Below, piece by piece: positions 1-64,000 of a DNA stretch of 64,000 nucleotides. The first letter of the stretch is position 1; each line of letters begins with the position of its first letter. The notes under the pieces are model-generated. The model searched no databases. It had not been told where the DNA came from and worked only from the letters and a program-made list of their open reading frames with translations. The translations under genes were made by a program, and so were the position numbers. The stretch is from Primula veris (taxonomy: Eukaryota > Streptophyta > Magnoliopsida > Ericales > Primulaceae), in NCBI GenBank assembly GCA_963682055.1, contig OY821745.1:12345501-12409500 (forward strand), written 5' to 3'.

Positions 1-1904
1 TGAATCAAGCATTTGGTATATATGTGTTTTTAACAGTCTATTGTTTGTTAAGTACGACAAATCTGAAAGTCTTAATGCAGAGTAAATATTACTGGTAGTT
101 ATCTTTCGCAACATAATCGATCTTTTCATTTCCACCTCTTTAAAAGTACTATAAAGGTTCCAATATTCGATCTTCGATTTTGAAATTTTATTATATTATC
201 TTAAAACATGTATAAAATGTTTGTTTAAAAACGTTTTGTAGTAATCTCTTAACTGAAGAACTAATAAATTTAACCTCGATTATTAAGGAATATGACCAAA
301 TTCATAACCAAACTTCAGTTTATTTTTCGGCATAATGAATACGTGCCACATTCTATATGCTTTAACAAGCGGACACGTTTGCCATATGTGACTTGAATAA
401 CCCTCTTGCCAAATTTATGTATTATTAATTTGCTACAAAGTAAAGTATATATATACAAAAAATAAATATTTAAAAAGTTGTAAACAAAAACTAAAAATAA
501 GAAACATTTTCAGTACCCTCATGCATATGAAATTTATAAAAAAAATAAATAAAATACGTACTCTAGATCAAGAATTTCACTCTTTTGAGTGAGAAAATAT
601 ATTTAGTCATCGATTAAATAATTATAGATTTAAAATTCCCCGTCAATTATTGGGGGAATGAATTTATAACGTCTGAAATAAAAACTACAAAATATTTGGC
701 ATTAATGATTATTTAACTAAAAATTAGGTATAATCACGTGTTGACTAAATTCCCAAATATTATTACTCTTTATCTTGTTCATGCTACATGTGATATTGGT
801 TCCTTCACATGAGTTAATTCTTTTACTTTGCTTTGGAAAAGAAAATTCATAATGTTTGGTAACAATTTTTTTTTCCAAGATCAGAGTCTACAAATATGTT
901 TTGATAATCCACTGAAAATCTCGATTATAAAAATCTGAATTTTTTAGATTTTTTAGTCTAAAAATCAGATTTTTAGAAGCTGGATAATGTGACTTGCTAA
1001 ACACCCATAAATTTTTAAAATCTAAAATCTAAAAGTTCACTAAAAAAATATATGTTGACAAACGGAATTATTGTGACGTGAGAATGACAATCAGGATGAG
1101 CGGTCATGTAAACAAAAACTTTGAGTATTATAATGGGGTAATTTGTGTCGGTCCGCCTCATAAACTTTTATTAAGTCGCAATTAACGTACTCTGAAAACT
1201 TTATTAAGTTGGAGTCCGAATTAAATCAAAAAGTTTAATCTATTTCGATTTTTTAAGCTCTTCTTTCTAGTATATATAGTTAGGCGCATAGCGGAAATTT
1301 CGTACACCTTGTTGTGACTTTACGCTCGGGTAATAATCTAATACTCGGTAATTGACAAGTAAAATTAAGTTAACAATCAAATCTACAAATGATTCAGTTC
1401 ATGTAGCTAGCAGCTAGTTTATGAATTATTGATAAATTCCAAAATAAGGAAAAGTTTAATTAGGTATATTCAAGCTATAGTGGATTGAGTTACTTACCGA
1501 CGATAATGTGCATTGCTATGTACTAATGTACATAAAAGTTAACAAATCAATATTAAATTTTATCTTCCACTCATTATCTCACTTGGAAGGTAATTACCGA
1601 ACTTCAAACACTAGCTACTTTAAAAATGCAAGTATATATCGAACAAATAAAGTTAAAGTATAAACATAAAAAATTAAAAACGCCATCCTTTAGACTTTAG
1701 ATGGAGTACATTCCTAATAATTATTAATGGTTTGTTTGAGATTATGTTCCGATTGATATCGAAACCTAAAGTATTAGGTATTGACTCGGACACGGGACAC
1801 TGATGGCAGACCACTTAATTACTGGTGGGGTTCCTAAATAATTATATTGGATACATACTACCAAATTTTACGAACTGGCTTTGTTCTTTCATCCACTACA
1901 AATT
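1..1904. other. AT-rich intergenic DNA, no gene seen
   Basis: No open frame of useful length, RNA gene or complete mobile element could be supported here. One weak MITE candidate is listed separately. Confidence 0.7.
853..1003. mobile_element. candidate short MITE
   Basis: The left end reads tgtttggtaaca and the right end, reverse complemented, reads tgtttagcaagt, giving a short imperfect terminal inverted repeat. The interior is AT-rich and partly palindromic. No target duplication was resolved, so this is only a candidate. Confidence 0.3.
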
Positions 1905-2032
1905 AAGATTAAAATAGTCACAAACTTGTCAAAAATCGACAAAACCGTCACAAAACTCCGTGAAAAATAGTGGTGTTACTCGTCACAAAAATAGTTGTCA
2001 CTATTTAGGCATGCATCTTTTTTTAGTGATCG
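1905..2032 (-). mobile_element. CACTA-like element end (relic)
   Basis: Read on the minus strand the segment starts cactaaaaaaag and carries spaced copies of a gtgacgg/tttgtgac motif. The same arrangement recurs at 19262-19442 and 33462-33652. CACTA (En/Spm) transposons begin with CACTA and have short subterminal repeats, so I infer three solo ends of related elements. No second end or transposase is visible. Confidence 0.4.
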
Positions 2033-3417
2033 TATTATGAGTAAGCTCGACAACTCTCCCCGAGTTGTTTATATTTCCTTACTCTCTTATAGCCTTAATT
2101 ACTACTAGCATGCATTAGCGTTAGCATTAGCATTTGAAATGTCTTTTTTTCAAAAAAAAATCTGAAAAGTCTGTTTTCTTCAAAATTTTCCATAGCCTTT
2201 CCCCCTCTTTCTCCTTCTCCCTTTATAACTACGTAATTCCTTACTGAATATTTATATATACAACCATGCATATAAGATTTTCATCCAACTATTTCGGCTC
2301 GGCTCCAAAAAGTACGGAAGTTTTACGCTTCTAGCTAGGACGTCTATGTTAGAAGCAATATAAAAATTGCTCGCCAACTACTACATACATATTGAAATTA
2401 ATTTACTTCTTATTATGGAGGCAAAATTTGTGCCAAAATAAATTAAAGTAATTTAAAATTGTGCTTTCTTCCTTTATCGTTATATTATCAAGTAAAGTAG
2501 ACATACATCGGTCATGGTGTTGTATATTAACTTTACTTTTTATCATGGGACAAGCTAAGTGGGGCTGCACCGCTCGTATTTTTAAAAAATAGTTTTTTAC
2601 AGTGTAATTTTTTTTTATAACGAAAAATAGCTATTTAGCTCCACATATTGAAATTTTAAAATTCAGCATTCCCAATTACTGATTCTGGTTCCGCCACTGC
2701 TTTTTACTCTTGCTTAATTTAAATACCTCATCATACGTACGATGGGACAATAATTTCAAAGGTATATCCTCATTGCTATTTAAGTAAACATAAATTATAT
2801 CTTCGTAGTTCGTATCACCTCACTACTTTTGTTTTAGATGGATAGGATATTATACATGTAAGCAAAGGGATAAAGTTTAATATTGAAAATGATCATTAGA
2901 ATATGAAAAGTTTGCCTTCGCTTTTACCTTTAAATAATTTGTGGCTGGTGCGCAAATTGTCTCTTTTGATAGATGGAGCGGAACAGCATATAAAAAACAA
3001 AAAGAATTAATCGCTTTTGATTGTCCTAATTTTCTCAAAATTATAATGGTTTTATATATTTGTCTCTTTTTTCATGAACAGCGCTGAATAAAATCAATAA
3101 AGTCATCGACTCGGTGCCAAAAAATAGTAACACGCTGCCCTTCTTAATCTAGCTATATAACTTTCATGGAAATATGGGCAGGTTTTGGTAGATGAAATTG
3201 AAAGGAGGTTAAGTGTCACCCTTTGGTTTAAACACTAATTAACATATTTACTACGTGAATAAGGATAAAATTGTATAAATACTGCACATGATAAGTTAAG
3301 TTATGATAAATTGTCCCAATTGAATGTTGTTTTGATTAGTACTACAAGGCTACAAATCAACCGAATGAACTGAACGAAAGTGATGTTTATGATCGGTTCG
3401 TCTGTTCAGTAGATCGG
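2033..3417. other. AT-rich intergenic DNA, nothing recognised
   Basis: No coding or structural signal could be supported in this stretch. Confidence 0.65.
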
Positions 3418-3774
3418 TTCATGTTTGCTTCATATTAATTAATGAACAATACTATATTCTCGTTCATGTTAGAACCAAAAAAAATGTAAAATTACGCATG
3501 TGATAAAATTATAAACAAAATAAATTAATCAAAACTAACACAAATATTAACAAGGTGAATGGATGTGTGTTCATGTTTGCTTCATATTAATTAATGAACA
3601 ATACTATATTCTCGTTCATGTTAGAACCAAAAAAAATGTAAAATTACGCATGTGATAAAATTATAAACAAAATAAATTAATCAAAACTAACACAAATATT
3701 AACAAGGTGAATGGATGTGTGTTCATGTTTGCTTCATATTAATTAATGAACAATACTATATTCTCGTTCATGTT
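3418..3774. repeat. 152-bp tandem repeat, 2.35 copies
   Basis: Copies begin with ttcatgtttgcttcat at 3418, 3570 and 3722, a constant spacing of 152 bp. The first two copies look identical and the third stops after about 53 bp. Identity with no visible substitution implies a recent local duplication. Confidence 0.9.
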
Positions 3775-3830
3775 CAGCTCATTTAAAAACGATCAAACGT
3801 GAATCGAACACTTGACAAGCTGATTCGACC

Positions 3831-5110
3831 CATAAAGTGTATATTTTCGGTGTTATATATGGGCATTTTATCCATCTTAAAGTGCATATATGGTTGATTT
3901 TATATACGTTTCACGCATTTTGTCATTTTTGAGTTGTTTATTTTTGACCATTTTAGGTCAAAATATGTTAATTTTGTGTATTAAGGGACTCAAAGTGATA
4001 ATGGAAGGACTTTAAGGACCCAAAAGATCAAATTAAGAAGTTAGATGCCGGTTCCAAGCAAAAGATCAAGAAGATATTCAACAAATCATCAAAATATTGA
4101 ACGGAATTTGATCCCCGCTAGATGATCCGGGTCAATGAATTGTGATCCGGATCAATAAATAGTGTTTACAACATTTTTGACCAATTAGAAAGTGACGTCA
4201 TCTGATCCGGATCACTGTATTTTAGGAATTAGATTTTACAATTTTCTGAGAAATAAACTATAAATACTACGGATGTACGTAAACCTACTTTTTTAGGCTC
4301 TGTCTCCGGGCAGAAACCCGGATTAGAAAGTGATTACAACATTTTTGACCAATTATAAAGTGACACATCATCTGATCCGGATCACTGTATTTTAAAAAAT
4401 TAGGTTTTAAAATTTTCTAACAAAGACACTATAAATACTACTGATGTAAAACTATTTTTTTAAACTCTCCTTCCGGGCAAAAACCCGTAATTCAATTCTT
4501 TCTCTTTAATTTTAATCATTCTCAATTTAATTTAATTTTTCCTTCTCCACATACGATACTTCACCTTTATTAGCATCTCCTTCTTCTTTTTACTGAAATT
4601 CTAAGGTGTTTTCGCCTATTCGGTAACATCTATCCTTCTTCCTATTTCTATTTTATTATTGCTTATTTATTTATTTAACTTTAATACTGTTTTAGTATAT
4701 ATTTTATATTTGAGAATAAATAAAAGTAGGTATTGACAAATCTATCTTGCCTTGACAACATGAACTTCATGTTTCAGAGAATCGGGGAAGGTGCTTGACA
4801 GATGATGAGAGAGAGCGAAGTTGATGACTTGTTCTTATTTTATTAGTTTAGATCAAACGACAAATGTGCGAGCCGTATCGTTATTCAAAACTAGAAAAGC
4901 TATGTTTAAATATATTATTGTTATTTTACATAATCTCTTGGTAAGACTCGTACTATATACGAATTTATAAATTTTATTAATACGATTGACCCTAGTGCTC
5001 TTACTATGTAAAATTGTATTTGTCGATATTTTAAATAAGATTATTTAATTCATAAAAAAAAATATAATGGACACTTACTAAAGTATATACTAATAGATAT
5101 GCACTTTATG
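3831..5110. mobile_element. repetitive element with CATAAAGTG ends (solo-LTR or DNA element)
   Basis: The left end reads cataaagtgtatatt and the reverse complement of the right end reads cataaagtgcatatc. Inside are two ctataaatac TATA-like boxes, pyrimidine-rich tracts and a 168-bp direct duplication, as seen in plant LTR promoters. No matching target duplication was found on either side, so both the class and the limits are uncertain. Confidence 0.4.
4168..4500. repeat. 168-bp direct duplication of a TATA-containing segment
   Basis: acaacatttttgaccaatta starts at 4168 and again at 4336. Each copy contains a gatccggatcactgtatttt block, a ctataaatact box and a cgggcaaaaacccg or cgggcagaaacccg block. 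The copies differ by scattered substitutions and small indels. Confidence 0.8.
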
Positions 5111-5272
5111 AAATACATACATGTATCTATGCAGTTAAAGATTTGCGAGATATATCGTGTTTGTGGTTTTTTCTGCTTTTTCAAATTCCGACAATCTCTG
5201 TTAAGATTACATTCAACTTTTTCTTTTAACTTTTTTAGATTAGTCGATCAATAATTAGATGCTCCGACATAG

Positions 5273-5504
5273 CCCATCGAAGTTTCGTATAGCCCGTCGG
5301 AGCTCCATGCAACCCGTTAGTGTTGTAGTCAGCCCTTCTGAGTCTTGTCAGAACTTTTTGCATCTTATCGAAGCTTGAGGCATCCCGTTGGAGCTCAGAA
5401 CATCTCCATGAAGTTCACGGAGGCCCACAAAGACTCATTGGAGCCCTATCAGAGCTCTCGACATCCCGACGGAGATCTGGACAGCTTTTAGGAGCTACAG
5501 ACAC
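5273..5504. repeat. degenerate 20-bp minisatellite
   Basis: About eleven units of 20 bp (one of 21, and an 11-bp remnant) follow each other. A rough consensus is CCCGTCGGAGCTC followed by a variable tail ending in ACAT or ACAG. The block is far more GC-rich than its surroundings. It has no useful open frame on the plus strand. Confidence 0.75.
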
Positions 5505-6750
5505 CATACCATGAGATTTGACAGAGTTTTCTTAATATATCATCAAATTTTAGGAAAAACGTTTGAAAATAATGTACATAAAACTAGGATCGGAGAGACA
5601 CCTGAATGGTTTAATTGAACTTATAAGATATTTAACCAATAAATTAATATGACGTCAACTGATAATAAAATGAGTGTTGATATTTTAGATTTTAAATATT
5701 CTAAAAGAGAGATGAATATAGATTATTATATAAAAAGGTGGTGATTATGCTTTAACTAATTTCTAAAAAAAAGGTGGGGTGAATTAATTAAGCTCATGGC
5801 AAAAGGAAAAAAAATATATATATAGTAGTACATATAAAAGACCCAAATTGTTTTGACAGATTTTCAGGAAATAACTTAAGAATGTGAAAGTATAGGAGTA
5901 TTATAGAGAGTTGAGGGATATAATATTGTGTCATTAATGCTAACATAACATGTTGTATTTAACCTGACTAAATTTACACCCGCTCTAAAGGTTGACGAGT
6001 ACTCTGTAATTGTTCTAGAGTTTAGACTTTTAGTTGCAAAAACAAAATAGAAAACTAAAAGAAGTACTCGAAAGTAAAAAGGAATACTCCGACATTTCAT
6101 TGTAGCACTCTACCACTGGGAAAAAACTTTACATCATATTATATATATATATATATATGCGGCGTAATTTACTATCGATAAAATATAACGGTCAAAGAAA
6201 AAAAAACCCAATTAATTAAGATTATGGTGTTTTTATCTCTTTAATGAGATTCTGTCACCTTTGGATACCCATTATCCGATTTTTTTGTGGACAAAAAGTA
6301 AATCTCTTTTGTATGAAAAGTAAATATTCGTAATCAAGTCATATATATAAAGGCAGGCAGAGAGCACCAATGATTTATAAATAAATTTGAAAATGAAAAA
6401 ACTATATTCGAAATTCAAAGTTGTCTCATTCTTTTCAAGCCTCAAAAGCCAAGGATATTCAAAGATTTGCAAGTTTGTGAATGAAAGTTTGTGAGTTGAA
6501 TTATATTGGAGCTAAGAATCTGATTCCTGAAAAATCAAAATTACAGATCAAGTCGCAAAAAAGTGAACATAATAATAATACGGATTTACTTACAGTTATA
6601 GTTTCATATATTATTTGTGTATTTATAGAACAAAGTGGAATTCACCCATTTTAGTAGTTCTAAATAACAATTAATGCCTTCTACATAGCTCTTTTAAACT
6701 TTAATTCCCTGCAGGTATGTATTATAAGTTGCATTTATTATAAGTAACAC
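5505..6750. other. AT-rich DNA, no gene seen
   Basis: The stretch holds a short (TA)n run near 6140 and no convincing coding sequence. The short minus-strand open frames near 5876 and 6272 are hydrophobic low-complexity translations with no family resemblance. Confidence 0.65.
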
Positions 6751-6760
6751 TTTTTATTAA

Positions 6761-6768
6761 TATATAAA
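6761..6768 (+). promoter_or_regulatory. TATA box ahead of a broken first exon
   Basis: The sequence is tatataaa. It lies about 90 bp upstream of the ATG at 6852 and is followed by a CT-repeat leader (ctctctctctctc), the usual make-up of a plant core promoter. Confidence 0.5.
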
Positions 6769-6851
6769 CCCTAATAATTCTATTTTTCATAAAGAAACAG
6801 ATAACGCATCCAGCTAACTAAAATCTCTCTCTCTCTCACTAGAATCGAGCT

Positions 6852-6973
6852 ATGTCAGGAGCCAAATTATCAGCTAGGAAACGATCGTCGGCTTCATAAT
6901 TAGAGAATCCGAAGGCGAAGAAGAATATCAGTAGCCACGTTATCGATGATAATTTCGATGTTCATCTCTCCAG
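6852..6973 (+). pseudogene. probable first exon of an unidentified gene, with premature stop
   Basis: An ATG follows a TATA box and a CT-rich leader. The frame reads MSGAKLSARKRSSAS, meets TAA at 6897-6899, then stays open through a basic and then acidic stretch (LENPKAKKNISSHV, IDDNFDVHLS) and ends in AG followed by GTATAT, a good plant splice donor. I do not recognise the protein. Base composition and codon use are unlike the surrounding AT-rich DNA, which argues for real exon descent. The presumed intron has been entered by a hAT MITE at 6991-7443. No downstream exon was identified, so this is either a gene fragment or a gene decayed by a nonsense change. Confidence 0.45.
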
Positions 6974-6990
6974 GTATATATAGATCTACT

Positions 6991-7443
6991 CATAGGCGGA
7001 ATCAGGATGATTTTCCTTGGGGGTTGTGATGTAAAAAATATGTCGAATTATTAAAAAAAAAAAAGGTCTAATACAAAAATATTTATTTTTTTATGTTTAA
7101 CATAGAATAAAATAAATATGAAATCAAGACAAATGACATTGGACAGTAAAATAATTTTCTATGTAATCTTTTTTGAGAAAATACAATGGCTATTTAGAAA
7201 ATTTGGTAATTTTAAAATAAAAAACATAAAATTTTAGAAAAAATAAGCTAACATGATTTGAACTTCTAATCTTTCACTAACTTATAATCCAAATTTTACC
7301 ATTACACCAGTAATTCTTTTGTTTAACTAGGGAGGCTATCAATGTATATATCTCGAAATTTTTTTAATTACATGTATAAATAAAATTGAAAATCGTCGCC
7401 AGGGTGATGACGGCCACCGCCAACCCCCTTGGGTCTGCCCCTG
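6991..7443. mobile_element. hAT-type MITE with 8-bp target duplication
   Basis: The 8-bp sequence gatctact flanks the element at 6983-6990 and 7444-7451. The left terminus reads CATAGGCGGA and the reverse-complemented right terminus CAGGGGCAGA, matching the CA(G/A)GGGC-type ends of plant hAT elements. There is no coding capacity in 453 bp, so it is non-autonomous. Confidence 0.75.
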
Positions 7444-7451
7444 GATCTACT

Positions 7452-7647
7452 CGATTGAGTTTCTGTTGTGTTTAATTGAAGTTAAAGTGAAATTAAAGGA
7501 ATTACCTATCTATCTATTTACATGTATATAGAATGATCTATCTATTATTCACTTTGAGTTTTTTAGTGGTATGTATACATACACATGTATGTACAGTTTT
7601 TGTTGTTTTTTGTTAAATTAGCAGTGATTTTTTTAGATAAATTCTCT

Positions 7648-7696
<49 letters not shown>

Positions 7697-8613
7697 TAAT
7701 TATATGTATGTATATATGTATGTAGACACACACATATGTAGTTTCTGCTGTTTTAATTAAATCTGCATTGAAATTAAATTGGGACAATTGTAATTTTGAC
7801 AACTGTACTGATGATGGGGTGATGACGACGAATTAGGTTTATGTTTTCATGAATTAGGCTCAACGTATCTTTGTAGATTTATTTATTTTGTAGATTTATT
7901 AATTTAGAGATTTGGTAAGATTTGATGAGAATTAGTTGTTTTTAAGATTGTTTTGGGACTGGTTTTGGGCGTTTCAGGTTTAAACGAGCATGCTTTGAGA
8001 CTGCAAAGTGATATATTTTGAGACTGTAACGCAACTTGTTCCGGGTTGTAATGCAACTTGTTTTGAGAATGTAACACATCTTGTTTTGGGTTGAAATATA
8101 GCTCGTTTTGCGACCGAGAAACGGTCCAATTTTTTTTGGCTGTTTTGCAGCTTGTTTGGCTGTAACGCGGAGCTGGTTTCAAGACCATGATGGGGTCCAA
8201 AACTCCACTGTTGGATTCGAACCAATAATGTGTTTTGATCTTATCATTGGATGATTTGGGTTAAATTCATTTGTGCTGTCAATTTATGGTCGAAACATAG
8301 CTCGATTTTAAACTGATATGAACTCCGAGTTTGGGATGAACCGGAGGTTGTTTTAAGGCATAAATTGAGTCTGTATTTGGGCTAAAAAGTAGTAGTTTGA
8401 TTTTTAGATGAATGATTTGTTAGTTGGTTATTTGTCTAATATTTAGGCAGAGACTGTATGATTTTTAGGTGTACATGTTTTGTATAATTTTGTTTAGTGA
8501 CTATATACATCCGTAAACTCAAAATGATAACATCGCTTGCATCAACACCTAGGTTCAAGAGGTTGTTGGTTCAAATCCCTCCGAATTTGTTTTTCTTTTA
8601 ATTTAAAGTAAGT
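7452..8613. other. intron-like or intergenic DNA with (TA)n and a degenerate repeat
   Basis: A (TA)n microsatellite lies at about 7650-7692. From about 7930 to 8180 a loose repeat of roughly 24 bp recurs around ttttgagactgtaacgcaacttg. No gene could be supported. Confidence 0.6.
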
Positions 8614-9090
8614 ATATGCACTTCCGACTGAACTATACACTTTTGACGGTATTGTTTACTTTTATTAAATTGTATACATTTTTCATCGAACTGTATGCAC
8701 TTTCAAGTGAAACAATATGTACTTTTTGAGTGAACAATATGCACTTTTTGACTGATCTATATGCACTTTCAGTTGAAATAGATGCACTTTCAGCTGAACT
8801 AGATGCATTTTCACCTGAACTATATGCACTTTCAGCTGAACTAGATGCATTTTCGACTGAATGAGATGCACTTTCGATTGAACGAGGTGCACTTTTAGCC
8901 GAACCACATGCACTTTCAGTCGAGCCACATGCACTTTCAACTGAACCACATGCACTTTCAGCTGAACCACATGCACTTTTACATGAATTATATTCACTTT
9001 CAGCTGAAGTATATGCACTTTCGAGTGTATTAGATGCACTTTTGATTGAACTGGATGTGTTTTCCATTGAACTACATACACTTTCGACTG
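8614..9090 (-). repeat. 21-bp minisatellite (about 22 units)
   Basis: Units of 21 bp with consensus close to atgcactttcagctgaacta repeat without a break. Because 21 is a multiple of three and stops are scarce, two minus-strand frames stay open over the array and would encode seven-residue repeats such as ESACGSV. I read these as by-products of the repeat, since there is no promoter or splice context. Confidence 0.85.
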
Positions 9091-10424
9091 AAATAGATAA
9101 ATATGTCAATTCACTTTTTTGTAGATAGGACTGAAGTGATAAAATTTCAGCTGATTTTTTTGATGAAAAATTCACTTTTATGTGAAAAAAATTCACTTTT
9201 TGGTTAAAAAATCCATTTTTTGGTGAAAAACATCACTTTTTTGTCAAAACGACTTTATTTGGTGTAAAAAGTGGTATACCGACAAAAATATAAAAAAAAT
9301 TAATTTTTGTTTTTGTTTTTTTGTGTTTTTTTTTCTTCAGTTTTTGTGATTTTTTAATTTTTTTTAATTTTTTTTTGTGATTTTTTCATTTTTTTAATTT
9401 TTTTGAAATTTATGATTTTTTATAAAAATACATTATTTGTTATTTTTTTAAAAAAAAATTGTGTTTTTTTTCATTTTGGTATTTTGTTTTTCATTTTTTG
9501 TGATTTTACATTTTTTTCATTTTTTATGATTTTTTTTCCTTTTTTTGTGATTTTTTTATAGAAATATTTTTTTTGGTGATTTTTTTTCATTGTTTCTGAT
9601 TTTTTGTGATTTTTCGGTTTTTTAGAAATTTCTTTTTTGTAATTTGAAACTATTTTTTGGGGTTTCTAGAGAGAGAAAACATGTGTATTATATTTTGGGT
9701 TATGTAATGGTGTTTTGTTAAATAAACTGAACAATTAAAAAGTGATACATATGAAGAATTTGAACTTATTGAGATATCTAGAGAGAATATAAGTTGCTAT
9801 AAGTTATTTATAGGGAATTCTCCTATCTAATAAAACCCGGGTTTGCAATGTTTTACAACTGAGCTTTATAACATGTAATTAGTATTTCAAAAGAATATCT
9901 ATTTTTTCAATTACGTCAAAAACGAAAAAGTAAAAATTAATAAAAAATTGAGGTTATGATTTGAAAATCTCATCTCTAAATTTTTACCAGTTCTTTTTTC
10001 TTCAAAAGTTTTCTTTTAAAAAAATTTCAGAAGTCAAAAAGAAAAGTATGTTGGAATTTAATCGGTGCATATAAGCAATACAACATAACCGGTTTTGTCC
10101 AACTTTGAGGACCGGTACGGATATGTTAAACTCCACAAAACAGTTTGTGGCTACTACCGTATCAAAGTACGTCACAAGGGCTTCAAAATGGTATAAGATA
10201 CATACAAAACAGATGATCGATGTGACGGATATGGATCTCCAAAAATGAGGGTCCGAATGTATTTAAGAAATTGGATGTTTAACCCAATCCCATGAGTTAT
10301 TGAAGGGAACTCATCCCAGTCGACGAGTTTAGAGGAATTTCAATAGTTTATATAATATTGCAAATGAGTTAATAATTGGGATCTAGGTCTCCCAATTTGG
10401 TAGGAAATAATATATAATATATAT
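9091..10424. other. T-rich arrays and a segment shared with the hAT element at 24.2 kb
   Basis: From 9290 to 9660 the DNA is runs of T broken by gtgat, like 24980-25320. Bases 9716-9830 closely match the reverse complement of about 24810-24930 inside the hAT-type element. The block 8614-9840 may therefore be a relative of that element, but no ends were found. The rest is featureless. Confidence 0.55.
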
Positions 10425-10427
10425 TAA

Positions 10428-10679
10428 GGGCTCGTTTGATTGCCGGATTATAAATGTCGAGATTATGAGTTTATTGGGATAAGAAAAAAATGATAGAATT
10501 AGTAATCCTAGTACTCATAATACCACACACCCCTGTGTATTACAAATATCTCATTTTTCCATCATTTGAAATCCGGAATTATTAATGGTCCCTCATCCAT
10601 TTTGTGTACCAAACGCATGACTTATGAGCCCGCAGTATTTGTAATCCCAATACACCTTAATCCCGTTCTAAACAAGGTC
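10428..10679. mobile_element. Tourist-like (PIF/Harbinger) MITE
   Basis: Ends read GGGCTCGTTTGATTGCCGGA on the left and, reverse complemented, AGACCTTGTTTAGAACGGGA on the right. The trinucleotide taa flanks both sides (10425-10427 and 10680-10682), the usual 3-bp target duplication of this superfamily. The element is 252 bp and non-coding. Confidence 0.65.
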
Positions 10680-10957
10680 TAATTCTATTTGCTTAGATGT
10701 TGCATGCATAGGAAATAATATAGTTAATATATTATTTAGCTTTAGTTTATTATGTTTAATTTTATATCGTATACCGATTCATATTTTACGATATTGTCTT
10801 ACCATTTTATACGAATCACAACAAAGTTAACCGAGGTCAAAAGAAAGTCAATGTCGTAAATTTGAGTTTGGATATAAGTACTTGATTTTATAAAAATGAG
10901 TTTGAAAACAGACGCACGCAGTCCCCGCTAAATCGTTCTCTAATACCACCAATTATG

Positions 10958-11520
10958 GATGACAATTTTGCGGATTTCAACCTGACTCGACTCGACCTGA
11001 CCAGAGTACAAAGTCACACTTTGACCCGACTCGACCCATTTGACCCATTTTTTTAAAATAATTTTTTTTTCCTTTAAAAAAATAAATCTCATAAATGTCA
11101 AAAATTTCAAATAAAATTTGTTAGGTAAAATGAAAAATCATTTGATTTAGAAATATAATATAAAAATACTATAAAAAAAGAGTTTAATGTATATGAAAGA
11201 GAGTCTTAAATTGCATTTTTAGCCATTTAAAATATAAAAAGAGAGACTTTAATTTATATGAGAGAGAGAAGATAGAGGGTGTTAAGTTACAATTTTTAAT
11301 TTGTACTTTTAGCCATTCAAATGTATGTTATCTATTATTACATAAGTGATACTTTAATGTATATGATTAGAGATAGAAATGGGAGAGTGTTAACTTGCAC
11401 TTTTTAAGTTGCACTTTTTTAAGTTACACTTTTACCAATTTAAATCCTATCAAAATAGAATTGTACTTTTACCCGACCCGCGACGGATCGAGTCGGATTG
11501 AAACCCGTAAAATTGTCATC
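10958..11520. mobile_element. hAT-like MITE with GATGACAATTTT ends
   Basis: The left terminus gatgacaattttgcggattt and the reverse-complemented right terminus gatgacaattttacgggttt form a clear inverted repeat. Next to both ends are ctcgacccg-type blocks common in plant non-autonomous hAT elements. The target duplication is not clean: ccaccaa on one side and ccacaaa on the other. Confidence 0.6.
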
Positions 11521-12273
11521 ATGCCACAAACTAATAATTCTCTTCTGAGATCATTAATTAATCTGACAAAGGTGAACTGTTGTAGGATTCCATGATCATT
11601 GTAGCGAACACCATCGGTGAACATTATGATATTCTTATTTGATGATAGCATATTAACGGAAAAAATTATAATGTATTATCTGCTTTTAACGATTTATTTA
11701 TCAGACTAGCAAAATAAACAATTAATATACTGAACTATCATAATATTCACAATTCAGGTATTGCCATTAATTTAATTGGATGAAAGTTAATTTCACTTTT
11801 TATTTTGTTCATATTCTTTGTAACTTGTATAAATTTAATCATATCTTTTCTAAACATTACAATTTACAATATTTCTGTTAAAACACATGTATATACATAC
11901 ATAATAAGTATCTCAGTTTTAAAAAACATATTATTTGACTTGATTTTTTTTTAAAATAAAAAAAAATTATAATTTTTACACTTTCTTTAAAACTAAACTA
12001 AAGTATTCATGAAAAAAGTTTATTTGTTATGAAAAAAAGTATTAATGAAACGAAACCAAAGTTTTAGATTTATGACATTCGATCAAAAATTATTTGAGCC
12101 CACATCACTATTTGAATACTTTCATGAAAAAACGGTAAAAAAATTGTTATTTTTTTCAAAAAAAAAATCATTTCTTTGTAAATAAAATATATTTGTTAAC
12201 TATTTATAATTTATTCGTATACACAAACATCATCTAGAATTTATATTATTTGTAATAATATATATACATACAT

Positions 12274-12311
<38 letters not shown>

Positions 12312-12859
12312 TTATACATACATTAATATAAAATATATATATGTGTGTGTATTATATAAATATATATATGATATAATTATATAATTTTGAATTTATACTA
12401 AAATGGGATATTTTAGAAAATTAAGTGTTAGATTTATACAAGTTACAAACAATATGACCAAAATGAAAACTGAAACTAACTTTTATCCGATTAAATTAAC
12501 GGCGGTATCTGGATTGTGAACATTATGATAGTTCGGTACGTTAATTGTTAACTTTGATAGTCTGATACCTAAATCGTTAACAACAGCTAGTACAATAAAT
12601 GTATTTTTCCCATGTTACTTGATAAAACTAGTGGTTAAAAGAAAATAACTAAATTCTACTCCATTTGTCCATAAATAAATATCCAATATTTCATATTTGA
12701 CTGTCACAAAATAAGTGTTCACTTTCATAATTTATCAATGAAAAATAATAAAAGTAATATGATATCCTCAAATATTGCGATGAATACATTCCAAAAAAAT
12801 GGCAATAATAATTATTTAATTTAAATTAGGGCCATGATAAACATATTAATGAATGAGTT
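11521..12859. other. AT-rich DNA with TA microsatellites
   Basis: TA repeats occur around 12276-12370. A partial Stowaway-like end (ctccatttgtccataaataa) lies near 12659. No gene is visible. Confidence 0.6.
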
Positions 12860-13156
12860 TGACCCTATAAGTTAGAGTCTGTTCCATCATCTGGACATAA
12901 CCATATATGCTAGAGTCCGGTCTATCACCTAGAAATGACCATATATGCTAGAGTTTGGTCCATTACCTGAAAATGACTCTATAGGTCCATCACCTGAAAA
13001 TGACCATATAGGTCCATCACCTGAAAATAACCTTATAGGTCCATCACCTGAAAATGACCATATATGTCCATCATCTGAAAATGGCCGTATATGTTAGAGT
13101 CTGGTCTATCAACTGGACATGACCCTATAGTCTAGAGTCTGTTCCATCATATGAAA
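12860..13156. repeat. minisatellite with 27-bp and about 40-bp units
   Basis: Units are built on gaccatataggtccatcacc followed by tgaaaat. Short 27-bp units occupy the middle and units of about 39-40 bp the flanks. The long form carries an extra block reading approximately gttagagtctgg, so the two forms differ by one internal indel. Confidence 0.75.
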
Positions 13157-16125
13157 ATAACCCAACGAAATAACAAGGGAAAGATAAGAAAAGTTAGTCA
13201 TCATCTAACAAACAACCGCCCACATCCTAAATCGTGGGTATAGTGGTGGTACTATCCTTCTCATAGATCGTGGTGTGAGTGAAAAATAAAAATAACCATT
13301 ACAACCTTATGTACCTAAAAATAGAGAGCATAAACCATTGAGCAAGTGGACCACAAAATAACTACTCTCTTCCTCTAAAATAATTTTGATACACTTATAT
13401 ATATTTCGCCAACGAAGTCAGACACGTGGGAGGTTCAGATTTGTTCATCACCCGGCGGGTCAAGACTTAAACTCGTGAATATTTAAGCTTCATCAGAGTA
13501 TATTTATAACTTTGAAATGCAATTAATAACATGTTTTAATATTTATTAAAATCCAAGAAGTACACTTAACCGATGGAGTATTAAATATTGTATAGCAGTG
13601 GCTTGTTCGGTAACATTTGTATTTATCAGATGTCTGTTACTGTTGGAGACCTGATAAATGATTATGTGCGGTTGACGTGATTGGGTACTTGGGTATAATT
13701 TGGAAATCAAATACAGTCACGTATTTATTTATATTTCTTGTTTACATATTTATTTATTTTTATTTTTTTTGAATCTTTTTACGGGTGAGTCAAATGTTAC
13801 GCACGCATGCTTGAGAACTCATTTTTCCTTTAAAACCCATGTTTTTGTTTTTCGTTTCTTGTTTTATGTTTCTCATTATTTCACATATAAATTGTGAAAT
13901 TTTCTTCATCTTTTTCACCTATCATATTTCCTGCTCCCGTTTTTTTTCTACCTCTGGGAACCAGAGGTTTAACGCTGCACAACATATACAAGCCATAAAA
14001 TGTTCTTTTTTGGTATAGGTATCAGTCGATGTCACCAAATAATTTCTTTTTTTAGTGCAACTCTTTGGTTTAGTTCTTGTTCTATTTTTTTTAGTTTGGG
14101 TGTGTACACATACTCGTTGTGCTTGATGCCATGAGGTGTTTCTTGATTAAAAAGAACTCCTAAACCAATACTAATTAAAAGCTACGAAATAAGAAATATA
14201 TACGATTTCTCATAAAGACAGAATGTAGGCCTTGAAAAGCAATAAACATGATCAAACGCGCCGATATGAAAAATCATATTAAAGCAATGATAAAAAAACC
14301 GACAAGGATAAAAGTTGAAACAAATTGAACTATACTAAATAGTAAATACTAAATAATTAAAAGTAAAGTTTATGCAGTACCCGAATTAATCTTTAGAGTT
14401 TACCCGAATTTATAAAAGGTGCATACGAAAAGTCCTGAAAATATTTTTTTGCATGGGTTTATACTTTATATATATATAGTCCCGTCAAGAACCCTCTTTA
14501 TTTTTATTCAAATCACATGTCACTGATTAATTGGAATCATAGTACCAATTCAAATTCTTGTTTTATTATTTATTTGCCTTGTCTTTTAGTCCGTAATTCC
14601 TTATGACTCGATTTACTTTTGTTTAGACTAGTTATTTATCTAAAAATTAATTAAGTTGTCTGGTTTTAGCACCAAAATGATGGAAATTCTAAACTGGATG
14701 AACATACTCACAAGCTAATTAAAACAAGACTTTTAATTTTTTGCTTTAAAAACTATAAACAATTCATTTATACTAAACACAAGATCAAGTGTTACATCAA
14801 CAGTATACTATGATAGGATTCATTTGTGCTTTCCTGTTTTTTTTTTAGGGTAGCTTATTTTTTTTTTTTTAGGTGTATTGGATAAAAAAATAATCCTATC
14901 CAAGTTTCAACAAAAAATATGTAAATATTACTACGTAGGATTAACTACATACACTCCTCGTTAAGACGGATAGTTAAAAAAAAAATACGATTACGGTATG
15001 TTATTTTAGATTAATAATATCGTAAAGCCGGTAAATATGTATCATCCACTAAAAACTCAACACGTATTAATGAATCCAAAATAGCTATTATCCTAAAATT
15101 AATTTAAAATTAAAACTAAAATATTTTATTTGTTGACACAGACTAAATTATAGTGTATCGTATGGGAAAAAAATCAAATTTATCAACCGTAGCGAAAAAA
15201 ATATCGAATGCGTTTTAAGTACGTCACGTAAAAAATTAAAATCAAATTTATCAATCATACCGAAAAAGTATTGAATATGTAATCATGTCACTTACATTTT
15301 TTCATAGGTTTTGTTAACCATCAGATTATATCGTTTTGAGTCCAAATATTCTATCACATTTCTCTAGCTCTTCCGTGCCCCCTTACTTATTTTATCCAAA
15401 AACAATTTCTAAAAAAATTGAAACTTTTTGTACAATTACTATAATACATGTATCAATACATTTCAATAATTATTTTTAAAAGAAAATCCACACAAAATTT
15501 ATTTTAGAATAAATGTATAAATTAGTGTAAAAAAATCATAACCTCAATTTTTTAAAATTTAAAATTTAGGTGAAAATAAGCAAAAAAAACACGAAAAAGG
15601 ATAAAGAATAGGGGTAAAATATTTTGTACTGTCTTGTTTATATAGGATGAACAATAAAAAAACTTAGGCTGCTTAAAAAAAATCACTCAGCAAAAATGGA
15701 TACCCTCTCATATGTCACTTGTTGATACGAACGTCTTCCATCTATGGCCCCAACACCAAAATGCCTAGGGATGTAAACTGCTAAACACGTCCCCAATGTA
15801 TTGATATGTATTGATTTAGTAAGGGTGAATATACGTCAAAAAAAACTCTCCTTATTGCTATAAATTGTCACGAAAATTGTCATTATATTTAAAAAAATTG
15901 TTACAAACTGTTATAAAATATGTACTTATTTCGTATCAATTTATATGTTTTATACGAAATCGCGCACAACTTTGACAGGCTTTGAACATGTAACTAAATT
16001 GTCGAAATAATTTAAAAAAAAATCTATCATATAGGTTAACATTCAAACTATGTAATAAAATATTAAAATTATTTGTTTCTATAATTTAGTTACAGGTTAA
16101 AAAACAATGAACAGAGTATATTGAG

Positions 16126-16157
<32 letters not shown>

Positions 16158-18340
16158 GTCAATTCCTACCACTATTTTTTATAATTTTTTTATGGGAACC
16201 TAGAGGTTAGAAAGGCGACAAGAACTAACCAATTCGTCACGTGGCAAAATATGAGGCCTTGATTTAACATCAGTGGGAAACTCAAAGTCCCGTGTAACAA
16301 AATTTCAATATGGAAAAAATAGAAATTTCCTCTTGCTTTCCTCATTATACCATACGTATATAGGTATCAAGTATATTTTTCGCGAGAAGTTGAAAATTAC
16401 CTTCACCACATAAGTGTGAAGATAGAATCGTTGTGATTGGATTATGACACGCGGCGACTCGCCCACGGTTCTCATTATTTAACCGAATCTATAGCTCTAA
16501 GTTATATTGTATTTTTTTATTTGTTGTTAGAATCTAAGGAAAATTCAAAATGATTCCAACTATATTCTAAAAAAAATACAATTAAAACTTATACTTCTTA
16601 GAAAAGGATAAATCTACAACAATCTACCACAATTGCCTCTTTCCAACAAATTTTAAATCACATTGGAGCTTCCTTCTACGCTCACCAACTACTTGCCCAT
16701 TGGGCCGCCGTGATGGTCCAACATACCTTCCGCAACATCGGCGAATATCCGACGAAAGACACACACAATCGTGAAATGAATACATATTCGTGAAAAATGC
16801 ATGTCAATTCTTAAAAATCATGTCTTTATTCGTTTTCGGTCACCGACGGAGGTCATCGAATGTACGAAAAACCTATAGCTAAGTGTATACACAATCGTGA
16901 ACTATATATATGATCGTGGAAGTGTATATACAATCGTGTACAACATAAGTAATCGGGAAAAGTGGGACCTTTTGATTAAAAAAAAGATTGTGAATAGTAA
17001 TTTTAGGCACTATATATAGTTTATGACTTGGCATTTTTTTGGTAATCGTCTCTAGAAACTATAAAAAAATTAAATGCTGGTTTTAGTTGATCATTTAAAA
17101 TAATCATCTTTTTTGTATAAAATATTACTTTAATATTCCTTTTTTTCTTTTCCGATAACAACTTCCTATATCCAGCGAGCATCCAACTCCGGCAGTTCAT
17201 ATCTGTCACGAACCTCCATATATGGTGACCAAATAACCCATTATAAAATCCCAAAACCTTTTATCTTTTTTTTTAAGTTTTTAAAGAAAAATATTAGTCA
17301 ATATCAATTAGCACCACATCTGACAAGATAATGTCGATGAAAATAACGAATTGATTAGAAAATAATAGCAGCTCTCAACTTTTATCAGAGTGCCCCATCG
17401 AATCACATGCAAAGTCGATATCATCATTACTTGGTTTAAATTGGTCAATTAGGGGCATTTTAGCTTTGTAATGTCGATGAAGGCGACATGACAACAAGGT
17501 GAGAGCAGATCTAGGTCGTCACAACAATTTTGGGATGATACGAGCTAGACGTATCATATGTTAATTTATAATGTGTTATTTACTACTTGATAATGCTGTA
17601 AAAAATTACAACTAATATTTCATAAAGAAGCATACTGATATACCATCATACCACATATGCGAGTAGTATGTACATGAGTACATTTGGTCAAGCGGGATCG
17701 CATACACATGAAGAGACAAGTATGCTTACACGGTTGTCGGATTAGTTCTCTAGTTGTGAAGGAAAGCATTTGTGTATGTGTGTATCACATTTACCAAACT
17801 AGATCCAATTTATGTCAAATCATATGAAAAAGTTAAAATTAATAATTTTATATAGTAGCAAAAAGGTGATTAATAAAGTAAATTAGTATTTTTGAAAAGT
17901 GTATAATTATTTAAGGACATCACAAAACAGAGTAAGAGACAATTATTTCGGGACGGAAGAACTATATTCATATTTACTGCTAATTCATTTTCTATTAATA
18001 TAAATAATTAAATTTTAAATATCGCCAATTAAACTTTCACATTAACTGTATGTGCCACCAATAAATATTTTATTTCTTATAACTATCACTCAGAAGGGGA
18101 AAAAACTAATACTAACATGAGAAAAATACTGAGAAACTAGAATAGCATTTCAAATTAATTAGCACTTCTTAATTTGACTAGCTATTTCTCTTTTGATATG
18201 TATGGTTTCTTCAAATGAGAAGAGTATTTTCTTTTGAAACGAATATAATAGACAGTAAAGGATAAAAGCAATGAATGTGCATGCTTTATATAAATTTTTT
18301 TTTTTATGAAATTTGTTAGGTTCACGTAACTATGTAAAGA
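13157..18340. other. AT-rich intergenic DNA with relics
   Basis: A poly(A) run of about 27 lies near 16131-16157. Bases 15540-15640 resemble the inner part of the Mutator-like terminal repeat at about 34390-34490 (gtgaaaataagcaaa, then ggggtaaaat), so an old relative of that family probably lies here. No coding region was supported. Confidence 0.55.
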
Positions 18341-18342
18341 TA

Positions 18343-18554
18343 CCTCCTCCCCTCGTTTAATACGTAATTTTGATCGGTTTATAAATTATATTAAAAATAT
18401 CGAAATGAATTTTTTTTAAATCTAATCATAAAATTTAACATTTGAACTATATTATCAACTTTTAAAAATTTTCATTCCGACAATTTTAATACAAGTTATT
18501 TACCGATCAAAATTATACGTAATTTTATAATAAACAATTAAATATGAACGGAGG
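18343..18554 (-). mobile_element. Stowaway-like MITE, copy A
   Basis: The element is flanked by TA on both sides (18341-18342 and 18555-18556). Its reverse complement begins cctccgttcatatttaattg and is similar along its length to the copy at 28179-28414. TA duplications and a CTCC(T)CCGTTC start are typical of Stowaway (Tc1/mariner) MITEs. Confidence 0.7.
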
Positions 18555-19261
18555 TAGGACCAACACGGCTCATTATCATGTAAGAAAACAATTAATTACA
18601 TCATGAAATTTTCAGGATCTCATCAACTTAAGTACTTTAGTCAACAGTATTAATATTTTAAAGTTTTTAATTCATAGAAATAAAATAATATATAGAAGTT
18701 AATCTGTGATGCCATTACAATTACATCATTAATATAAGTTTATTCGGTCCTTAAAAATGTGATCCTTATACTAATTCGTGATATGTTGGGAAAAAAAATC
18801 ATATAACTTCACAAGTCCTATCAAAATGATGAAGTAATTTTTTATGAAGCTCTCGTAATTTTTGAGACTATTATATTGAAGTTCAGATGATGCGACTCTA
18901 ATAGAGAATGTTTTTTTTTTTCCAAATATATCATTTATTTTGAGTTTTCAGATGAAGGGATAATCATATTAATTTTTTCGACAGAAATAAGTAAATTAGT
19001 ATGTCTATGAGAGATAGGGACGGCTGATGTGGTTATATAATCTTGAAAAGACTTACTGAAAATTTCAGTTTTAAATTACCAATTTTACATGTGCAAATTT
19101 TATCCAGTATTATCGACCTTGAAAGAAATTTTCTACTCCACATTAGGAAATACTGATGTCAAAAAAAAAAAAAAACAGCAGTCCACTATTTAAACTTTAA
19201 AAAGGAAGGAAATACTAAAGAATTATTTATTTACGGAAGTAAATATGCATTACAAAATAAT

Positions 19262-19442
19262 GTTTGATTTAATGAGAGTCAAAAGCTGTCACAAGCCTGT
19301 CATTAATTTAAAAGCTGTCACAAATCTGTCACAAATTGACTAAATTGTCACAAAGCCGTCACAAAAACCGTCGCTAATAAGCTCGTAATAAAAAATACCA
19401 TCACTAATCATGTCGCTATTTGGATATTTTTTTTATAGTGAT
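19262..19442 (-). mobile_element. CACTA-like element end (relic)
   Basis: On the minus strand it starts cactataaaaaaaatatcc and carries repeated gcgacgg and tgtgac(a/g)g motifs. It aligns throughout with 33462-33652 in the same orientation. No partner end is visible. Confidence 0.45.
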
Positions 19443-20965
19443 GTCAGATTAGTGGAACTAACAAATATTACTGTCAAAATAATTAATAAAAACACATAAT
19501 ATTTTTTAAAGTATAAACACGGAGAAGATGGATTTTTTTAAAACTTTTTTTACCATCGTTTCTTCATTTTTAACCCTGGTTTCTTAATTTAAATATATTT
19601 GATTTTTAATTATTTTTTTTATTTTCGCTCAATTTTGACAATTATGACTTTTTTTTTCAAACTCCTAAAAAAACTCATAATAGTAACGTCACGTGTAGTC
19701 ACGTCTCGAAAGTTTCAGCGTTTTAAAATTAACTAAAAAATAAATAAAATAAAAATCAAAACGATACAAAAATGTAAAATTAAGAATTAAGAGTACAAAA
19801 AAAAAACGAATGTAAAAAAAAATTATAAAAGCTGAAAAAACCAAACTTATAGTATTAAATACTAGATACCTACGAACAATCAAATATATATTACACAATT
19901 TCATTATACTCACTTCAATTAATTAAAATACAAAACACAAAAAATTCTTTTATAAATTTTGTTTGCACTCATCACTATCTGTTGTTGTAATATTTATTAT
20001 TTTTTATAATTTTTTTAAGATATGTGTATTTTATGAGCAGATATAAAATTGTAACACATATTTTAAAAAAATTGTATTTTATTATCACTTGCGTGTATAT
20101 TATTTTTTGGGCAGATATAAAATCATAGTATGTTATTGGACTAACAATATATATTTTTAAGATGGTTTACCAAAAAAAATAATTGATTGCCAAAATACAT
20201 TATATATAAATTATTTTTAAAAACACTAATAAAAAAATTTATTTTTCAAAATTATGGGGTTATCGTTGCAATCACCATCATAGATGTTCCGCCCATGGAT
20301 AGATACATGAATTAGGTGATGAATTTGGGAAAGGGTTGAACCAATTTCCACTACAGTCCAACCACGAAGTTTTAATCAAAATACAAAGTTTCAAAGAATC
20401 TCTATAATTATTTTCAAAAAAAAAGAAAAAGAATCTCTATAATTAATTTAGAACCATAAATAAATAGCTTAGTAATTAACCGATAATTTATTTCTAAAGG
20501 TTTTATTGTATTTTCCAAACTGAAGTAACTAGTTTTCATATAAATTTACTTTCTACTGACGAAGTACTAATTTATTCATTTATGAATTATTTGTACACTA
20601 ATAGTGAACAAGTTGAAACTATCAGTTGTCTATTTGATTACATCTTAAAAACCTAATTTTAAAAGGACATAAATTTGTCACATTGATTTATACAGCTAAA
20701 TTTCCTTTACAACGTGGAAATTTTCAGATTCATGATCCAAAACTAGGGAACAATTTAACAAAAGTTACATTAAAAAGACGCGGGTCTTATTAACAAATTA
20801 GAGAAAGTATCGGATCCAATCGCATATTGACTAAAATAGAACACGCGAGAGATAAGAGTTTCATTCGTATACGGTTTATACTATATTTACTACTCCTATT
20901 TGCTATTAGTTTTTCAAAATATCAGGAGAAATTAAAACAAGGGACCCCACATCGCATTACCTTTT
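19443..20965. other. AT-rich DNA upstream of the arginine decarboxylase gene
   Basis: No separate gene was supported. The last 250 bp contain a ccaat at about 20816 and GC-containing patches (gacgcgggtctt, acacgcgag) that may belong to the downstream promoter, but no defined operator can be named. Confidence 0.55.
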
Positions 20966-20970
20966 CTCCC

Positions 20971-20977
20971 TATATAA
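20971..20977 (+). promoter_or_regulatory. TATA box of the arginine decarboxylase gene
   Basis: The sequence tatataa stands in a pyrimidine-rich context (tctccctatataacca). Transcription should start about 30 bp downstream, near 21,000-21,010. That gives a leader of roughly 430 nt before the main ATG at 21440, if there is no leader intron. Confidence 0.7.
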
Positions 20978-21086
20978 CCAACCCTCGCCGCTCATACAAT
21001 TCTCGCTCACTTCCTTTTCTCTCTCTATATACACAAACACACATATATTTACATAAATCTCTCTCTATATAAATATTACGATCTGT

Positions 21087-21119
21087 ATGGTCATATTTAA
21101 TTCCGTAGCTAAAAGCTAA
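21087..21119 (+). CDS. 10-codon upstream ORF in the ADC leader
   Basis: This is the only ATG I find between the predicted start site and the main ATG. It encodes MVIFNSVAKS and stops at TAA 21117-21119, well before the leader hairpin. A ribosome would have to bypass it or reinitiate to reach the decarboxylase. Short upstream ORFs that lower translation have been reported in plant arginine decarboxylase leaders (carnation). Whether this peptide is conserved or acts in cis cannot be told from one sequence. Confidence 0.55.
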   Translation: MVIFNSVAKS

Positions 21120-21267
21120 CGTGACCGGCCCATCTCCGCCCCAAATTAAATTAAAACCTCCTTATAAATTAATTAAATTGACCTTCTGATCGGTCTGGGG
21201 ATATCGGGTTTATTTACGGGCTCGTTACGGTTAACCTCTTTTAACTTATTTTCATTCTGCTCCTTTT

Positions 21268-21314
21268 GTGGGGGTAGCCGAGGCTCCGGCCTCGGCGGGT
21301 TCTAAAGCCCCCAT
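21268..21314 (+). promoter_or_regulatory. GC-rich leader hairpin, probable ADC-box
   Basis: Two nested stems can be drawn. The outer stem pairs gtggggg (21268-21274) with cccccat (21308-21314). The inner 7-bp stem pairs gccgagg (21277-21283) with cctcggc (21290-21296) across the loop ctccgg. The block stands out sharply in an AT-rich leader. A conserved, GC-rich, roughly 50-bp ADC-box that dampens translation has been described in plant ADC leaders; it is also the region containing the site bound by the Ralstonia TAL-like effector Brg11. Position, size and GC content fit, but I have not aligned it to known boxes. Confidence 0.75.
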
Positions 21315-21439
21315 ACTTTCACAAACTTACACTTTCACCCCCCTAAATCAAAAATCTTACATTTTTCACCCTTGCAATTCTTTCATTCTTTTTTTTTTTT
21401 CCAAATTCGGCTCAAATTACTATTAATTAGTATCAAGAT

Positions 21440-23530
21440 ATGCCGCCGGCCCTTGCCTTCTGCGTCGATGCGGCCCCCGTCCCCCTCTCCTGGTCGATGC
21501 CCTCTCTCTCTACAACCGAAATCGCCGAAATCAATGAAATTACCAAAATACCCTCCTCCGACGATTTATACAGAATCGGATTATGGGGGGCACCGTATTT
21601 TTCGGTCAATGACTCTGGGAATATCTCCGTCCACCCCCATGGAGACGCCACGTGTCCTCACCAGGAGCTCGATTTATTAAAAATCGTTAAGAAAGCTACG
21701 GATTTGAAATCCGAAGGCGGATTAGGGCTGCAAATGCCGTTAATCATCAGGTTTCCCGATGTTTTAAAAAGCCGCCTAGAGTCCCTCCAGGCGGCTTTTA
21801 ATTTCGCGATAGAATCGCAAAGCTACAAAAACCATTACCAAGGGGTGTATCCGGTGAAATGTAACCAGGATAGGTTTGTAGTCGAGGATATTGTTCGATT
21901 TGGGTCCGGATTCAGGTTCGGATTAGAAGCTGGGTCGAAACCGGAAATTTTATTAGCTATGACCAGCTTATGTAACGGATCACCCGAGGCTTTACTCGTT
22001 TGCAACGGGTTTAAAGATGACGAATACATTTCCCTCGCTTTATTCGCTAGAAAAATGAAATTAAATACTATCATTGTCCTCGAGCAGGTGGATGAGCTCG
22101 ATTCGGTGATTACCATAAGCCAAAAACTCGGAATTAGGCCAGTTATTGGTATCCGTGCGAAGCTCAGGACGAAGCACTCTGGACACTTTGGGTCCACCTC
22201 TGGCGAAAAGGGTAAATTCGGGTTAACCACCACTCAAATATTACGTGTTGTTAAGAAATTAAGCGATATCGATATGCTGGACTGTTTGCAGCTGTTGCAT
22301 TTCCATATTGGCTCACAGATCCCAACCACTGCCTTGTTGGCAGACGGTGTGTCCGAGGCTGCGCAGATATACTGTGAGCTCGTGCGCCTAGGCGCTGATA
22401 TGAGGGTGATAGATATAGGTGGTGGGCTAGGGATAGACTATGATGGGTCTAAATCGTCTGATTCGGATTTATCCGTTAGTTATACTCTAGATGAGTATGC
22501 TTACGCGGTTGTCGAGGCTGTGAAGGGTGTTTGTGACCGTAAAGCGGTTAAAAGCCCTGTCTTGGTTAGCGAGAGTGGTAGAGCGATTGTTTCGCACCAC
22601 TCGATATTGGTGTTCGAGGCTGTTTCTGCGAGCGTATACGATTCGCCTGAGATGAACCCTGTGAACCTTCAGTTTTTCGTAGAGGGGTTGTCGGAGGAGG
22701 CGTTGGCGGATTATAGGAACTTGCTATCGGCTGCTGCTGGGAGAGGAGATGAGAGTTGGGCTTTTTACGCCGATAGGTTGAAGCAAAAATGTGTTGAGCA
22801 GTTCAAAGATGGTAGCTTTAGTATGGAGCAGTTGGCTGGTGTTGATGGGTTGTGTGATTTGGTTACTAAAGCTATAGATGGTTCGGATCCTGTCCATACC
22901 TACCATGTGAACATGTCGGTTTTCACCTCGATTCCTGATTTCTGGGGGATTGAGCAGATTTTCCCTATCGTACCGATCCACAGGCTCGACGAGAGGCCTA
23001 TGAAGAGAGGGATTCTGTCGGATTTGACCTGTGATAGCGACGGAAAGATCGACAAATTCATCGGGGGAGAGAAGAGCTTGCCTTTACATGATATAAAGGG
23101 TGCGAACGGGGGTTACTATTTGGGCATGTTTTTGGGTGGGGCGTACGAGGAGGCCCTTGGTGGGGTCCACAACTTGTTTGGTGGGCCGAGCGTGGTTCGT
23201 GTATCTCAATCCGACGGTCCACATGGCTTTGCTGTGACACGGGCTGTACCTGGGCAGTCATGCACCGACGTGCTCAGGGTCATGAACTTTGAGCCTCAGC
23301 TCATGTTCGAGACTTTGAAAAACAGGGTCGAAGAGTTTGTTCACGAAGAGGATCACAACAACGGAATAATTAGTGATGGTTTAGCGCAGACGTTCCAGAA
23401 CATGCCTTACCTTGTACCGAATAAGTTATCTTGCGGGGAATATTATTTTAGCGACGATAATTGTGGGTCGGTTGTTGATTCCTCAAGTGGGGACGACGAC
23501 GAGCCTTGGGCTACCTATTGCTGTGCTTGA
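21440..23530 (+). CDS. ADC: arginine decarboxylase (biosynthetic, plant type)
   Basis: It converts arginine to agmatine and CO2, the first step of the agmatine route to putrescine, using pyridoxal phosphate. The 696 residues are within the usual plant range of about 690-720. The start is supported by the plant ADC-like N-terminus [28 protein letters not shown] follows. [10 protein letters not shown] carries the PLP lysine, Lys140. HIGSQIP and the glycine-rich [13 protein letters not shown] (Gly327-329) form the barrel and phosphate site, and CDSDGK (Cys531) is the active-site motif of the C-terminal domain. The C-terminus is acidic and ends WATYCCA. The gene is intronless, as is common for plant ADC. 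GC content and codon use exceed the flanks. Known plant ADCs are often chloroplast-associated and some are cleaved after synthesis. No damage is visible. Confidence 0.97.
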
Positions 23531-24010
23531 TGAGAATCTCTAATATGGGTACTTTTTTTCGAGTGGTTTATTTGATGGGGTCGATGGCTATCTGTTGTTT
23601 TCGAATTTGGAATTTACTTGTTCTGTTTTTGGTTTATTTTGTTCATTTCGGTTTTAGTTTATGGTGGACAAGATATTTTAAGAGCAGGGCAGGAGTTTCC
23701 TTTGCTTTTTATGTTTGTTTATCCTAATAGAGGCTCTTTTTTTTGTAAAAAGAGTTTTATTAGTTTTCTTTCTATTTCTCTTGCTGATTGCCTGTAACAT
23801 GAATGTGTTTGCAGACAACTGAATGTAAGAGCTTGACATTAAAATTAAAATAATGTTTTTTTTATTAACTCCTGATTTTGATTCACTATTGTTGTTCTTT
23901 CAAATTGGTACAATGGCTATTCTTGTAAAGAACAGAGTTTGCTAAGGCTTGAAATCTGAAAATGGTTCCAAGTGTTGGGGAAATTTAGGATGCTTCTTTG
24001 TTGTACCCTT
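23531..24010 (+). other. 3' untranslated region and downstream DNA of ADC
   Basis: T-rich DNA with no competing gene. No canonical AATAAA was seen; aattaaaataatg near 23843 is the nearest A-rich candidate for 3' end formation. A plus-strand open frame at 23506-23727 only overlaps the 3' end out of frame. Confidence 0.5.
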
Positions 24011-24254
24011 ATTTTCCTTGTGTGAACTTTTATTGACCCTTTTTAGGTTAGACTCATTTAAACTATGTGTATATCTAGTTGTATCGGTATTTCAATCCCT
24101 TCGCTTTCCTATAGCTAGGGATGGCAATTGGTATTTTCCTTGTGTGAACTTTTATTGACCCTTTTTAGGTTAGACTCATTTAAACTATGTGTATATCTAG
24201 TTGTATCGGTATTTCAATCCCTTCGCTTTCCTATAGCTAGGGAGGGCAATTGGA
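24011..24254. repeat. 122-bp tandem duplication that includes a hAT element tip
   Basis: attttccttgtgtgaacttt starts at 24011 and again at 24133. The copies appear to differ by one base, in agggatggcaattgg versus agggagggcaattgg. The last 16-17 bp of each copy are the 5' tip of the hAT-type element that continues from copy two. Confidence 0.9.
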
Positions 24255-25525
24255 TCGGGTTTCTCGAAACCCGACCCGTACATAACCCGATTCGACCCAT
24301 TTATATCCGACCCGATCCGACCCGTTTGATCAGGTATTTTTTTGATAAGTCAAATAAGTGCAAACCATTATTAAGCATCTAACAATAACCATTTAATTAA
24401 ATTAGAAAAGCCTAAAAATCTTATTTTTTTCAAATTTTTCATATTTATAAAAATTTATAATAATCTAAATTATTCTTTACAACAATACCCAAAAAAATAA
24501 AAGGAAAAAAACTGACAAAAAAAAAGAAAATAATAAGCTAAAATAAAATAAGGATATATATATATTTATTTATATATATAGAGAGAGAAAGCTAGTATAC
24601 AAGACTAATTAATTTGGTGAATGACTCTCTTTTAATATTTTATCGTTGATAATTAGATTTCTATTATCTTTTCATCACTAGGCACATATGCTTTATACAG
24701 TGTATCGATATGTGTATCTATGTATGTATATGTGTATCTATGTATGTATCTGCGTATATGTTAGAGAGAGAGGATGTGTCGTGTGTGTTGGGTTGTGTTT
24801 TATTACGGGGTAATTCTCTCTAAGCAACTCATAACAACTTATATTACTTCTAGATATCTTGATAAGTTCACATTTATGTAACACTTTTTAATTATTTAGT
24901 TTATTTACTAAATTGTCATACAAATCAAAATATAATATATATATATATATATATATATCATCTTTCTACAAACCCAAAAAAATAGTTTTTTATTTTTTTT
25001 GTAATTTTTTTAAAATTTTGTGATTTTTTTATTTTTTTTTTCATTTTTTTTCATTTTTTGTGATTTTTGTGATTTTTTTTATAATTTTATGTGATTTTTT
25101 TCATTTTTTATAATATTTTGTAATTTTTGTGATTTTTTTATTATTTTATTATTTTTTTTGTAATTTTTTTAAAATTTTGTGATTATTTGTGATTTTTTCA
25201 TTTTTTATAATTTTTTTGTGATTTTTTTATTTCTTTGTGATTTTTTTAATGTATTTTTTATTTTTTGTGATTTTTTGCATTTTATATAATTTTATGTGTT
25301 TTTTTTTTCATTTTTTATGAAATATGTGTATGACGTTTTAGTAAATAAAATAAATAATTAAAAAACGGTACCTATAGAGAATACGAACTTATTTCTAACT
25401 TGCATAAAGTTGCACAAAAGTGCAAAGTAACCCAATCCAACCCGACCCAAATAATTTTGCACTTTTATCCAACCCGTATCGAATCGGGTCGGATCGGACC
25501 AAAATCCGAAATTCTACCATCACCA
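24238..25525. mobile_element. non-autonomous hAT-type element, 1288 bp
   Basis: The octamer cctatagc flanks the element at 24230-24237 and 25526-25533. The left terminus TAGGGAGGGCAATT and the reverse-complemented right terminus TGGTGATGGTAGAATT form an imperfect inverted repeat. They are followed by cccgacccg-type blocks, a common signature of plant hAT relatives. Inside are T-rich gtgat arrays. Bases 24810-24930 are partly inverted relative to 25330-25410, and a related segment lies at 9716-9830. No transposase is encoded. Confidence 0.75.
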
Positions 25526-25884
25526 CCTATAGCAATGTTATCTCTAGCCGTCCAACTAGCCAGTCTCTAGTAGGAATTTGGGTTGCTATTCCAACCTCAA
25601 TATCCCTTTGCTATTTGCAGGGGTTTTCTTGGTCTATAGTCAAAATGCTTATCCGTTTGTTGTTTTGCTTAAAATTTAGTACTGTAATTTTTATTTAGTT
25701 TCCTTTTGTTGGCCCTTGAAAACTTTTGCCTTCTAGATGCTATTGTTGTTTCTTTATTGAAGAGGAAATGGGCAAGTGAAAAAAGTAAAGAATTGGGGAT
25801 TGGGTGAGAGCATAACTAAGTTGAACTGACAAGATATGCTGTTTGTGGTGTAGAATCAATGGTTGCAAAGGGTTGCAATCACAA

Positions 25885-26385
25885 GGTTAGGGATGCAAAT
25901 GAGTCGAGTCGAGCTTTGTTGTGCTCAAGCAAGTAAACGAGCCCTAAAATCTTGCTTAAACTCGGCTCGTTTACAGACGAGTTGTTATTTTCTCAACACG
26001 TTTTTTAACAAATTTAATATCGTTTTGCATAAAAAATCTTTTTTACTTAGCTAAAATAAGTGTTAATATAAACAATAATAAATTTAATTATTGTGATTTT
26101 AGTTTTAATTAGATTTAGTTTAAAAAATAAATTTATTACTTAAATTGAAGAGTATTTATTGATCATCAATATTATATTAAATAAAGTTTACACATATATA
26201 AGCAGGAATATATATGAAAAAAAATATTAAAAATAATAAACGAGCTTTCAAACGAGCCGAACAAGTTCACGAGCCTTATTATTGTGTTCATGCTCGGGTC
26301 GTTAGTAAATGAACGAACACGAGCCGAGTACTTAACGAGCCGAACACGAACATATTTGTGAACGGCTCGGTTCATTAGCGGCGCT
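25885..26385. mobile_element. hAT-like MITE with gagccgag-rich ends
   Basis: The octamer aatcacaa flanks it at 25877-25884 and 26386-26393. Both ends are built from gagtcgag or gagccga repeats in opposite orientation, as in many plant hAT MITEs. It is 501 bp with no coding capacity. The inverted repeat is imperfect, so the exact tips are less sure than the duplication. Confidence 0.6.
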
Positions 26386-26947
26386 AATCACAACCCCCCA
26401 TAAATTACCAGATTTTTGTCTTTCTGTGTAAAATGGGGAATTTCAAATAGATACAGTTTTGCCAACTTATTTAGCGAAAACACGAACCCTCAATCTTTTT
26501 TTCCTAAGCTTAGGTCGATTTTGTCAAATTCAATCAAGATACTTCAATATATTTTCAGTACCACTAAATCATTTTGACAGTTCTTGATCAATTTGACAAC
26601 TACGATATATACATACATAAGTAATATACAGATGTCCATGTCAATATACATACATGCATACACACACATTGAAAATAAGCCTAAAAGCTTTTAATTTCAA
26701 TCTAAACAACAAATATACTGTCAAATTAACCCCGAAATACTGTCAGATTTAATACGCTTTCCGGCAACGCAAGTAACCTGAGCGCTGGTGATGGAGGATG
26801 GGTCGGCAGTGGTGGTGACAGTGGGTGGATCGCCACTGTCGGGTCCTCTCTGAGCAGAGAGGAAGGACGGAGGGGATAAAGAAAGAGAGAATACGTCAAT
26901 TTGATCGCACAGAGGAGATAGAGTATTTATCTAATTGAAATTAGGGG

Positions 26948-28000
26948 CAATTAACAAAAACATACCATACCCCTATTATATTAACAAAAACATACCCTCA
27001 AAAGTTAAATTATCAAAAACATAGCTATGTATACTTATTATTACTCTAATTCTAATCAGATCATAATTTAACATATCTTCCTAATCTAACCTCTCTCTCT
27101 AACCGCAACTCTCTCTATCTAATCGCACCTCTTTCTAACACACGATAATCGCACATATTTCTAACACATGCTAATCATCCATCTCTCTCTAAAGATGACT
27201 AAAAACTCACAAAATATTTATATGCTAATTATAAAACGTCATACTCTAATTTTAAAATGTCATACCCTAAATGTTCTGAATCACAATCAAATATCTTAAA
27301 AAGAGTTCATACCCTAATTTCAAAACTTCATACCCTAATTTCAAAACTTCATACCCTAATTTTAAAACTTCATACCCTAATTTCAAAACTTCATACCCTA
27401 ATTTTAAAACTTCATACCCTAATTTCAAAATTTCATACCCTATTTTCAAAAGTTCATACCCAATTTCAAAACTTTATAACCTAATTTTAAAAACTTCATA
27501 CCCTACATATGAATTTCTCTCAATATTGTACATATGGATTCTCCTTCTTCAACTTGAAACCCACAAGCTTTACAATAGTCTCAAATCTCAATAAATAGAA
27601 AACAATCTCACCAATTTTATATATTTTTCATATATTACGGGGTATCAACCAGTGTAATATTTGTGTATTACGTATGTATATATTTGTATTTATATGTATA
27701 TGGATGTTTATATAATGTAGACGGTGTTTGGTAGTTAGTGACGGGTTTTCGTGGTGAAGGAGGGGAGAGAGATATAGTGAGATATGAAAGAAAGATACAG
27801 AGAATAATGAAGGAGAGATAGATACAGAGAATAATTGATAAGAGAGAAGAATGGAGAAAAGAGAAAGTAAGATGAGAGAGAGAAAGAAGAGAATAAACAA
27901 AATTAAATTTGTTTGGTATGTTTTTGATAATGAAAAGTTTTTGAGTATGTTTTTGTTAATTTAATTTAAAAAATAGTATATTTTGTTAATTTATCTTTCA
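26948..28000. mobile_element. candidate foldback/DNA element with aacaaaaacatac ends
   Basis: Bases 26948-27030 (ttaacaaaaacatacc, atcaaaaacatag) reappear inverted at about 27910-28000 with imperfect similarity over about 80 bp. The interior holds CT-rich repeats, the 21-bp array and a GA-rich tract. No target duplication was found. Confidence 0.4.
27306..27507. repeat. 21-bp minisatellite (about 9-10 units)
   Basis: Unit ttcataccctaatttcaaaac repeats at 21-bp spacing from 27306, with T-for-C variants and one 22-bp unit. As with the 8.6-kb array, the 21-bp period keeps a frame open on each strand without real coding evidence. Related ttcataccct units recur loosely at 41860-41970. Confidence 0.85.
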
Positions 28001-28178
28001 AATTAAGAATGGGAAAGTTTAGTTATGCTAAATAAGTCCCATAAGTTGTATATACTGACTTCCTTTATCTAGTATAATTTAATTTTCTAGAAATGTATTT
28101 TAGCATCCCCTCCAAAGAAAAAATATTTTGTTTCTTTGCAACTGTAGCCTTTAGGTGCTTTCTGTCGATGATTATTTA

Positions 28179-28414
28179 ATTCTTCCTCCGTTCATATTTA
28201 ATTGTCAATTATGAAATTACGTATAATTTTGACCGGTCAAGAACTTTTATCAAAATTGTTGGAATAGAATTTTTTAAAAGTTGATAATATAGTTCAAATG
28301 TTAAATTTTATGATTAGATTTTAAAAAATTCATTTCGACAATTTTAATACAAATTTTAAGTCGGTTAAAATTGCACGTAGTTTTATAGTGGCTAAGTAAA
28401 TGAGGAAGGAGATG
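28179..28414 (+). mobile_element. Stowaway-like MITE, copy B
   Basis: It starts attcttcctccgttcatatt next to TA and ends aaggagatg next to TA (28415-28416). It matches copy A (18343-18554) in opposite orientation over most of its length, for example gttgataatatagttcaaat in both. Confidence 0.65.
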
Positions 28415-28589
28415 TAATATAACAACTTATCTTTATGTATTGGTATCATACTGTAGAAAGAGGCTTTGCGGATGTGATGATCATGTGAAGAGTGGTTTGC
28501 CATGGTATGTGAGACACGTAAGGAAGGTGCTTGAAGATATAAAAAGCTGGAACAGTCATTGTCAAAAATATTGAGGGGCATAATGTTAA

Positions 28590-31500
28590 TTTACAATAAG
28601 GCGGTCCCAAGGTATGGAATGATTCTTTACATGATTTCTTGGTCTTTTCCTTTTTGCATACTGGATTTTGATTTTAAACATCTGTTCTTTGATAGTTGGT
28701 AAAAATTAAAGAAACAGACTCGTGTCTTCTTTGTGCAGCCATTTGAATGAATAGGATTTACTTTGAAATGATGGTGTTATGTATATGACTTTATTAAGTT
28801 CTTTTAGTATAACTATCATTATAAATAGTATAATTATGGACCTTCGTGGAAAGTTCAAATTTCCTTTTGTTGAATATGGTCTAAAGACCCTTTGGGAAGT
28901 TTGAATGCTATGTTTTATGGCCAGTGTTGTGGGGTATGCTAATTTCGTCCCAACTTGTTTATTGACCTAACATAAACACCTCTAATATTGTCATGGAAAT
29001 ATTATGATAAATGAAAAGATATATAATGATTACTATGATTTGCTGGATAGTGATTTATTCACTATTTCCCTGTGTAGGGTAAGTGACTAACTGTACGGTA
29101 TAACAAGAGGATACTGTTAAGGAAAAATAGCAATTGGGGTGGGACTTGTCGTTGTCAGAATTTAGAGTTTATTATTGTGTATATTATGTTTATCGATATT
29201 TTTTTCTTTTAAAGCAGAGCTGAGACTGAAGCTTTAATTCATTGAATTAGTCATTGTAGTCCTATAGTAGCACCATTCTGAGAATTATATGGCCACAAGT
29301 TTTTTGGCTTAAGGCTTGTCTGTTGTAGTAACTTGTAACCTTATCAACAGTGACTAAGCTTTGCAATGGAGCTCTGAGGATGATATATAGAAAGCTTTTA
29401 TTTGACTTCAACTGAAAAATAGAGGATCTTTGCTAGGCTTATATGTCAATGACTCTATTCTTTATCCTAATTGATTATAAATTTAGATGAGCAAATTTCC
29501 TTGCTGTAGAGTTATGTGAAGGAACAGTTAAGACTACACATTCTAACAGACTCGCCGATTGAATAACTCCGTTCCAAACACGAGGTTACATTGTGTTGCA
29601 GAGGAGTCACTTTCTTTAGTGTGCTTGATCATACTTATATGTAATATGTGTATCATATCAATCCTTGGGCCACAATACTTGTCTATTTTCAAATCACATC
29701 TTCTCGTTTTAAGTTTATGTAAATCCTCATTTTGGCTAGCCCGTTTGAATAGTAGATATTCATATGAAAAACTATCCCTATAACAAATATTTTTTTGCTT
29801 GCTTTTGGAATATACCATGTGGAAAAAGTTAAGTCCATGTTTTGACCAAAGATCTTTGTGGGGGTTTAGAACCTAGATTCTCTTGGATTTCTTGTGGGGT
29901 GTCTTGTGTTTGTCTCCAAGTTTGTATAGCTCAAGGATGGGTTACGTCAATTCACACATGAAAAATCCATTTTTTAATATGAATATTAGCTCAGAATAGT
30001 GATAGTTCGTGCTTGCAAGCCAAAAAATCTGTATTTTAACAAAACATAATTATTAAAAAATGACAATTTTGCTTACGGCCTTGCGGGTATAATAAGAGGC
30101 CAATACCTTTGTTTTTTGGTACTGTTGTCAGCTAGTTATTGTAAGTTTGTAACTTGCTTAGAGGTCTAATGTGGGTACCGTGAACTTGTGACTGTTGTTA
30201 CGACATTGCGTTGGGAGTTCTCAATTCCAATGAGCAGTTTTGAGCATATTTTTTGTGTTTTGTTGTATGAATTAAGTATGAGTATTTATATTGTGATTGG
30301 ATAAGCTTATGCTAAAGGCTTTACGACTATAGAATTCACTAATCAATGGGAACTGGGCAGCTGTGGTTTTGTTAGGCTAATTTAGAATTTTTTTATTATT
30401 TGCTTGTCCATTTCACAAAAAGCTATCTAATTTATGAGCAGAAACTGATTTTTGAGTTATTCTCTCATGGTTAAGGATAAAAAAAATGTTAAAAGACTTA
30501 ACGGATTGGGTGAGAGTAAATGAAGGTTTGATAGACATGGTATGCTGTTGTAGTGATATGATATGTTTACTTGTTTGTGAAGAATGATGATATGCAGGCT
30601 GCAGCCACATTATTATATTATATTATAAAGTTGATTTGCATTTTGATTTGAGTCTTATTTGCAAAGCGGTCAAGTATGTTGAAGTATTGGCTTTTGTAAC
30701 CAGGATTTTGTTTGAAGCTCTTGAAGTTGGTAATCAAATTGGATTTCTGCTCCTCTCCTCTTTGCATACTGAAATTGATTTTATTGTACTAAGTTGGTAA
30801 GAGGAAATGTATCTGGTGACTCTTAGTCTGTCTTGTTCCTGCAGCCATTAAATGAGGAATTTTTATGCTTCCGACCTTGTTATTTTCCTTCAGCTTACAT
30901 ATGCTGGTTATAACATTATGGACCATTGTTGACTATCGTGGAGTTAAAACTTTCGTGATGTTGAATATGGTATATATTCTAAGTTCCCTTTGTTTGAATA
31001 ATAAAATGCATTGCCTTCTTTGTGGGGTCTGTTAATTTCATCTCAACTTGCTTATTCACCTACCTTAGCCGCCTCTAATTTTCTTGTGATTTTGATTGTG
31101 ATACTGATCAAAATCGCATGCTAACATAACCGAAATTTGTTGTGATCCCTATCATTTGTTGGATAGTGATTTTTTCGAGAAAAAAAATACCATGTTGTTG
31201 GCTTGAGACGGGCATGTCAGCTATGAGGCGAACTCTTTCTTATTTTAAAAGGTCATGCATAAGATTTAAGGGGATTTTTTTATTGCTTAAGTTTGTATGT
31301 ACAATAGAACTATATTCTTTACAAACAGAGTTTTTTTGTTTCAAAAGCTCGTATGTTTCCAGTTGCTGTGTTATGTGAACTACACAAGGAAATAAGGAAT
31401 GTGCTGGATATGATATAGTATACAGAACTCTTGTATAGACATCGTCAATTAAATTTCTTATTTGTGCCTGGATATGAATATTATGGTGAATAACTTGAAA

Positions 31501-32480
31501 GTGATTATTAAAATGAGCTACATTTCCTTTTCTGTGTTCTTTGTTAATCATGAACTTAGATGAGCAGATTATCTTGTTGTAATTATGTGAACGTATATGG
31601 TTAGAACAGAGTATTTTAACACACTTGCCAACTGTATTGTGTAGTTTCGGGAGTAATGTAACTTTACACCATCTACTGAGTTAATATCCTCTTAACTAGT
31701 ATGACCTGTGTACTATTCTAACTAAATTTCAGTCTTACGTGTTTTAGCACCATCTTTAAATCTTTCGACAGAGAGATTAAATTTCAGTTTTAATTTGTTG
31801 GTGGTTGTTGAGTAAAAAGATTGTCAGAACATAATGATCACTGCTAGGTCTTTGAGAACAAAGAGAAAAATGATTCCTTAGTATATAACTTTGCGTTATT
31901 GGAATCATAAAAAGTAATGCATGAACTTATGCGGGCTTAAATTTATCAGATAACTCGTCGTGTCCAAGAAAGAGTTATTTAAAACTCTCTAGTAACTCTT
32001 TTGTCTTAATTGTATGTTTTAAGAATTATTTTTTGCCCGCGCATTTGGGAGGTTGATACTTGTTGTTAAAGATAAGAGTGATCGACTTGTGATGCTAAAT
32101 TTCCATTGAGTTTTTGGTTGTTTTGAATCTCTGGAAAATAAGAATTAACGATGACTAGAGATCTTTGGTGGGTAAGGATTGTCTAGGTTTTTTTGTAGGG
32201 TGTTGCGTTGTTTTATTCTTTTTGGAATATCCTCTGCAGAAGTTACAAACTACATGATTTCACTAAAGATCCTAAGAAGGGGCTAACATACTAGATTTTC
32301 TTGATTTTCTTGTGGGGTATATTGTGTTTGTCTCCAACTTGTATATCACAAGGTTGGTTTATTTCAATTCTAAGATGAGAAGTCTAGTTTAGAAATTAGA
32401 GCTAAATATGAACACTAGCACAATGTATGTAGTGAATAGTGTGATGGGTTGTGCTTTGTATACTAACCGGAAAACTATAA
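28590..32480 (+). repeat. two decayed direct copies of a non-coding segment (R1, R2)
   Basis: R1 spans about 28590-30400 and R2 about 30400-32480. They share an ordered series of anchors: tgttgaatatgg (28871, 30960), gatttgctggatagtg (about 29038) with catttgttggatagtg (about 31153), gagca(a/g)att near 29490 and 31560, cttttggaatat near 29800 and 32220, and aaagatc(t/c)t near 29848 and 32267. A third copy is spread over 39350-59760. The fragment at 25720-25860 (gattgggtgagagcataac) matches about 30500 and is a displaced part. No conserved open frame links the copies, so I call them non-coding. Confidence 0.6.
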
Positions 32481-34041
32481 TCACAAAAAGTTTAAGTAGC
32501 TGCTAACTGTGAATTTCAATCATTTTGTCAGTTAAGTTAATTTTCTCCGAAATTGCACTGTGGCCTAACTTAGGTATATATCATCTACTTTTGACTCTGC
32601 TTTTGACATTGAGTTGGAAAATCGAAACTCTCGGTTTCAATAAGCAGAATTTGGCGCACTTTGTTGGACAGATTATATGTTATTTTATGGTGATTGGAAT
32701 TATGACGCTAAATTCTCACTGAATAATAGCAATTGGACGCTAAAAATTCACTGAATAATAGCAATTATACACTAAAATCTCAATGAATAATAGCATTTAC
32801 GAGCAATTAGACAAAAAAAAAAAGGCGGGTATTCTGGTTTTTGGTTTGAAGAAAAAATAAATCTCACATATATTTGTTTCTCTCGTATCAAATTTAATAT
32901 CATTCTATTATAATAAGTCAATCCAAGTCAAATAAGTCTGTTCAATTTAGTCAATTTTTTTTAAAAAAATACTCATACACCTTTATATTAATTACAATAA
33001 TACTATACTCCCTTAAAATATAAAAAGTAAAAACTAATAAAACTATATATTTATCCCTCTTTAACAAACAATTTTTTTTAAATTTTAAACTATATATTTT
33101 TTTTATTATCTACATATTTAATTTTATCATAACTATACATATTTTTTACATTTTTATTGCGTTATGCGCCGCATACGGAATACGTGGGACACGATTACTA
33201 GTTTTTATTTAGGAGGGGAAGTGAGGTTTAAACTTTTCTCTTTAGGAGGAGAAGTGAGGTTTAAACTTTTCTCTTCTAAATAAAGAAGTGAAAGATTTGC
33301 TGAGTGAGTGAGAACAAAACTTAGTTCTTGTAAGAAAAATAGATATTTATGTTGTGGAGAACCACATTTCCAGATATGCTGCTACATGTTCTTTCTCTCG
33401 ACGTGTAAGTGCAGGGCCTGCCTGGATATATCATGTATTGTCGTACTATCACTGTAAAATAATGTTTGATTTAGTTAGAGTCAAAAGTTATCACAAGCTT
33501 GTCACTAATTTAAAAAGTTATCACAAATCTGTCGCAAATTGACTAAATTGTCACAAAGCCGTCACAAAAACTGTCGCTAATAAGTTCGTAACAAAAAATA
33601 CCGTCACCAATCCCATCGCTATTTGAATATTTTTTTTTTTTTCTAGTATATGCCATTTTATGTAATGATATGAACGGATCAGTAATTATGTTCCTTTGAT
33701 TTTCATAACTTTTTTATTATCATACTATTTATTATTCTTATAATATTTATATTATGGATCCATGTGCACCATTTAAATTTGAGGGGTGCTATAGGCACAG
33801 GGTAAAAAAACAGACTAACAGATTGCTTGCATTCTTAAGCAAATCCAACACAATCATGAGGAAAACTATGAATCCCAATATAGGGTTAGATTAACTAACT
33901 TGATCCGAGTTCAGTTAAATAAAGCAAAAACAGTCAAAACCAAATTTATCAGACTTTATAACAGTGTACAACAAGAAAAATTTTACCATCACTAAAGCTT
34001 CAACCACTCTAGAAGTTCACAAGCAAAATTCCATACCAATG
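32481..34041. other. intergenic DNA with short direct repeats
   Basis: Three loose 34-36 bp repeats (tcactgaataatagcaatt) lie at 32701-32806. A 33-bp direct duplication (aggaggggaagtgaggttta and following) is at 33211-33276. A CACTA-like relic is listed separately. No gene was found. Confidence 0.6.
33462..33652 (-). mobile_element. CACTA-like element end (relic)
   Basis: It is similar throughout to 19262-19442, with the same order of tcacaaatctgtc, aattgactaaattgtcacaa, agccgtcacaaaaa and gtcgctaataag. The T-run at the outer end is followed by ctagta, so the terminal CACTA is altered in this copy. Confidence 0.4.
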
Positions 34042-34050
34042 ATCAAATAA

Positions 34051-35298
34051 GAGGTTGAATTTTTATACTACACTTTTTCTGAAAAAACGCACAAACCGTA
34101 AAAAAAATCTACGGTCTACAGTGTTTTAATGCAAACCGTAAAAAAAATCTACGGTTTGCAAAAATACATGCAAACCGTAAAAAAAATCTACGGTTTGCAT
34201 GTATTTTTGCAAACCGTATATTTTTTTTACGGTTTGCATGCAATTTTTTTTTTTTTTTTTTGTAAAATAGTAAAAAATATATAAAATATGCAAATCCATA
34301 ATTCACTTAGGTATATATAATTGTTTGTTGTTTGTTTATATTAATTATAGAAATTATAATAATTGTTGATATTTGTCCCATTTTTGCATTATTTATTTTT
34401 TTGAAAATTTAAAATTTGAGTGAAAATAAGCAAATGAGCACGGAAGGAGATAAAAAATAGGGGTAGAAGATTTGTACCGCCACCCATACTGAAATATTGA
34501 AAACAAAATGAAAAAGTATAATGACTTAAAAAAAAATCATTAGAAAAATATAAAGCCAAATCCAAGAAAGTACTAGGAACCGAACATATAATATGCCTTC
34601 TAGATATCTATCGTTTTTCCACGTACACATAGTTTTCAATTTTATCCACTTTCAAACCCGAACGATATATTTTGTTGACATAAACTTTTAGAGAGACTCA
34701 ATATGAATTATCAGATCTTGTATATTAGAGTAAATAAATAATGCATATATTAAGTCTTTATGAAAATTTATATCAAAAATTATTTAATTACATCATCGAT
34801 CATGACAAAAAAATATTACAAATCTTAATACAATATTACTAGTCCATATCAATCTTAATACATCATCGATCATGACAAAAAAATATTTCTGTTATGCAGT
34901 AAGGTAATATTTTTTTCTTCCTTAAGATAAATTTCTTGATAAAAAAAGAGAGGATATATATAATGGTCTGTTGTATTTATTTATATTTGAATGAATAGAA
35001 GAGCATACTACAAATCAGTGGCTTATTTTTGTTGTTTATCATTTAATAATTGTTGATATTTGTCCCATTTAATAAAAAAATTAGGGTTTTTATTCAAATT
35101 TGGTTATTTAGATATTTAGTTATCATTATTTGGTTATTATTAATTGGTTATCATTGAGTTATCATTATTTAATTATCATTAATTGGTTATCATTGAGTTA
35201 TCATTGTTTGGTTATCATTAATTGGTTATCATTGTTTAATTAGATAATTAAAATAATTGTTTGGTTATCATTAAATGTGTATGTTTCTTATGTTGTTT
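34051..35298 (+). repeat. left terminal inverted repeat of MULE-1
   Basis: The outer 200 bp contain several palindromes of the form gcaaaccgta, spacer, tacggtttgc, possible transposase-binding sites. The inner part holds a simple array of ggttatcattaattgg units. It is mirrored at 38011-39260. Its short open frame is mirrored too and is not a gene. Confidence 0.9.
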
Positions 35299-35325
35299 TT
35301 ATTGTTAAAAATAAAAATAGTTAGG

Positions 35326-37568
35326 ATGGCAGAGCCAGGTCCACGGATTAGAGGCAGTTTAGGCATTTTACGACAGACCGGTCATATTTCAAATACGACT
35401 TGGGATGCTGGAAGAGAAGCGGGTAGAGGAGATGCCCATAAGATTAGGGTTTATAATTATAGTTGGCAGATACCGACGCCTAACAGGCTAGTTCAAAATA
35501 TGATTAGGGCTGGTTTTTACGGTATTCACACTATAGGTAATTATAGCGTAGACCGAGGCTTACTTACAACCTTAGTTGATAGGTGGCGTGATGAGACGCA
35601 CACATTCCATTATGTCGGTGGAGAGTTGAGGATATCTTTACAGGATGTAGAGATTATGTTTGGTCTCAGGGTGGATGGTCTTGCTGTTACCCGATCGGAG
35701 CGGAATGATAACAGAACGAGCAGGTTAGATATCAGTCTAGGGCTGCCATGTTATTATTACTGGGGGCACATGTGTTTTCAGATAAGAGCAGTGATCAGAT
35801 TCCACTCTGGCCTCTGCCATTTCTGGAGGATTTTGACACATGTGCTGAGTATAGTTGGGGATCAGCTCTTCTGGCCTGGTTAGAGGCTAATCTATGCAAG
35901 TTGGTACGTGGTAAGGCAAACGGAGTAAGCGGGGCGGTGATGTTTCTCGATATGTGGGCGATGACCAGACTACTGCCGGTTAGACCATGTGAAGAGCTGC
36001 CGGAAGATATCGAGCCACCTGAGGGCTGGCCTAGGTTCCCCCTCGGTTACAGGTATGATATTATTTAGTTTTTGTATTGAATTTGTGTTTTTTTTATTGT
36101 GTCATCTATCATTTACTTATCTTATTTATATTTATTGTTTATCGGGTTTTGTTTGTATATTACAGATGGAAGATTTGGAGGCAAACTAACTTTAAACCAT
36201 ATGTCTACGGACATAATGTGGTCCACATACGTGACCAGTTTGACAATATGTCGCATGAACAGGTAAAATTTTAACTTTCTTATTTCCTACATGCAACTTA
36301 CGTATTATATGTTGTATATGTTTCCATTGGTCTTATGTTCGCAGAATTTTATTACTAGTATTTTTAAACCCTTGTTTACATATTATAATAATAATTTTAC
36401 TGATTACAGATAGTGTGGCAACCTTACGGGAATCTCGATGACTATCCGGAATACTGCACGCGGGACCGTTATATGTGGCATTGTTCTGTGCCTCTCATTT
36501 GTAATGAGAAGATTGAGTTCCACCCCGCGGACAGGTTCATGAGACAGTTCGGTTTTGTTCAGCGGGTCCTTACATATATTTGGAAACCCAGACAGGGTCA
36601 CGGCAAGGATAGAAGATGTGGGATTGTGCAAAAACACGATTGGCCTTCACTTTTTGCAGAGTTTATAACCGTGTGGAATGACCGCCACAACCGGCTTGTT
36701 AACGGCGAATTTGGTACGGGAACGTCACCGGATTACATGAGATGGTATACAGAGAGGACCCGCATCTTTATAAACCCACCTGAACTTGCCCGGCCATCTC
36801 ACGGTTTCCGGGAGCATACGGGTGTGCTCAATAAAATGGTAACAACTAGTTAAAGTTCATTAATATTTGTGTGTTATTTTTTTGTTTGGTTATTTCAATA
36901 CTAATAAATCGTTTTTTATTGTTTTTTTTTTTCAGAAAGCGATGTTGCGCCGCAGTTTCAAATCGTTCAAACAGGCGAAAATGAAAACGGACGTGGACTT
37001 ACTACGTGTGGAGTTCCCTGAAATGGAAATGAATCCGTATGGGTCAGCTGATGAACAGTCGGATGAGGAGGATGACAATGACGACGACGACGACGACGAC
37101 GATGGTGATGACGACCTACGTTACGACCCAAGAACTTACACTAGGGCTTCAAGTTGTCGGCGTCCCGACGAAAGAGGTAGAGGGGAAGGCGAATCTAGTA
37201 GCGGCGGGCGTAGCAGGGGTAGAAGATCGAGTGGAGGTCGACCCCCGACTACAGATCAGGGTCCGGGTCCGAGTTCAAGCGGTCATGGTCGTCGTGCTTC
37301 TTTTGCTGGGCCGGACTACGTTCAGGATGATGTTCCGTTGGATCATCATAGACAATCATTTAGGTCGTACGACAGTTGGAGTCGAGGATTGACACTTACA
37401 TCCCACGAGCGTGCTCCGCATCCAGAATCGCAGCATCGACAGAGACGTCGTCCGGAGCTAAACGAAATCGAAGAGTCTACTGAGCCGTCATCGGATAGAT
37501 TAACATCGGCGGGAAAGATGCCCCCTACGTCCAACTTTAAAGGATTTACTCGTTACAAAAAAAAATAA
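35326..37568 (+). pseudogene. plant mobile domain (PMD, MAIN-like) protein gene with a disabling deletion
   Basis: Exons are inferred at 35326-36052, 36166-36262, 36410-36838 and 36936-37568, each bounded by GT and AG and phase-compatible. The protein begins MAEPGPRIRG. It has the PMD core (NYSVDRGLLTTLVDRWRDET, LQDVEIMFGLRVDG, CAEYSWGSALLAWLEANLCK), then VWQPYGNLDDYPEYC and a conserved WNDRHNRLV region. It ends in a low-complexity tail with a long Asp run, RG/SG repeats and a basic end. Compared with the copy at 62 kb, 133 bp are missing at about 35735, shifting the frame in exon 1; the downstream frame is otherwise open. PMD proteins (MAIN, MAIL1) act in silencing and meristem maintenance in Arabidopsis, and PMDs also occur in transposons. 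This one belongs to a transposon. Activity is doubtful unless the gap is bridged by unusual splicing. Confidence 0.8.
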
Positions 37569-38010
37569 ATGCACATTTGTGTTTTTTGTATTTGATTTCT
37601 ATGTTTGATTTGTAAGTTTTATTCTTACCTGAGTTGCAATATTATAAATTCGTAAGTTTAATTTGATTCGTATGTTTGATTTGTACGTTATAAATTCGTA
37701 AGTTTAATTTGATTCGTATGTTTGATTTGTATGTTTGTAAAAAATATTCTGTATTTTAATTGATATGACCAATATTGAGTTTTTACGAAATGCAGGGACT
37801 GATTTGCAATTTTCTAGTTATCATTGTTTGGTTATAATTGAGTTATAACCAAACAATGATAACTCAATTTTTTAATCATAACCAAACAATGATAACTCAA
37901 TTTTTTAATTATAACCAAACACATTTAATGATAACCAAACAATGATAACTCAATTTTTTTATAAAACGGATAAAATATCAACAACCCCAATTTTTATTGG
38001 TGATTTGGGC
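37569..38010 (+). other. 3' region of the PMD gene with a 46-bp duplication
   Basis: A 46-bp unit (ataaattcgtaagtttaatt and following) is present twice at 37644-37689 and 37690-37735. The rest is AT-rich and leads into the right terminal repeat. Confidence 0.7.
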
Positions 38011-39260
38011 AAACAACACATAAGAAACATACACATTTAATGATAACCAAACAATTATTTTAATTATCTAATTAAACAATGATAACCAATTAATGATAAC
38101 CAAACAATGATAACTCAATGATAACCAATTAATGATAATTAAATAATGATAACTCAATGATAACCAATTAATAATAACCAAATAATGATAACTAAATATC
38201 TAAATAACCAAATTTGAATAAAAACCCTAATTTTTTTATTAAATGGGACAAATATCAACAATTATTAAATGATAAACAACAAAAATAAGCCACTGATTTG
38301 TAGTATGCTCTTCTATTCATTCAAATATAAATAAATACAACAGACCATTATATATATCCTCTCTTTTTTTATCAAGAAATTTATCTTAAGGAAGAAAAAA
38401 ATATTACCTTACTGCAGAACAGAAATATTTTTTTGTCATGATCGATGATGTATTAAGATTGATATGGACTAGTAATATTGTATTAAGATTTGTAATATTT
38501 TTTTGTCATGATCGATGATGTAATTAAATAATTTTTGATATAAATTTTCATAAAGACTTAATATATGCATTATTTATTTACTCTAATATACAAGATCTGA
38601 TAATTCATATTGAGTCTCTCTAAAAGTTTATGTCAACAAAATATATCGTTCGGGTTTGAAAGTGGATAAAATTGAAAACTATGTGTACGTGGAAAAACGA
38701 TAGATATCTAGAAGGCATATTATATGTTCGGTTCCTAGTACTTTCTTGGATTTGGCTTTATATTTTTCTAATGATTTTCTTTTAAGTCATTATACTTTTT
38801 CATTTTGTTTTCAATATTTCAGTATGGGTGGCGGTACAAATCTTCTACCCCTATTTTTTATCTCCTTCCGTGCTCATTTGCTTATTTTCACTCAAATTTT
38901 AAATTTTCAAAAAAATAAATAATGCAAAAATGGGACAAATATCAACAATTATTATAATTTCTATAATTAATATAAACAAACAACAAACAATTATATATAC
39001 CTAAGTGAATTATGGATTTGCATATTTTATATATTTTTTACTATTTTACAAAAAAAAAAAAAAAAAATTACATGCAAACCGTAAAAAAAATATACGGTTT
39101 GCAAAAATACATGCAAACCGTAGATTTTTTTTACGGTTTGCATGTATTTTTGCAAACCGTAGATTTTTTTTACGGTTTGCATTAAAACACTGTAGACCGT
39201 AGATTTTTTTTACGGTTTGTGCGTTTTTTCAGAAAAAGTGTAGTATAAAAATCCAATCTC
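38011..39260 (-). repeat. right terminal inverted repeat of MULE-1
   Basis: It is the reverse complement of 34051-35298, extending inward to the atgtttcttatg block next to the PMD gene. A second small inverted match (acacatttaatgataacc) occurs just inside at about 37920. Confidence 0.9.
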
Positions 39261-39269
39261 ATCAAATAA

Positions 39270-40640
39270 ATGCAATAAAACACTCTGTAGTTATTTTTAA
39301 CAAGAGCAAGAAGTCTTTTTAGGGTGGAAAAATGCTTGTGATCTGTGTATGAATCTGTAGCTCTGTCTGTGAGTATATCATTATCCTTTAAATTTTCCTG
39401 ATGTTGAATATGGTCTAAAATTCTTTTGAAAAGCTACTGGGAGAGCTCTTAGATTGGTTTTGGTTAGGTTGAATTTTTCAAGGCAGCATGTCCTAATTGC
39501 TCCGTCCGGTTCGTTTCGGTTTTTACCGAAACTGAAATCGAGCAGATTTTTCAGTTTATGTCTTTTTATTTTTTGGACCGAACCGGACCGGTTTTTTTCA
39601 GTTCGGTTTCGGGTTTTTTCGGTTATTTTTCGGTTTTATTTTTGGTTTTTCGGTTTTTTTCTGCCTTCAATTTTCCAACCAGTAGATAAAATGCAATTTC
39701 ATTCGAGTATCAATAAAAAGTTTGAAAAAATTTCTATATTATTTTAACATATGGAAAAACAATTATATGAACATGATACACTATTATTTAGGATGTGCCA
39801 ACCAATAATATTTTTTAGTTTTAATTTTGAATTAATTTTATGGTAGATATTTTTGGGTTCATTAACATGTGTTAGGTTTTAGTATTTTCTAGTTTTAATT
39901 TTGAATTAATTTTAGGGTTTATTAACATGTGTTAGGTTTTAGTATTTTCTAGTTTTAATTTTGAATTAATTTTAGGATAGATATTTTTAGGTTCATTAAT
40001 AAGTGTTAGGTTTTTAGTATGTGACGCACTCGAAAAAAGACCAAAAAACCAAAAATAAAACCGAAAAAACCCCGAAACCGGACTGAAAAAACCCGGTCAG
40101 GTTCGGTCCAAAAAATAAAAAGACCAAAACCGAAAAAACCGAACCAAAAAATCTGTTATGTTTCGGTAACCGAACTCAACCCTAACAATTAGGACAGACT
40201 ATTTTAAAAAATTCAAAACAGCAAAAATAGATCGGATGTTTGGGCATTACCGCTGAGTGGATGCTATATTGTCCTTGCCTTCTTAGTGGGGTCTGTTAGT
40301 TTTATCTCAACTTGCAACCTAACATAGTCACCTATAATTTCATTGTAATTTTGACTGTGACATGGTGATGAAAATGAGCAAGATTTGTTATGTCCCTCTG
40401 ATTTGCTGGAAAGTGGTCTTTTTTTCTTCCTTAGTTGGATCTACGATGGTTATTTCGGCTAGTTGGATAACGATATCGCAGTTCAAAGTTTAGGCTGTAG
40501 TAGGGCCGAGTGAATATGTGGTGTATACTACTATTTGAAACTAATAATTTAAGAATTTATACCCCTCTCAAACTAGGTATTGTAAATTAGTAACATATTG
40601 CTAACATATTGCTAATACACATAACCACAATACATTCGAC
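39270..40640 (+). repeat. first part of the third decayed copy (R3) with an inserted hAT-like MITE
   Basis: gatgttgaatatggtctaaa (39400) and cttagtggggtctgttagtt (40283) match anchors of R1 and R2 in order. The MITE at 39489-40196 separates them. Further R3 pieces lie at 48070-48384 and 59204-59760. Confidence 0.55.
39489..40196. mobile_element. hAT-like MITE with GTCCTAATTG ends
   Basis: gtcctaattg at the left end is matched by caattaggac at the right end. Both are followed by ccggttcgg or aaccgaac blocks that mirror each other (aaaaccgaaaaa). A 60-74 bp repeat (tagttttaattttgaattaa at 39816, 39890 and 39950) sits inside. Because the outer decamers are inverted, they may be part of the inverted repeat rather than a target duplication. 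Confidence 0.5.
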
Positions 40641-42651
40641 TCAATAAAAGTTTGACCAAGACCATTGACCGGTTATCGTCGTTGACCGCCATTTACCAAA
40701 AATAAAATAAAATAAATCCAGAAAAAATAAAAAAATTATAAATTTTGGAAAAAAATAAAAAAGATTGGAAAAAAATAAAAAACAATATTTTTTTACAAAA
40801 TTCCAAAAAAAAATCAAAAACAATTTTTTTGACAATCTAATACAAATTTTGACCGCTGGTCTCCGGCCCTGACAAAAAAAAGATGTAAAAAAAAAATAAA
40901 AAAAATCCATAATTATTTAAAAAAATTAGAGAGTTTGGAAAAAAAATTAAATTTTTTAAAAAAAATCCAAAAATATTGTTTTTTTTAGAAAAATCCAAAA
41001 AAAAATTAAAATTCAATCTTTTTGACAATCTAATACAATTTTTTTGACAAACTAATACAAATTTTTGACAATATAATAATTTTTTTTAACAATGTAATAA
41101 AAGGTTTTGGCAATCTAATAGATAATTTAATGGAATTTTTGTGACAATCTAAAAGAAAATTTAATACAAAAAATTGGAAAAAAATTAGAAAAATAAAAAA
41201 ATTAATGCAATATTTTTAACAATCTAAAAGACAATATAATGAAATTTTATGACAATGTAATACAAAATTTATGACAATCTAATACATTTTTTTTTATAAT
41301 CTAATACAAATTTTTTAAAAATATATTATAATTTATTTGACAATCTAGTAGACAATTTTTGTCAATATAATTCAATTTTTTTGGCAATTTATAAATTTTT
41401 TTTGACAATCTAATACAATTTTCTTTTACAATATAATTCAAGTTTTTGGGCAATTTAATAAAAAAAATTTGACAATATAATACGATTTTTTAGATAATCT
41501 AATAATTTTATTTTCACAATTTAATACAATTTTTTAGACATTCTAATATAATTTTTTGACAATTTAATAAAAAAAAAAATTACAATCTAATACAAAATTT
41601 TGACAATCTAATGCAATTTTTGTGACAATCTAATGCAATTTTTTGACAATCTAATATAATTTTTTTGACAATCTAATACAGTTTTTTTGACAATCTAATA
41701 CAGTTTTTTTGACAATCTAATACTATTTTTTTGACAATATAATTCAATTTTTTGGACAATTTAATACTAAACTAATACAAAATTAATAATTATAATATGG
41801 CCAAATGTATAATTTTTTCAACAGGTCAAAACTGTTCATAGTCTTATTTTAAAAATTCATACCCTATGTTTTAAAGTTAAATACATTTATTTTTCAAGTT
41901 CATATCAAAATTTTAAAGTTCATACCCTATTTTTTCAAGTTCATACCACAATATTTAAAGTTCATACCCTTTTTTTTTTTTAAAGTTATGAACTCAAAAA
42001 AATAATTTTTTGGACAGTCTAATACAAATTTTTGACAGACTAAAGCAATTTATTTGATAGTCTAATACAATTTTTTTTGGAAAGGTTAATGCAATTTTTT
42101 TGGACGAGCTAAAACAACTTTTTTGACAGACTATTTCAATTTTTTGACAATTTAATACAAAATTTATGGATTTTTTTGACAGACTAATACAATTTGTTTG
42201 ACAGTGTAATACAATTTTTTTTGACAATCTAATACAATTTTTTTACAGTCAGTCTAATACAATTTTTTGGAACAGTCTAATACAATTTTTTTTGACAGTG
42301 TAATACAAATTTTTTGACAGTGTAAAATATTTTCTGACAGTCTAATACAACTGTTTTGGACAATCTAATATAATTTTTATGACAATCTAATATAATTTGT
42401 CTGACAAACTCAAATGTATTGTCAAATGTATCACGTGTGTGTTTGTGCGCTAGTCAATTATTTGTATGTACCGAAACACGTATCCAATTCAAAATTCACA
42501 ATTATTGCCCATGAATTCATGGCAGATGCTAATGTTCTGTTCCCAACTGCCCAACGCAAAAAGTCTATTAGAGTGACTTTAAAATCGTGAAACAATTAGT
42601 CTTGGTTTTGTACCAAATTTCATCGGTTGTTTTTTTTTATATCCAAAACCA

Positions 42652-42654
<3 letters not shown>
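40641..42654. repeat. degenerate gacaatctaatac array
   Basis: From about 41030 to 42420 a unit of roughly 20-24 bp, gacaatctaatacaattttt, recurs dozens of times with variable T-runs. Ttcataccct units interrupt it at 41860-41970. The A/T-rich stretch before 41030 is similar in style. No gene is present; the minus-strand open frames here are low-complexity. Confidence 0.7.

Positions 42655-42747
<93 letters not shown>
42655..42747. repeat. (TA)n microsatellite
   Basis: About 46 TA units run without a break and continue into a palindrome (cactatgtatata / tatatacatagtg, 42748-42776). Confidence 0.95.
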
Positions 42748-42750
<3 letters not shown>

Positions 42751-42777
42751 TATGTATATATAATATATACATAGTGG

Positions 42778-43708
42778 GACATAATCATCCTTATGGATTA
42801 TGTGGGACTTACTATCAATCATGTTTATAGAGAACAGAACCAAGCTGCAGATGGTTTGACCAAAATGGGATCAAATGAGAATAATTTTATTACAGGCAGA
42901 GCTATGAATTTACCTAAGAATATATATGTTGCTTACTATCTGGACCAAAAAAGCACACCTTGCCTAAGAGGTTGCTGCTTTAAGACCTAGAAAGGGTTTA
43001 AAACTTTTTGTTTTAATATTCCTGACTAATGATGAAAATTTCTGAAGTAATACTGTTTTACCAAAGCAACTTTTCAAGGAAGGCTATCAGCCTAAAATAT
43101 GTTGTGTTTGGAATTGTAAGATATAATGGATAAGAACAGATACCTAAAGCTCATGAGGATATTTTTCTGAAGCTTTTGCTTTTTGCTTTGTTTCTGGACT
43201 TCAAAGGCAACTTTTTGATGAAGACTAAAGTCTGAAAAAAGTTTTGTGCTCTTTAAATACTAATTAGCTTTTTACATTAGATGCAGGTGCTTTAGAAGTT
43301 TTTAATTTTCTCTGTTACTGCAATTTTTAGGCTTTTTCTACAGCTTTAGGCAGTTTTCAAGTGTATATTGCTAGGGGGTGTAGAATGCATTAAAGAACCA
43401 GGGCTTTTTGCAAATTGAAAACTGAAAACCCAAGAATCAAAGCCTTAGATCACTACTGATCTAGGAGAAACAAGGTGGAGGGGGTATAAGGAGAGGTTTT
43501 TGTTTTCTTGGGTGATCTTTTTCTGGTGAAGCATGAGGTTTCTGGGGAGTTTTTAATATCGTTTTTCACCCTCCTAGCAATAATCTTTTGTATGACTGTT
43601 TTTTTAGTCAAGTTTCAATATGGTTTGGTGATGTAATGACCACTATGGGGGTTTATCCCATAGAGACTCTATTTATATAAGCTTTTGTTTTGGAAAAAAA
43701 GTAAAAAA
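42778..43708 (+). mobile_element. 5'-truncated L1-type LINE with 17-bp target duplication
   Basis: taatatatacatagtgg occurs at 42761-42777 and again at 43709-43725. The insert begins inside an RNase H-like coding end (INHVYREQNQAADGLTKMG, stop at 42988-42990), typical of the C-terminus of plant L1 pol. It continues through a 3' untranslated region and ends in ggaaaaaaagtaaaaa. Truncation at the 5' end, an A-rich 3' end and a long target duplication together define target-primed insertion. It cannot move on its own. Confidence 0.88.
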
Positions 43709-43725
43709 TAATATATACATAGTGG

Positions 43726-44339
43726 CAGAACCATACATATTTTAACAGAGATGAGAAAGATACAGATGTATACATGTATGTATAGGTGTATATGTATAGA
43801 TTTAACATCTATGGTGGTTCTCGTCAATTATAACCAGAGAGAGATGGCGACGGATAGAGGCAGCGGCGGAGCGCCGCTGTGGTGGGTTTTTGTGTGGAGT
43901 AATTTTGTAGAGAGAGAAACTGAAACGGGTTTATGAAATAAAACAGAATTAGAACACTTCATATATTTATCCAAGTGGTATCAATTTCCAATTAAGTTTT
44001 TTCAAAAGGTATGTTGTACTAATAAAGAAGATTAGTGATATTAAAATCTAAAAATTATCTTAAAGTGGTACTGATCTTCAATTTTTTCTGTATGACTTGC
44101 GGTTTTGTTAGCAGAATTGAGGTTTAACATACCTTACAATTTTTTTATCTGTCAAAAACATTACATAAGAATAGAACTGAGGTTTAAGTTCTTAACTGTA
44201 TAAAATTATTACATATGAGTTTGAGATAAGTAGACAACAAACTACGCCGCTAGTATATTTGAATAACAAATTTTAACCTTTTAAATACATATTCAGCCGA
44301 ACTTGCAGTCAACACATTTCTGTTCATAACTTTCAGCAC
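43726..44339. other. intergenic DNA, no gene seen
   Basis: A purine-rich patch (gagagagatggcgacggata, gcagcggcggagcgccgctg) at about 43838-43880 resembles patches near 26790 and 27730 but has no supported coding function. Confidence 0.55.
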
Positions 44340-47300
44340 TCTTGTCAGAAGCTCAACAGACTCAGAAGCTTAAAACTCAAATGTATCAAACGCAAACGGT
44401 ATGAAACTGTGTTGATTGTCTTGACATGACTTCTCATGTTTCTCTACCTTCGCTGTCGCCGCAGTAGTAGCTGCGTGACTCACGAAGGGCGAAACGCCGG
44501 TAAGATCAACACACGCATGTTTTCCACCGCTCCAGCTGTAAACAAGAACGTCTGCTGGCCTAAGGGTAGATCTCTTCTCAGATAGATCCGTAAGAAAGTT
44601 CATAGGTGCTTCATTCATACGTGAAATTCTTGCTCTCCAAATGATGTCATACAATACATTTCTAACCAAGTTGTGACGGTATTTGAACCCCGAAAGGTTC
44701 CTACAATGGACTGCATGGTCACCAAATGAGTCAAGACGAACTCTATAAAAAGCCAGACACATTTCCCCTTCTTGGTATTCTTGGTATAGAGGAATCAAAA
44801 GTCGATACTTGATAATAACTCAGTATTCTGTAGGGGACATGCGCTGACCCAAACCCTCTATAGGGATGGCAAGTAAGAAATCCTAAGCACGTGGGGCACG
44901 AATACACCCAAGCACGGCAAGATCCCTAGGTCCCAAGTCGAACTCCTCGCGTAAACCCTTAGAAACCCCACGAAAGTAAGCCTCTGCCAGAAGGTGCATT
45001 GGTTTTTGGGGGACAACGCTCTTCGTGGTGATTCTTGTAGAGTCGAACTCGGGAAGCATCGCTTGGAACCTGTCCAAAGCCTCAGTGAAGTACGTGCCTA
45101 ATGGGATATCTTCTCAACCCCTCAATATGAACTCCTGCAGCTCAACTGATTGAACCATTGATGCTAAATAGGCAAAGTGAATTGCATTGGATACGGAGTA
45201 GATACCAAACCCTCCCGATTTGATAGGCAAATATGAGATCCTCCATTACAAATCACCAAAACCAAGACGTTCTGATGTAACAATGGTATCCATGACATGT
45301 CTAAGAGAAACATCGAACAACCCTTGAACATCTATGAAGGGCGGTGGATGACAAGTTCTAAGTGCGAAATACATTTTAGAGATACACATGCAATCCCTTA
45401 ATACAACAAGCTCACATTGGGGATCCCCTAGCTGGCTCAACGCACCCATCAACTTGGCTGATTTTGTTTCCCTTTTTATGGCTAAATCCCGCATAAAACC
45501 CTCATCCACACTAACTGCCCTACCCAGTAGCTTGACCCCTAACGAATGCCAAGCAATATCAGGAGGAAACAACCCTAGTTGGTAGATACGGGGGTCAACA
45601 TTCGGCCAAAATAGTTCAGTTATCTGGATGTTCAAAGTAAGCCCAAGATCAGGTCCTTCCATTTGAATGATGTCGAGTGCTTTAGCCATCTCAAGTGTAT
45701 CCTCAACTAGGGTACCTTTGTCTAAATACCATACTTGAATGGCCAACTTGCACTCGTCACGTATCTGTAGAATCAGAGGGTGTAGAGTAAGCGTGAATAA
45801 GAGAGGTCCTAAGGGATCCCCTTATTGGATTCCACAAGCTGACCATATGTGCTCCCCCCTAAGGTACAATCTAGTAGGTTGTCCGTACATGAACTCGACC
45901 CTATGAGAAATTGATGAGCACTTTGCCCGCACTTCATGAAGCATCTTTCCTCTATGTACAAGGTTAAAAACATTCTTAAAGTCGACTAGAAGCATGGACA
46001 AATTACCCTTTTTGTGATTAGCACCGACGAATCTATTCATAGTGTGAAGTACTGCTTCAGCACCTCCGAGCATCCCATCCCCTAGTTGGAAATCTTTCAA
46101 ATAACCCACCATATCATTCCCTATCATTTTCATTGCTACATCGGACACCAATCTCTTCCAAATCGTCCCAACAACTATTGGTCTAATTCCGCCATCCGCT
46201 TTGAGTAATGGAGTGAGTGGGGCGCTAGCCACATAATCGGAAATGGGTTGGGGACACTTTCCGTGGAGCCACATATTGACAACGGGTGTGAGAGCTGAGA
46301 GTAAATCTTTGGAGACCGTGGAATCCGCTCCACACAACGCATCAAGCAAATGTTGTGCCCTTAAACCATCCCGTCCACAAGACATCCCTTTTGGAAGGTT
46401 TTAATGCAAGTAAAAACATCATTAACACCAACAGTAATGGGCTCATCGTCAAAAGGGATGCAAGGGAGGGAAGGTGGGGGAGCAAGAGGGTGTTTGTCTT
46501 CGAGAGCGAGCCTGGTATGGGCAGTATCAAGGGCAACCCCAGACGATGTCAAAACCTTGACCGCCACAGTATAGTGACCATCACAAATCTTCCGAATACA
46601 CTACTTAATGTTACTGATTTTAGGGTTATCATTGGTGTCGTCCGAACGGCTGTGAGTTGAAGAGCATTCCCTCTATCATTTCCCAAAGTAGTTTTTGAAC
46701 CCCTCACAATTCATTCCAAGTTCTAAGTGTCCTTTTAATGTAGCGTTGCTGAAGAAACTTTCGGCTATCCGAACGGTTCTTAATTAGATGTTTAGGCCTA
46801 TACACTATTAACGTACACGTTGGTAAAAGTAGAAGATGTACCTAAGCAGCAATATTAGCCATCATTTCCCCAAACAGTTTTTGAACCGCTCACAATTCAT
46901 TCCAAGTTCTAAGTGCACTTCTAATGCAGCGTTGCTGAAGAAACTTTCGGCTACCCGAACAGCTCTTACTACGATCCTTATGCACTCTTAACGTACATGT
47001 TGGTAAGAGTAGAATGCGTACCCAATCAGTAATGTTAGATGGATCACTAGAAACCCCAAGAAGAGCACCCTTAAGAGCGCTAGAAAATCCTAGCCTGCAT
47101 GTGGATGGGATGCTCTTAACAGTGCAAAAAGAACATTTAAATACCCTATCAAGCAAACCCCCGTGAAGACAAAAGGTAGAGTCGGTGCTAATATCAACTG
47201 CAGGGGCGCTTGCTTGGGGCCTAGTGAGTCCAGAGATAGCACAAGTAACACAACCCCACTCTTATCCCAACTCGGTGGTGGAGTGACAGTTCCCTCCGAG

Positions 47301-47584
47301 TCTTTACAATTTTTGCAATTCTTGCTCATGACATAGAAGCTCATGCAACCCCCACACAACCACTGCCCAATAATACAGAGCGTATTATCAAGCCCATTAA
47401 ACAAGCCAAAATCCTTAAGAAGGATATTCTTATATTTAGCGATGTTGCACGGTGTTCCATAGTGTTGTTTACGTAAATGAGCCATGAAATATGTTATAGT
47501 GAGCCCATTGCCCTCTATATTACCATCGGTGCACCCATCCATTCCCCGAGAAGGACAATGAACATAAAATTTTTGAGCCGTCAT
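44340..47584 (-). pseudogene. reverse transcriptase of a non-LTR-type element, decayed
   Basis: Minus-strand fragments line up as one protein. An N-terminal Cys/His region (CGGCMSFYVMSKNCKNC) lies near 47.3 kb. A conserved FSSALKGAL block is at 47.1 kb. The RT follows at 46385-45246, with LLVDFKNVFNLVHRG (motif A) and GDPLGPLLF (motif B), and WYLDKGT where WYLDDGT is expected. A C-terminal block at 44798-44370 has DSFGDHAVHC, RPADVLVYSW and KHACVDLTGVSP, resembling the zinc-knuckle plus restriction-like endonuclease layout of some non-LTR elements. From 47156 to 44370 the frame is constant, but stops fall at 45822, 45246 and 44883 and at least one frameshift separates the N-terminal part. The catalytic Asp-to-Lys change alone should kill polymerase activity. 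I cannot name the clade. Confidence 0.75.
46671..47040. repeat. 187-bp direct duplication inside the RT pseudogene
   Basis: gtttttgaac followed by ctcacaattcattccaag occurs at 46691 and 46878. The copies cover tgctgaagaaactttcggct and cgtaca(c/t)gttggtaa and differ by many scattered substitutions, so the duplication is old. Confidence 0.75.
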
Positions 47585-48379
47585 TTATACAAACAACTTG
47601 CGGGTGACACAAATCTAAAACAAAATGAATAAAGCTTCAAAGAAATACTCAACTAAAATGCGATATATAAAGCAATGAAGCTTGAAATACCGTCTAGGGG
47701 GGGGGGGGGGACCCAAACTCAAATAATAATAATAATAAAAAAATCGATTGTGGATACATAACTCAAATGAAACACCCAACAACGAACCTACAACTACCTC
47801 CTAAACGGGAACCTAATCTATCCTATCGAGGATGGAGTGGTTGTGGCCAATGACAATGGAGGCGGGGTTGAAAGGGTTTTAGTGGTACAAAGGAAGAAGA
47901 AAGAAAGTTACAGTGGGGTTAAAAGAAGAATAAAGATTGTTTTAGGGTTATTTCAACTTTTGTCTCACTCAATTTTATCAGAAGAAAGATTGCTTAATAT
48001 ATCACTAATTAACCTATATAACAAATTATCAGAATATAACAAATTCTCTAATCTGTAATCTATCTGCCCAATTAAAAAAAAGCAGTCATTCATGGCCACA
48101 AGTTTTCAGCTTTAGACTCATCTTTATTCAGTGATTTGTAATCTTATCTTCAGTGACCCAGCTTCTGAATGAGCTCCGAGGAATGTATGTAAAGAGTGGC
48201 TACTGTGCTTTGTGAGATACATATGGATGATGTATACATTTTTTCATAGGTAGACATTGTCATATAAGTTATCTATATGACAGGATCGACTTCTTTCACC
48301 CACAATGGACATATTTGTGTTGGCACTCCACATTGTATTTAATTTAGGTATCAAATTTTTGAGCCCTTGTAAATATGTG
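47585..48379. other. intergenic DNA, G-run and part of R3
   Basis: A run of 14 G lies at 47697-47710. Bases about 48090-48240 (tggccacaagttttcagctt, ttcagtgacccagctt) match R1 near 29288. The gypsy element has been inserted at the end of this piece. Confidence 0.55.
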
Positions 48380-48384
48380 GTAGA

Positions 48385-49083
48385 TGGCGAGCCTACTTTT
48401 CTTACAAGGCTCGGCTTAATCAATTCGCGTCGGCTCCGATCTTCCGAGGTGTCCGTCGTAGAATATATCTGCTTCGACGAGGGGGTACTCTCCGTTCCTG
48501 CACAAGAAACGAACAGGGGCCCGGGGTTGGTACCAGGTTTTCCCTCTCCGACAATCAAATTAGTACTGGGTAAGACTGAAAGTAGGTTGATAACGGAAAA
48601 AGGGGGGGGGGGATCAGACCGGTTACAGCTGTGGCGTCGGGTGTCAGATGTCGTGTTTAGGGGGTCCGGGTGATTTGAGCTTTATCTCTCCTCTCTGTCT
48701 TTTTCTGTCCCCCCACTAAGATGTGTTAGTGGGGGTATTTATAGTGTGATCAGAGGTATACTAACCCTTGGATCACTGTACTGTAAAACGCTGATCCAAC
48801 GGCGTTAGGCCATTTATGACTCTGACAAGAGTACTGTCCTTTCCCGGGGCCCACTGGAGATGGCCTGTGATTGGGCCACGTCGATGAAACACATGAAGGG
48901 TCCCCCAAGGGAGCAGCAACATTAATTGGGGAAGTGTACTCGACAAGCTTCTCTCGGCCGGCCTAGACACAGCTCAGCCCCTCAAGATCTGGGGTGATGC
49001 ATCACCCATGGTTGACAGGCCCGGATCGCCTGCTGTGGAGGTAGTATTGGCCCGGACGAGGGGGTGCTGACATCCCCTCGCCA
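48385..49083 (-). repeat. 3' LTR of the gypsy element
   Basis: It begins TGGCGAGCCTAC and ends CCCTCGCCA in plus coordinates. A minus-strand TATA box, ctataaata, lies at 48736-48744. The G-run at 48602-48612 has 11 bases against 21 in the other LTR. A 16-bp segment near 48768 (cccttggatcactgta) is absent from the other LTR. Confidence 0.93.
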
Positions 49084-49458
49084 ACAGCTCCCTGTCCGGA
49101 GTCGTCGTTAAGGACGAGGTCAACAGGGATTTTTAGTCGTTACGGGGGCTCCGGTCATTGTGTTCTTATGTTTGACGGCGTGGTCTGTCTCGTGACACAT
49201 GTTCTTGTATTTATGCATTTTCTATATGTGGAGCATGCCTGGTGTGCATTTATGGGGCGCCGCCCCCGTCTCTTCGATTCTATCAATGCCATTAATGCTA
49301 AGACGGCTGATGAGTGACACTTGGTAGACGACCTCTGCTCGCAGTACACGTGGAATGTGTCGATTGAGTGACAGCGGTTATTTGTGGGCGTTCGTGTAAT
49401 GAGCCATCGCTGTCTTTTCACCTTCTGGTAAATGCCTTTTCACCTTCCATTAGGGGTC

Positions 49459-49466
49459 TATAAATA
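49459..49466 (+). promoter_or_regulatory. TATA box of the antisense gene
   Basis: tataaata lies about 110 bp upstream of the ATG at 49577, in the plus direction, opposite to the retrotransposon's own transcription. The leader is pyrimidine-rich (cttcctcttccttc). Confidence 0.65.
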
Positions 49467-49576
49467 CCCTCAGTGAAAATCATTTTAACTTTCTCACTCT
49501 CTCACTAAAACTTCACAGCAAATTACTCTCTTCCTCTTCCTTCATACTTAGCAAGTTTTACGAACACCCAACCACC

Positions 49577-52240
49577 ATGGTTATTCACGGAGCTGGAAAA
49601 GGCCCGATGGTTGCTCCCCAACCACGGCGCCTTGAGGTGATGGAAAACGCCTTGCCATTCCGGGCAATGGTCATCGACCCGGCCTTATCCGTGGATGTGA
49701 ACGACAGTAGTATCATGGTGAGTAGGCACGGGTCCGATCTGGACGAGTTCTGTCAACTTTGTGGAATCGGTGAAGAGTTCCGACTCCGGACCTGCCAGTC
49801 CTCAGATGAGGTAAATGGGATCGTAGCTGATCCCAGGAGCATGGTAACTCTATCCCTCTCTACTCTCCTATTCGGGGGCACCGACCTCCCTATTCCGGAG
49901 CTATTGGTAGAGCTCTGTGCCTGGACGCAGACTCTTCCGTGCCAATGGCCGCTGCAGGCGCACCGCATCTGCGCCGGAATGGAAGCCCTCAACGGTCTTC
50001 TGGGCCCGGCCCTGCCAGAACCGTTGGGGCTTCGGGAGCTCTTGGCTTGCTACGAGTTCCTTCAGAGCGAGCCGAGCTCCCAGGCCAAAAGCAGGCAACC
50101 CTATCTGCGGTGCCGGGCTTACAACCAGTTGATCACGGGTAACTCCGATTCTAATTGGGGTTATACCCAAGACGTGATCATGGTGGAGGGCGATTGGCTC
50201 CGCCGAGATGACCTGACTCTCCCCACCAGGCCGGGAAGGGTGCTTAGCAACAAAGATTTTAAGGCCACGGTGGCCATGAAGCTGCGGGGCCTGGGCGAGG
50301 CCAACATTCAATCGATGGAAGTGGCCCTCAACTGGTGGGGCCCGGACGGAACAGACGCCGGCATGCGCGATGCAGAGCGTCTTCTGACCTGCAGTTCCCC
50401 TACCAGTTGCAAGGGGAACGACTTCAAATGGCCCCACAGGACCTTCTGTCCTGTGGGATACTCTCGGGATAGATGGGAGAAAGAGAAGGGGTTAGAGTCT
50501 ACCCTCCCCCCTAAGACCCTTAAAGAGGCTGAGGCCACTGAAGGGTCTGTCATTGAGGGGCCCGTGCCGAAGGCCTTGAAGGCCTCGAAGGCTTCGAGGT
50601 CGGTTGCTAAGGCAAAGCCGATGCCTGCCGCCAAAATCGTCGGAGCTCCTGCGACGGCTGGGGTCTTTTTCGAGACCCGGCCGGATGGTTCGAAGATGAA
50701 CTATAGGAAGGGGCCGGGGGTGACTAGGATTTACATAGACCATCATGGGAAGCCACTACTTGACGTCCCTCCCCTGAGCTCGAGGGTACCGGACGCGGCG
50801 GGCTCCTTCCGTCTGGAAGATAGTTCTCCTGAGGCCCCACCCACTGGGCCAGCCTTGGGCACCTCACGGACCATGGTTAGTTAGCTTCCATTCTTCAATT
50901 CTTCAGTTTTACACTTATCTAAATTTTGTGAATTTTTCTGACTTCTTTTTTGTTTGAACAATGTAGGTGGTCCGTTCCGATGAGGAGGAGGAGGAGGAGG
51001 TGGAAGGAGTTGTTGCCGATGCGGGGGGCGAAGGTGAGGAAGAGGAGGGGGGCGAAGAAGAGGGGGCAGTCGATGAGGTTACCGGGGTGGAGGATGGAGA
51101 GAAGGAGGTGGTGGAGGTGGAGGTTGAGGCGGGGGAGAAAGAGGTGGTGGAGGTGGAGGTTGAGGCGGGGGAGAAAGAGGTGACCGTCGTGCCTCAACCT
51201 GGTGCCGATGCTGCGGATGATTTGGCAGCTCAGGCCAGGCTTGATCGGGCCGCCCGCAAGGCCCAACTTGGGAAGAGAAAGGTGGAGGGGACGAAGTCCC
51301 TCCGTGATGGAAAGAAGGTCAGAGGCGGGGGGAGCGGCCCGATCGAAGTCATGGTCGTGGAGAGGCCTAGGGCGACGTCGGGCCCTACTCAAGGCTCGAG
51401 CTCCTACTCTGCCTCCCCGACTCACAGGATGCCTGTGCAGACACCCGAGGAGGTGAAGGCGGCCACGGGGGTAAAGAGCATAATGGAGGCTCACCCATCC
51501 GCCGGGCTGCTAGCTTTGGCTGCACTTCAGCAGCAAAGCGTCGAGGCTGACCACCGGGGTCGTGACCTCGCTTCCTCAATGGCATCGGCCATGGCCAAGA
51601 TTCCTCAGGTATGTAACCCTTTATAGTGTTTATTTCGTATGTTTTCATATTCTTCCCAAATATTTTGCTAAGTGTTTTGCCCTTTCCCTTGTAGGCCTAC
51701 TTGATGATGAATCAGTATGTCTATCACCAAGGCCAGCTGGTGAGGTCATGGGCCATGAAGGCCGAGGCTAATGCCAAGCTTATGGAGGAGGCCCAGAAAA
51801 AGGCGGAGGAGGCCCAAAAAAGGGCAGAAGAGGCCCAGAGCAGGGCGAAGAAAGCCGAGGGCCTAAATGCCTCGGTTGAGGCTCGAAGGGTTAAAGCCGT
51901 GAAGGCTAGGGTGGAGGCCGAGGAGCACGCCCAGGCTGCGGAGGCGGCTCTAAAAGAGGCTGAGGCTGGCATATCCGATAGGATAAAGGCGGCAGTCCAA
52001 ACTAGTCAAGCCGAGCTTAATGCCGCCTGGGCCTCAAAGACACAGAAGGATTTCAATTCCTTCTATGTCGAAGGTTGGTCCGAGGCGGCTGCTTTTATGA
52101 GGGCGGGACCGGATCATCCGGTGTGGAACGTGGATAATATCATCGTTCCCGTCCCCTCAGCTCCCGTCCCAGAGGTGGTTCCCCTGACCCCTCGAGCTCT
52201 TTCTGATGAAGAAGATGAAGACGAGGCAAGCCAGGACTAG
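49577..52240 (+). CDS. antisense gene of a Tat element (putative gypsy-type transposase-like protein), spliced and open
   Basis: Inferred exons are 49577-50875, 50967-51608 and 51695-52240. Introns of 91 and 86 bp start GT, end AG and keep phase, giving about 828 residues. The N-terminal 250 residues (LSLSTLLFGG, LPIPELLVELCAW, YNQLITGNSDSNWGYTQDVI) resemble the plant family annotated as putative gypsy-type transposon protein, whose biochemical role is unknown. The middle is acidic, with an exact 13-residue repeat containing EVVEVEVEAGE, then a basic stretch. Exon 3 is an Ala/Glu/Lys coiled coil (EEAQKKAEEAQKRAEEAQ) ending SFYVEGWSEAAAFM and an acidic tail. It runs opposite to gag-pol inside the element. 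No stop or frameshift interrupts it, while gag-pol is riddled with them. Confidence 0.8.
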
Positions 52241-52496
52241 GGTAGTTTTAGCTTTTCGTTCTCGATGTAATTTCTTTTATGTACCTAGCTTGTAATAGCT
52301 TTCCATTGAATGAAATGAAAAACAATTTTGGCCTGTTGGACTTGTCTTTATTCTTCTGTTTTTTTTTTTTACTTCCATTGTGTGTTTCATATGTATACGT
52401 GCTCCCAAATGAGTGGGCCCTTATGCTTCGGCGTTGGGGCGCTCATTTTACATAACTCACAATTCGAATTAACATTTTTAGAAATCTGACACAAGT

Positions 52497-52784
52497 ATAG
52501 GCTCGGGTGTTCTGAAACACTTGTAAAATTTAAATGAACTGAAAAATTCAAATAAATAGAAACCGGGGTGCCATATAGGCTCGGGTGTTCTGAAACGCTT
52601 GTAAAATTTAGATGAACTGAAGAATTCAAATAAGTAGAAACCGGGGTGCCATATAGGCTCGGGTGTTCTAAAACACTTGTAAAATTTAGATGAACTGAAA
52701 AATTCAAATAAGTAGAAACCGGGGTGTCGTATAGGCTCGGGTGTTCTGAAACACTTGTAAAATTTAAGTAAAGAGAAACCGGGG
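52497..52784 (-). repeat. 78-bp tandem array between convergent genes
   Basis: ataggctcgggtgttctgaa starts at 52497, 52575, 52653 and 52731, exactly 78 bp apart, with a few substitutions and a shortened last unit. 78 is 26 codons, so minus-strand frames stay open by chance. Tandem repeats in the 3' part of plant Tat elements have been described as seeds of satellite DNA. Confidence 0.9.
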
Positions 52785-52874
52785 TAATTTCGAAATGACA
52801 ACAGTTTCATTCATAAAGCCTTCAGGCATATTTACATCATGTTCGTATTTACAGCAAAACACAAAGTTCGAGCC

Positions 52875-55090
52875 CTACTGATAGTACTTCCTTAGGTTGT
52901 TGACGTTCCAAGGGCGATCCACCGGGACATCGTTGGGAAGGCGACCCAACAGGTAGGCCCCGTTTCCTACTGCCTCGAGGATTCGATAGGGGCCTTCCCA
53001 GTTGGGGCCTAGCTTGCTGTCGGACTGTACTCTCGTGTTATTGTTTACTTTCCGTAACACGAGGTCTTTGTCTTGAAAACGTCTTGCGTTCACTCTTTTG
53101 TTATAGGATCGGCCCAATTCGTTCTTATACTCGGCGTTACGGATGGCCGCGACTTCCCTTCGTTCTTCAGCATATTCGAGCTCGAGGCCCATCATTTTTT
53201 CGTTCAGTCCGTTCTTCACCATGTCGGTTCTGAGAGAGGGGAGTCCGATTTCTAACGGGATGATAGCTTCCATCCCGTAGGTGAGGCTATAGGGCGTCTG
53301 TTGAGTGCCCCTTCTTTTCGTCGTCCGGTAGGCCCATAGGACGTGCTGCAGTTCATCGGCTCATCGTCCTTTGGACTCATCCAGCCTCTTTTTTATTCCG
53401 TCAAGAACGGTCTTATTCGACACCTCAGCTTGTCCGTTGCTTTGGGGATATGAAGGGGTGGAGTAATAGCTTCTGATGTGGTACTTCGTGTACATCGCTT
53501 TTAGTTTAGCTCCGGTGAACTGGCCCCCATTATCTGCAACTATCGAGTAGGGGATTCCAAATCTTGTGATCACATCTCTCCAGAGGAACCTGATCACTTC
53601 GGCCTCCGTTATCTTGGCTAATGCCATGGCTTCTACCCACTTTGAGAAGTAGCCGGTGACCATGAGGAGGAACTTCTTGCCCCCTGGGGCCTGAGGGAAT
53701 GGTCCGACGATATCCATGCCCCATTGTGCGAAGGGCAAGGCGAGGTCACACTGCTCATTTTTTGAGCCGGGGCTCGAGGCACGGGTGCATATTTCTGACA
53801 CTTCTCACATTTGAGCACGAATGCTTTAGAATCCTTTTGCATGAGGGGCCACCAGTATCCGTGTGTTAGGGCGCGGTTGGCCAGTGACCTACCCCCAGAG
53901 TGGCTTCCGCATACTCCCTCATGTATCTCTTCCATGACCTTTAGGACCATGTCGGGGTGAATGCAGAGCAAATAGGGCCCAGAAAATGACCTCTTGTAAA
54001 GCCTTTCGTTCAGAGCCAGCCAGAATCCGAGGGCCTTCCTCTTTATTTTTTCAGCTTCTTTTTTATCGTCGGGCAGGTCGTCGGAGTTATGGTACACGAT
54101 TATGGGGTCCATCCAACATTGCTCCGGTGGGAGGTCGGTGACCACGTTGACCTTTGACTTTACGTCGATGCTAGGTGTGGGAACATACTCTATGGTGACG
54201 GTCCTTTCTCGCTTGTCATTTATTGTCGAGGCCAGGGTCGCGAGGGCGTCGGCATGAGAGTTCTTGTTCCTGTTGATATTGTTGACCTCTTGATACTCGA
54301 AGGTTTGGAGTATTCCCAAGGCGACAGCCACGTAGAGTGTCATCCTCTCATCTTTCGTTTGGAACTCCCCACTTATCTGGCCACTGACTAATTGGGAGTC
54401 AGTGTTCACGAGTATTTTCTTGACTCCAAGGCTACGTGCCATTCTTAAGCCGGCGATCACTGCCTCGTACTCCGCCTCATTATTAGTGGCTCGGAAGCCA
54501 AGCTGGATTGACTTCTCGATCACGTCGCCTTGTGGAGACCGGAGTACCACCCCGAGACCGGATCCTTTCTTATTGGCAGCCCTATCCGCATGCAAGGTCC
54601 ACGTTTCAAAGGCGCGTCCTGCAATGCCGGTACTTAGGGCCGTCGTGTCCGCGATTGTGAATTCTTCCACGAAGTCAGCCAGAGCTTGTCCCTTCACGGA
54701 TGTTCGAGGCTCGTAGCGGATGTCGTACGTGTTCAGGTGGCAAGCCCACTTCGTCATACGTCGAGACAGATCTCCCTTCTGGAGTATTTCCCGGACGGGT
54801 TGATCGGTATATACCACGATACTATGGGCCGAGAAATAGTGTGCCAGCTTATGCGAGGCCATAACGAGGGCTAGGACGAGCTTTTCTAAGGGCAGATACC
54901 TAGCCTCGGCATCAAGTAGGGTCTTGCTCACATAGGCCTTTGCTCCCTGCCGAGCTCTTTGATGAGGACGACACTGACGGCTATCTCTGACACGGCCAGG
55001 TATAGGGCAAGGGCATCGCCGGTGTCCGGCTTGGTCAGTAGGGGTGCGCTTCCGAGGTAATCCGCTAGCTCCGTGAATGCATTCCGGCAT
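52875..55090 (-). pseudogene. gypsy RNase H and integrase, frameshifted
   Basis: From 55090 the frame gives the end of the RT-connection region (RYLPLEKLVLALV), RNase H (HADRAANKKGSGLGVVL, NNEAEYEAVIAGL, NTDSQLVSGQ, HADALATLAS) and the integrase zinc finger (HEGVCGSH, CEKCQ). A frameshift near 53.78 kb moves to the core, with DDE residues in MDIVGPF, VADNGGQF and NGQAEV. TGA at 53361-53363 replaces an expected Trp codon, after which the C-terminal domain (LGPNWEGPYRI, WNVNNLRKYY) continues in the same frame. Relative to the RT this part is in another frame. No chromodomain motif follows. Confidence 0.88.
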
Positions 55091-58000
55091 TCATCGTTCC
55101 ATTCGAACTTCTTCTGAGCCTTCAGGACCGTAAAGAATGGCTTGCATCGATCCCCAAACCGGGCAATGAAACGGTTCAGGGCGGCAGCCATCCCGGCTAG
55201 CTTTTGTATGTCCTTTCTTTTTTCTGGGGTCCTCAAAATTTTCAAGGCAGAGATTTGATCTGGGTTTGCCTCTATGCCGCGGTGCGTCACCATGAATCCT
55301 AGAAACTTGCCGGCCCCAACCCCGAAAGCACATTTGGAAGCATTCAGTTTGAGGTCGTGTGTTCGGATCGTTTCGAAAACTTCTCTGAGGTCGAAGAGGT
55401 GGTCCCCCTCCTGGACGCTCTTTACCACCATGTCGTCAATATAGACCTCCATGGTCCGGCCTATATTCTTGGAGAATATCTTGGTGACCATCCTCTGATA
55501 TGTTGCCCCGGCGTTCTTGAGCCCGAAAGGCATCACCTTATAACAGTAATTTCCCCTCGGGGTAATGAAGGCCGTTTTCTCTTGATCAGCCTCCGACATG
55601 GGTATTTGATGATAGCCGGAGCAAGCGTCCAGAAAGCTCATTCTGGCAGCTCCGGCAGTGGAGTCCACTATCTGATCGATTTTGGGCAAGGGGAAAGGAT
55701 CCTTTGGACAGCCTCGGTTCAGGCTCGTGTAGTCTATGCACACTCGCAGCTTTCCGTTCTTTTTAGGGACTACCACGGGGTTAGCGAGCCATCGGGGGTA
55801 ATAGATTTCTCTGATGGCTCCAGCCAACAGAAGCCTTTGTACCTTCTCGTTTATGGCATCGGCGTGCTCCGAACTGACACGGCGTCCTTTTTGCATTACG
55901 GGCTTGGCCTCCGGGTTGACGTTCAATTGGTGGCAGGCGAGGTCGGGGCTGATACCCAGCATTTCGCTCGGAGACCATGCGAAGGTGTCGAGGTACTGAA
56001 GCAGGAGCTCAACGAGTCCTGTGATCTTGGGCTCGCTCAGCTTCGCGCCCACCATGAAAAAGTGGTCGTCCCCCAGGATCTGGACCCTCAGCAATCCTCC
56101 TTCTACCTTGTCCTCCGCTTCTGGCCCCATCTTTTTGTTCAGTTCCCTCAGCAGCTTGGGGTCCTCAGTTTCTATGTTCATAGCACTCTGGACCGGAATA
56201 GCGTTTTCGCCGGAATACACGGCCATGGCACAGCTTCTCGAGGCCTTTTGGTTTCCCGATATGGTTTCGACTCCAGTCACAGTTGGGTACTTGACCTTTT
56301 GGTGCAGAGTGGAGGAGACGCCTTCTATCTCGTGAAGCCACGCACGCCCTAGTATGACGTTGTAAACGGAGGGGACGTCCACCACTGTGAACTCCACACT
56401 CATAACCTTGGTTCCTGTTTTAACAGGCAAGGTTATGTTCCCTCTGGGCTGAACAGCCTCAGAGTTGAATCCGTACAGGGGAGGGGCGTTGGTATCCAGC
56501 TGTTCTTCTGATAGCCCCATCTTTTGGTAGAGGTCTCCAAAGAGTATATTCACTGACGTCCCTTGATCGACGAGGATGCGTCCTACCGAGCAATGGCTAA
56601 CTTGGGTAGTGATAACAAGGGCATCGTTATGGGGCAGGTCTACCCCTACCAGGTCGAAGTCGGTGAAGCTTAGATCTGGCATGGTGTCGTGCTTACTTTT
56701 CTTTCGGGGGCTCGATCTCTCGGCGAGGCAGACATGCTCCTTCATTGCGGCCTCATGGGCCTCAATCCTCTCAGCTCCACTAGGGTTGGGCTTCTTTGGT
56801 CCGGAGTGGATAACCTGACAGGTCATCACCGGTGGGGGGAGGTCCGGTTGCCTCTCGTCGGCCCCTTCTCGACCTTGATCGGAATCTCTTCGTGTCTTGA
56901 CGTATTTATCCATCAAACCATCTCGGACCCATCCTTCGAGCCTCGCCTTGAGACCATGACACTCGTTGGTGTTGTGGCCTCGGCCTGTGTGATAGTCACA
57001 GAATTTATCATTGGGCCCTCGGGCCGGCTCGTTCCTGAGTGGGAGGGGCCAGGAGAAGTACAGCTCGTTCTCAATTTCGCTGAGCAGGTCGGTCAACGGG
57101 AGGCGAAAGATGGTGGAGTAGGCAGTTCCCGGTACCATAGGGCCATTCCGACGGGGCTCCTCTCTTCTCCTCTTGGGGGCCGGTTGCGGACTCTCTATCA
57201 TACGAGGTCTCCCCATCCTTTCCGCTATGGGGCGATCTCTCCGGGTGCTTCTCGAGACGGTCCTCTAACGGGGCTGTTCGATGCTGGCGACCGAACGAAT
57301 TGCCCCAGCAGATCTCATGTCCTTCTCAATGTCGACATGCTGCTTTATCAGTGATCGGAGTTGAGAAACCGTGCTCGGAGGGGTTACTATCATTTCATTG
57401 CGGATTCTGCTCCCTACGATCATGTTCTGCCTAAAAGCAGCTATGGCAGTAGAATCGGGGTAGTCGGCACACTCCGCATGCTTCTGCCAGAACCGATTAT
57501 CATAACTCTCGAGAGTCTCCTTAGGTTGGGCCCTAACTTGATACAATTATTCCGGTTGGGCAACCGTTTCTTTCAAATTGATATACCGGTGTGCAAAGTC
57601 ATAGGCGAGGTCATCCCAACAGTGGATGGAGTTGGCAGGCAGAGACTGGAACCATTTACTCGTCAACCTCCCCAGGCTGGCAGGGAAGCATTTGCACATA
57701 AGCCGATCGAAGTGGGACCAGTGATTCATCTGGTAACGATAGTGCCGGAGGTGAGCTTCCGGGTCAGAATCCGCATTGAAGACTTGGAAAACAGGGGCAG
57801 TAAAATTTCTGGGGGGCGTGCTGTACTCTATCTCGTCTGAGAACGGGGTGCTACGGGTGGAGGCCACGATTTTTAACGCTGCTTCGTCGGCGGCTTTATC
57901 TCGGCCAGCGCGGCGGCTGCGTCTCCGTCTATGAGGAGGCTTTTCAGTCCGTGCACGACTCGACTCTGGCTGTGATCCATAACTGTTATCTGGCTAGCGG

Positions 58001-58443
58001 ATTCGTGAGTGCACGCTTCGCTCGTCGCCACGACGAGAGTTCCCTTCGTGGGAGCGCTCCGACTCCTCACCTCTAGTTGGCTCTCTGGGAGTCTCTAGGG
58101 GGGGTCGTCGGTGGGGTCCCAACCGGGACATCACGCTTTTAGTGGGTCGAAGGACCGGTTCAACTTGGCTCGCGTCTTGGAGGACGGGCTCGGGCTCCGG
58201 TGCCATCAGCATGGCTATCAATGCCTTCTGGGCAGCAAGCGCGACGAGCTCCTTCTCGTGGACATCGAGCATCATCTCTGTCAGCTCGGTCCGTGATCGG
58301 GGTGTCGCAGGTGTTGCCGTTAAGGGGGCGGGATCCCTTGTAGATGCGGTTCTCGGGGTCTCACCCTAAGAGAGTGTCCTAGGCATCCCAAGAACGGGGG
58401 TGTGTCGAGACGACGGGGTGTCGAATCGGTTATTGCTAGACAT
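54928..58443 (-). pseudogene. gypsy gag, protease and reverse transcriptase with in-frame stops
   Basis: One minus-strand frame runs from the ATG at 58441-58443 to 54928. It is broken by stops at 58366-58368, 57994-57996, 57547-57549 and 57265-57267. Gag includes the capsid-like segment (FNADSDPEAHLRHYRYQM, KWFQSLPANSIHCWDDL, ESYDNRFW). Then come a CX2HX4HX4C zinc knuckle (CDYHTGRGHNTNEC) and the aspartic protease (ILVDQGTSVNILF). The reverse transcriptase follows, with CIDYTSLN, SFLDACSGYHQIPM, MPFGLKNAGATYQRM and the YIDD catalytic box. The last 762 codons are uninterrupted. The active-site residues of protease and RT look intact, so decay is recent and mainly upstream and downstream of the RT. 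Confidence 0.9.
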
Positions 58444-58490
58444 GTTTTCTTCGAGGACGGAATGTCAGAGCTAACGCGTTTTAAACTATT

Positions 58491-58506
58491 CCCACAGACG
58501 GCGCCA
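58491..58506 (-). other. primer-binding site of the gypsy element
   Basis: Two bases inside the 5' LTR, the minus strand reads TGGCGCCGTCTGTGGG. The first nine bases fit the CCA-end complement used for tRNA-Asp type priming in plant gypsy elements. The exact tRNA is not proven. Confidence 0.75.
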
Positions 58507-58508
58507 AT

Positions 58509-59198
58509 TGGCGAGCCTACTTTTCTTACAAGGCTTGGCTTAATCAATTCGCGTCGGCTCCGATCTTCCGAGGTGTCCGTCATAGAATATATCTGCTTCG
58601 ACGAGGGGGTACTCTCCGTTCCTGCATAAGAAACAAACAGGGGCCCGGGGTTGGTACCAGATTTTCCCTCTCCGACGATCAAATTAGTACTGGGTAAGAC
58701 TGAAAGTAGGTTGATAACGAAAAGGGGGGGGGGGGGGGGGGGGGATCGGACCGGTTACAGCTGTGGCGTCGGGTGTCAGATGTCGTGTTTAGGGGGTCCG
58801 GGTGATTTGAGCTTTATCTCTCCTCTCTGTCTTTTTCTGTCCCCCACTAAGATGTGTTAGTGGGGGTATTTATAGTGTGATCAGAGGTATACTAACTGTA
58901 AAACGCTGATCCAACGGCGTTAGGTCATTTATGACTCTGACAAGAGTACTGTCCTTTCCCGGGGCCCACTGGAGATGGCATGTGATTGGGCCACGCCGAT
59001 GAAACACATGAAGGGTCCCCCAAGGGAACAGCGGCATTAATTGGGGAAGTGTACTCGACAAGCTTCTTTAGGCCGGCCTAGACACAGCTCGGCCCATCAA
59101 GATCCGGGGTGATGCGTCACTCATGGTTGACAGGCCCGGATCGCCTGCTGTGGAGATGGTATTGGCCCGGACGAGGGGGTGCCGACATCCCCTCGCCA
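58509..59198 (-). repeat. 5' LTR of the gypsy element
   Basis: The limits TGGCGAG and CTCGCCA match the other LTR. A minus-strand TATA box (ctataaata) lies at 58867-58875 and should drive the gag-pol transcript. A G-run of 21 lies at 58724-58744. Confidence 0.93.
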
Positions 59199-59203
59199 GT
59201 AGA

Positions 59204-60047
59204 CATAAAATCCACGAATCAATATAGTGCATGAAAAACTAATATAAAAAAGGACTCCGATTTTAAGTTTGTGTAGGGGCTATTAAATCATGGAAACGGC
59301 CCTGGTATATGATATCAGATGTTGCACTTTATTGGACTAATATGAAGAAATCCAGGAAACTGACGGACCAAAATCTATCAGAGAAGTCATTATGGCTATC
59401 AATATTTTTTAAAATCTTCAATCACATCTCTTGTCATGAGTGTATTTTACTGGTAATACCTCTGCTTTTGCTGTTACACATTTGAATGGTGTATAGATAT
59501 TCCCAATTAAAGATAGGGTGATCAACTTGCGATATGCTTTAGTGCCATGTGGTTTTTTGAATTTTCATTGCTTTTGGAATATTCCTTGTGAAAAAGGTTT
59601 AAAAAACATGTTTTGACTAAAGATCTTTGTGGGCTTTGTAAAACTAGATTTGTCTTTGTTTTTCTTGTTGGGGTGTTTCGTGTGTGGTGTCGCCCACTTG
59701 TATACCTAAGATTGCCTTAATTCAATTCTCAATTGAAACATGTCAAGTATAATGATATTCACGTTTAGATACAAATTCTAAAGACGAGTAGAGCTTTTCG
59801 AGCTAAAGAACAAATTATAAGAATACAAAAGCTAGTAAAAATGATAAAAACGCTTTTACTTAGTGGGGTCTTATTTGATGTCAACTTTGAATTTTTTGCT
59901 ATTGCATGTTAGTCTAGCACCCTAGCACTCGATCATACATTACTATTCGGTATCATTTTCATTATTTTAAAAGCCCAAAACAAGCTTGAAAATTTCAACT
60001 TTCTACTAAATCCAAGATTTTAAGCTTCATTTATATAGATTATCAAA
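59204..60047 (+). repeat. last part of R3, no gene
   Basis: aaagatagggtgatcaactt (about 59510), gcttttggaatattccttgt (59570) and gactaaagatctttgtgggc (59616) match R1 and R2 in the same order, continuing the copy cut by the gypsy insertion. Confidence 0.55.
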
Positions 60048-60362
60048 GAAGCTGGATTTTTCCACTACAAATAATCTGATTCCACGCACAAACTGTACTT
60101 TCAAACTACGAACCGTAGTCCGAGAGTACGATTTTTACCTCAATGTAAACCGTACTTTGAAAATACGGTTTACACTGAGGTAAAATTATCCCATTGTCCC
60201 TACGTAAAATTACACAGCAAAAGAAGAAAAAGTAGCAAAACAAAGAAACAAACAGAACAAAACAACGCATAAAACAAACAACTCAAATTCGTTCCTAATC
60301 AAACCATATACCCAAATTCGTATCTGATTAAACCACGATTCTTTCACATACCCTTCATCAAG

Positions 60363-61978
60363 GTAATTCATTATTTTCTATTTCATTAACTTTAATTTTG
60401 TAATTTATATATTAATAAAAATTATGTAAATTGAGATTTTGATATTTACATCTTTGGGTTTTTATGCCAATTTGTTTCCTTAAATGGTTATCACTAATTG
60501 TTTAGTTGCATAAATTGTAAAAAGTTAGGTTTTTTCATATTTTACATTTTTTTATACAAAATAGGGGTTTATATCAATTTGTTGATTTAAATGGTTATCA
60601 CTAATTGTTTATGCCAATTTGTTAATTTAAATGGCTATCACCAATTGTTTATATTACTAATATTGTTTGGATCATGATAAATTGTAAAAAAAAAAGTTAG
60701 GGTTTTTCATATTTTAACCTTTTTTTTAATATAAATTAGGGGTTTTATGCCAATTTGTTAATTTAAATGGTTATCATTAATTGTTTATATTACTAATATT
60801 GTTTGGATCATGATAAATTGTAAAAAAGTTAGGGTTTTTTATATTTTACATTTTTTTAATACAAATTAGGGGGTTTATACCAATTTGTTGATTTAAATGG
60901 TTATCACTAATTGTTTATGCCAATTTGTTAATTTAAATGGTTATCACCAATTGTTTATATTACTAATATTGTTTGGATCATGATAAATTGTAAAAAACGT
61001 TAGGGTTTTTCATATTTTACCCTTTTTTTATACAAATTAGGGGTTTTATGCCAGTTTGTTAATTTAAATGCTTATCATTAATTGTTTATATTACTAATAT
61101 TGTTTGGATCATGATAAATTATAAAAAAGTTACAGTTTTTCATATTTTACCTTTTTTTTATATACAAATTAGGGGTTTTATACCAATTTGTTGATTTAAA
61201 TGGTTATCACTAATTGTTTATGACAATTTGTTAATTTAAATGGTTATCACCAATTGTTTATATTACTAATATTGTTTGGATCATGATAAATTGTAAAAAA
61301 AAGTTAGGGTTTTTCATATTTTACCCTTTTTTATACAAATTAGGGGTTTTATGCCAGTTTGTTAATTTAAATGGTTATCATTAATTGTTTATATTACTAA
61401 TATTGTTTGGATCATGATAAATTATAAAAAGTTAGGGTTTTTCATATTTTACCCTTTTTTTATACAAATTTGTTGATTTAAGTGGTTATCACTAATTGTT
61501 TATGCCAATTTGTCAATTTAAATGGTTATCACCAATTGTTTATATTACTAATATTGTTTGGATCATGATAAATTGTAAAAAAAAAAGTTAGGGTTTTTCA
61601 TATTTTACCTTTTTTTTAATACAAATTAGGGGTTTTATGCCAATTTGTTAATTTAAATGGTTATCATTAATTGTTTATATTACTAATATTGTTTGAATCA
61701 TGATAAATTGTAAAAAAGTTAGGGTTTTTTTTTTTCTTCATATTTTACCTTTTTTTTATATACAAATTAGGGGTTTTATACCAATTTGTTGATTTAAATG
61801 ATTATCACTAATTATTTATGTTATTAATATTGTTTGGATCATGATAAATTGTAAAAAAGTTTGGTTTTTTCATATTTTACCATTTTTTTTAATAGAAATT
61901 AGGGGTTTTATGCCAATTTCGTTATTTAAATGATTATCACTAATTGTTTATGTCATTAATATCCATTTTTCCATATAG
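60363..61978 (+). other. probable 5' leader intron of the MULE-2 gene
   Basis: ttcatcaag followed by GTAATTC at 60363 is a good donor. tttttccatatAG ends at 61978, eight bases before the ATG at 61986. The 1616-bp intron is almost filled by a tandem array. The upstream 170 bp are A/C-rich and could be the leader exon. Confidence 0.45.
60480..61975 (+). repeat. higher-order tandem array, about 280-316 bp period
   Basis: Two related monomers alternate, one with a double ggttatcac block and one with a single ggttatcattaattg block. Each is followed by tttggatcatgataaattgt and agttagggtttttcatattt. The marker gattta(a)atggttatcac recurs at 60583, 60890, 61193, 61475 and 61791. The ggttatcattaattg core is shared with the inner array of the MULE-1 terminal repeats. 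Confidence 0.85.
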
Positions 61979-61985
61979 GTTTCAC

Positions 61986-63599
61986 ATGGGTGAGCCGGGT
62001 CCAATAATTAGAGATAGGACGGGGATCTTAAGCCAGACTGGTCATTGATCGGAAAAGATTTGGGCATCCAGGAGAGAGATAGGGAGAGGGGATGCGAACA
62101 CAGTAAGAACGTACAACTATAGATGGAACATAAATAGCCATCCTAGGATATTGGAGAATATGATTAGAGCCGGGTTCTATGGTATATACATTATAGATAA
62201 CTATAGTGTAGATCGAGCTTTGATTACCGCTTTAGCGGATAGGTGGCGTGATGAAACGCACACTTTTCATTTTTTTGGTGCCGAGTTAGGAATGTCTTTA
62301 CTGGATGTAGAGATTATAGTAGGATTGAGGGTGGATGGCTATGCGGTAATCCGGTCTGAGACGAATGAGAATAAAACTACCAGATTGGATTTGATGCAGA
62401 GGTTGTTGGGTAGAACACCCAATGAGGCTAATGTTGATCAAAATGCTTTAATCGTTAAACTTGGTTGGTTTACAGAGCATTTTGCGGAATTACCCCCCAA
62501 ACCTAATGAGGAAACATTGTTATATCATTCTAGGGTTGCCATGTTATTATTGCTCAGTGCACATATTTTTTCTGATAAGAGTTGTGATCAGGTTCCAATG
62601 TAACATTTACCATTTTTGGAGGATTTCGATAGATGTGCAGAATATAGTTGGGGATCAACTCTCCTAGCTTGTTTGGAAGCCAATTTGTGCAAGTTGGTTC
62701 GAGGTAAAGCTGATGGAATAAGTGGCACGGTGACGTTTCTTGACATGTGGGCGATCACTAGGATACGGGTTGTTAGACCGTGTCCATATTTGCCATGTCT
62801 ACCTGATGATTACGACGCTGAGGATGGATTTCCTATTCCTCCACTTGGCTATAGGTTTGATATTATTTTTCCTTCTGCAATTTTCCAAACGTTTCTAGAT
62901 GAATGGGGTTTAGTCGTTGAAGCTGAAACGATTGAGGAGTACAATTTTTACGTAGCTAATTTCATTTCTTTCTATAATTCGTATCCCGGTGTGGTTAAAT
63001 ATGTAACCAACTTATTAAATAAATATGTCAATAAGTTTGTTGCATGCTATACCAACCCTACAAGGCATCTAGGTAATAGAACTAGTAATCGGGATGAACA
63101 ACAACACTCGAAGCTAAAAAAAACTATATCCACCAATTCTGGCATTCTTGAAAACGTTTGGGTCGAAGTGCATACAATTCTTAGTAAACAGTTCGACGAT
63201 ATTAAAATGAATTTGGATAGATGCAAGTCCTATTTTCCAGATGCAGAACAGACACCTCTATTTTCCTATCTTAGATCCTATATTACACACCATGCCTTTA
63301 ATTTATTATTTGAAGAACATAAAAAATGTGTTGGGCAATGGGATGTGAATTGTTCTTGTGGTTTAAAATTGTCTCACGGGCTACCTTGTCACCATGTTAT
63401 GAGTGAGCATATTGCACTTAACAAGTATCTTTCACTAGAAGAGATTGATAAATTCTGGAAAAATTTAGATGTAATTGATGATAATGGGTCCATTGATGAT
63501 GTTGGTGGCGTTGAGGGTGATTTGTACGAATTTAAAAGTGTTTATTCTACCAAAACGTGCGTCGAAAAACGCCACAGTAAACACAACTGCGAGAAATAA
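61986..63599 (+). pseudogene. PMD fused to C-terminal MULE transposase with SWIM finger
   Basis: One frame of 538 codons starts MGEPGPIIRD. It is broken only by TGA at 62046-62048 and TAA at 62601-62603 (Trp in the MULE-1 copy). Residues up to about 290 are the PMD, including the MQRLLGRTP block that MULE-1 has lost. At the position of the MULE-1 intron-1 donor (AG/GT at 62854-62856) the frame instead reads through. It enters a MULE transposase C-terminal half: EEYNFYVANFISFYNSYPGV, FVACYTN, TSNRDEQQHSKLK (the likely catalytic Glu region) and the SWIM zinc finger CSCGLKLSHGLPCHHVM. The N-terminal transposase part with the two catalytic Asp residues is missing. It is probably an inactive chimera, unless the stops are individual to this copy. 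Confidence 0.8.
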
Positions 63600-63858
63600 C
63601 TTTACCCTCTAGAACATCCATGAATGAACCTGAGATAAGGCAGAGTAGGAGGAGACCTAGAAAAGGGGACATTTCCAGTGAGATAAGTCAGGCTGAAAGT
63701 ATGTAAATGAAGAACTTGCTAGTGGAGATAACGAAGGTAAAGGGGAAGAAGAGTTAGTTCAACCAACTAGGATGACACGTAGGACGATTAAAAACCCCAC
63801 TAACCCTATGAAACCCTTCGAGTACGGTGAGTAAATATGGTGCATGTTACATAACTAA
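63600..63858 (+). pseudogene. linker coding remnants between transposase and OTU domain
   Basis: Two frames carry typical charged linker sequence, MNEPEIRQSRRRPRKGDISS from 63621 and then EEELVQPTRMTRRTIKNP in another frame. A frameshift near 63700 and stops in both frames fit a decayed continuation of the upstream gene. Confidence 0.5.
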
Positions 63859-64000
63859 ATCGACACCGTAAACGATGTATGTGGGGATGGTCATTGTGGA
63901 TTCCGGGTCATTGCAAAGGCGATGGGAAAAGAAGATGGGGCTAATGATTGGTATGAAGTTAGATGTGATTTGATGCATTGGCTTCATGTAAGGAAAGAAA
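63859..64000 (+). CDS. OTU-type cysteine protease domain, N-terminal part (runs off the window)
   Basis: After a stop at 63856-63858 the frame reads IDTVNDVCGDGHCGFRVIAK and onward, open to the last base. The GDGxCGFR motif is the signature of OTU deubiquitinase-like domains. The Asp lies in GDG, and the catalytic Cys codon is 63895-63897. OTU domains occur at the C-terminus of some plant MULE transposase proteins, so I take this as the third module of the MULE-2 gene. The His part of the catalytic triad lies beyond the window. Confidence 0.75.
   Translation, partial: MDTVNDVCGDGHCGFRVIAKAMGKEDGANDWYEVRCDLMHWLHVRKE

What the first reader, a model, noticed from the sequence alone, without database searches (positions are those of the whole stretch)
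60048..64000. PMD, MULE transposase/SWIM and OTU protease modules in one Mutator-type element
Within 2 kb, on one strand, the sequence encodes a plant mobile domain, a MULE transposase C-terminal half with SWIM finger, and an OTU cysteine-protease start, inside an element whose tip matches MULE-1. An autonomous member joining a silencing-related domain to a ubiquitin-removing domain would be an unusual anti-silencing candidate. That role is inference.
Basis: partly seen in the sequence, partly recalled or inferred. Interest (0 to 1): 0.82.

Follow-up and report, generated by a model that had tools for sequence, protein, structure and literature searches.

The report
PMD-carrying Mutator transposon with OTU protease
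The window ends in a broken copy of a plant jumping gene whose many relatives, some still intact, carry a transposase with a ubiquitin-protease-like domain plus a second gene whose predicted shape matches VANC21, a known transposon protein that lifts host silencing, which makes it a good test case for how transposons escape control.

The parts
60048..64000 (+). Internally deleted, decayed copy of a PMD/OTU MULE; recognisable past the window to about 64200 (L009:4200), right end not found
60039..60047 (.). Left half of the expected 9-bp target duplication, ATTATCAAA; its partner was not found
   Evidence: six relatives have perfect 9-bp duplications
60048..60169 (+). Left terminal inverted repeat with ACCGTA-type palindromes
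   Evidence: right TIR of L034 matches it inverted, 75% over 159 nt, E 1e-26; left TIR of L034 88% over 132 nt
60510..61962 (+). Tandem array in the 5' leader (between a possible splice donor AG/gtaatt at 60362/60363 and acceptor after 61978, both read by eye); the leader carries 11 GGTTATCA motifs, all in one orientation
61986..62854 (+). PMD gene exon 1 (ATG 61986; stops TGA 62046 and TAA 62601); splice donor GT at 62855
62860..62866 (+). Deletion junction, at or within a few bases of ATATTAT, which PMD intron 1 and the transposase share
   Evidence: compared with L034 and L011
62867..63849 (+). C-terminal half of the MULE transposase (third DDE residue kept, first two lost); SWIM-type motif 63351-63395; frame changes near 63581 and 63682
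63850..64000 (+). Start of the OTU domain, DGHC with catalytic-type Cys codon 63895-63897; the copy breaks off at about 64200, before the conserved His
34051..39260 (+). Second, complete-ended relative: non-autonomous PMD-only MULE with perfect TSD ATCAAATAA on both sides and TIRs of about 1250 bp, 99.4% identical; no transposase match
35326..37586 (+). PMD gene of the second element, four exons with GT/AG sites; exon 1 broken by an out-of-frame deletion

Best explanation
The finding is a dead deletion derivative of a Mutator-like DNA transposon that still has many copies, some intact, in this genome. Shown: intact members have TIRs, 9-bp duplications, an upstream PMD gene (666-683 aa) and one transposase-SWIM-OTU ORF (about 900 aa) on the same strand, and all modules have been under purifying selection. 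Inferred: the transposase-OTU protein moves the element while its OTU tail removes ubiquitin from the transposase or from chromatin or repair proteins at the element; the PMD protein, which has the VANC21 fold, binds repeated motifs in the element's own noncoding DNA (candidate: the GGTTATCA array before its start codon) and lifts host silencing in cis and on sister copies.
Against: No expression, methylation or binding data. PMD-VANC21 is a match of a moderate model (mean pLDDT 70.5) at 14% identity; the PMD profile found no solved chain by sequence at E <= 10, and DUF1985 stays below its cut-off (17.4 against 35.1 bits). Which part of VANC21 touches DNA I could not check. GGTTATCA was picked after ranking shared 8-mers, where it came third behind CCAAACAA and poly-A; L035 lacks it. 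L012 (partial transposase) and L013 have TIRs and transposase-OTU but no PMD, so PMD is not needed in every copy. Host PMD proteins MAIN and MAIL1 promote silencing, the opposite sign (PMC7156037 passages).
Confidence: 0.55

Rival explanations
1. The PMD gene works in transposition or in gene regulation of the element (for example as a DNA-binding partner of the transposase or a transcription activator like host PMD proteins), not in anti-silencing; the OTU stabilises the transposase by removing ubiquitin.
For: MAIN, MAIL1 and PP7L are needed for expression of genes that carry a shared promoter motif (PMC7156037 passages). A role of OTU and Ulp1 domains in transposition or repair was proposed for Ginger and other transposons (PMC2836005 passages). 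Elements without PMD exist (L012, L013), as expected for a protein that can act in trans.
Against: The closest solved fold is specifically VANC21, whose studied effect is loss of silent marks; but a shared fold shows no function.
Confidence: 0.3
2. PMD is a captured host gene carried as a passenger (Pack-MULE style) with no use to the element.
For: MULEs often capture genes (recalled); several copies carry broken PMD (L019, L021, both window elements).
Against: dN/dS about 0.2 across lineages with dS above 1, same order and strand in every pair checked, and no stop inside 149 of the 150 best-scoring PMD exon-1 matches, a list biased to intact copies. A passenger would decay.
Confidence: 0.05
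3. Three unrelated elements lie side by side in the window by nested insertion.
For: The window copy alone is broken and its right end was not found.
Against: The same order recurs between TIRs with TSDs in four other places (L020, L036, L037, L034), and PMD with transposase in 20 of 20 sampled copies.
Confidence: 0.01

Closest known systems
VANDAL elements with VANC (Arabidopsis VANDAL21/Hiun)
   Same: MULE with transposase plus an accessory gene; accessory protein with matching fold (VANC21); short motif in noncoding tandem repeats near the accessory gene; PMD and/or DUF domains are listed for half the VANDAL group (PMC6446971 table)
   Different: PMD rather than DUF1985 by Pfam; transposase carries OTU; anti-silencing untested here
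KIU/Kaonashi MULEs (VANC-type gene with Ulp1 protease)
   Same: MULE combining a VANC-type protein with a protease of ubiquitin-like modifiers (PMC13317346 passages)
   Different: Protease is OTU, and it is fused to the transposase, not to the VANC-like protein; these were described as non-TIR MULEs
PMD-bearing MULEs of groups 42 and 45-50 (PMC6446971, table passages) and PMD-MULE proteins of Vitis and Aristolochia
   Same: PMD ORF inside a MULE or one predicted protein with PMD and MULE domains
   Different: In P0041 and P0044, the two read in full, the transposase comes before PMD; the transposases of the six PMD-MULE proteins share only 21-26% over 98-279 aa with ours and none has the DGxC motif; PF03108, listed for two of them, was not reported for ours
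MULE-OTU transposases (Camellia P0003, Fragaria P0004, Puccinia P0006; Hydra MuDR-6_HM in the table of PMC6446971)
   Same: Transposase with OTU tail; P0003, P0004 and P0006 are 27-34% identical over 603-706 aa
   Different: Whether PMD accompanies them is unknown; their flanking DNA could not be examined here
Host MAIN/MAIL1 PMD proteins
   Same: PMD proteins that act on transposon silencing (PMC7156037, PMC8616336 passages)
   Different: Host genes that promote silencing; not inside an element

Membership tests
Mutator-like element (MULE) | TIRs flanked by 8-11 bp duplications | tested here: met
   Perfect 9-bp TSD in L020, L036, L037, L034, L012 and window 34051-39260; for the 60048 copy only the left end was found
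Mutator-like element (MULE) | MULE DDE transposase with SWIM finger | tested here: met
   L019 ORF: Pfam MULE 98 bits against cut-off 27.6, Transposase_mut 31 against 21; D, D, E and CxC..CxH motifs read in L020; Pfam SWIM itself only 9.6 bits against 19.6
PMD protein family | Pfam PMD above cut-off | tested here: met
   PMD matched in 21 of 21 rows of A2 at E <= 1
OTU deubiquitinase | Pfam OTU profile above cut-off | tested here: not met
   No OTU family listed at E <= 0.01 or, for C-terminal pieces, at E <= 10
OTU deubiquitinase | OTU fold with catalytic Cys and His | tested here: met
OTU deubiquitinase | Cleaves ubiquitin | not testable with these tools
   needs an enzyme assay
VANC anti-silencing proteins | Fold of VANC21 | tested here: met
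VANC anti-silencing proteins | DUF1985 by Pfam | tested here: not met
   17.4 bits against cut-off 35.1 for the L020 protein; 5 of 21 rows at E <= 1, best E 0.004
VANC anti-silencing proteins | Short target motif in noncoding tandem repeats of the element | tested here: inconclusive
   GGTTATCA arrays in 8 of 9 leaders, but the motif was chosen after the fact and its binding by PMD is untested
VANC anti-silencing proteins | Induces loss of DNA methylation on its own family | not testable with these tools
   needs a plant experiment

The most novel reading that the evidence does not exclude
Plant mobile domain proteins and VANC anti-silencing proteins are one structural superfamily of DNA-binding proteins that shuttles between transposons and hosts: hosts use it to silence (MAIN, MAIL1), MULEs use it to unsilence. 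This MULE family pairs such a protein with a transposase-borne deubiquitinase and marks its own copies with GGTTATCA arrays, and this pairing underlies its recent burst.
Probability: 0.35. Interest if true: 0.87.

Novelty: new variant of a known kind. Interest (0 to 1): 0.7.

Why it matters
PMD is described in the passages I read as a domain of unknown function whose host members control transposon silencing by an unknown mechanism (PMC8616336). If PMD has the fold of VANC21, a protein with a solved DNA complex, then its likely biochemistry (sequence-specific DNA binding) becomes directly testable, and an abundant MULE family with near-identical copies offers the protein and a candidate target motif in one package. 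It also gives a second case, next to VANC-Ulp1 elements, where a VANC-type protein and a protease of the ubiquitin family travel together.

Tried and rejected
Looked for the right TIR and second ATTATCAAA of the 60048 copy between 60001 and 80000: no TIR match, and the only other ATTATCAAA, near 79854, has none beside it. Considered the PMD-transposase frame 62604-63599 as a real fusion protein: rejected, because the junction lies past the PMD exon 1 splice donor, in intron 1 sequence. Considered passenger capture and side-by-side nesting: rejected. Sequence searches of solved structures with the PMD profile and with a Fagus PMD protein found no VANC, so the VANC21 link rests on structure plus weak Pfam signals (DUF1985; also DUF7745 in 6 of 21 rows). 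The OTU alignment found OTU proteins only weakly (E 0.06 and above, with one unrelated EspA row at 0.24), and the single sequence found none convincingly. A DUF1985 search of the genome, to compare DUF1985 and PMD profiles, did not complete. The reverse sample (what fraction of transposase copies have PMD) did not complete, so only PMD-to-transposase is sampled. In the older subfamily, 6 of 8 fetched stretches chosen by transposase show no PMD match (L011-L015, L017; some stretches may be too short to tell) and 2 keep only an exon-4 piece (L016, L018); L034, chosen by PMD, has all modules, and L035, also chosen by PMD, shows no transposase in its stretch. Element ends of L019 and L021 were not settled. 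Dropped before counts: codons that are stops, gapped or frame-shifted in the dN/dS scripts; before drawing 20 PMD copies, the 30 already paired hits (window copy included) and 4 fetched ones. PMD synonymous divergence between lineages is above 1, so its dN/dS is approximate; between the two dead copies L009 and L034 PMD dN/dS is 1.4, as expected after decay. L019 against L020 shows PMD exon-1 dS 0.15 but transposase dS 0.04-0.10, which may mean module exchange; not followed up.

Full report
What is in the window. From 60048 to the window end, on the + strand, lie a terminal inverted repeat, a long tandem-repeat leader, a PMD exon, the C-terminal half of a MULE transposase and the start of an OTU domain. 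The frame has stops at 62046 (TGA) and 62601 (TAA) and changes near 63581 and 63682. The fetched continuation carries the OTU to about 64200, where recognisable sequence stops before the conserved His; no right TIR was found up to 80000.

The parent element. A protein search of the same genome listed 121 scored transposase matches out of 1909 candidates and 150 scored PMD matches out of 1170; both lists are capped. I fetched five main-subfamily copies. Three of them have TIRs with perfect 9-bp duplications: L020 (9014 bp, AACCAATAT), L036 (8691 bp, CTTTAATTA), L037 (9293 bp, GTATCTTAA); the ends of L019 and L021 were not settled. Inside, in order: leader array, PMD gene in four exons with GT-AG introns (683 aa in L020, 666 aa in L036 and L037), a telomere-like AAACCCTA array, and one ORF of 898-900 aa with transposase, SWIM-type finger and OTU. 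L020 and L037 have both genes open; L036 has one stop in the transposase; L019 and L021 have stops in PMD, and L019 has lost the usual transposase start codon.

Is the pairing general? 30 pairs of a listed transposase match and a listed PMD match lie within 15 kb, the window copy included; all 30 are on one strand with PMD upstream, 4.0-5.5 kb away except the window copy at 0.55 kb; the chance expectation for an 8-kb span is 0.17. Of 116 remaining PMD matches I drew 20 at random and fetched 1 kb where the transposase should be: 20 of 20 contain it, in the right orientation. Against this, in an older subfamily (transposase 81-86% identical to the window copy) L012 has TIRs and TSD but no PMD and a partial transposase, and L013 has TIRs and no PMD, while L034 has TIRs, TSD, PMD, transposase and OTU, all decayed.

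How the window copy arose. Compared with L034 and L011, the window sequence runs through the PMD exon 1 end (GGCTATAG), its splice donor (GT at 62855) and ATATTAT, and then, within a few bases, continues in transposase sequence that also follows ATATTAT. A deletion of roughly 3.9 kb on the L020 scale between these short repeats explains why PMD and half a transposase appear joined in one frame. The first two DDE residues (identified by recalled motif) are gone, so this copy could not have made a working transposase even without its stops.

Selection. Between lineages, dN/dS is 0.19-0.22 for PMD exon 1 (284-286 codons), 0.26-0.32 for the transposase and 0.28-0.43 for OTU; the second-highest of 60 bootstrap values is at most 0.32, 0.45 and 0.58. 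PMD and OTU have therefore been kept as working genes of the element. Within the main subfamily the copies look young: whole-element identity, gaps left out, is 96-98% among L020, L036 and L037.

What is known. PMD ORFs in MULEs are listed for groups 42 and 45-50 in PMC6446971, including PMD and/or DUF in half the VANDAL group (table passages), and PMC8616336 (passages) already suggests that transposons may make PMD proteins to counter silencing, next to its account of VANC21. OTU tails are known in Ginger elements and OTU domains in Helitrons (PMC2836005 passages), in one Hydra MULE and in plant and rust MULE proteins in the databases. VANC genes with an Ulp1 protease are described in PMC13317346 (passages). 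Of 12 long PMD proteins found in other plants, 6 also carry a MULE domain, but of a distant kind and without the DGxC motif; in the two that I read in full, P0041 and P0044, the transposase precedes PMD. No held paper has 'plant mobile domain', 'OTU' and 'MULE' together, a search that would miss papers using other words. The whole-word search 'VANC' with 'plant mobile domain' gave none but cannot see 'VANC21'; two papers that I saw in passages hold both terms (PMC8616336; PMC6419827) without a structural link in what I read. Of 7 papers with 'VANC21' since 2019 (6 listed) I read passages of four. Subscription journals are mostly not held, and the paper behind 9lnj was not found, so absence from print is not shown.

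Verdict. A new variant of a known kind: an abundant MULE family with a PMD gene and an OTU-tailed transposase.

Noticed in passing
window 34051-39260: Complete-ended PMD-only MULE of the same family: TSD ATCAAATAA on both sides, TIRs of about 1250 bp at 99.4% identity, no transposase match; GGTTATCA arrays face inward at both ends, as if the right end were an inverted copy of the left leader.
   Followed up: partly
L020:4428-4813; L019, L021, L036, L037 likewise: Telomere-like AAACCCTA array (24-41 copies) between the PMD gene and the transposase gene in five of five main-subfamily copies; not at that place in L011, L013 and L034.
   Followed up: partly
window 60698-61720: Seven TAGGGTTT units inside the leader repeats of the window copy.
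   Followed up: no
L009:4270-6680: Repeat-rich stretch of about 2.4 kb after the truncated OTU, with similar sequence at both edges (read by eye); possibly another insertion that removed the right end.
   Followed up: no
L019 against L020: PMD exon-1 synonymous divergence (0.15) exceeds that of the transposase (0.04-0.10), as if sublineages had exchanged modules.
   Followed up: no
window 58724-58744: Run of 21 G in the GC-rich part of the window shortly before it turns AT-rich.
   Followed up: no
P0002, P0006-P0009, P0011, P0013-P0015 (Puccinia striiformis): Rust-fungus MULE proteins (25-32% identity), several with OTU, are among the closest listed relatives of this plant transposase, which raises the question of an old shared lineage or transfer between plant and fungus.
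   Followed up: no
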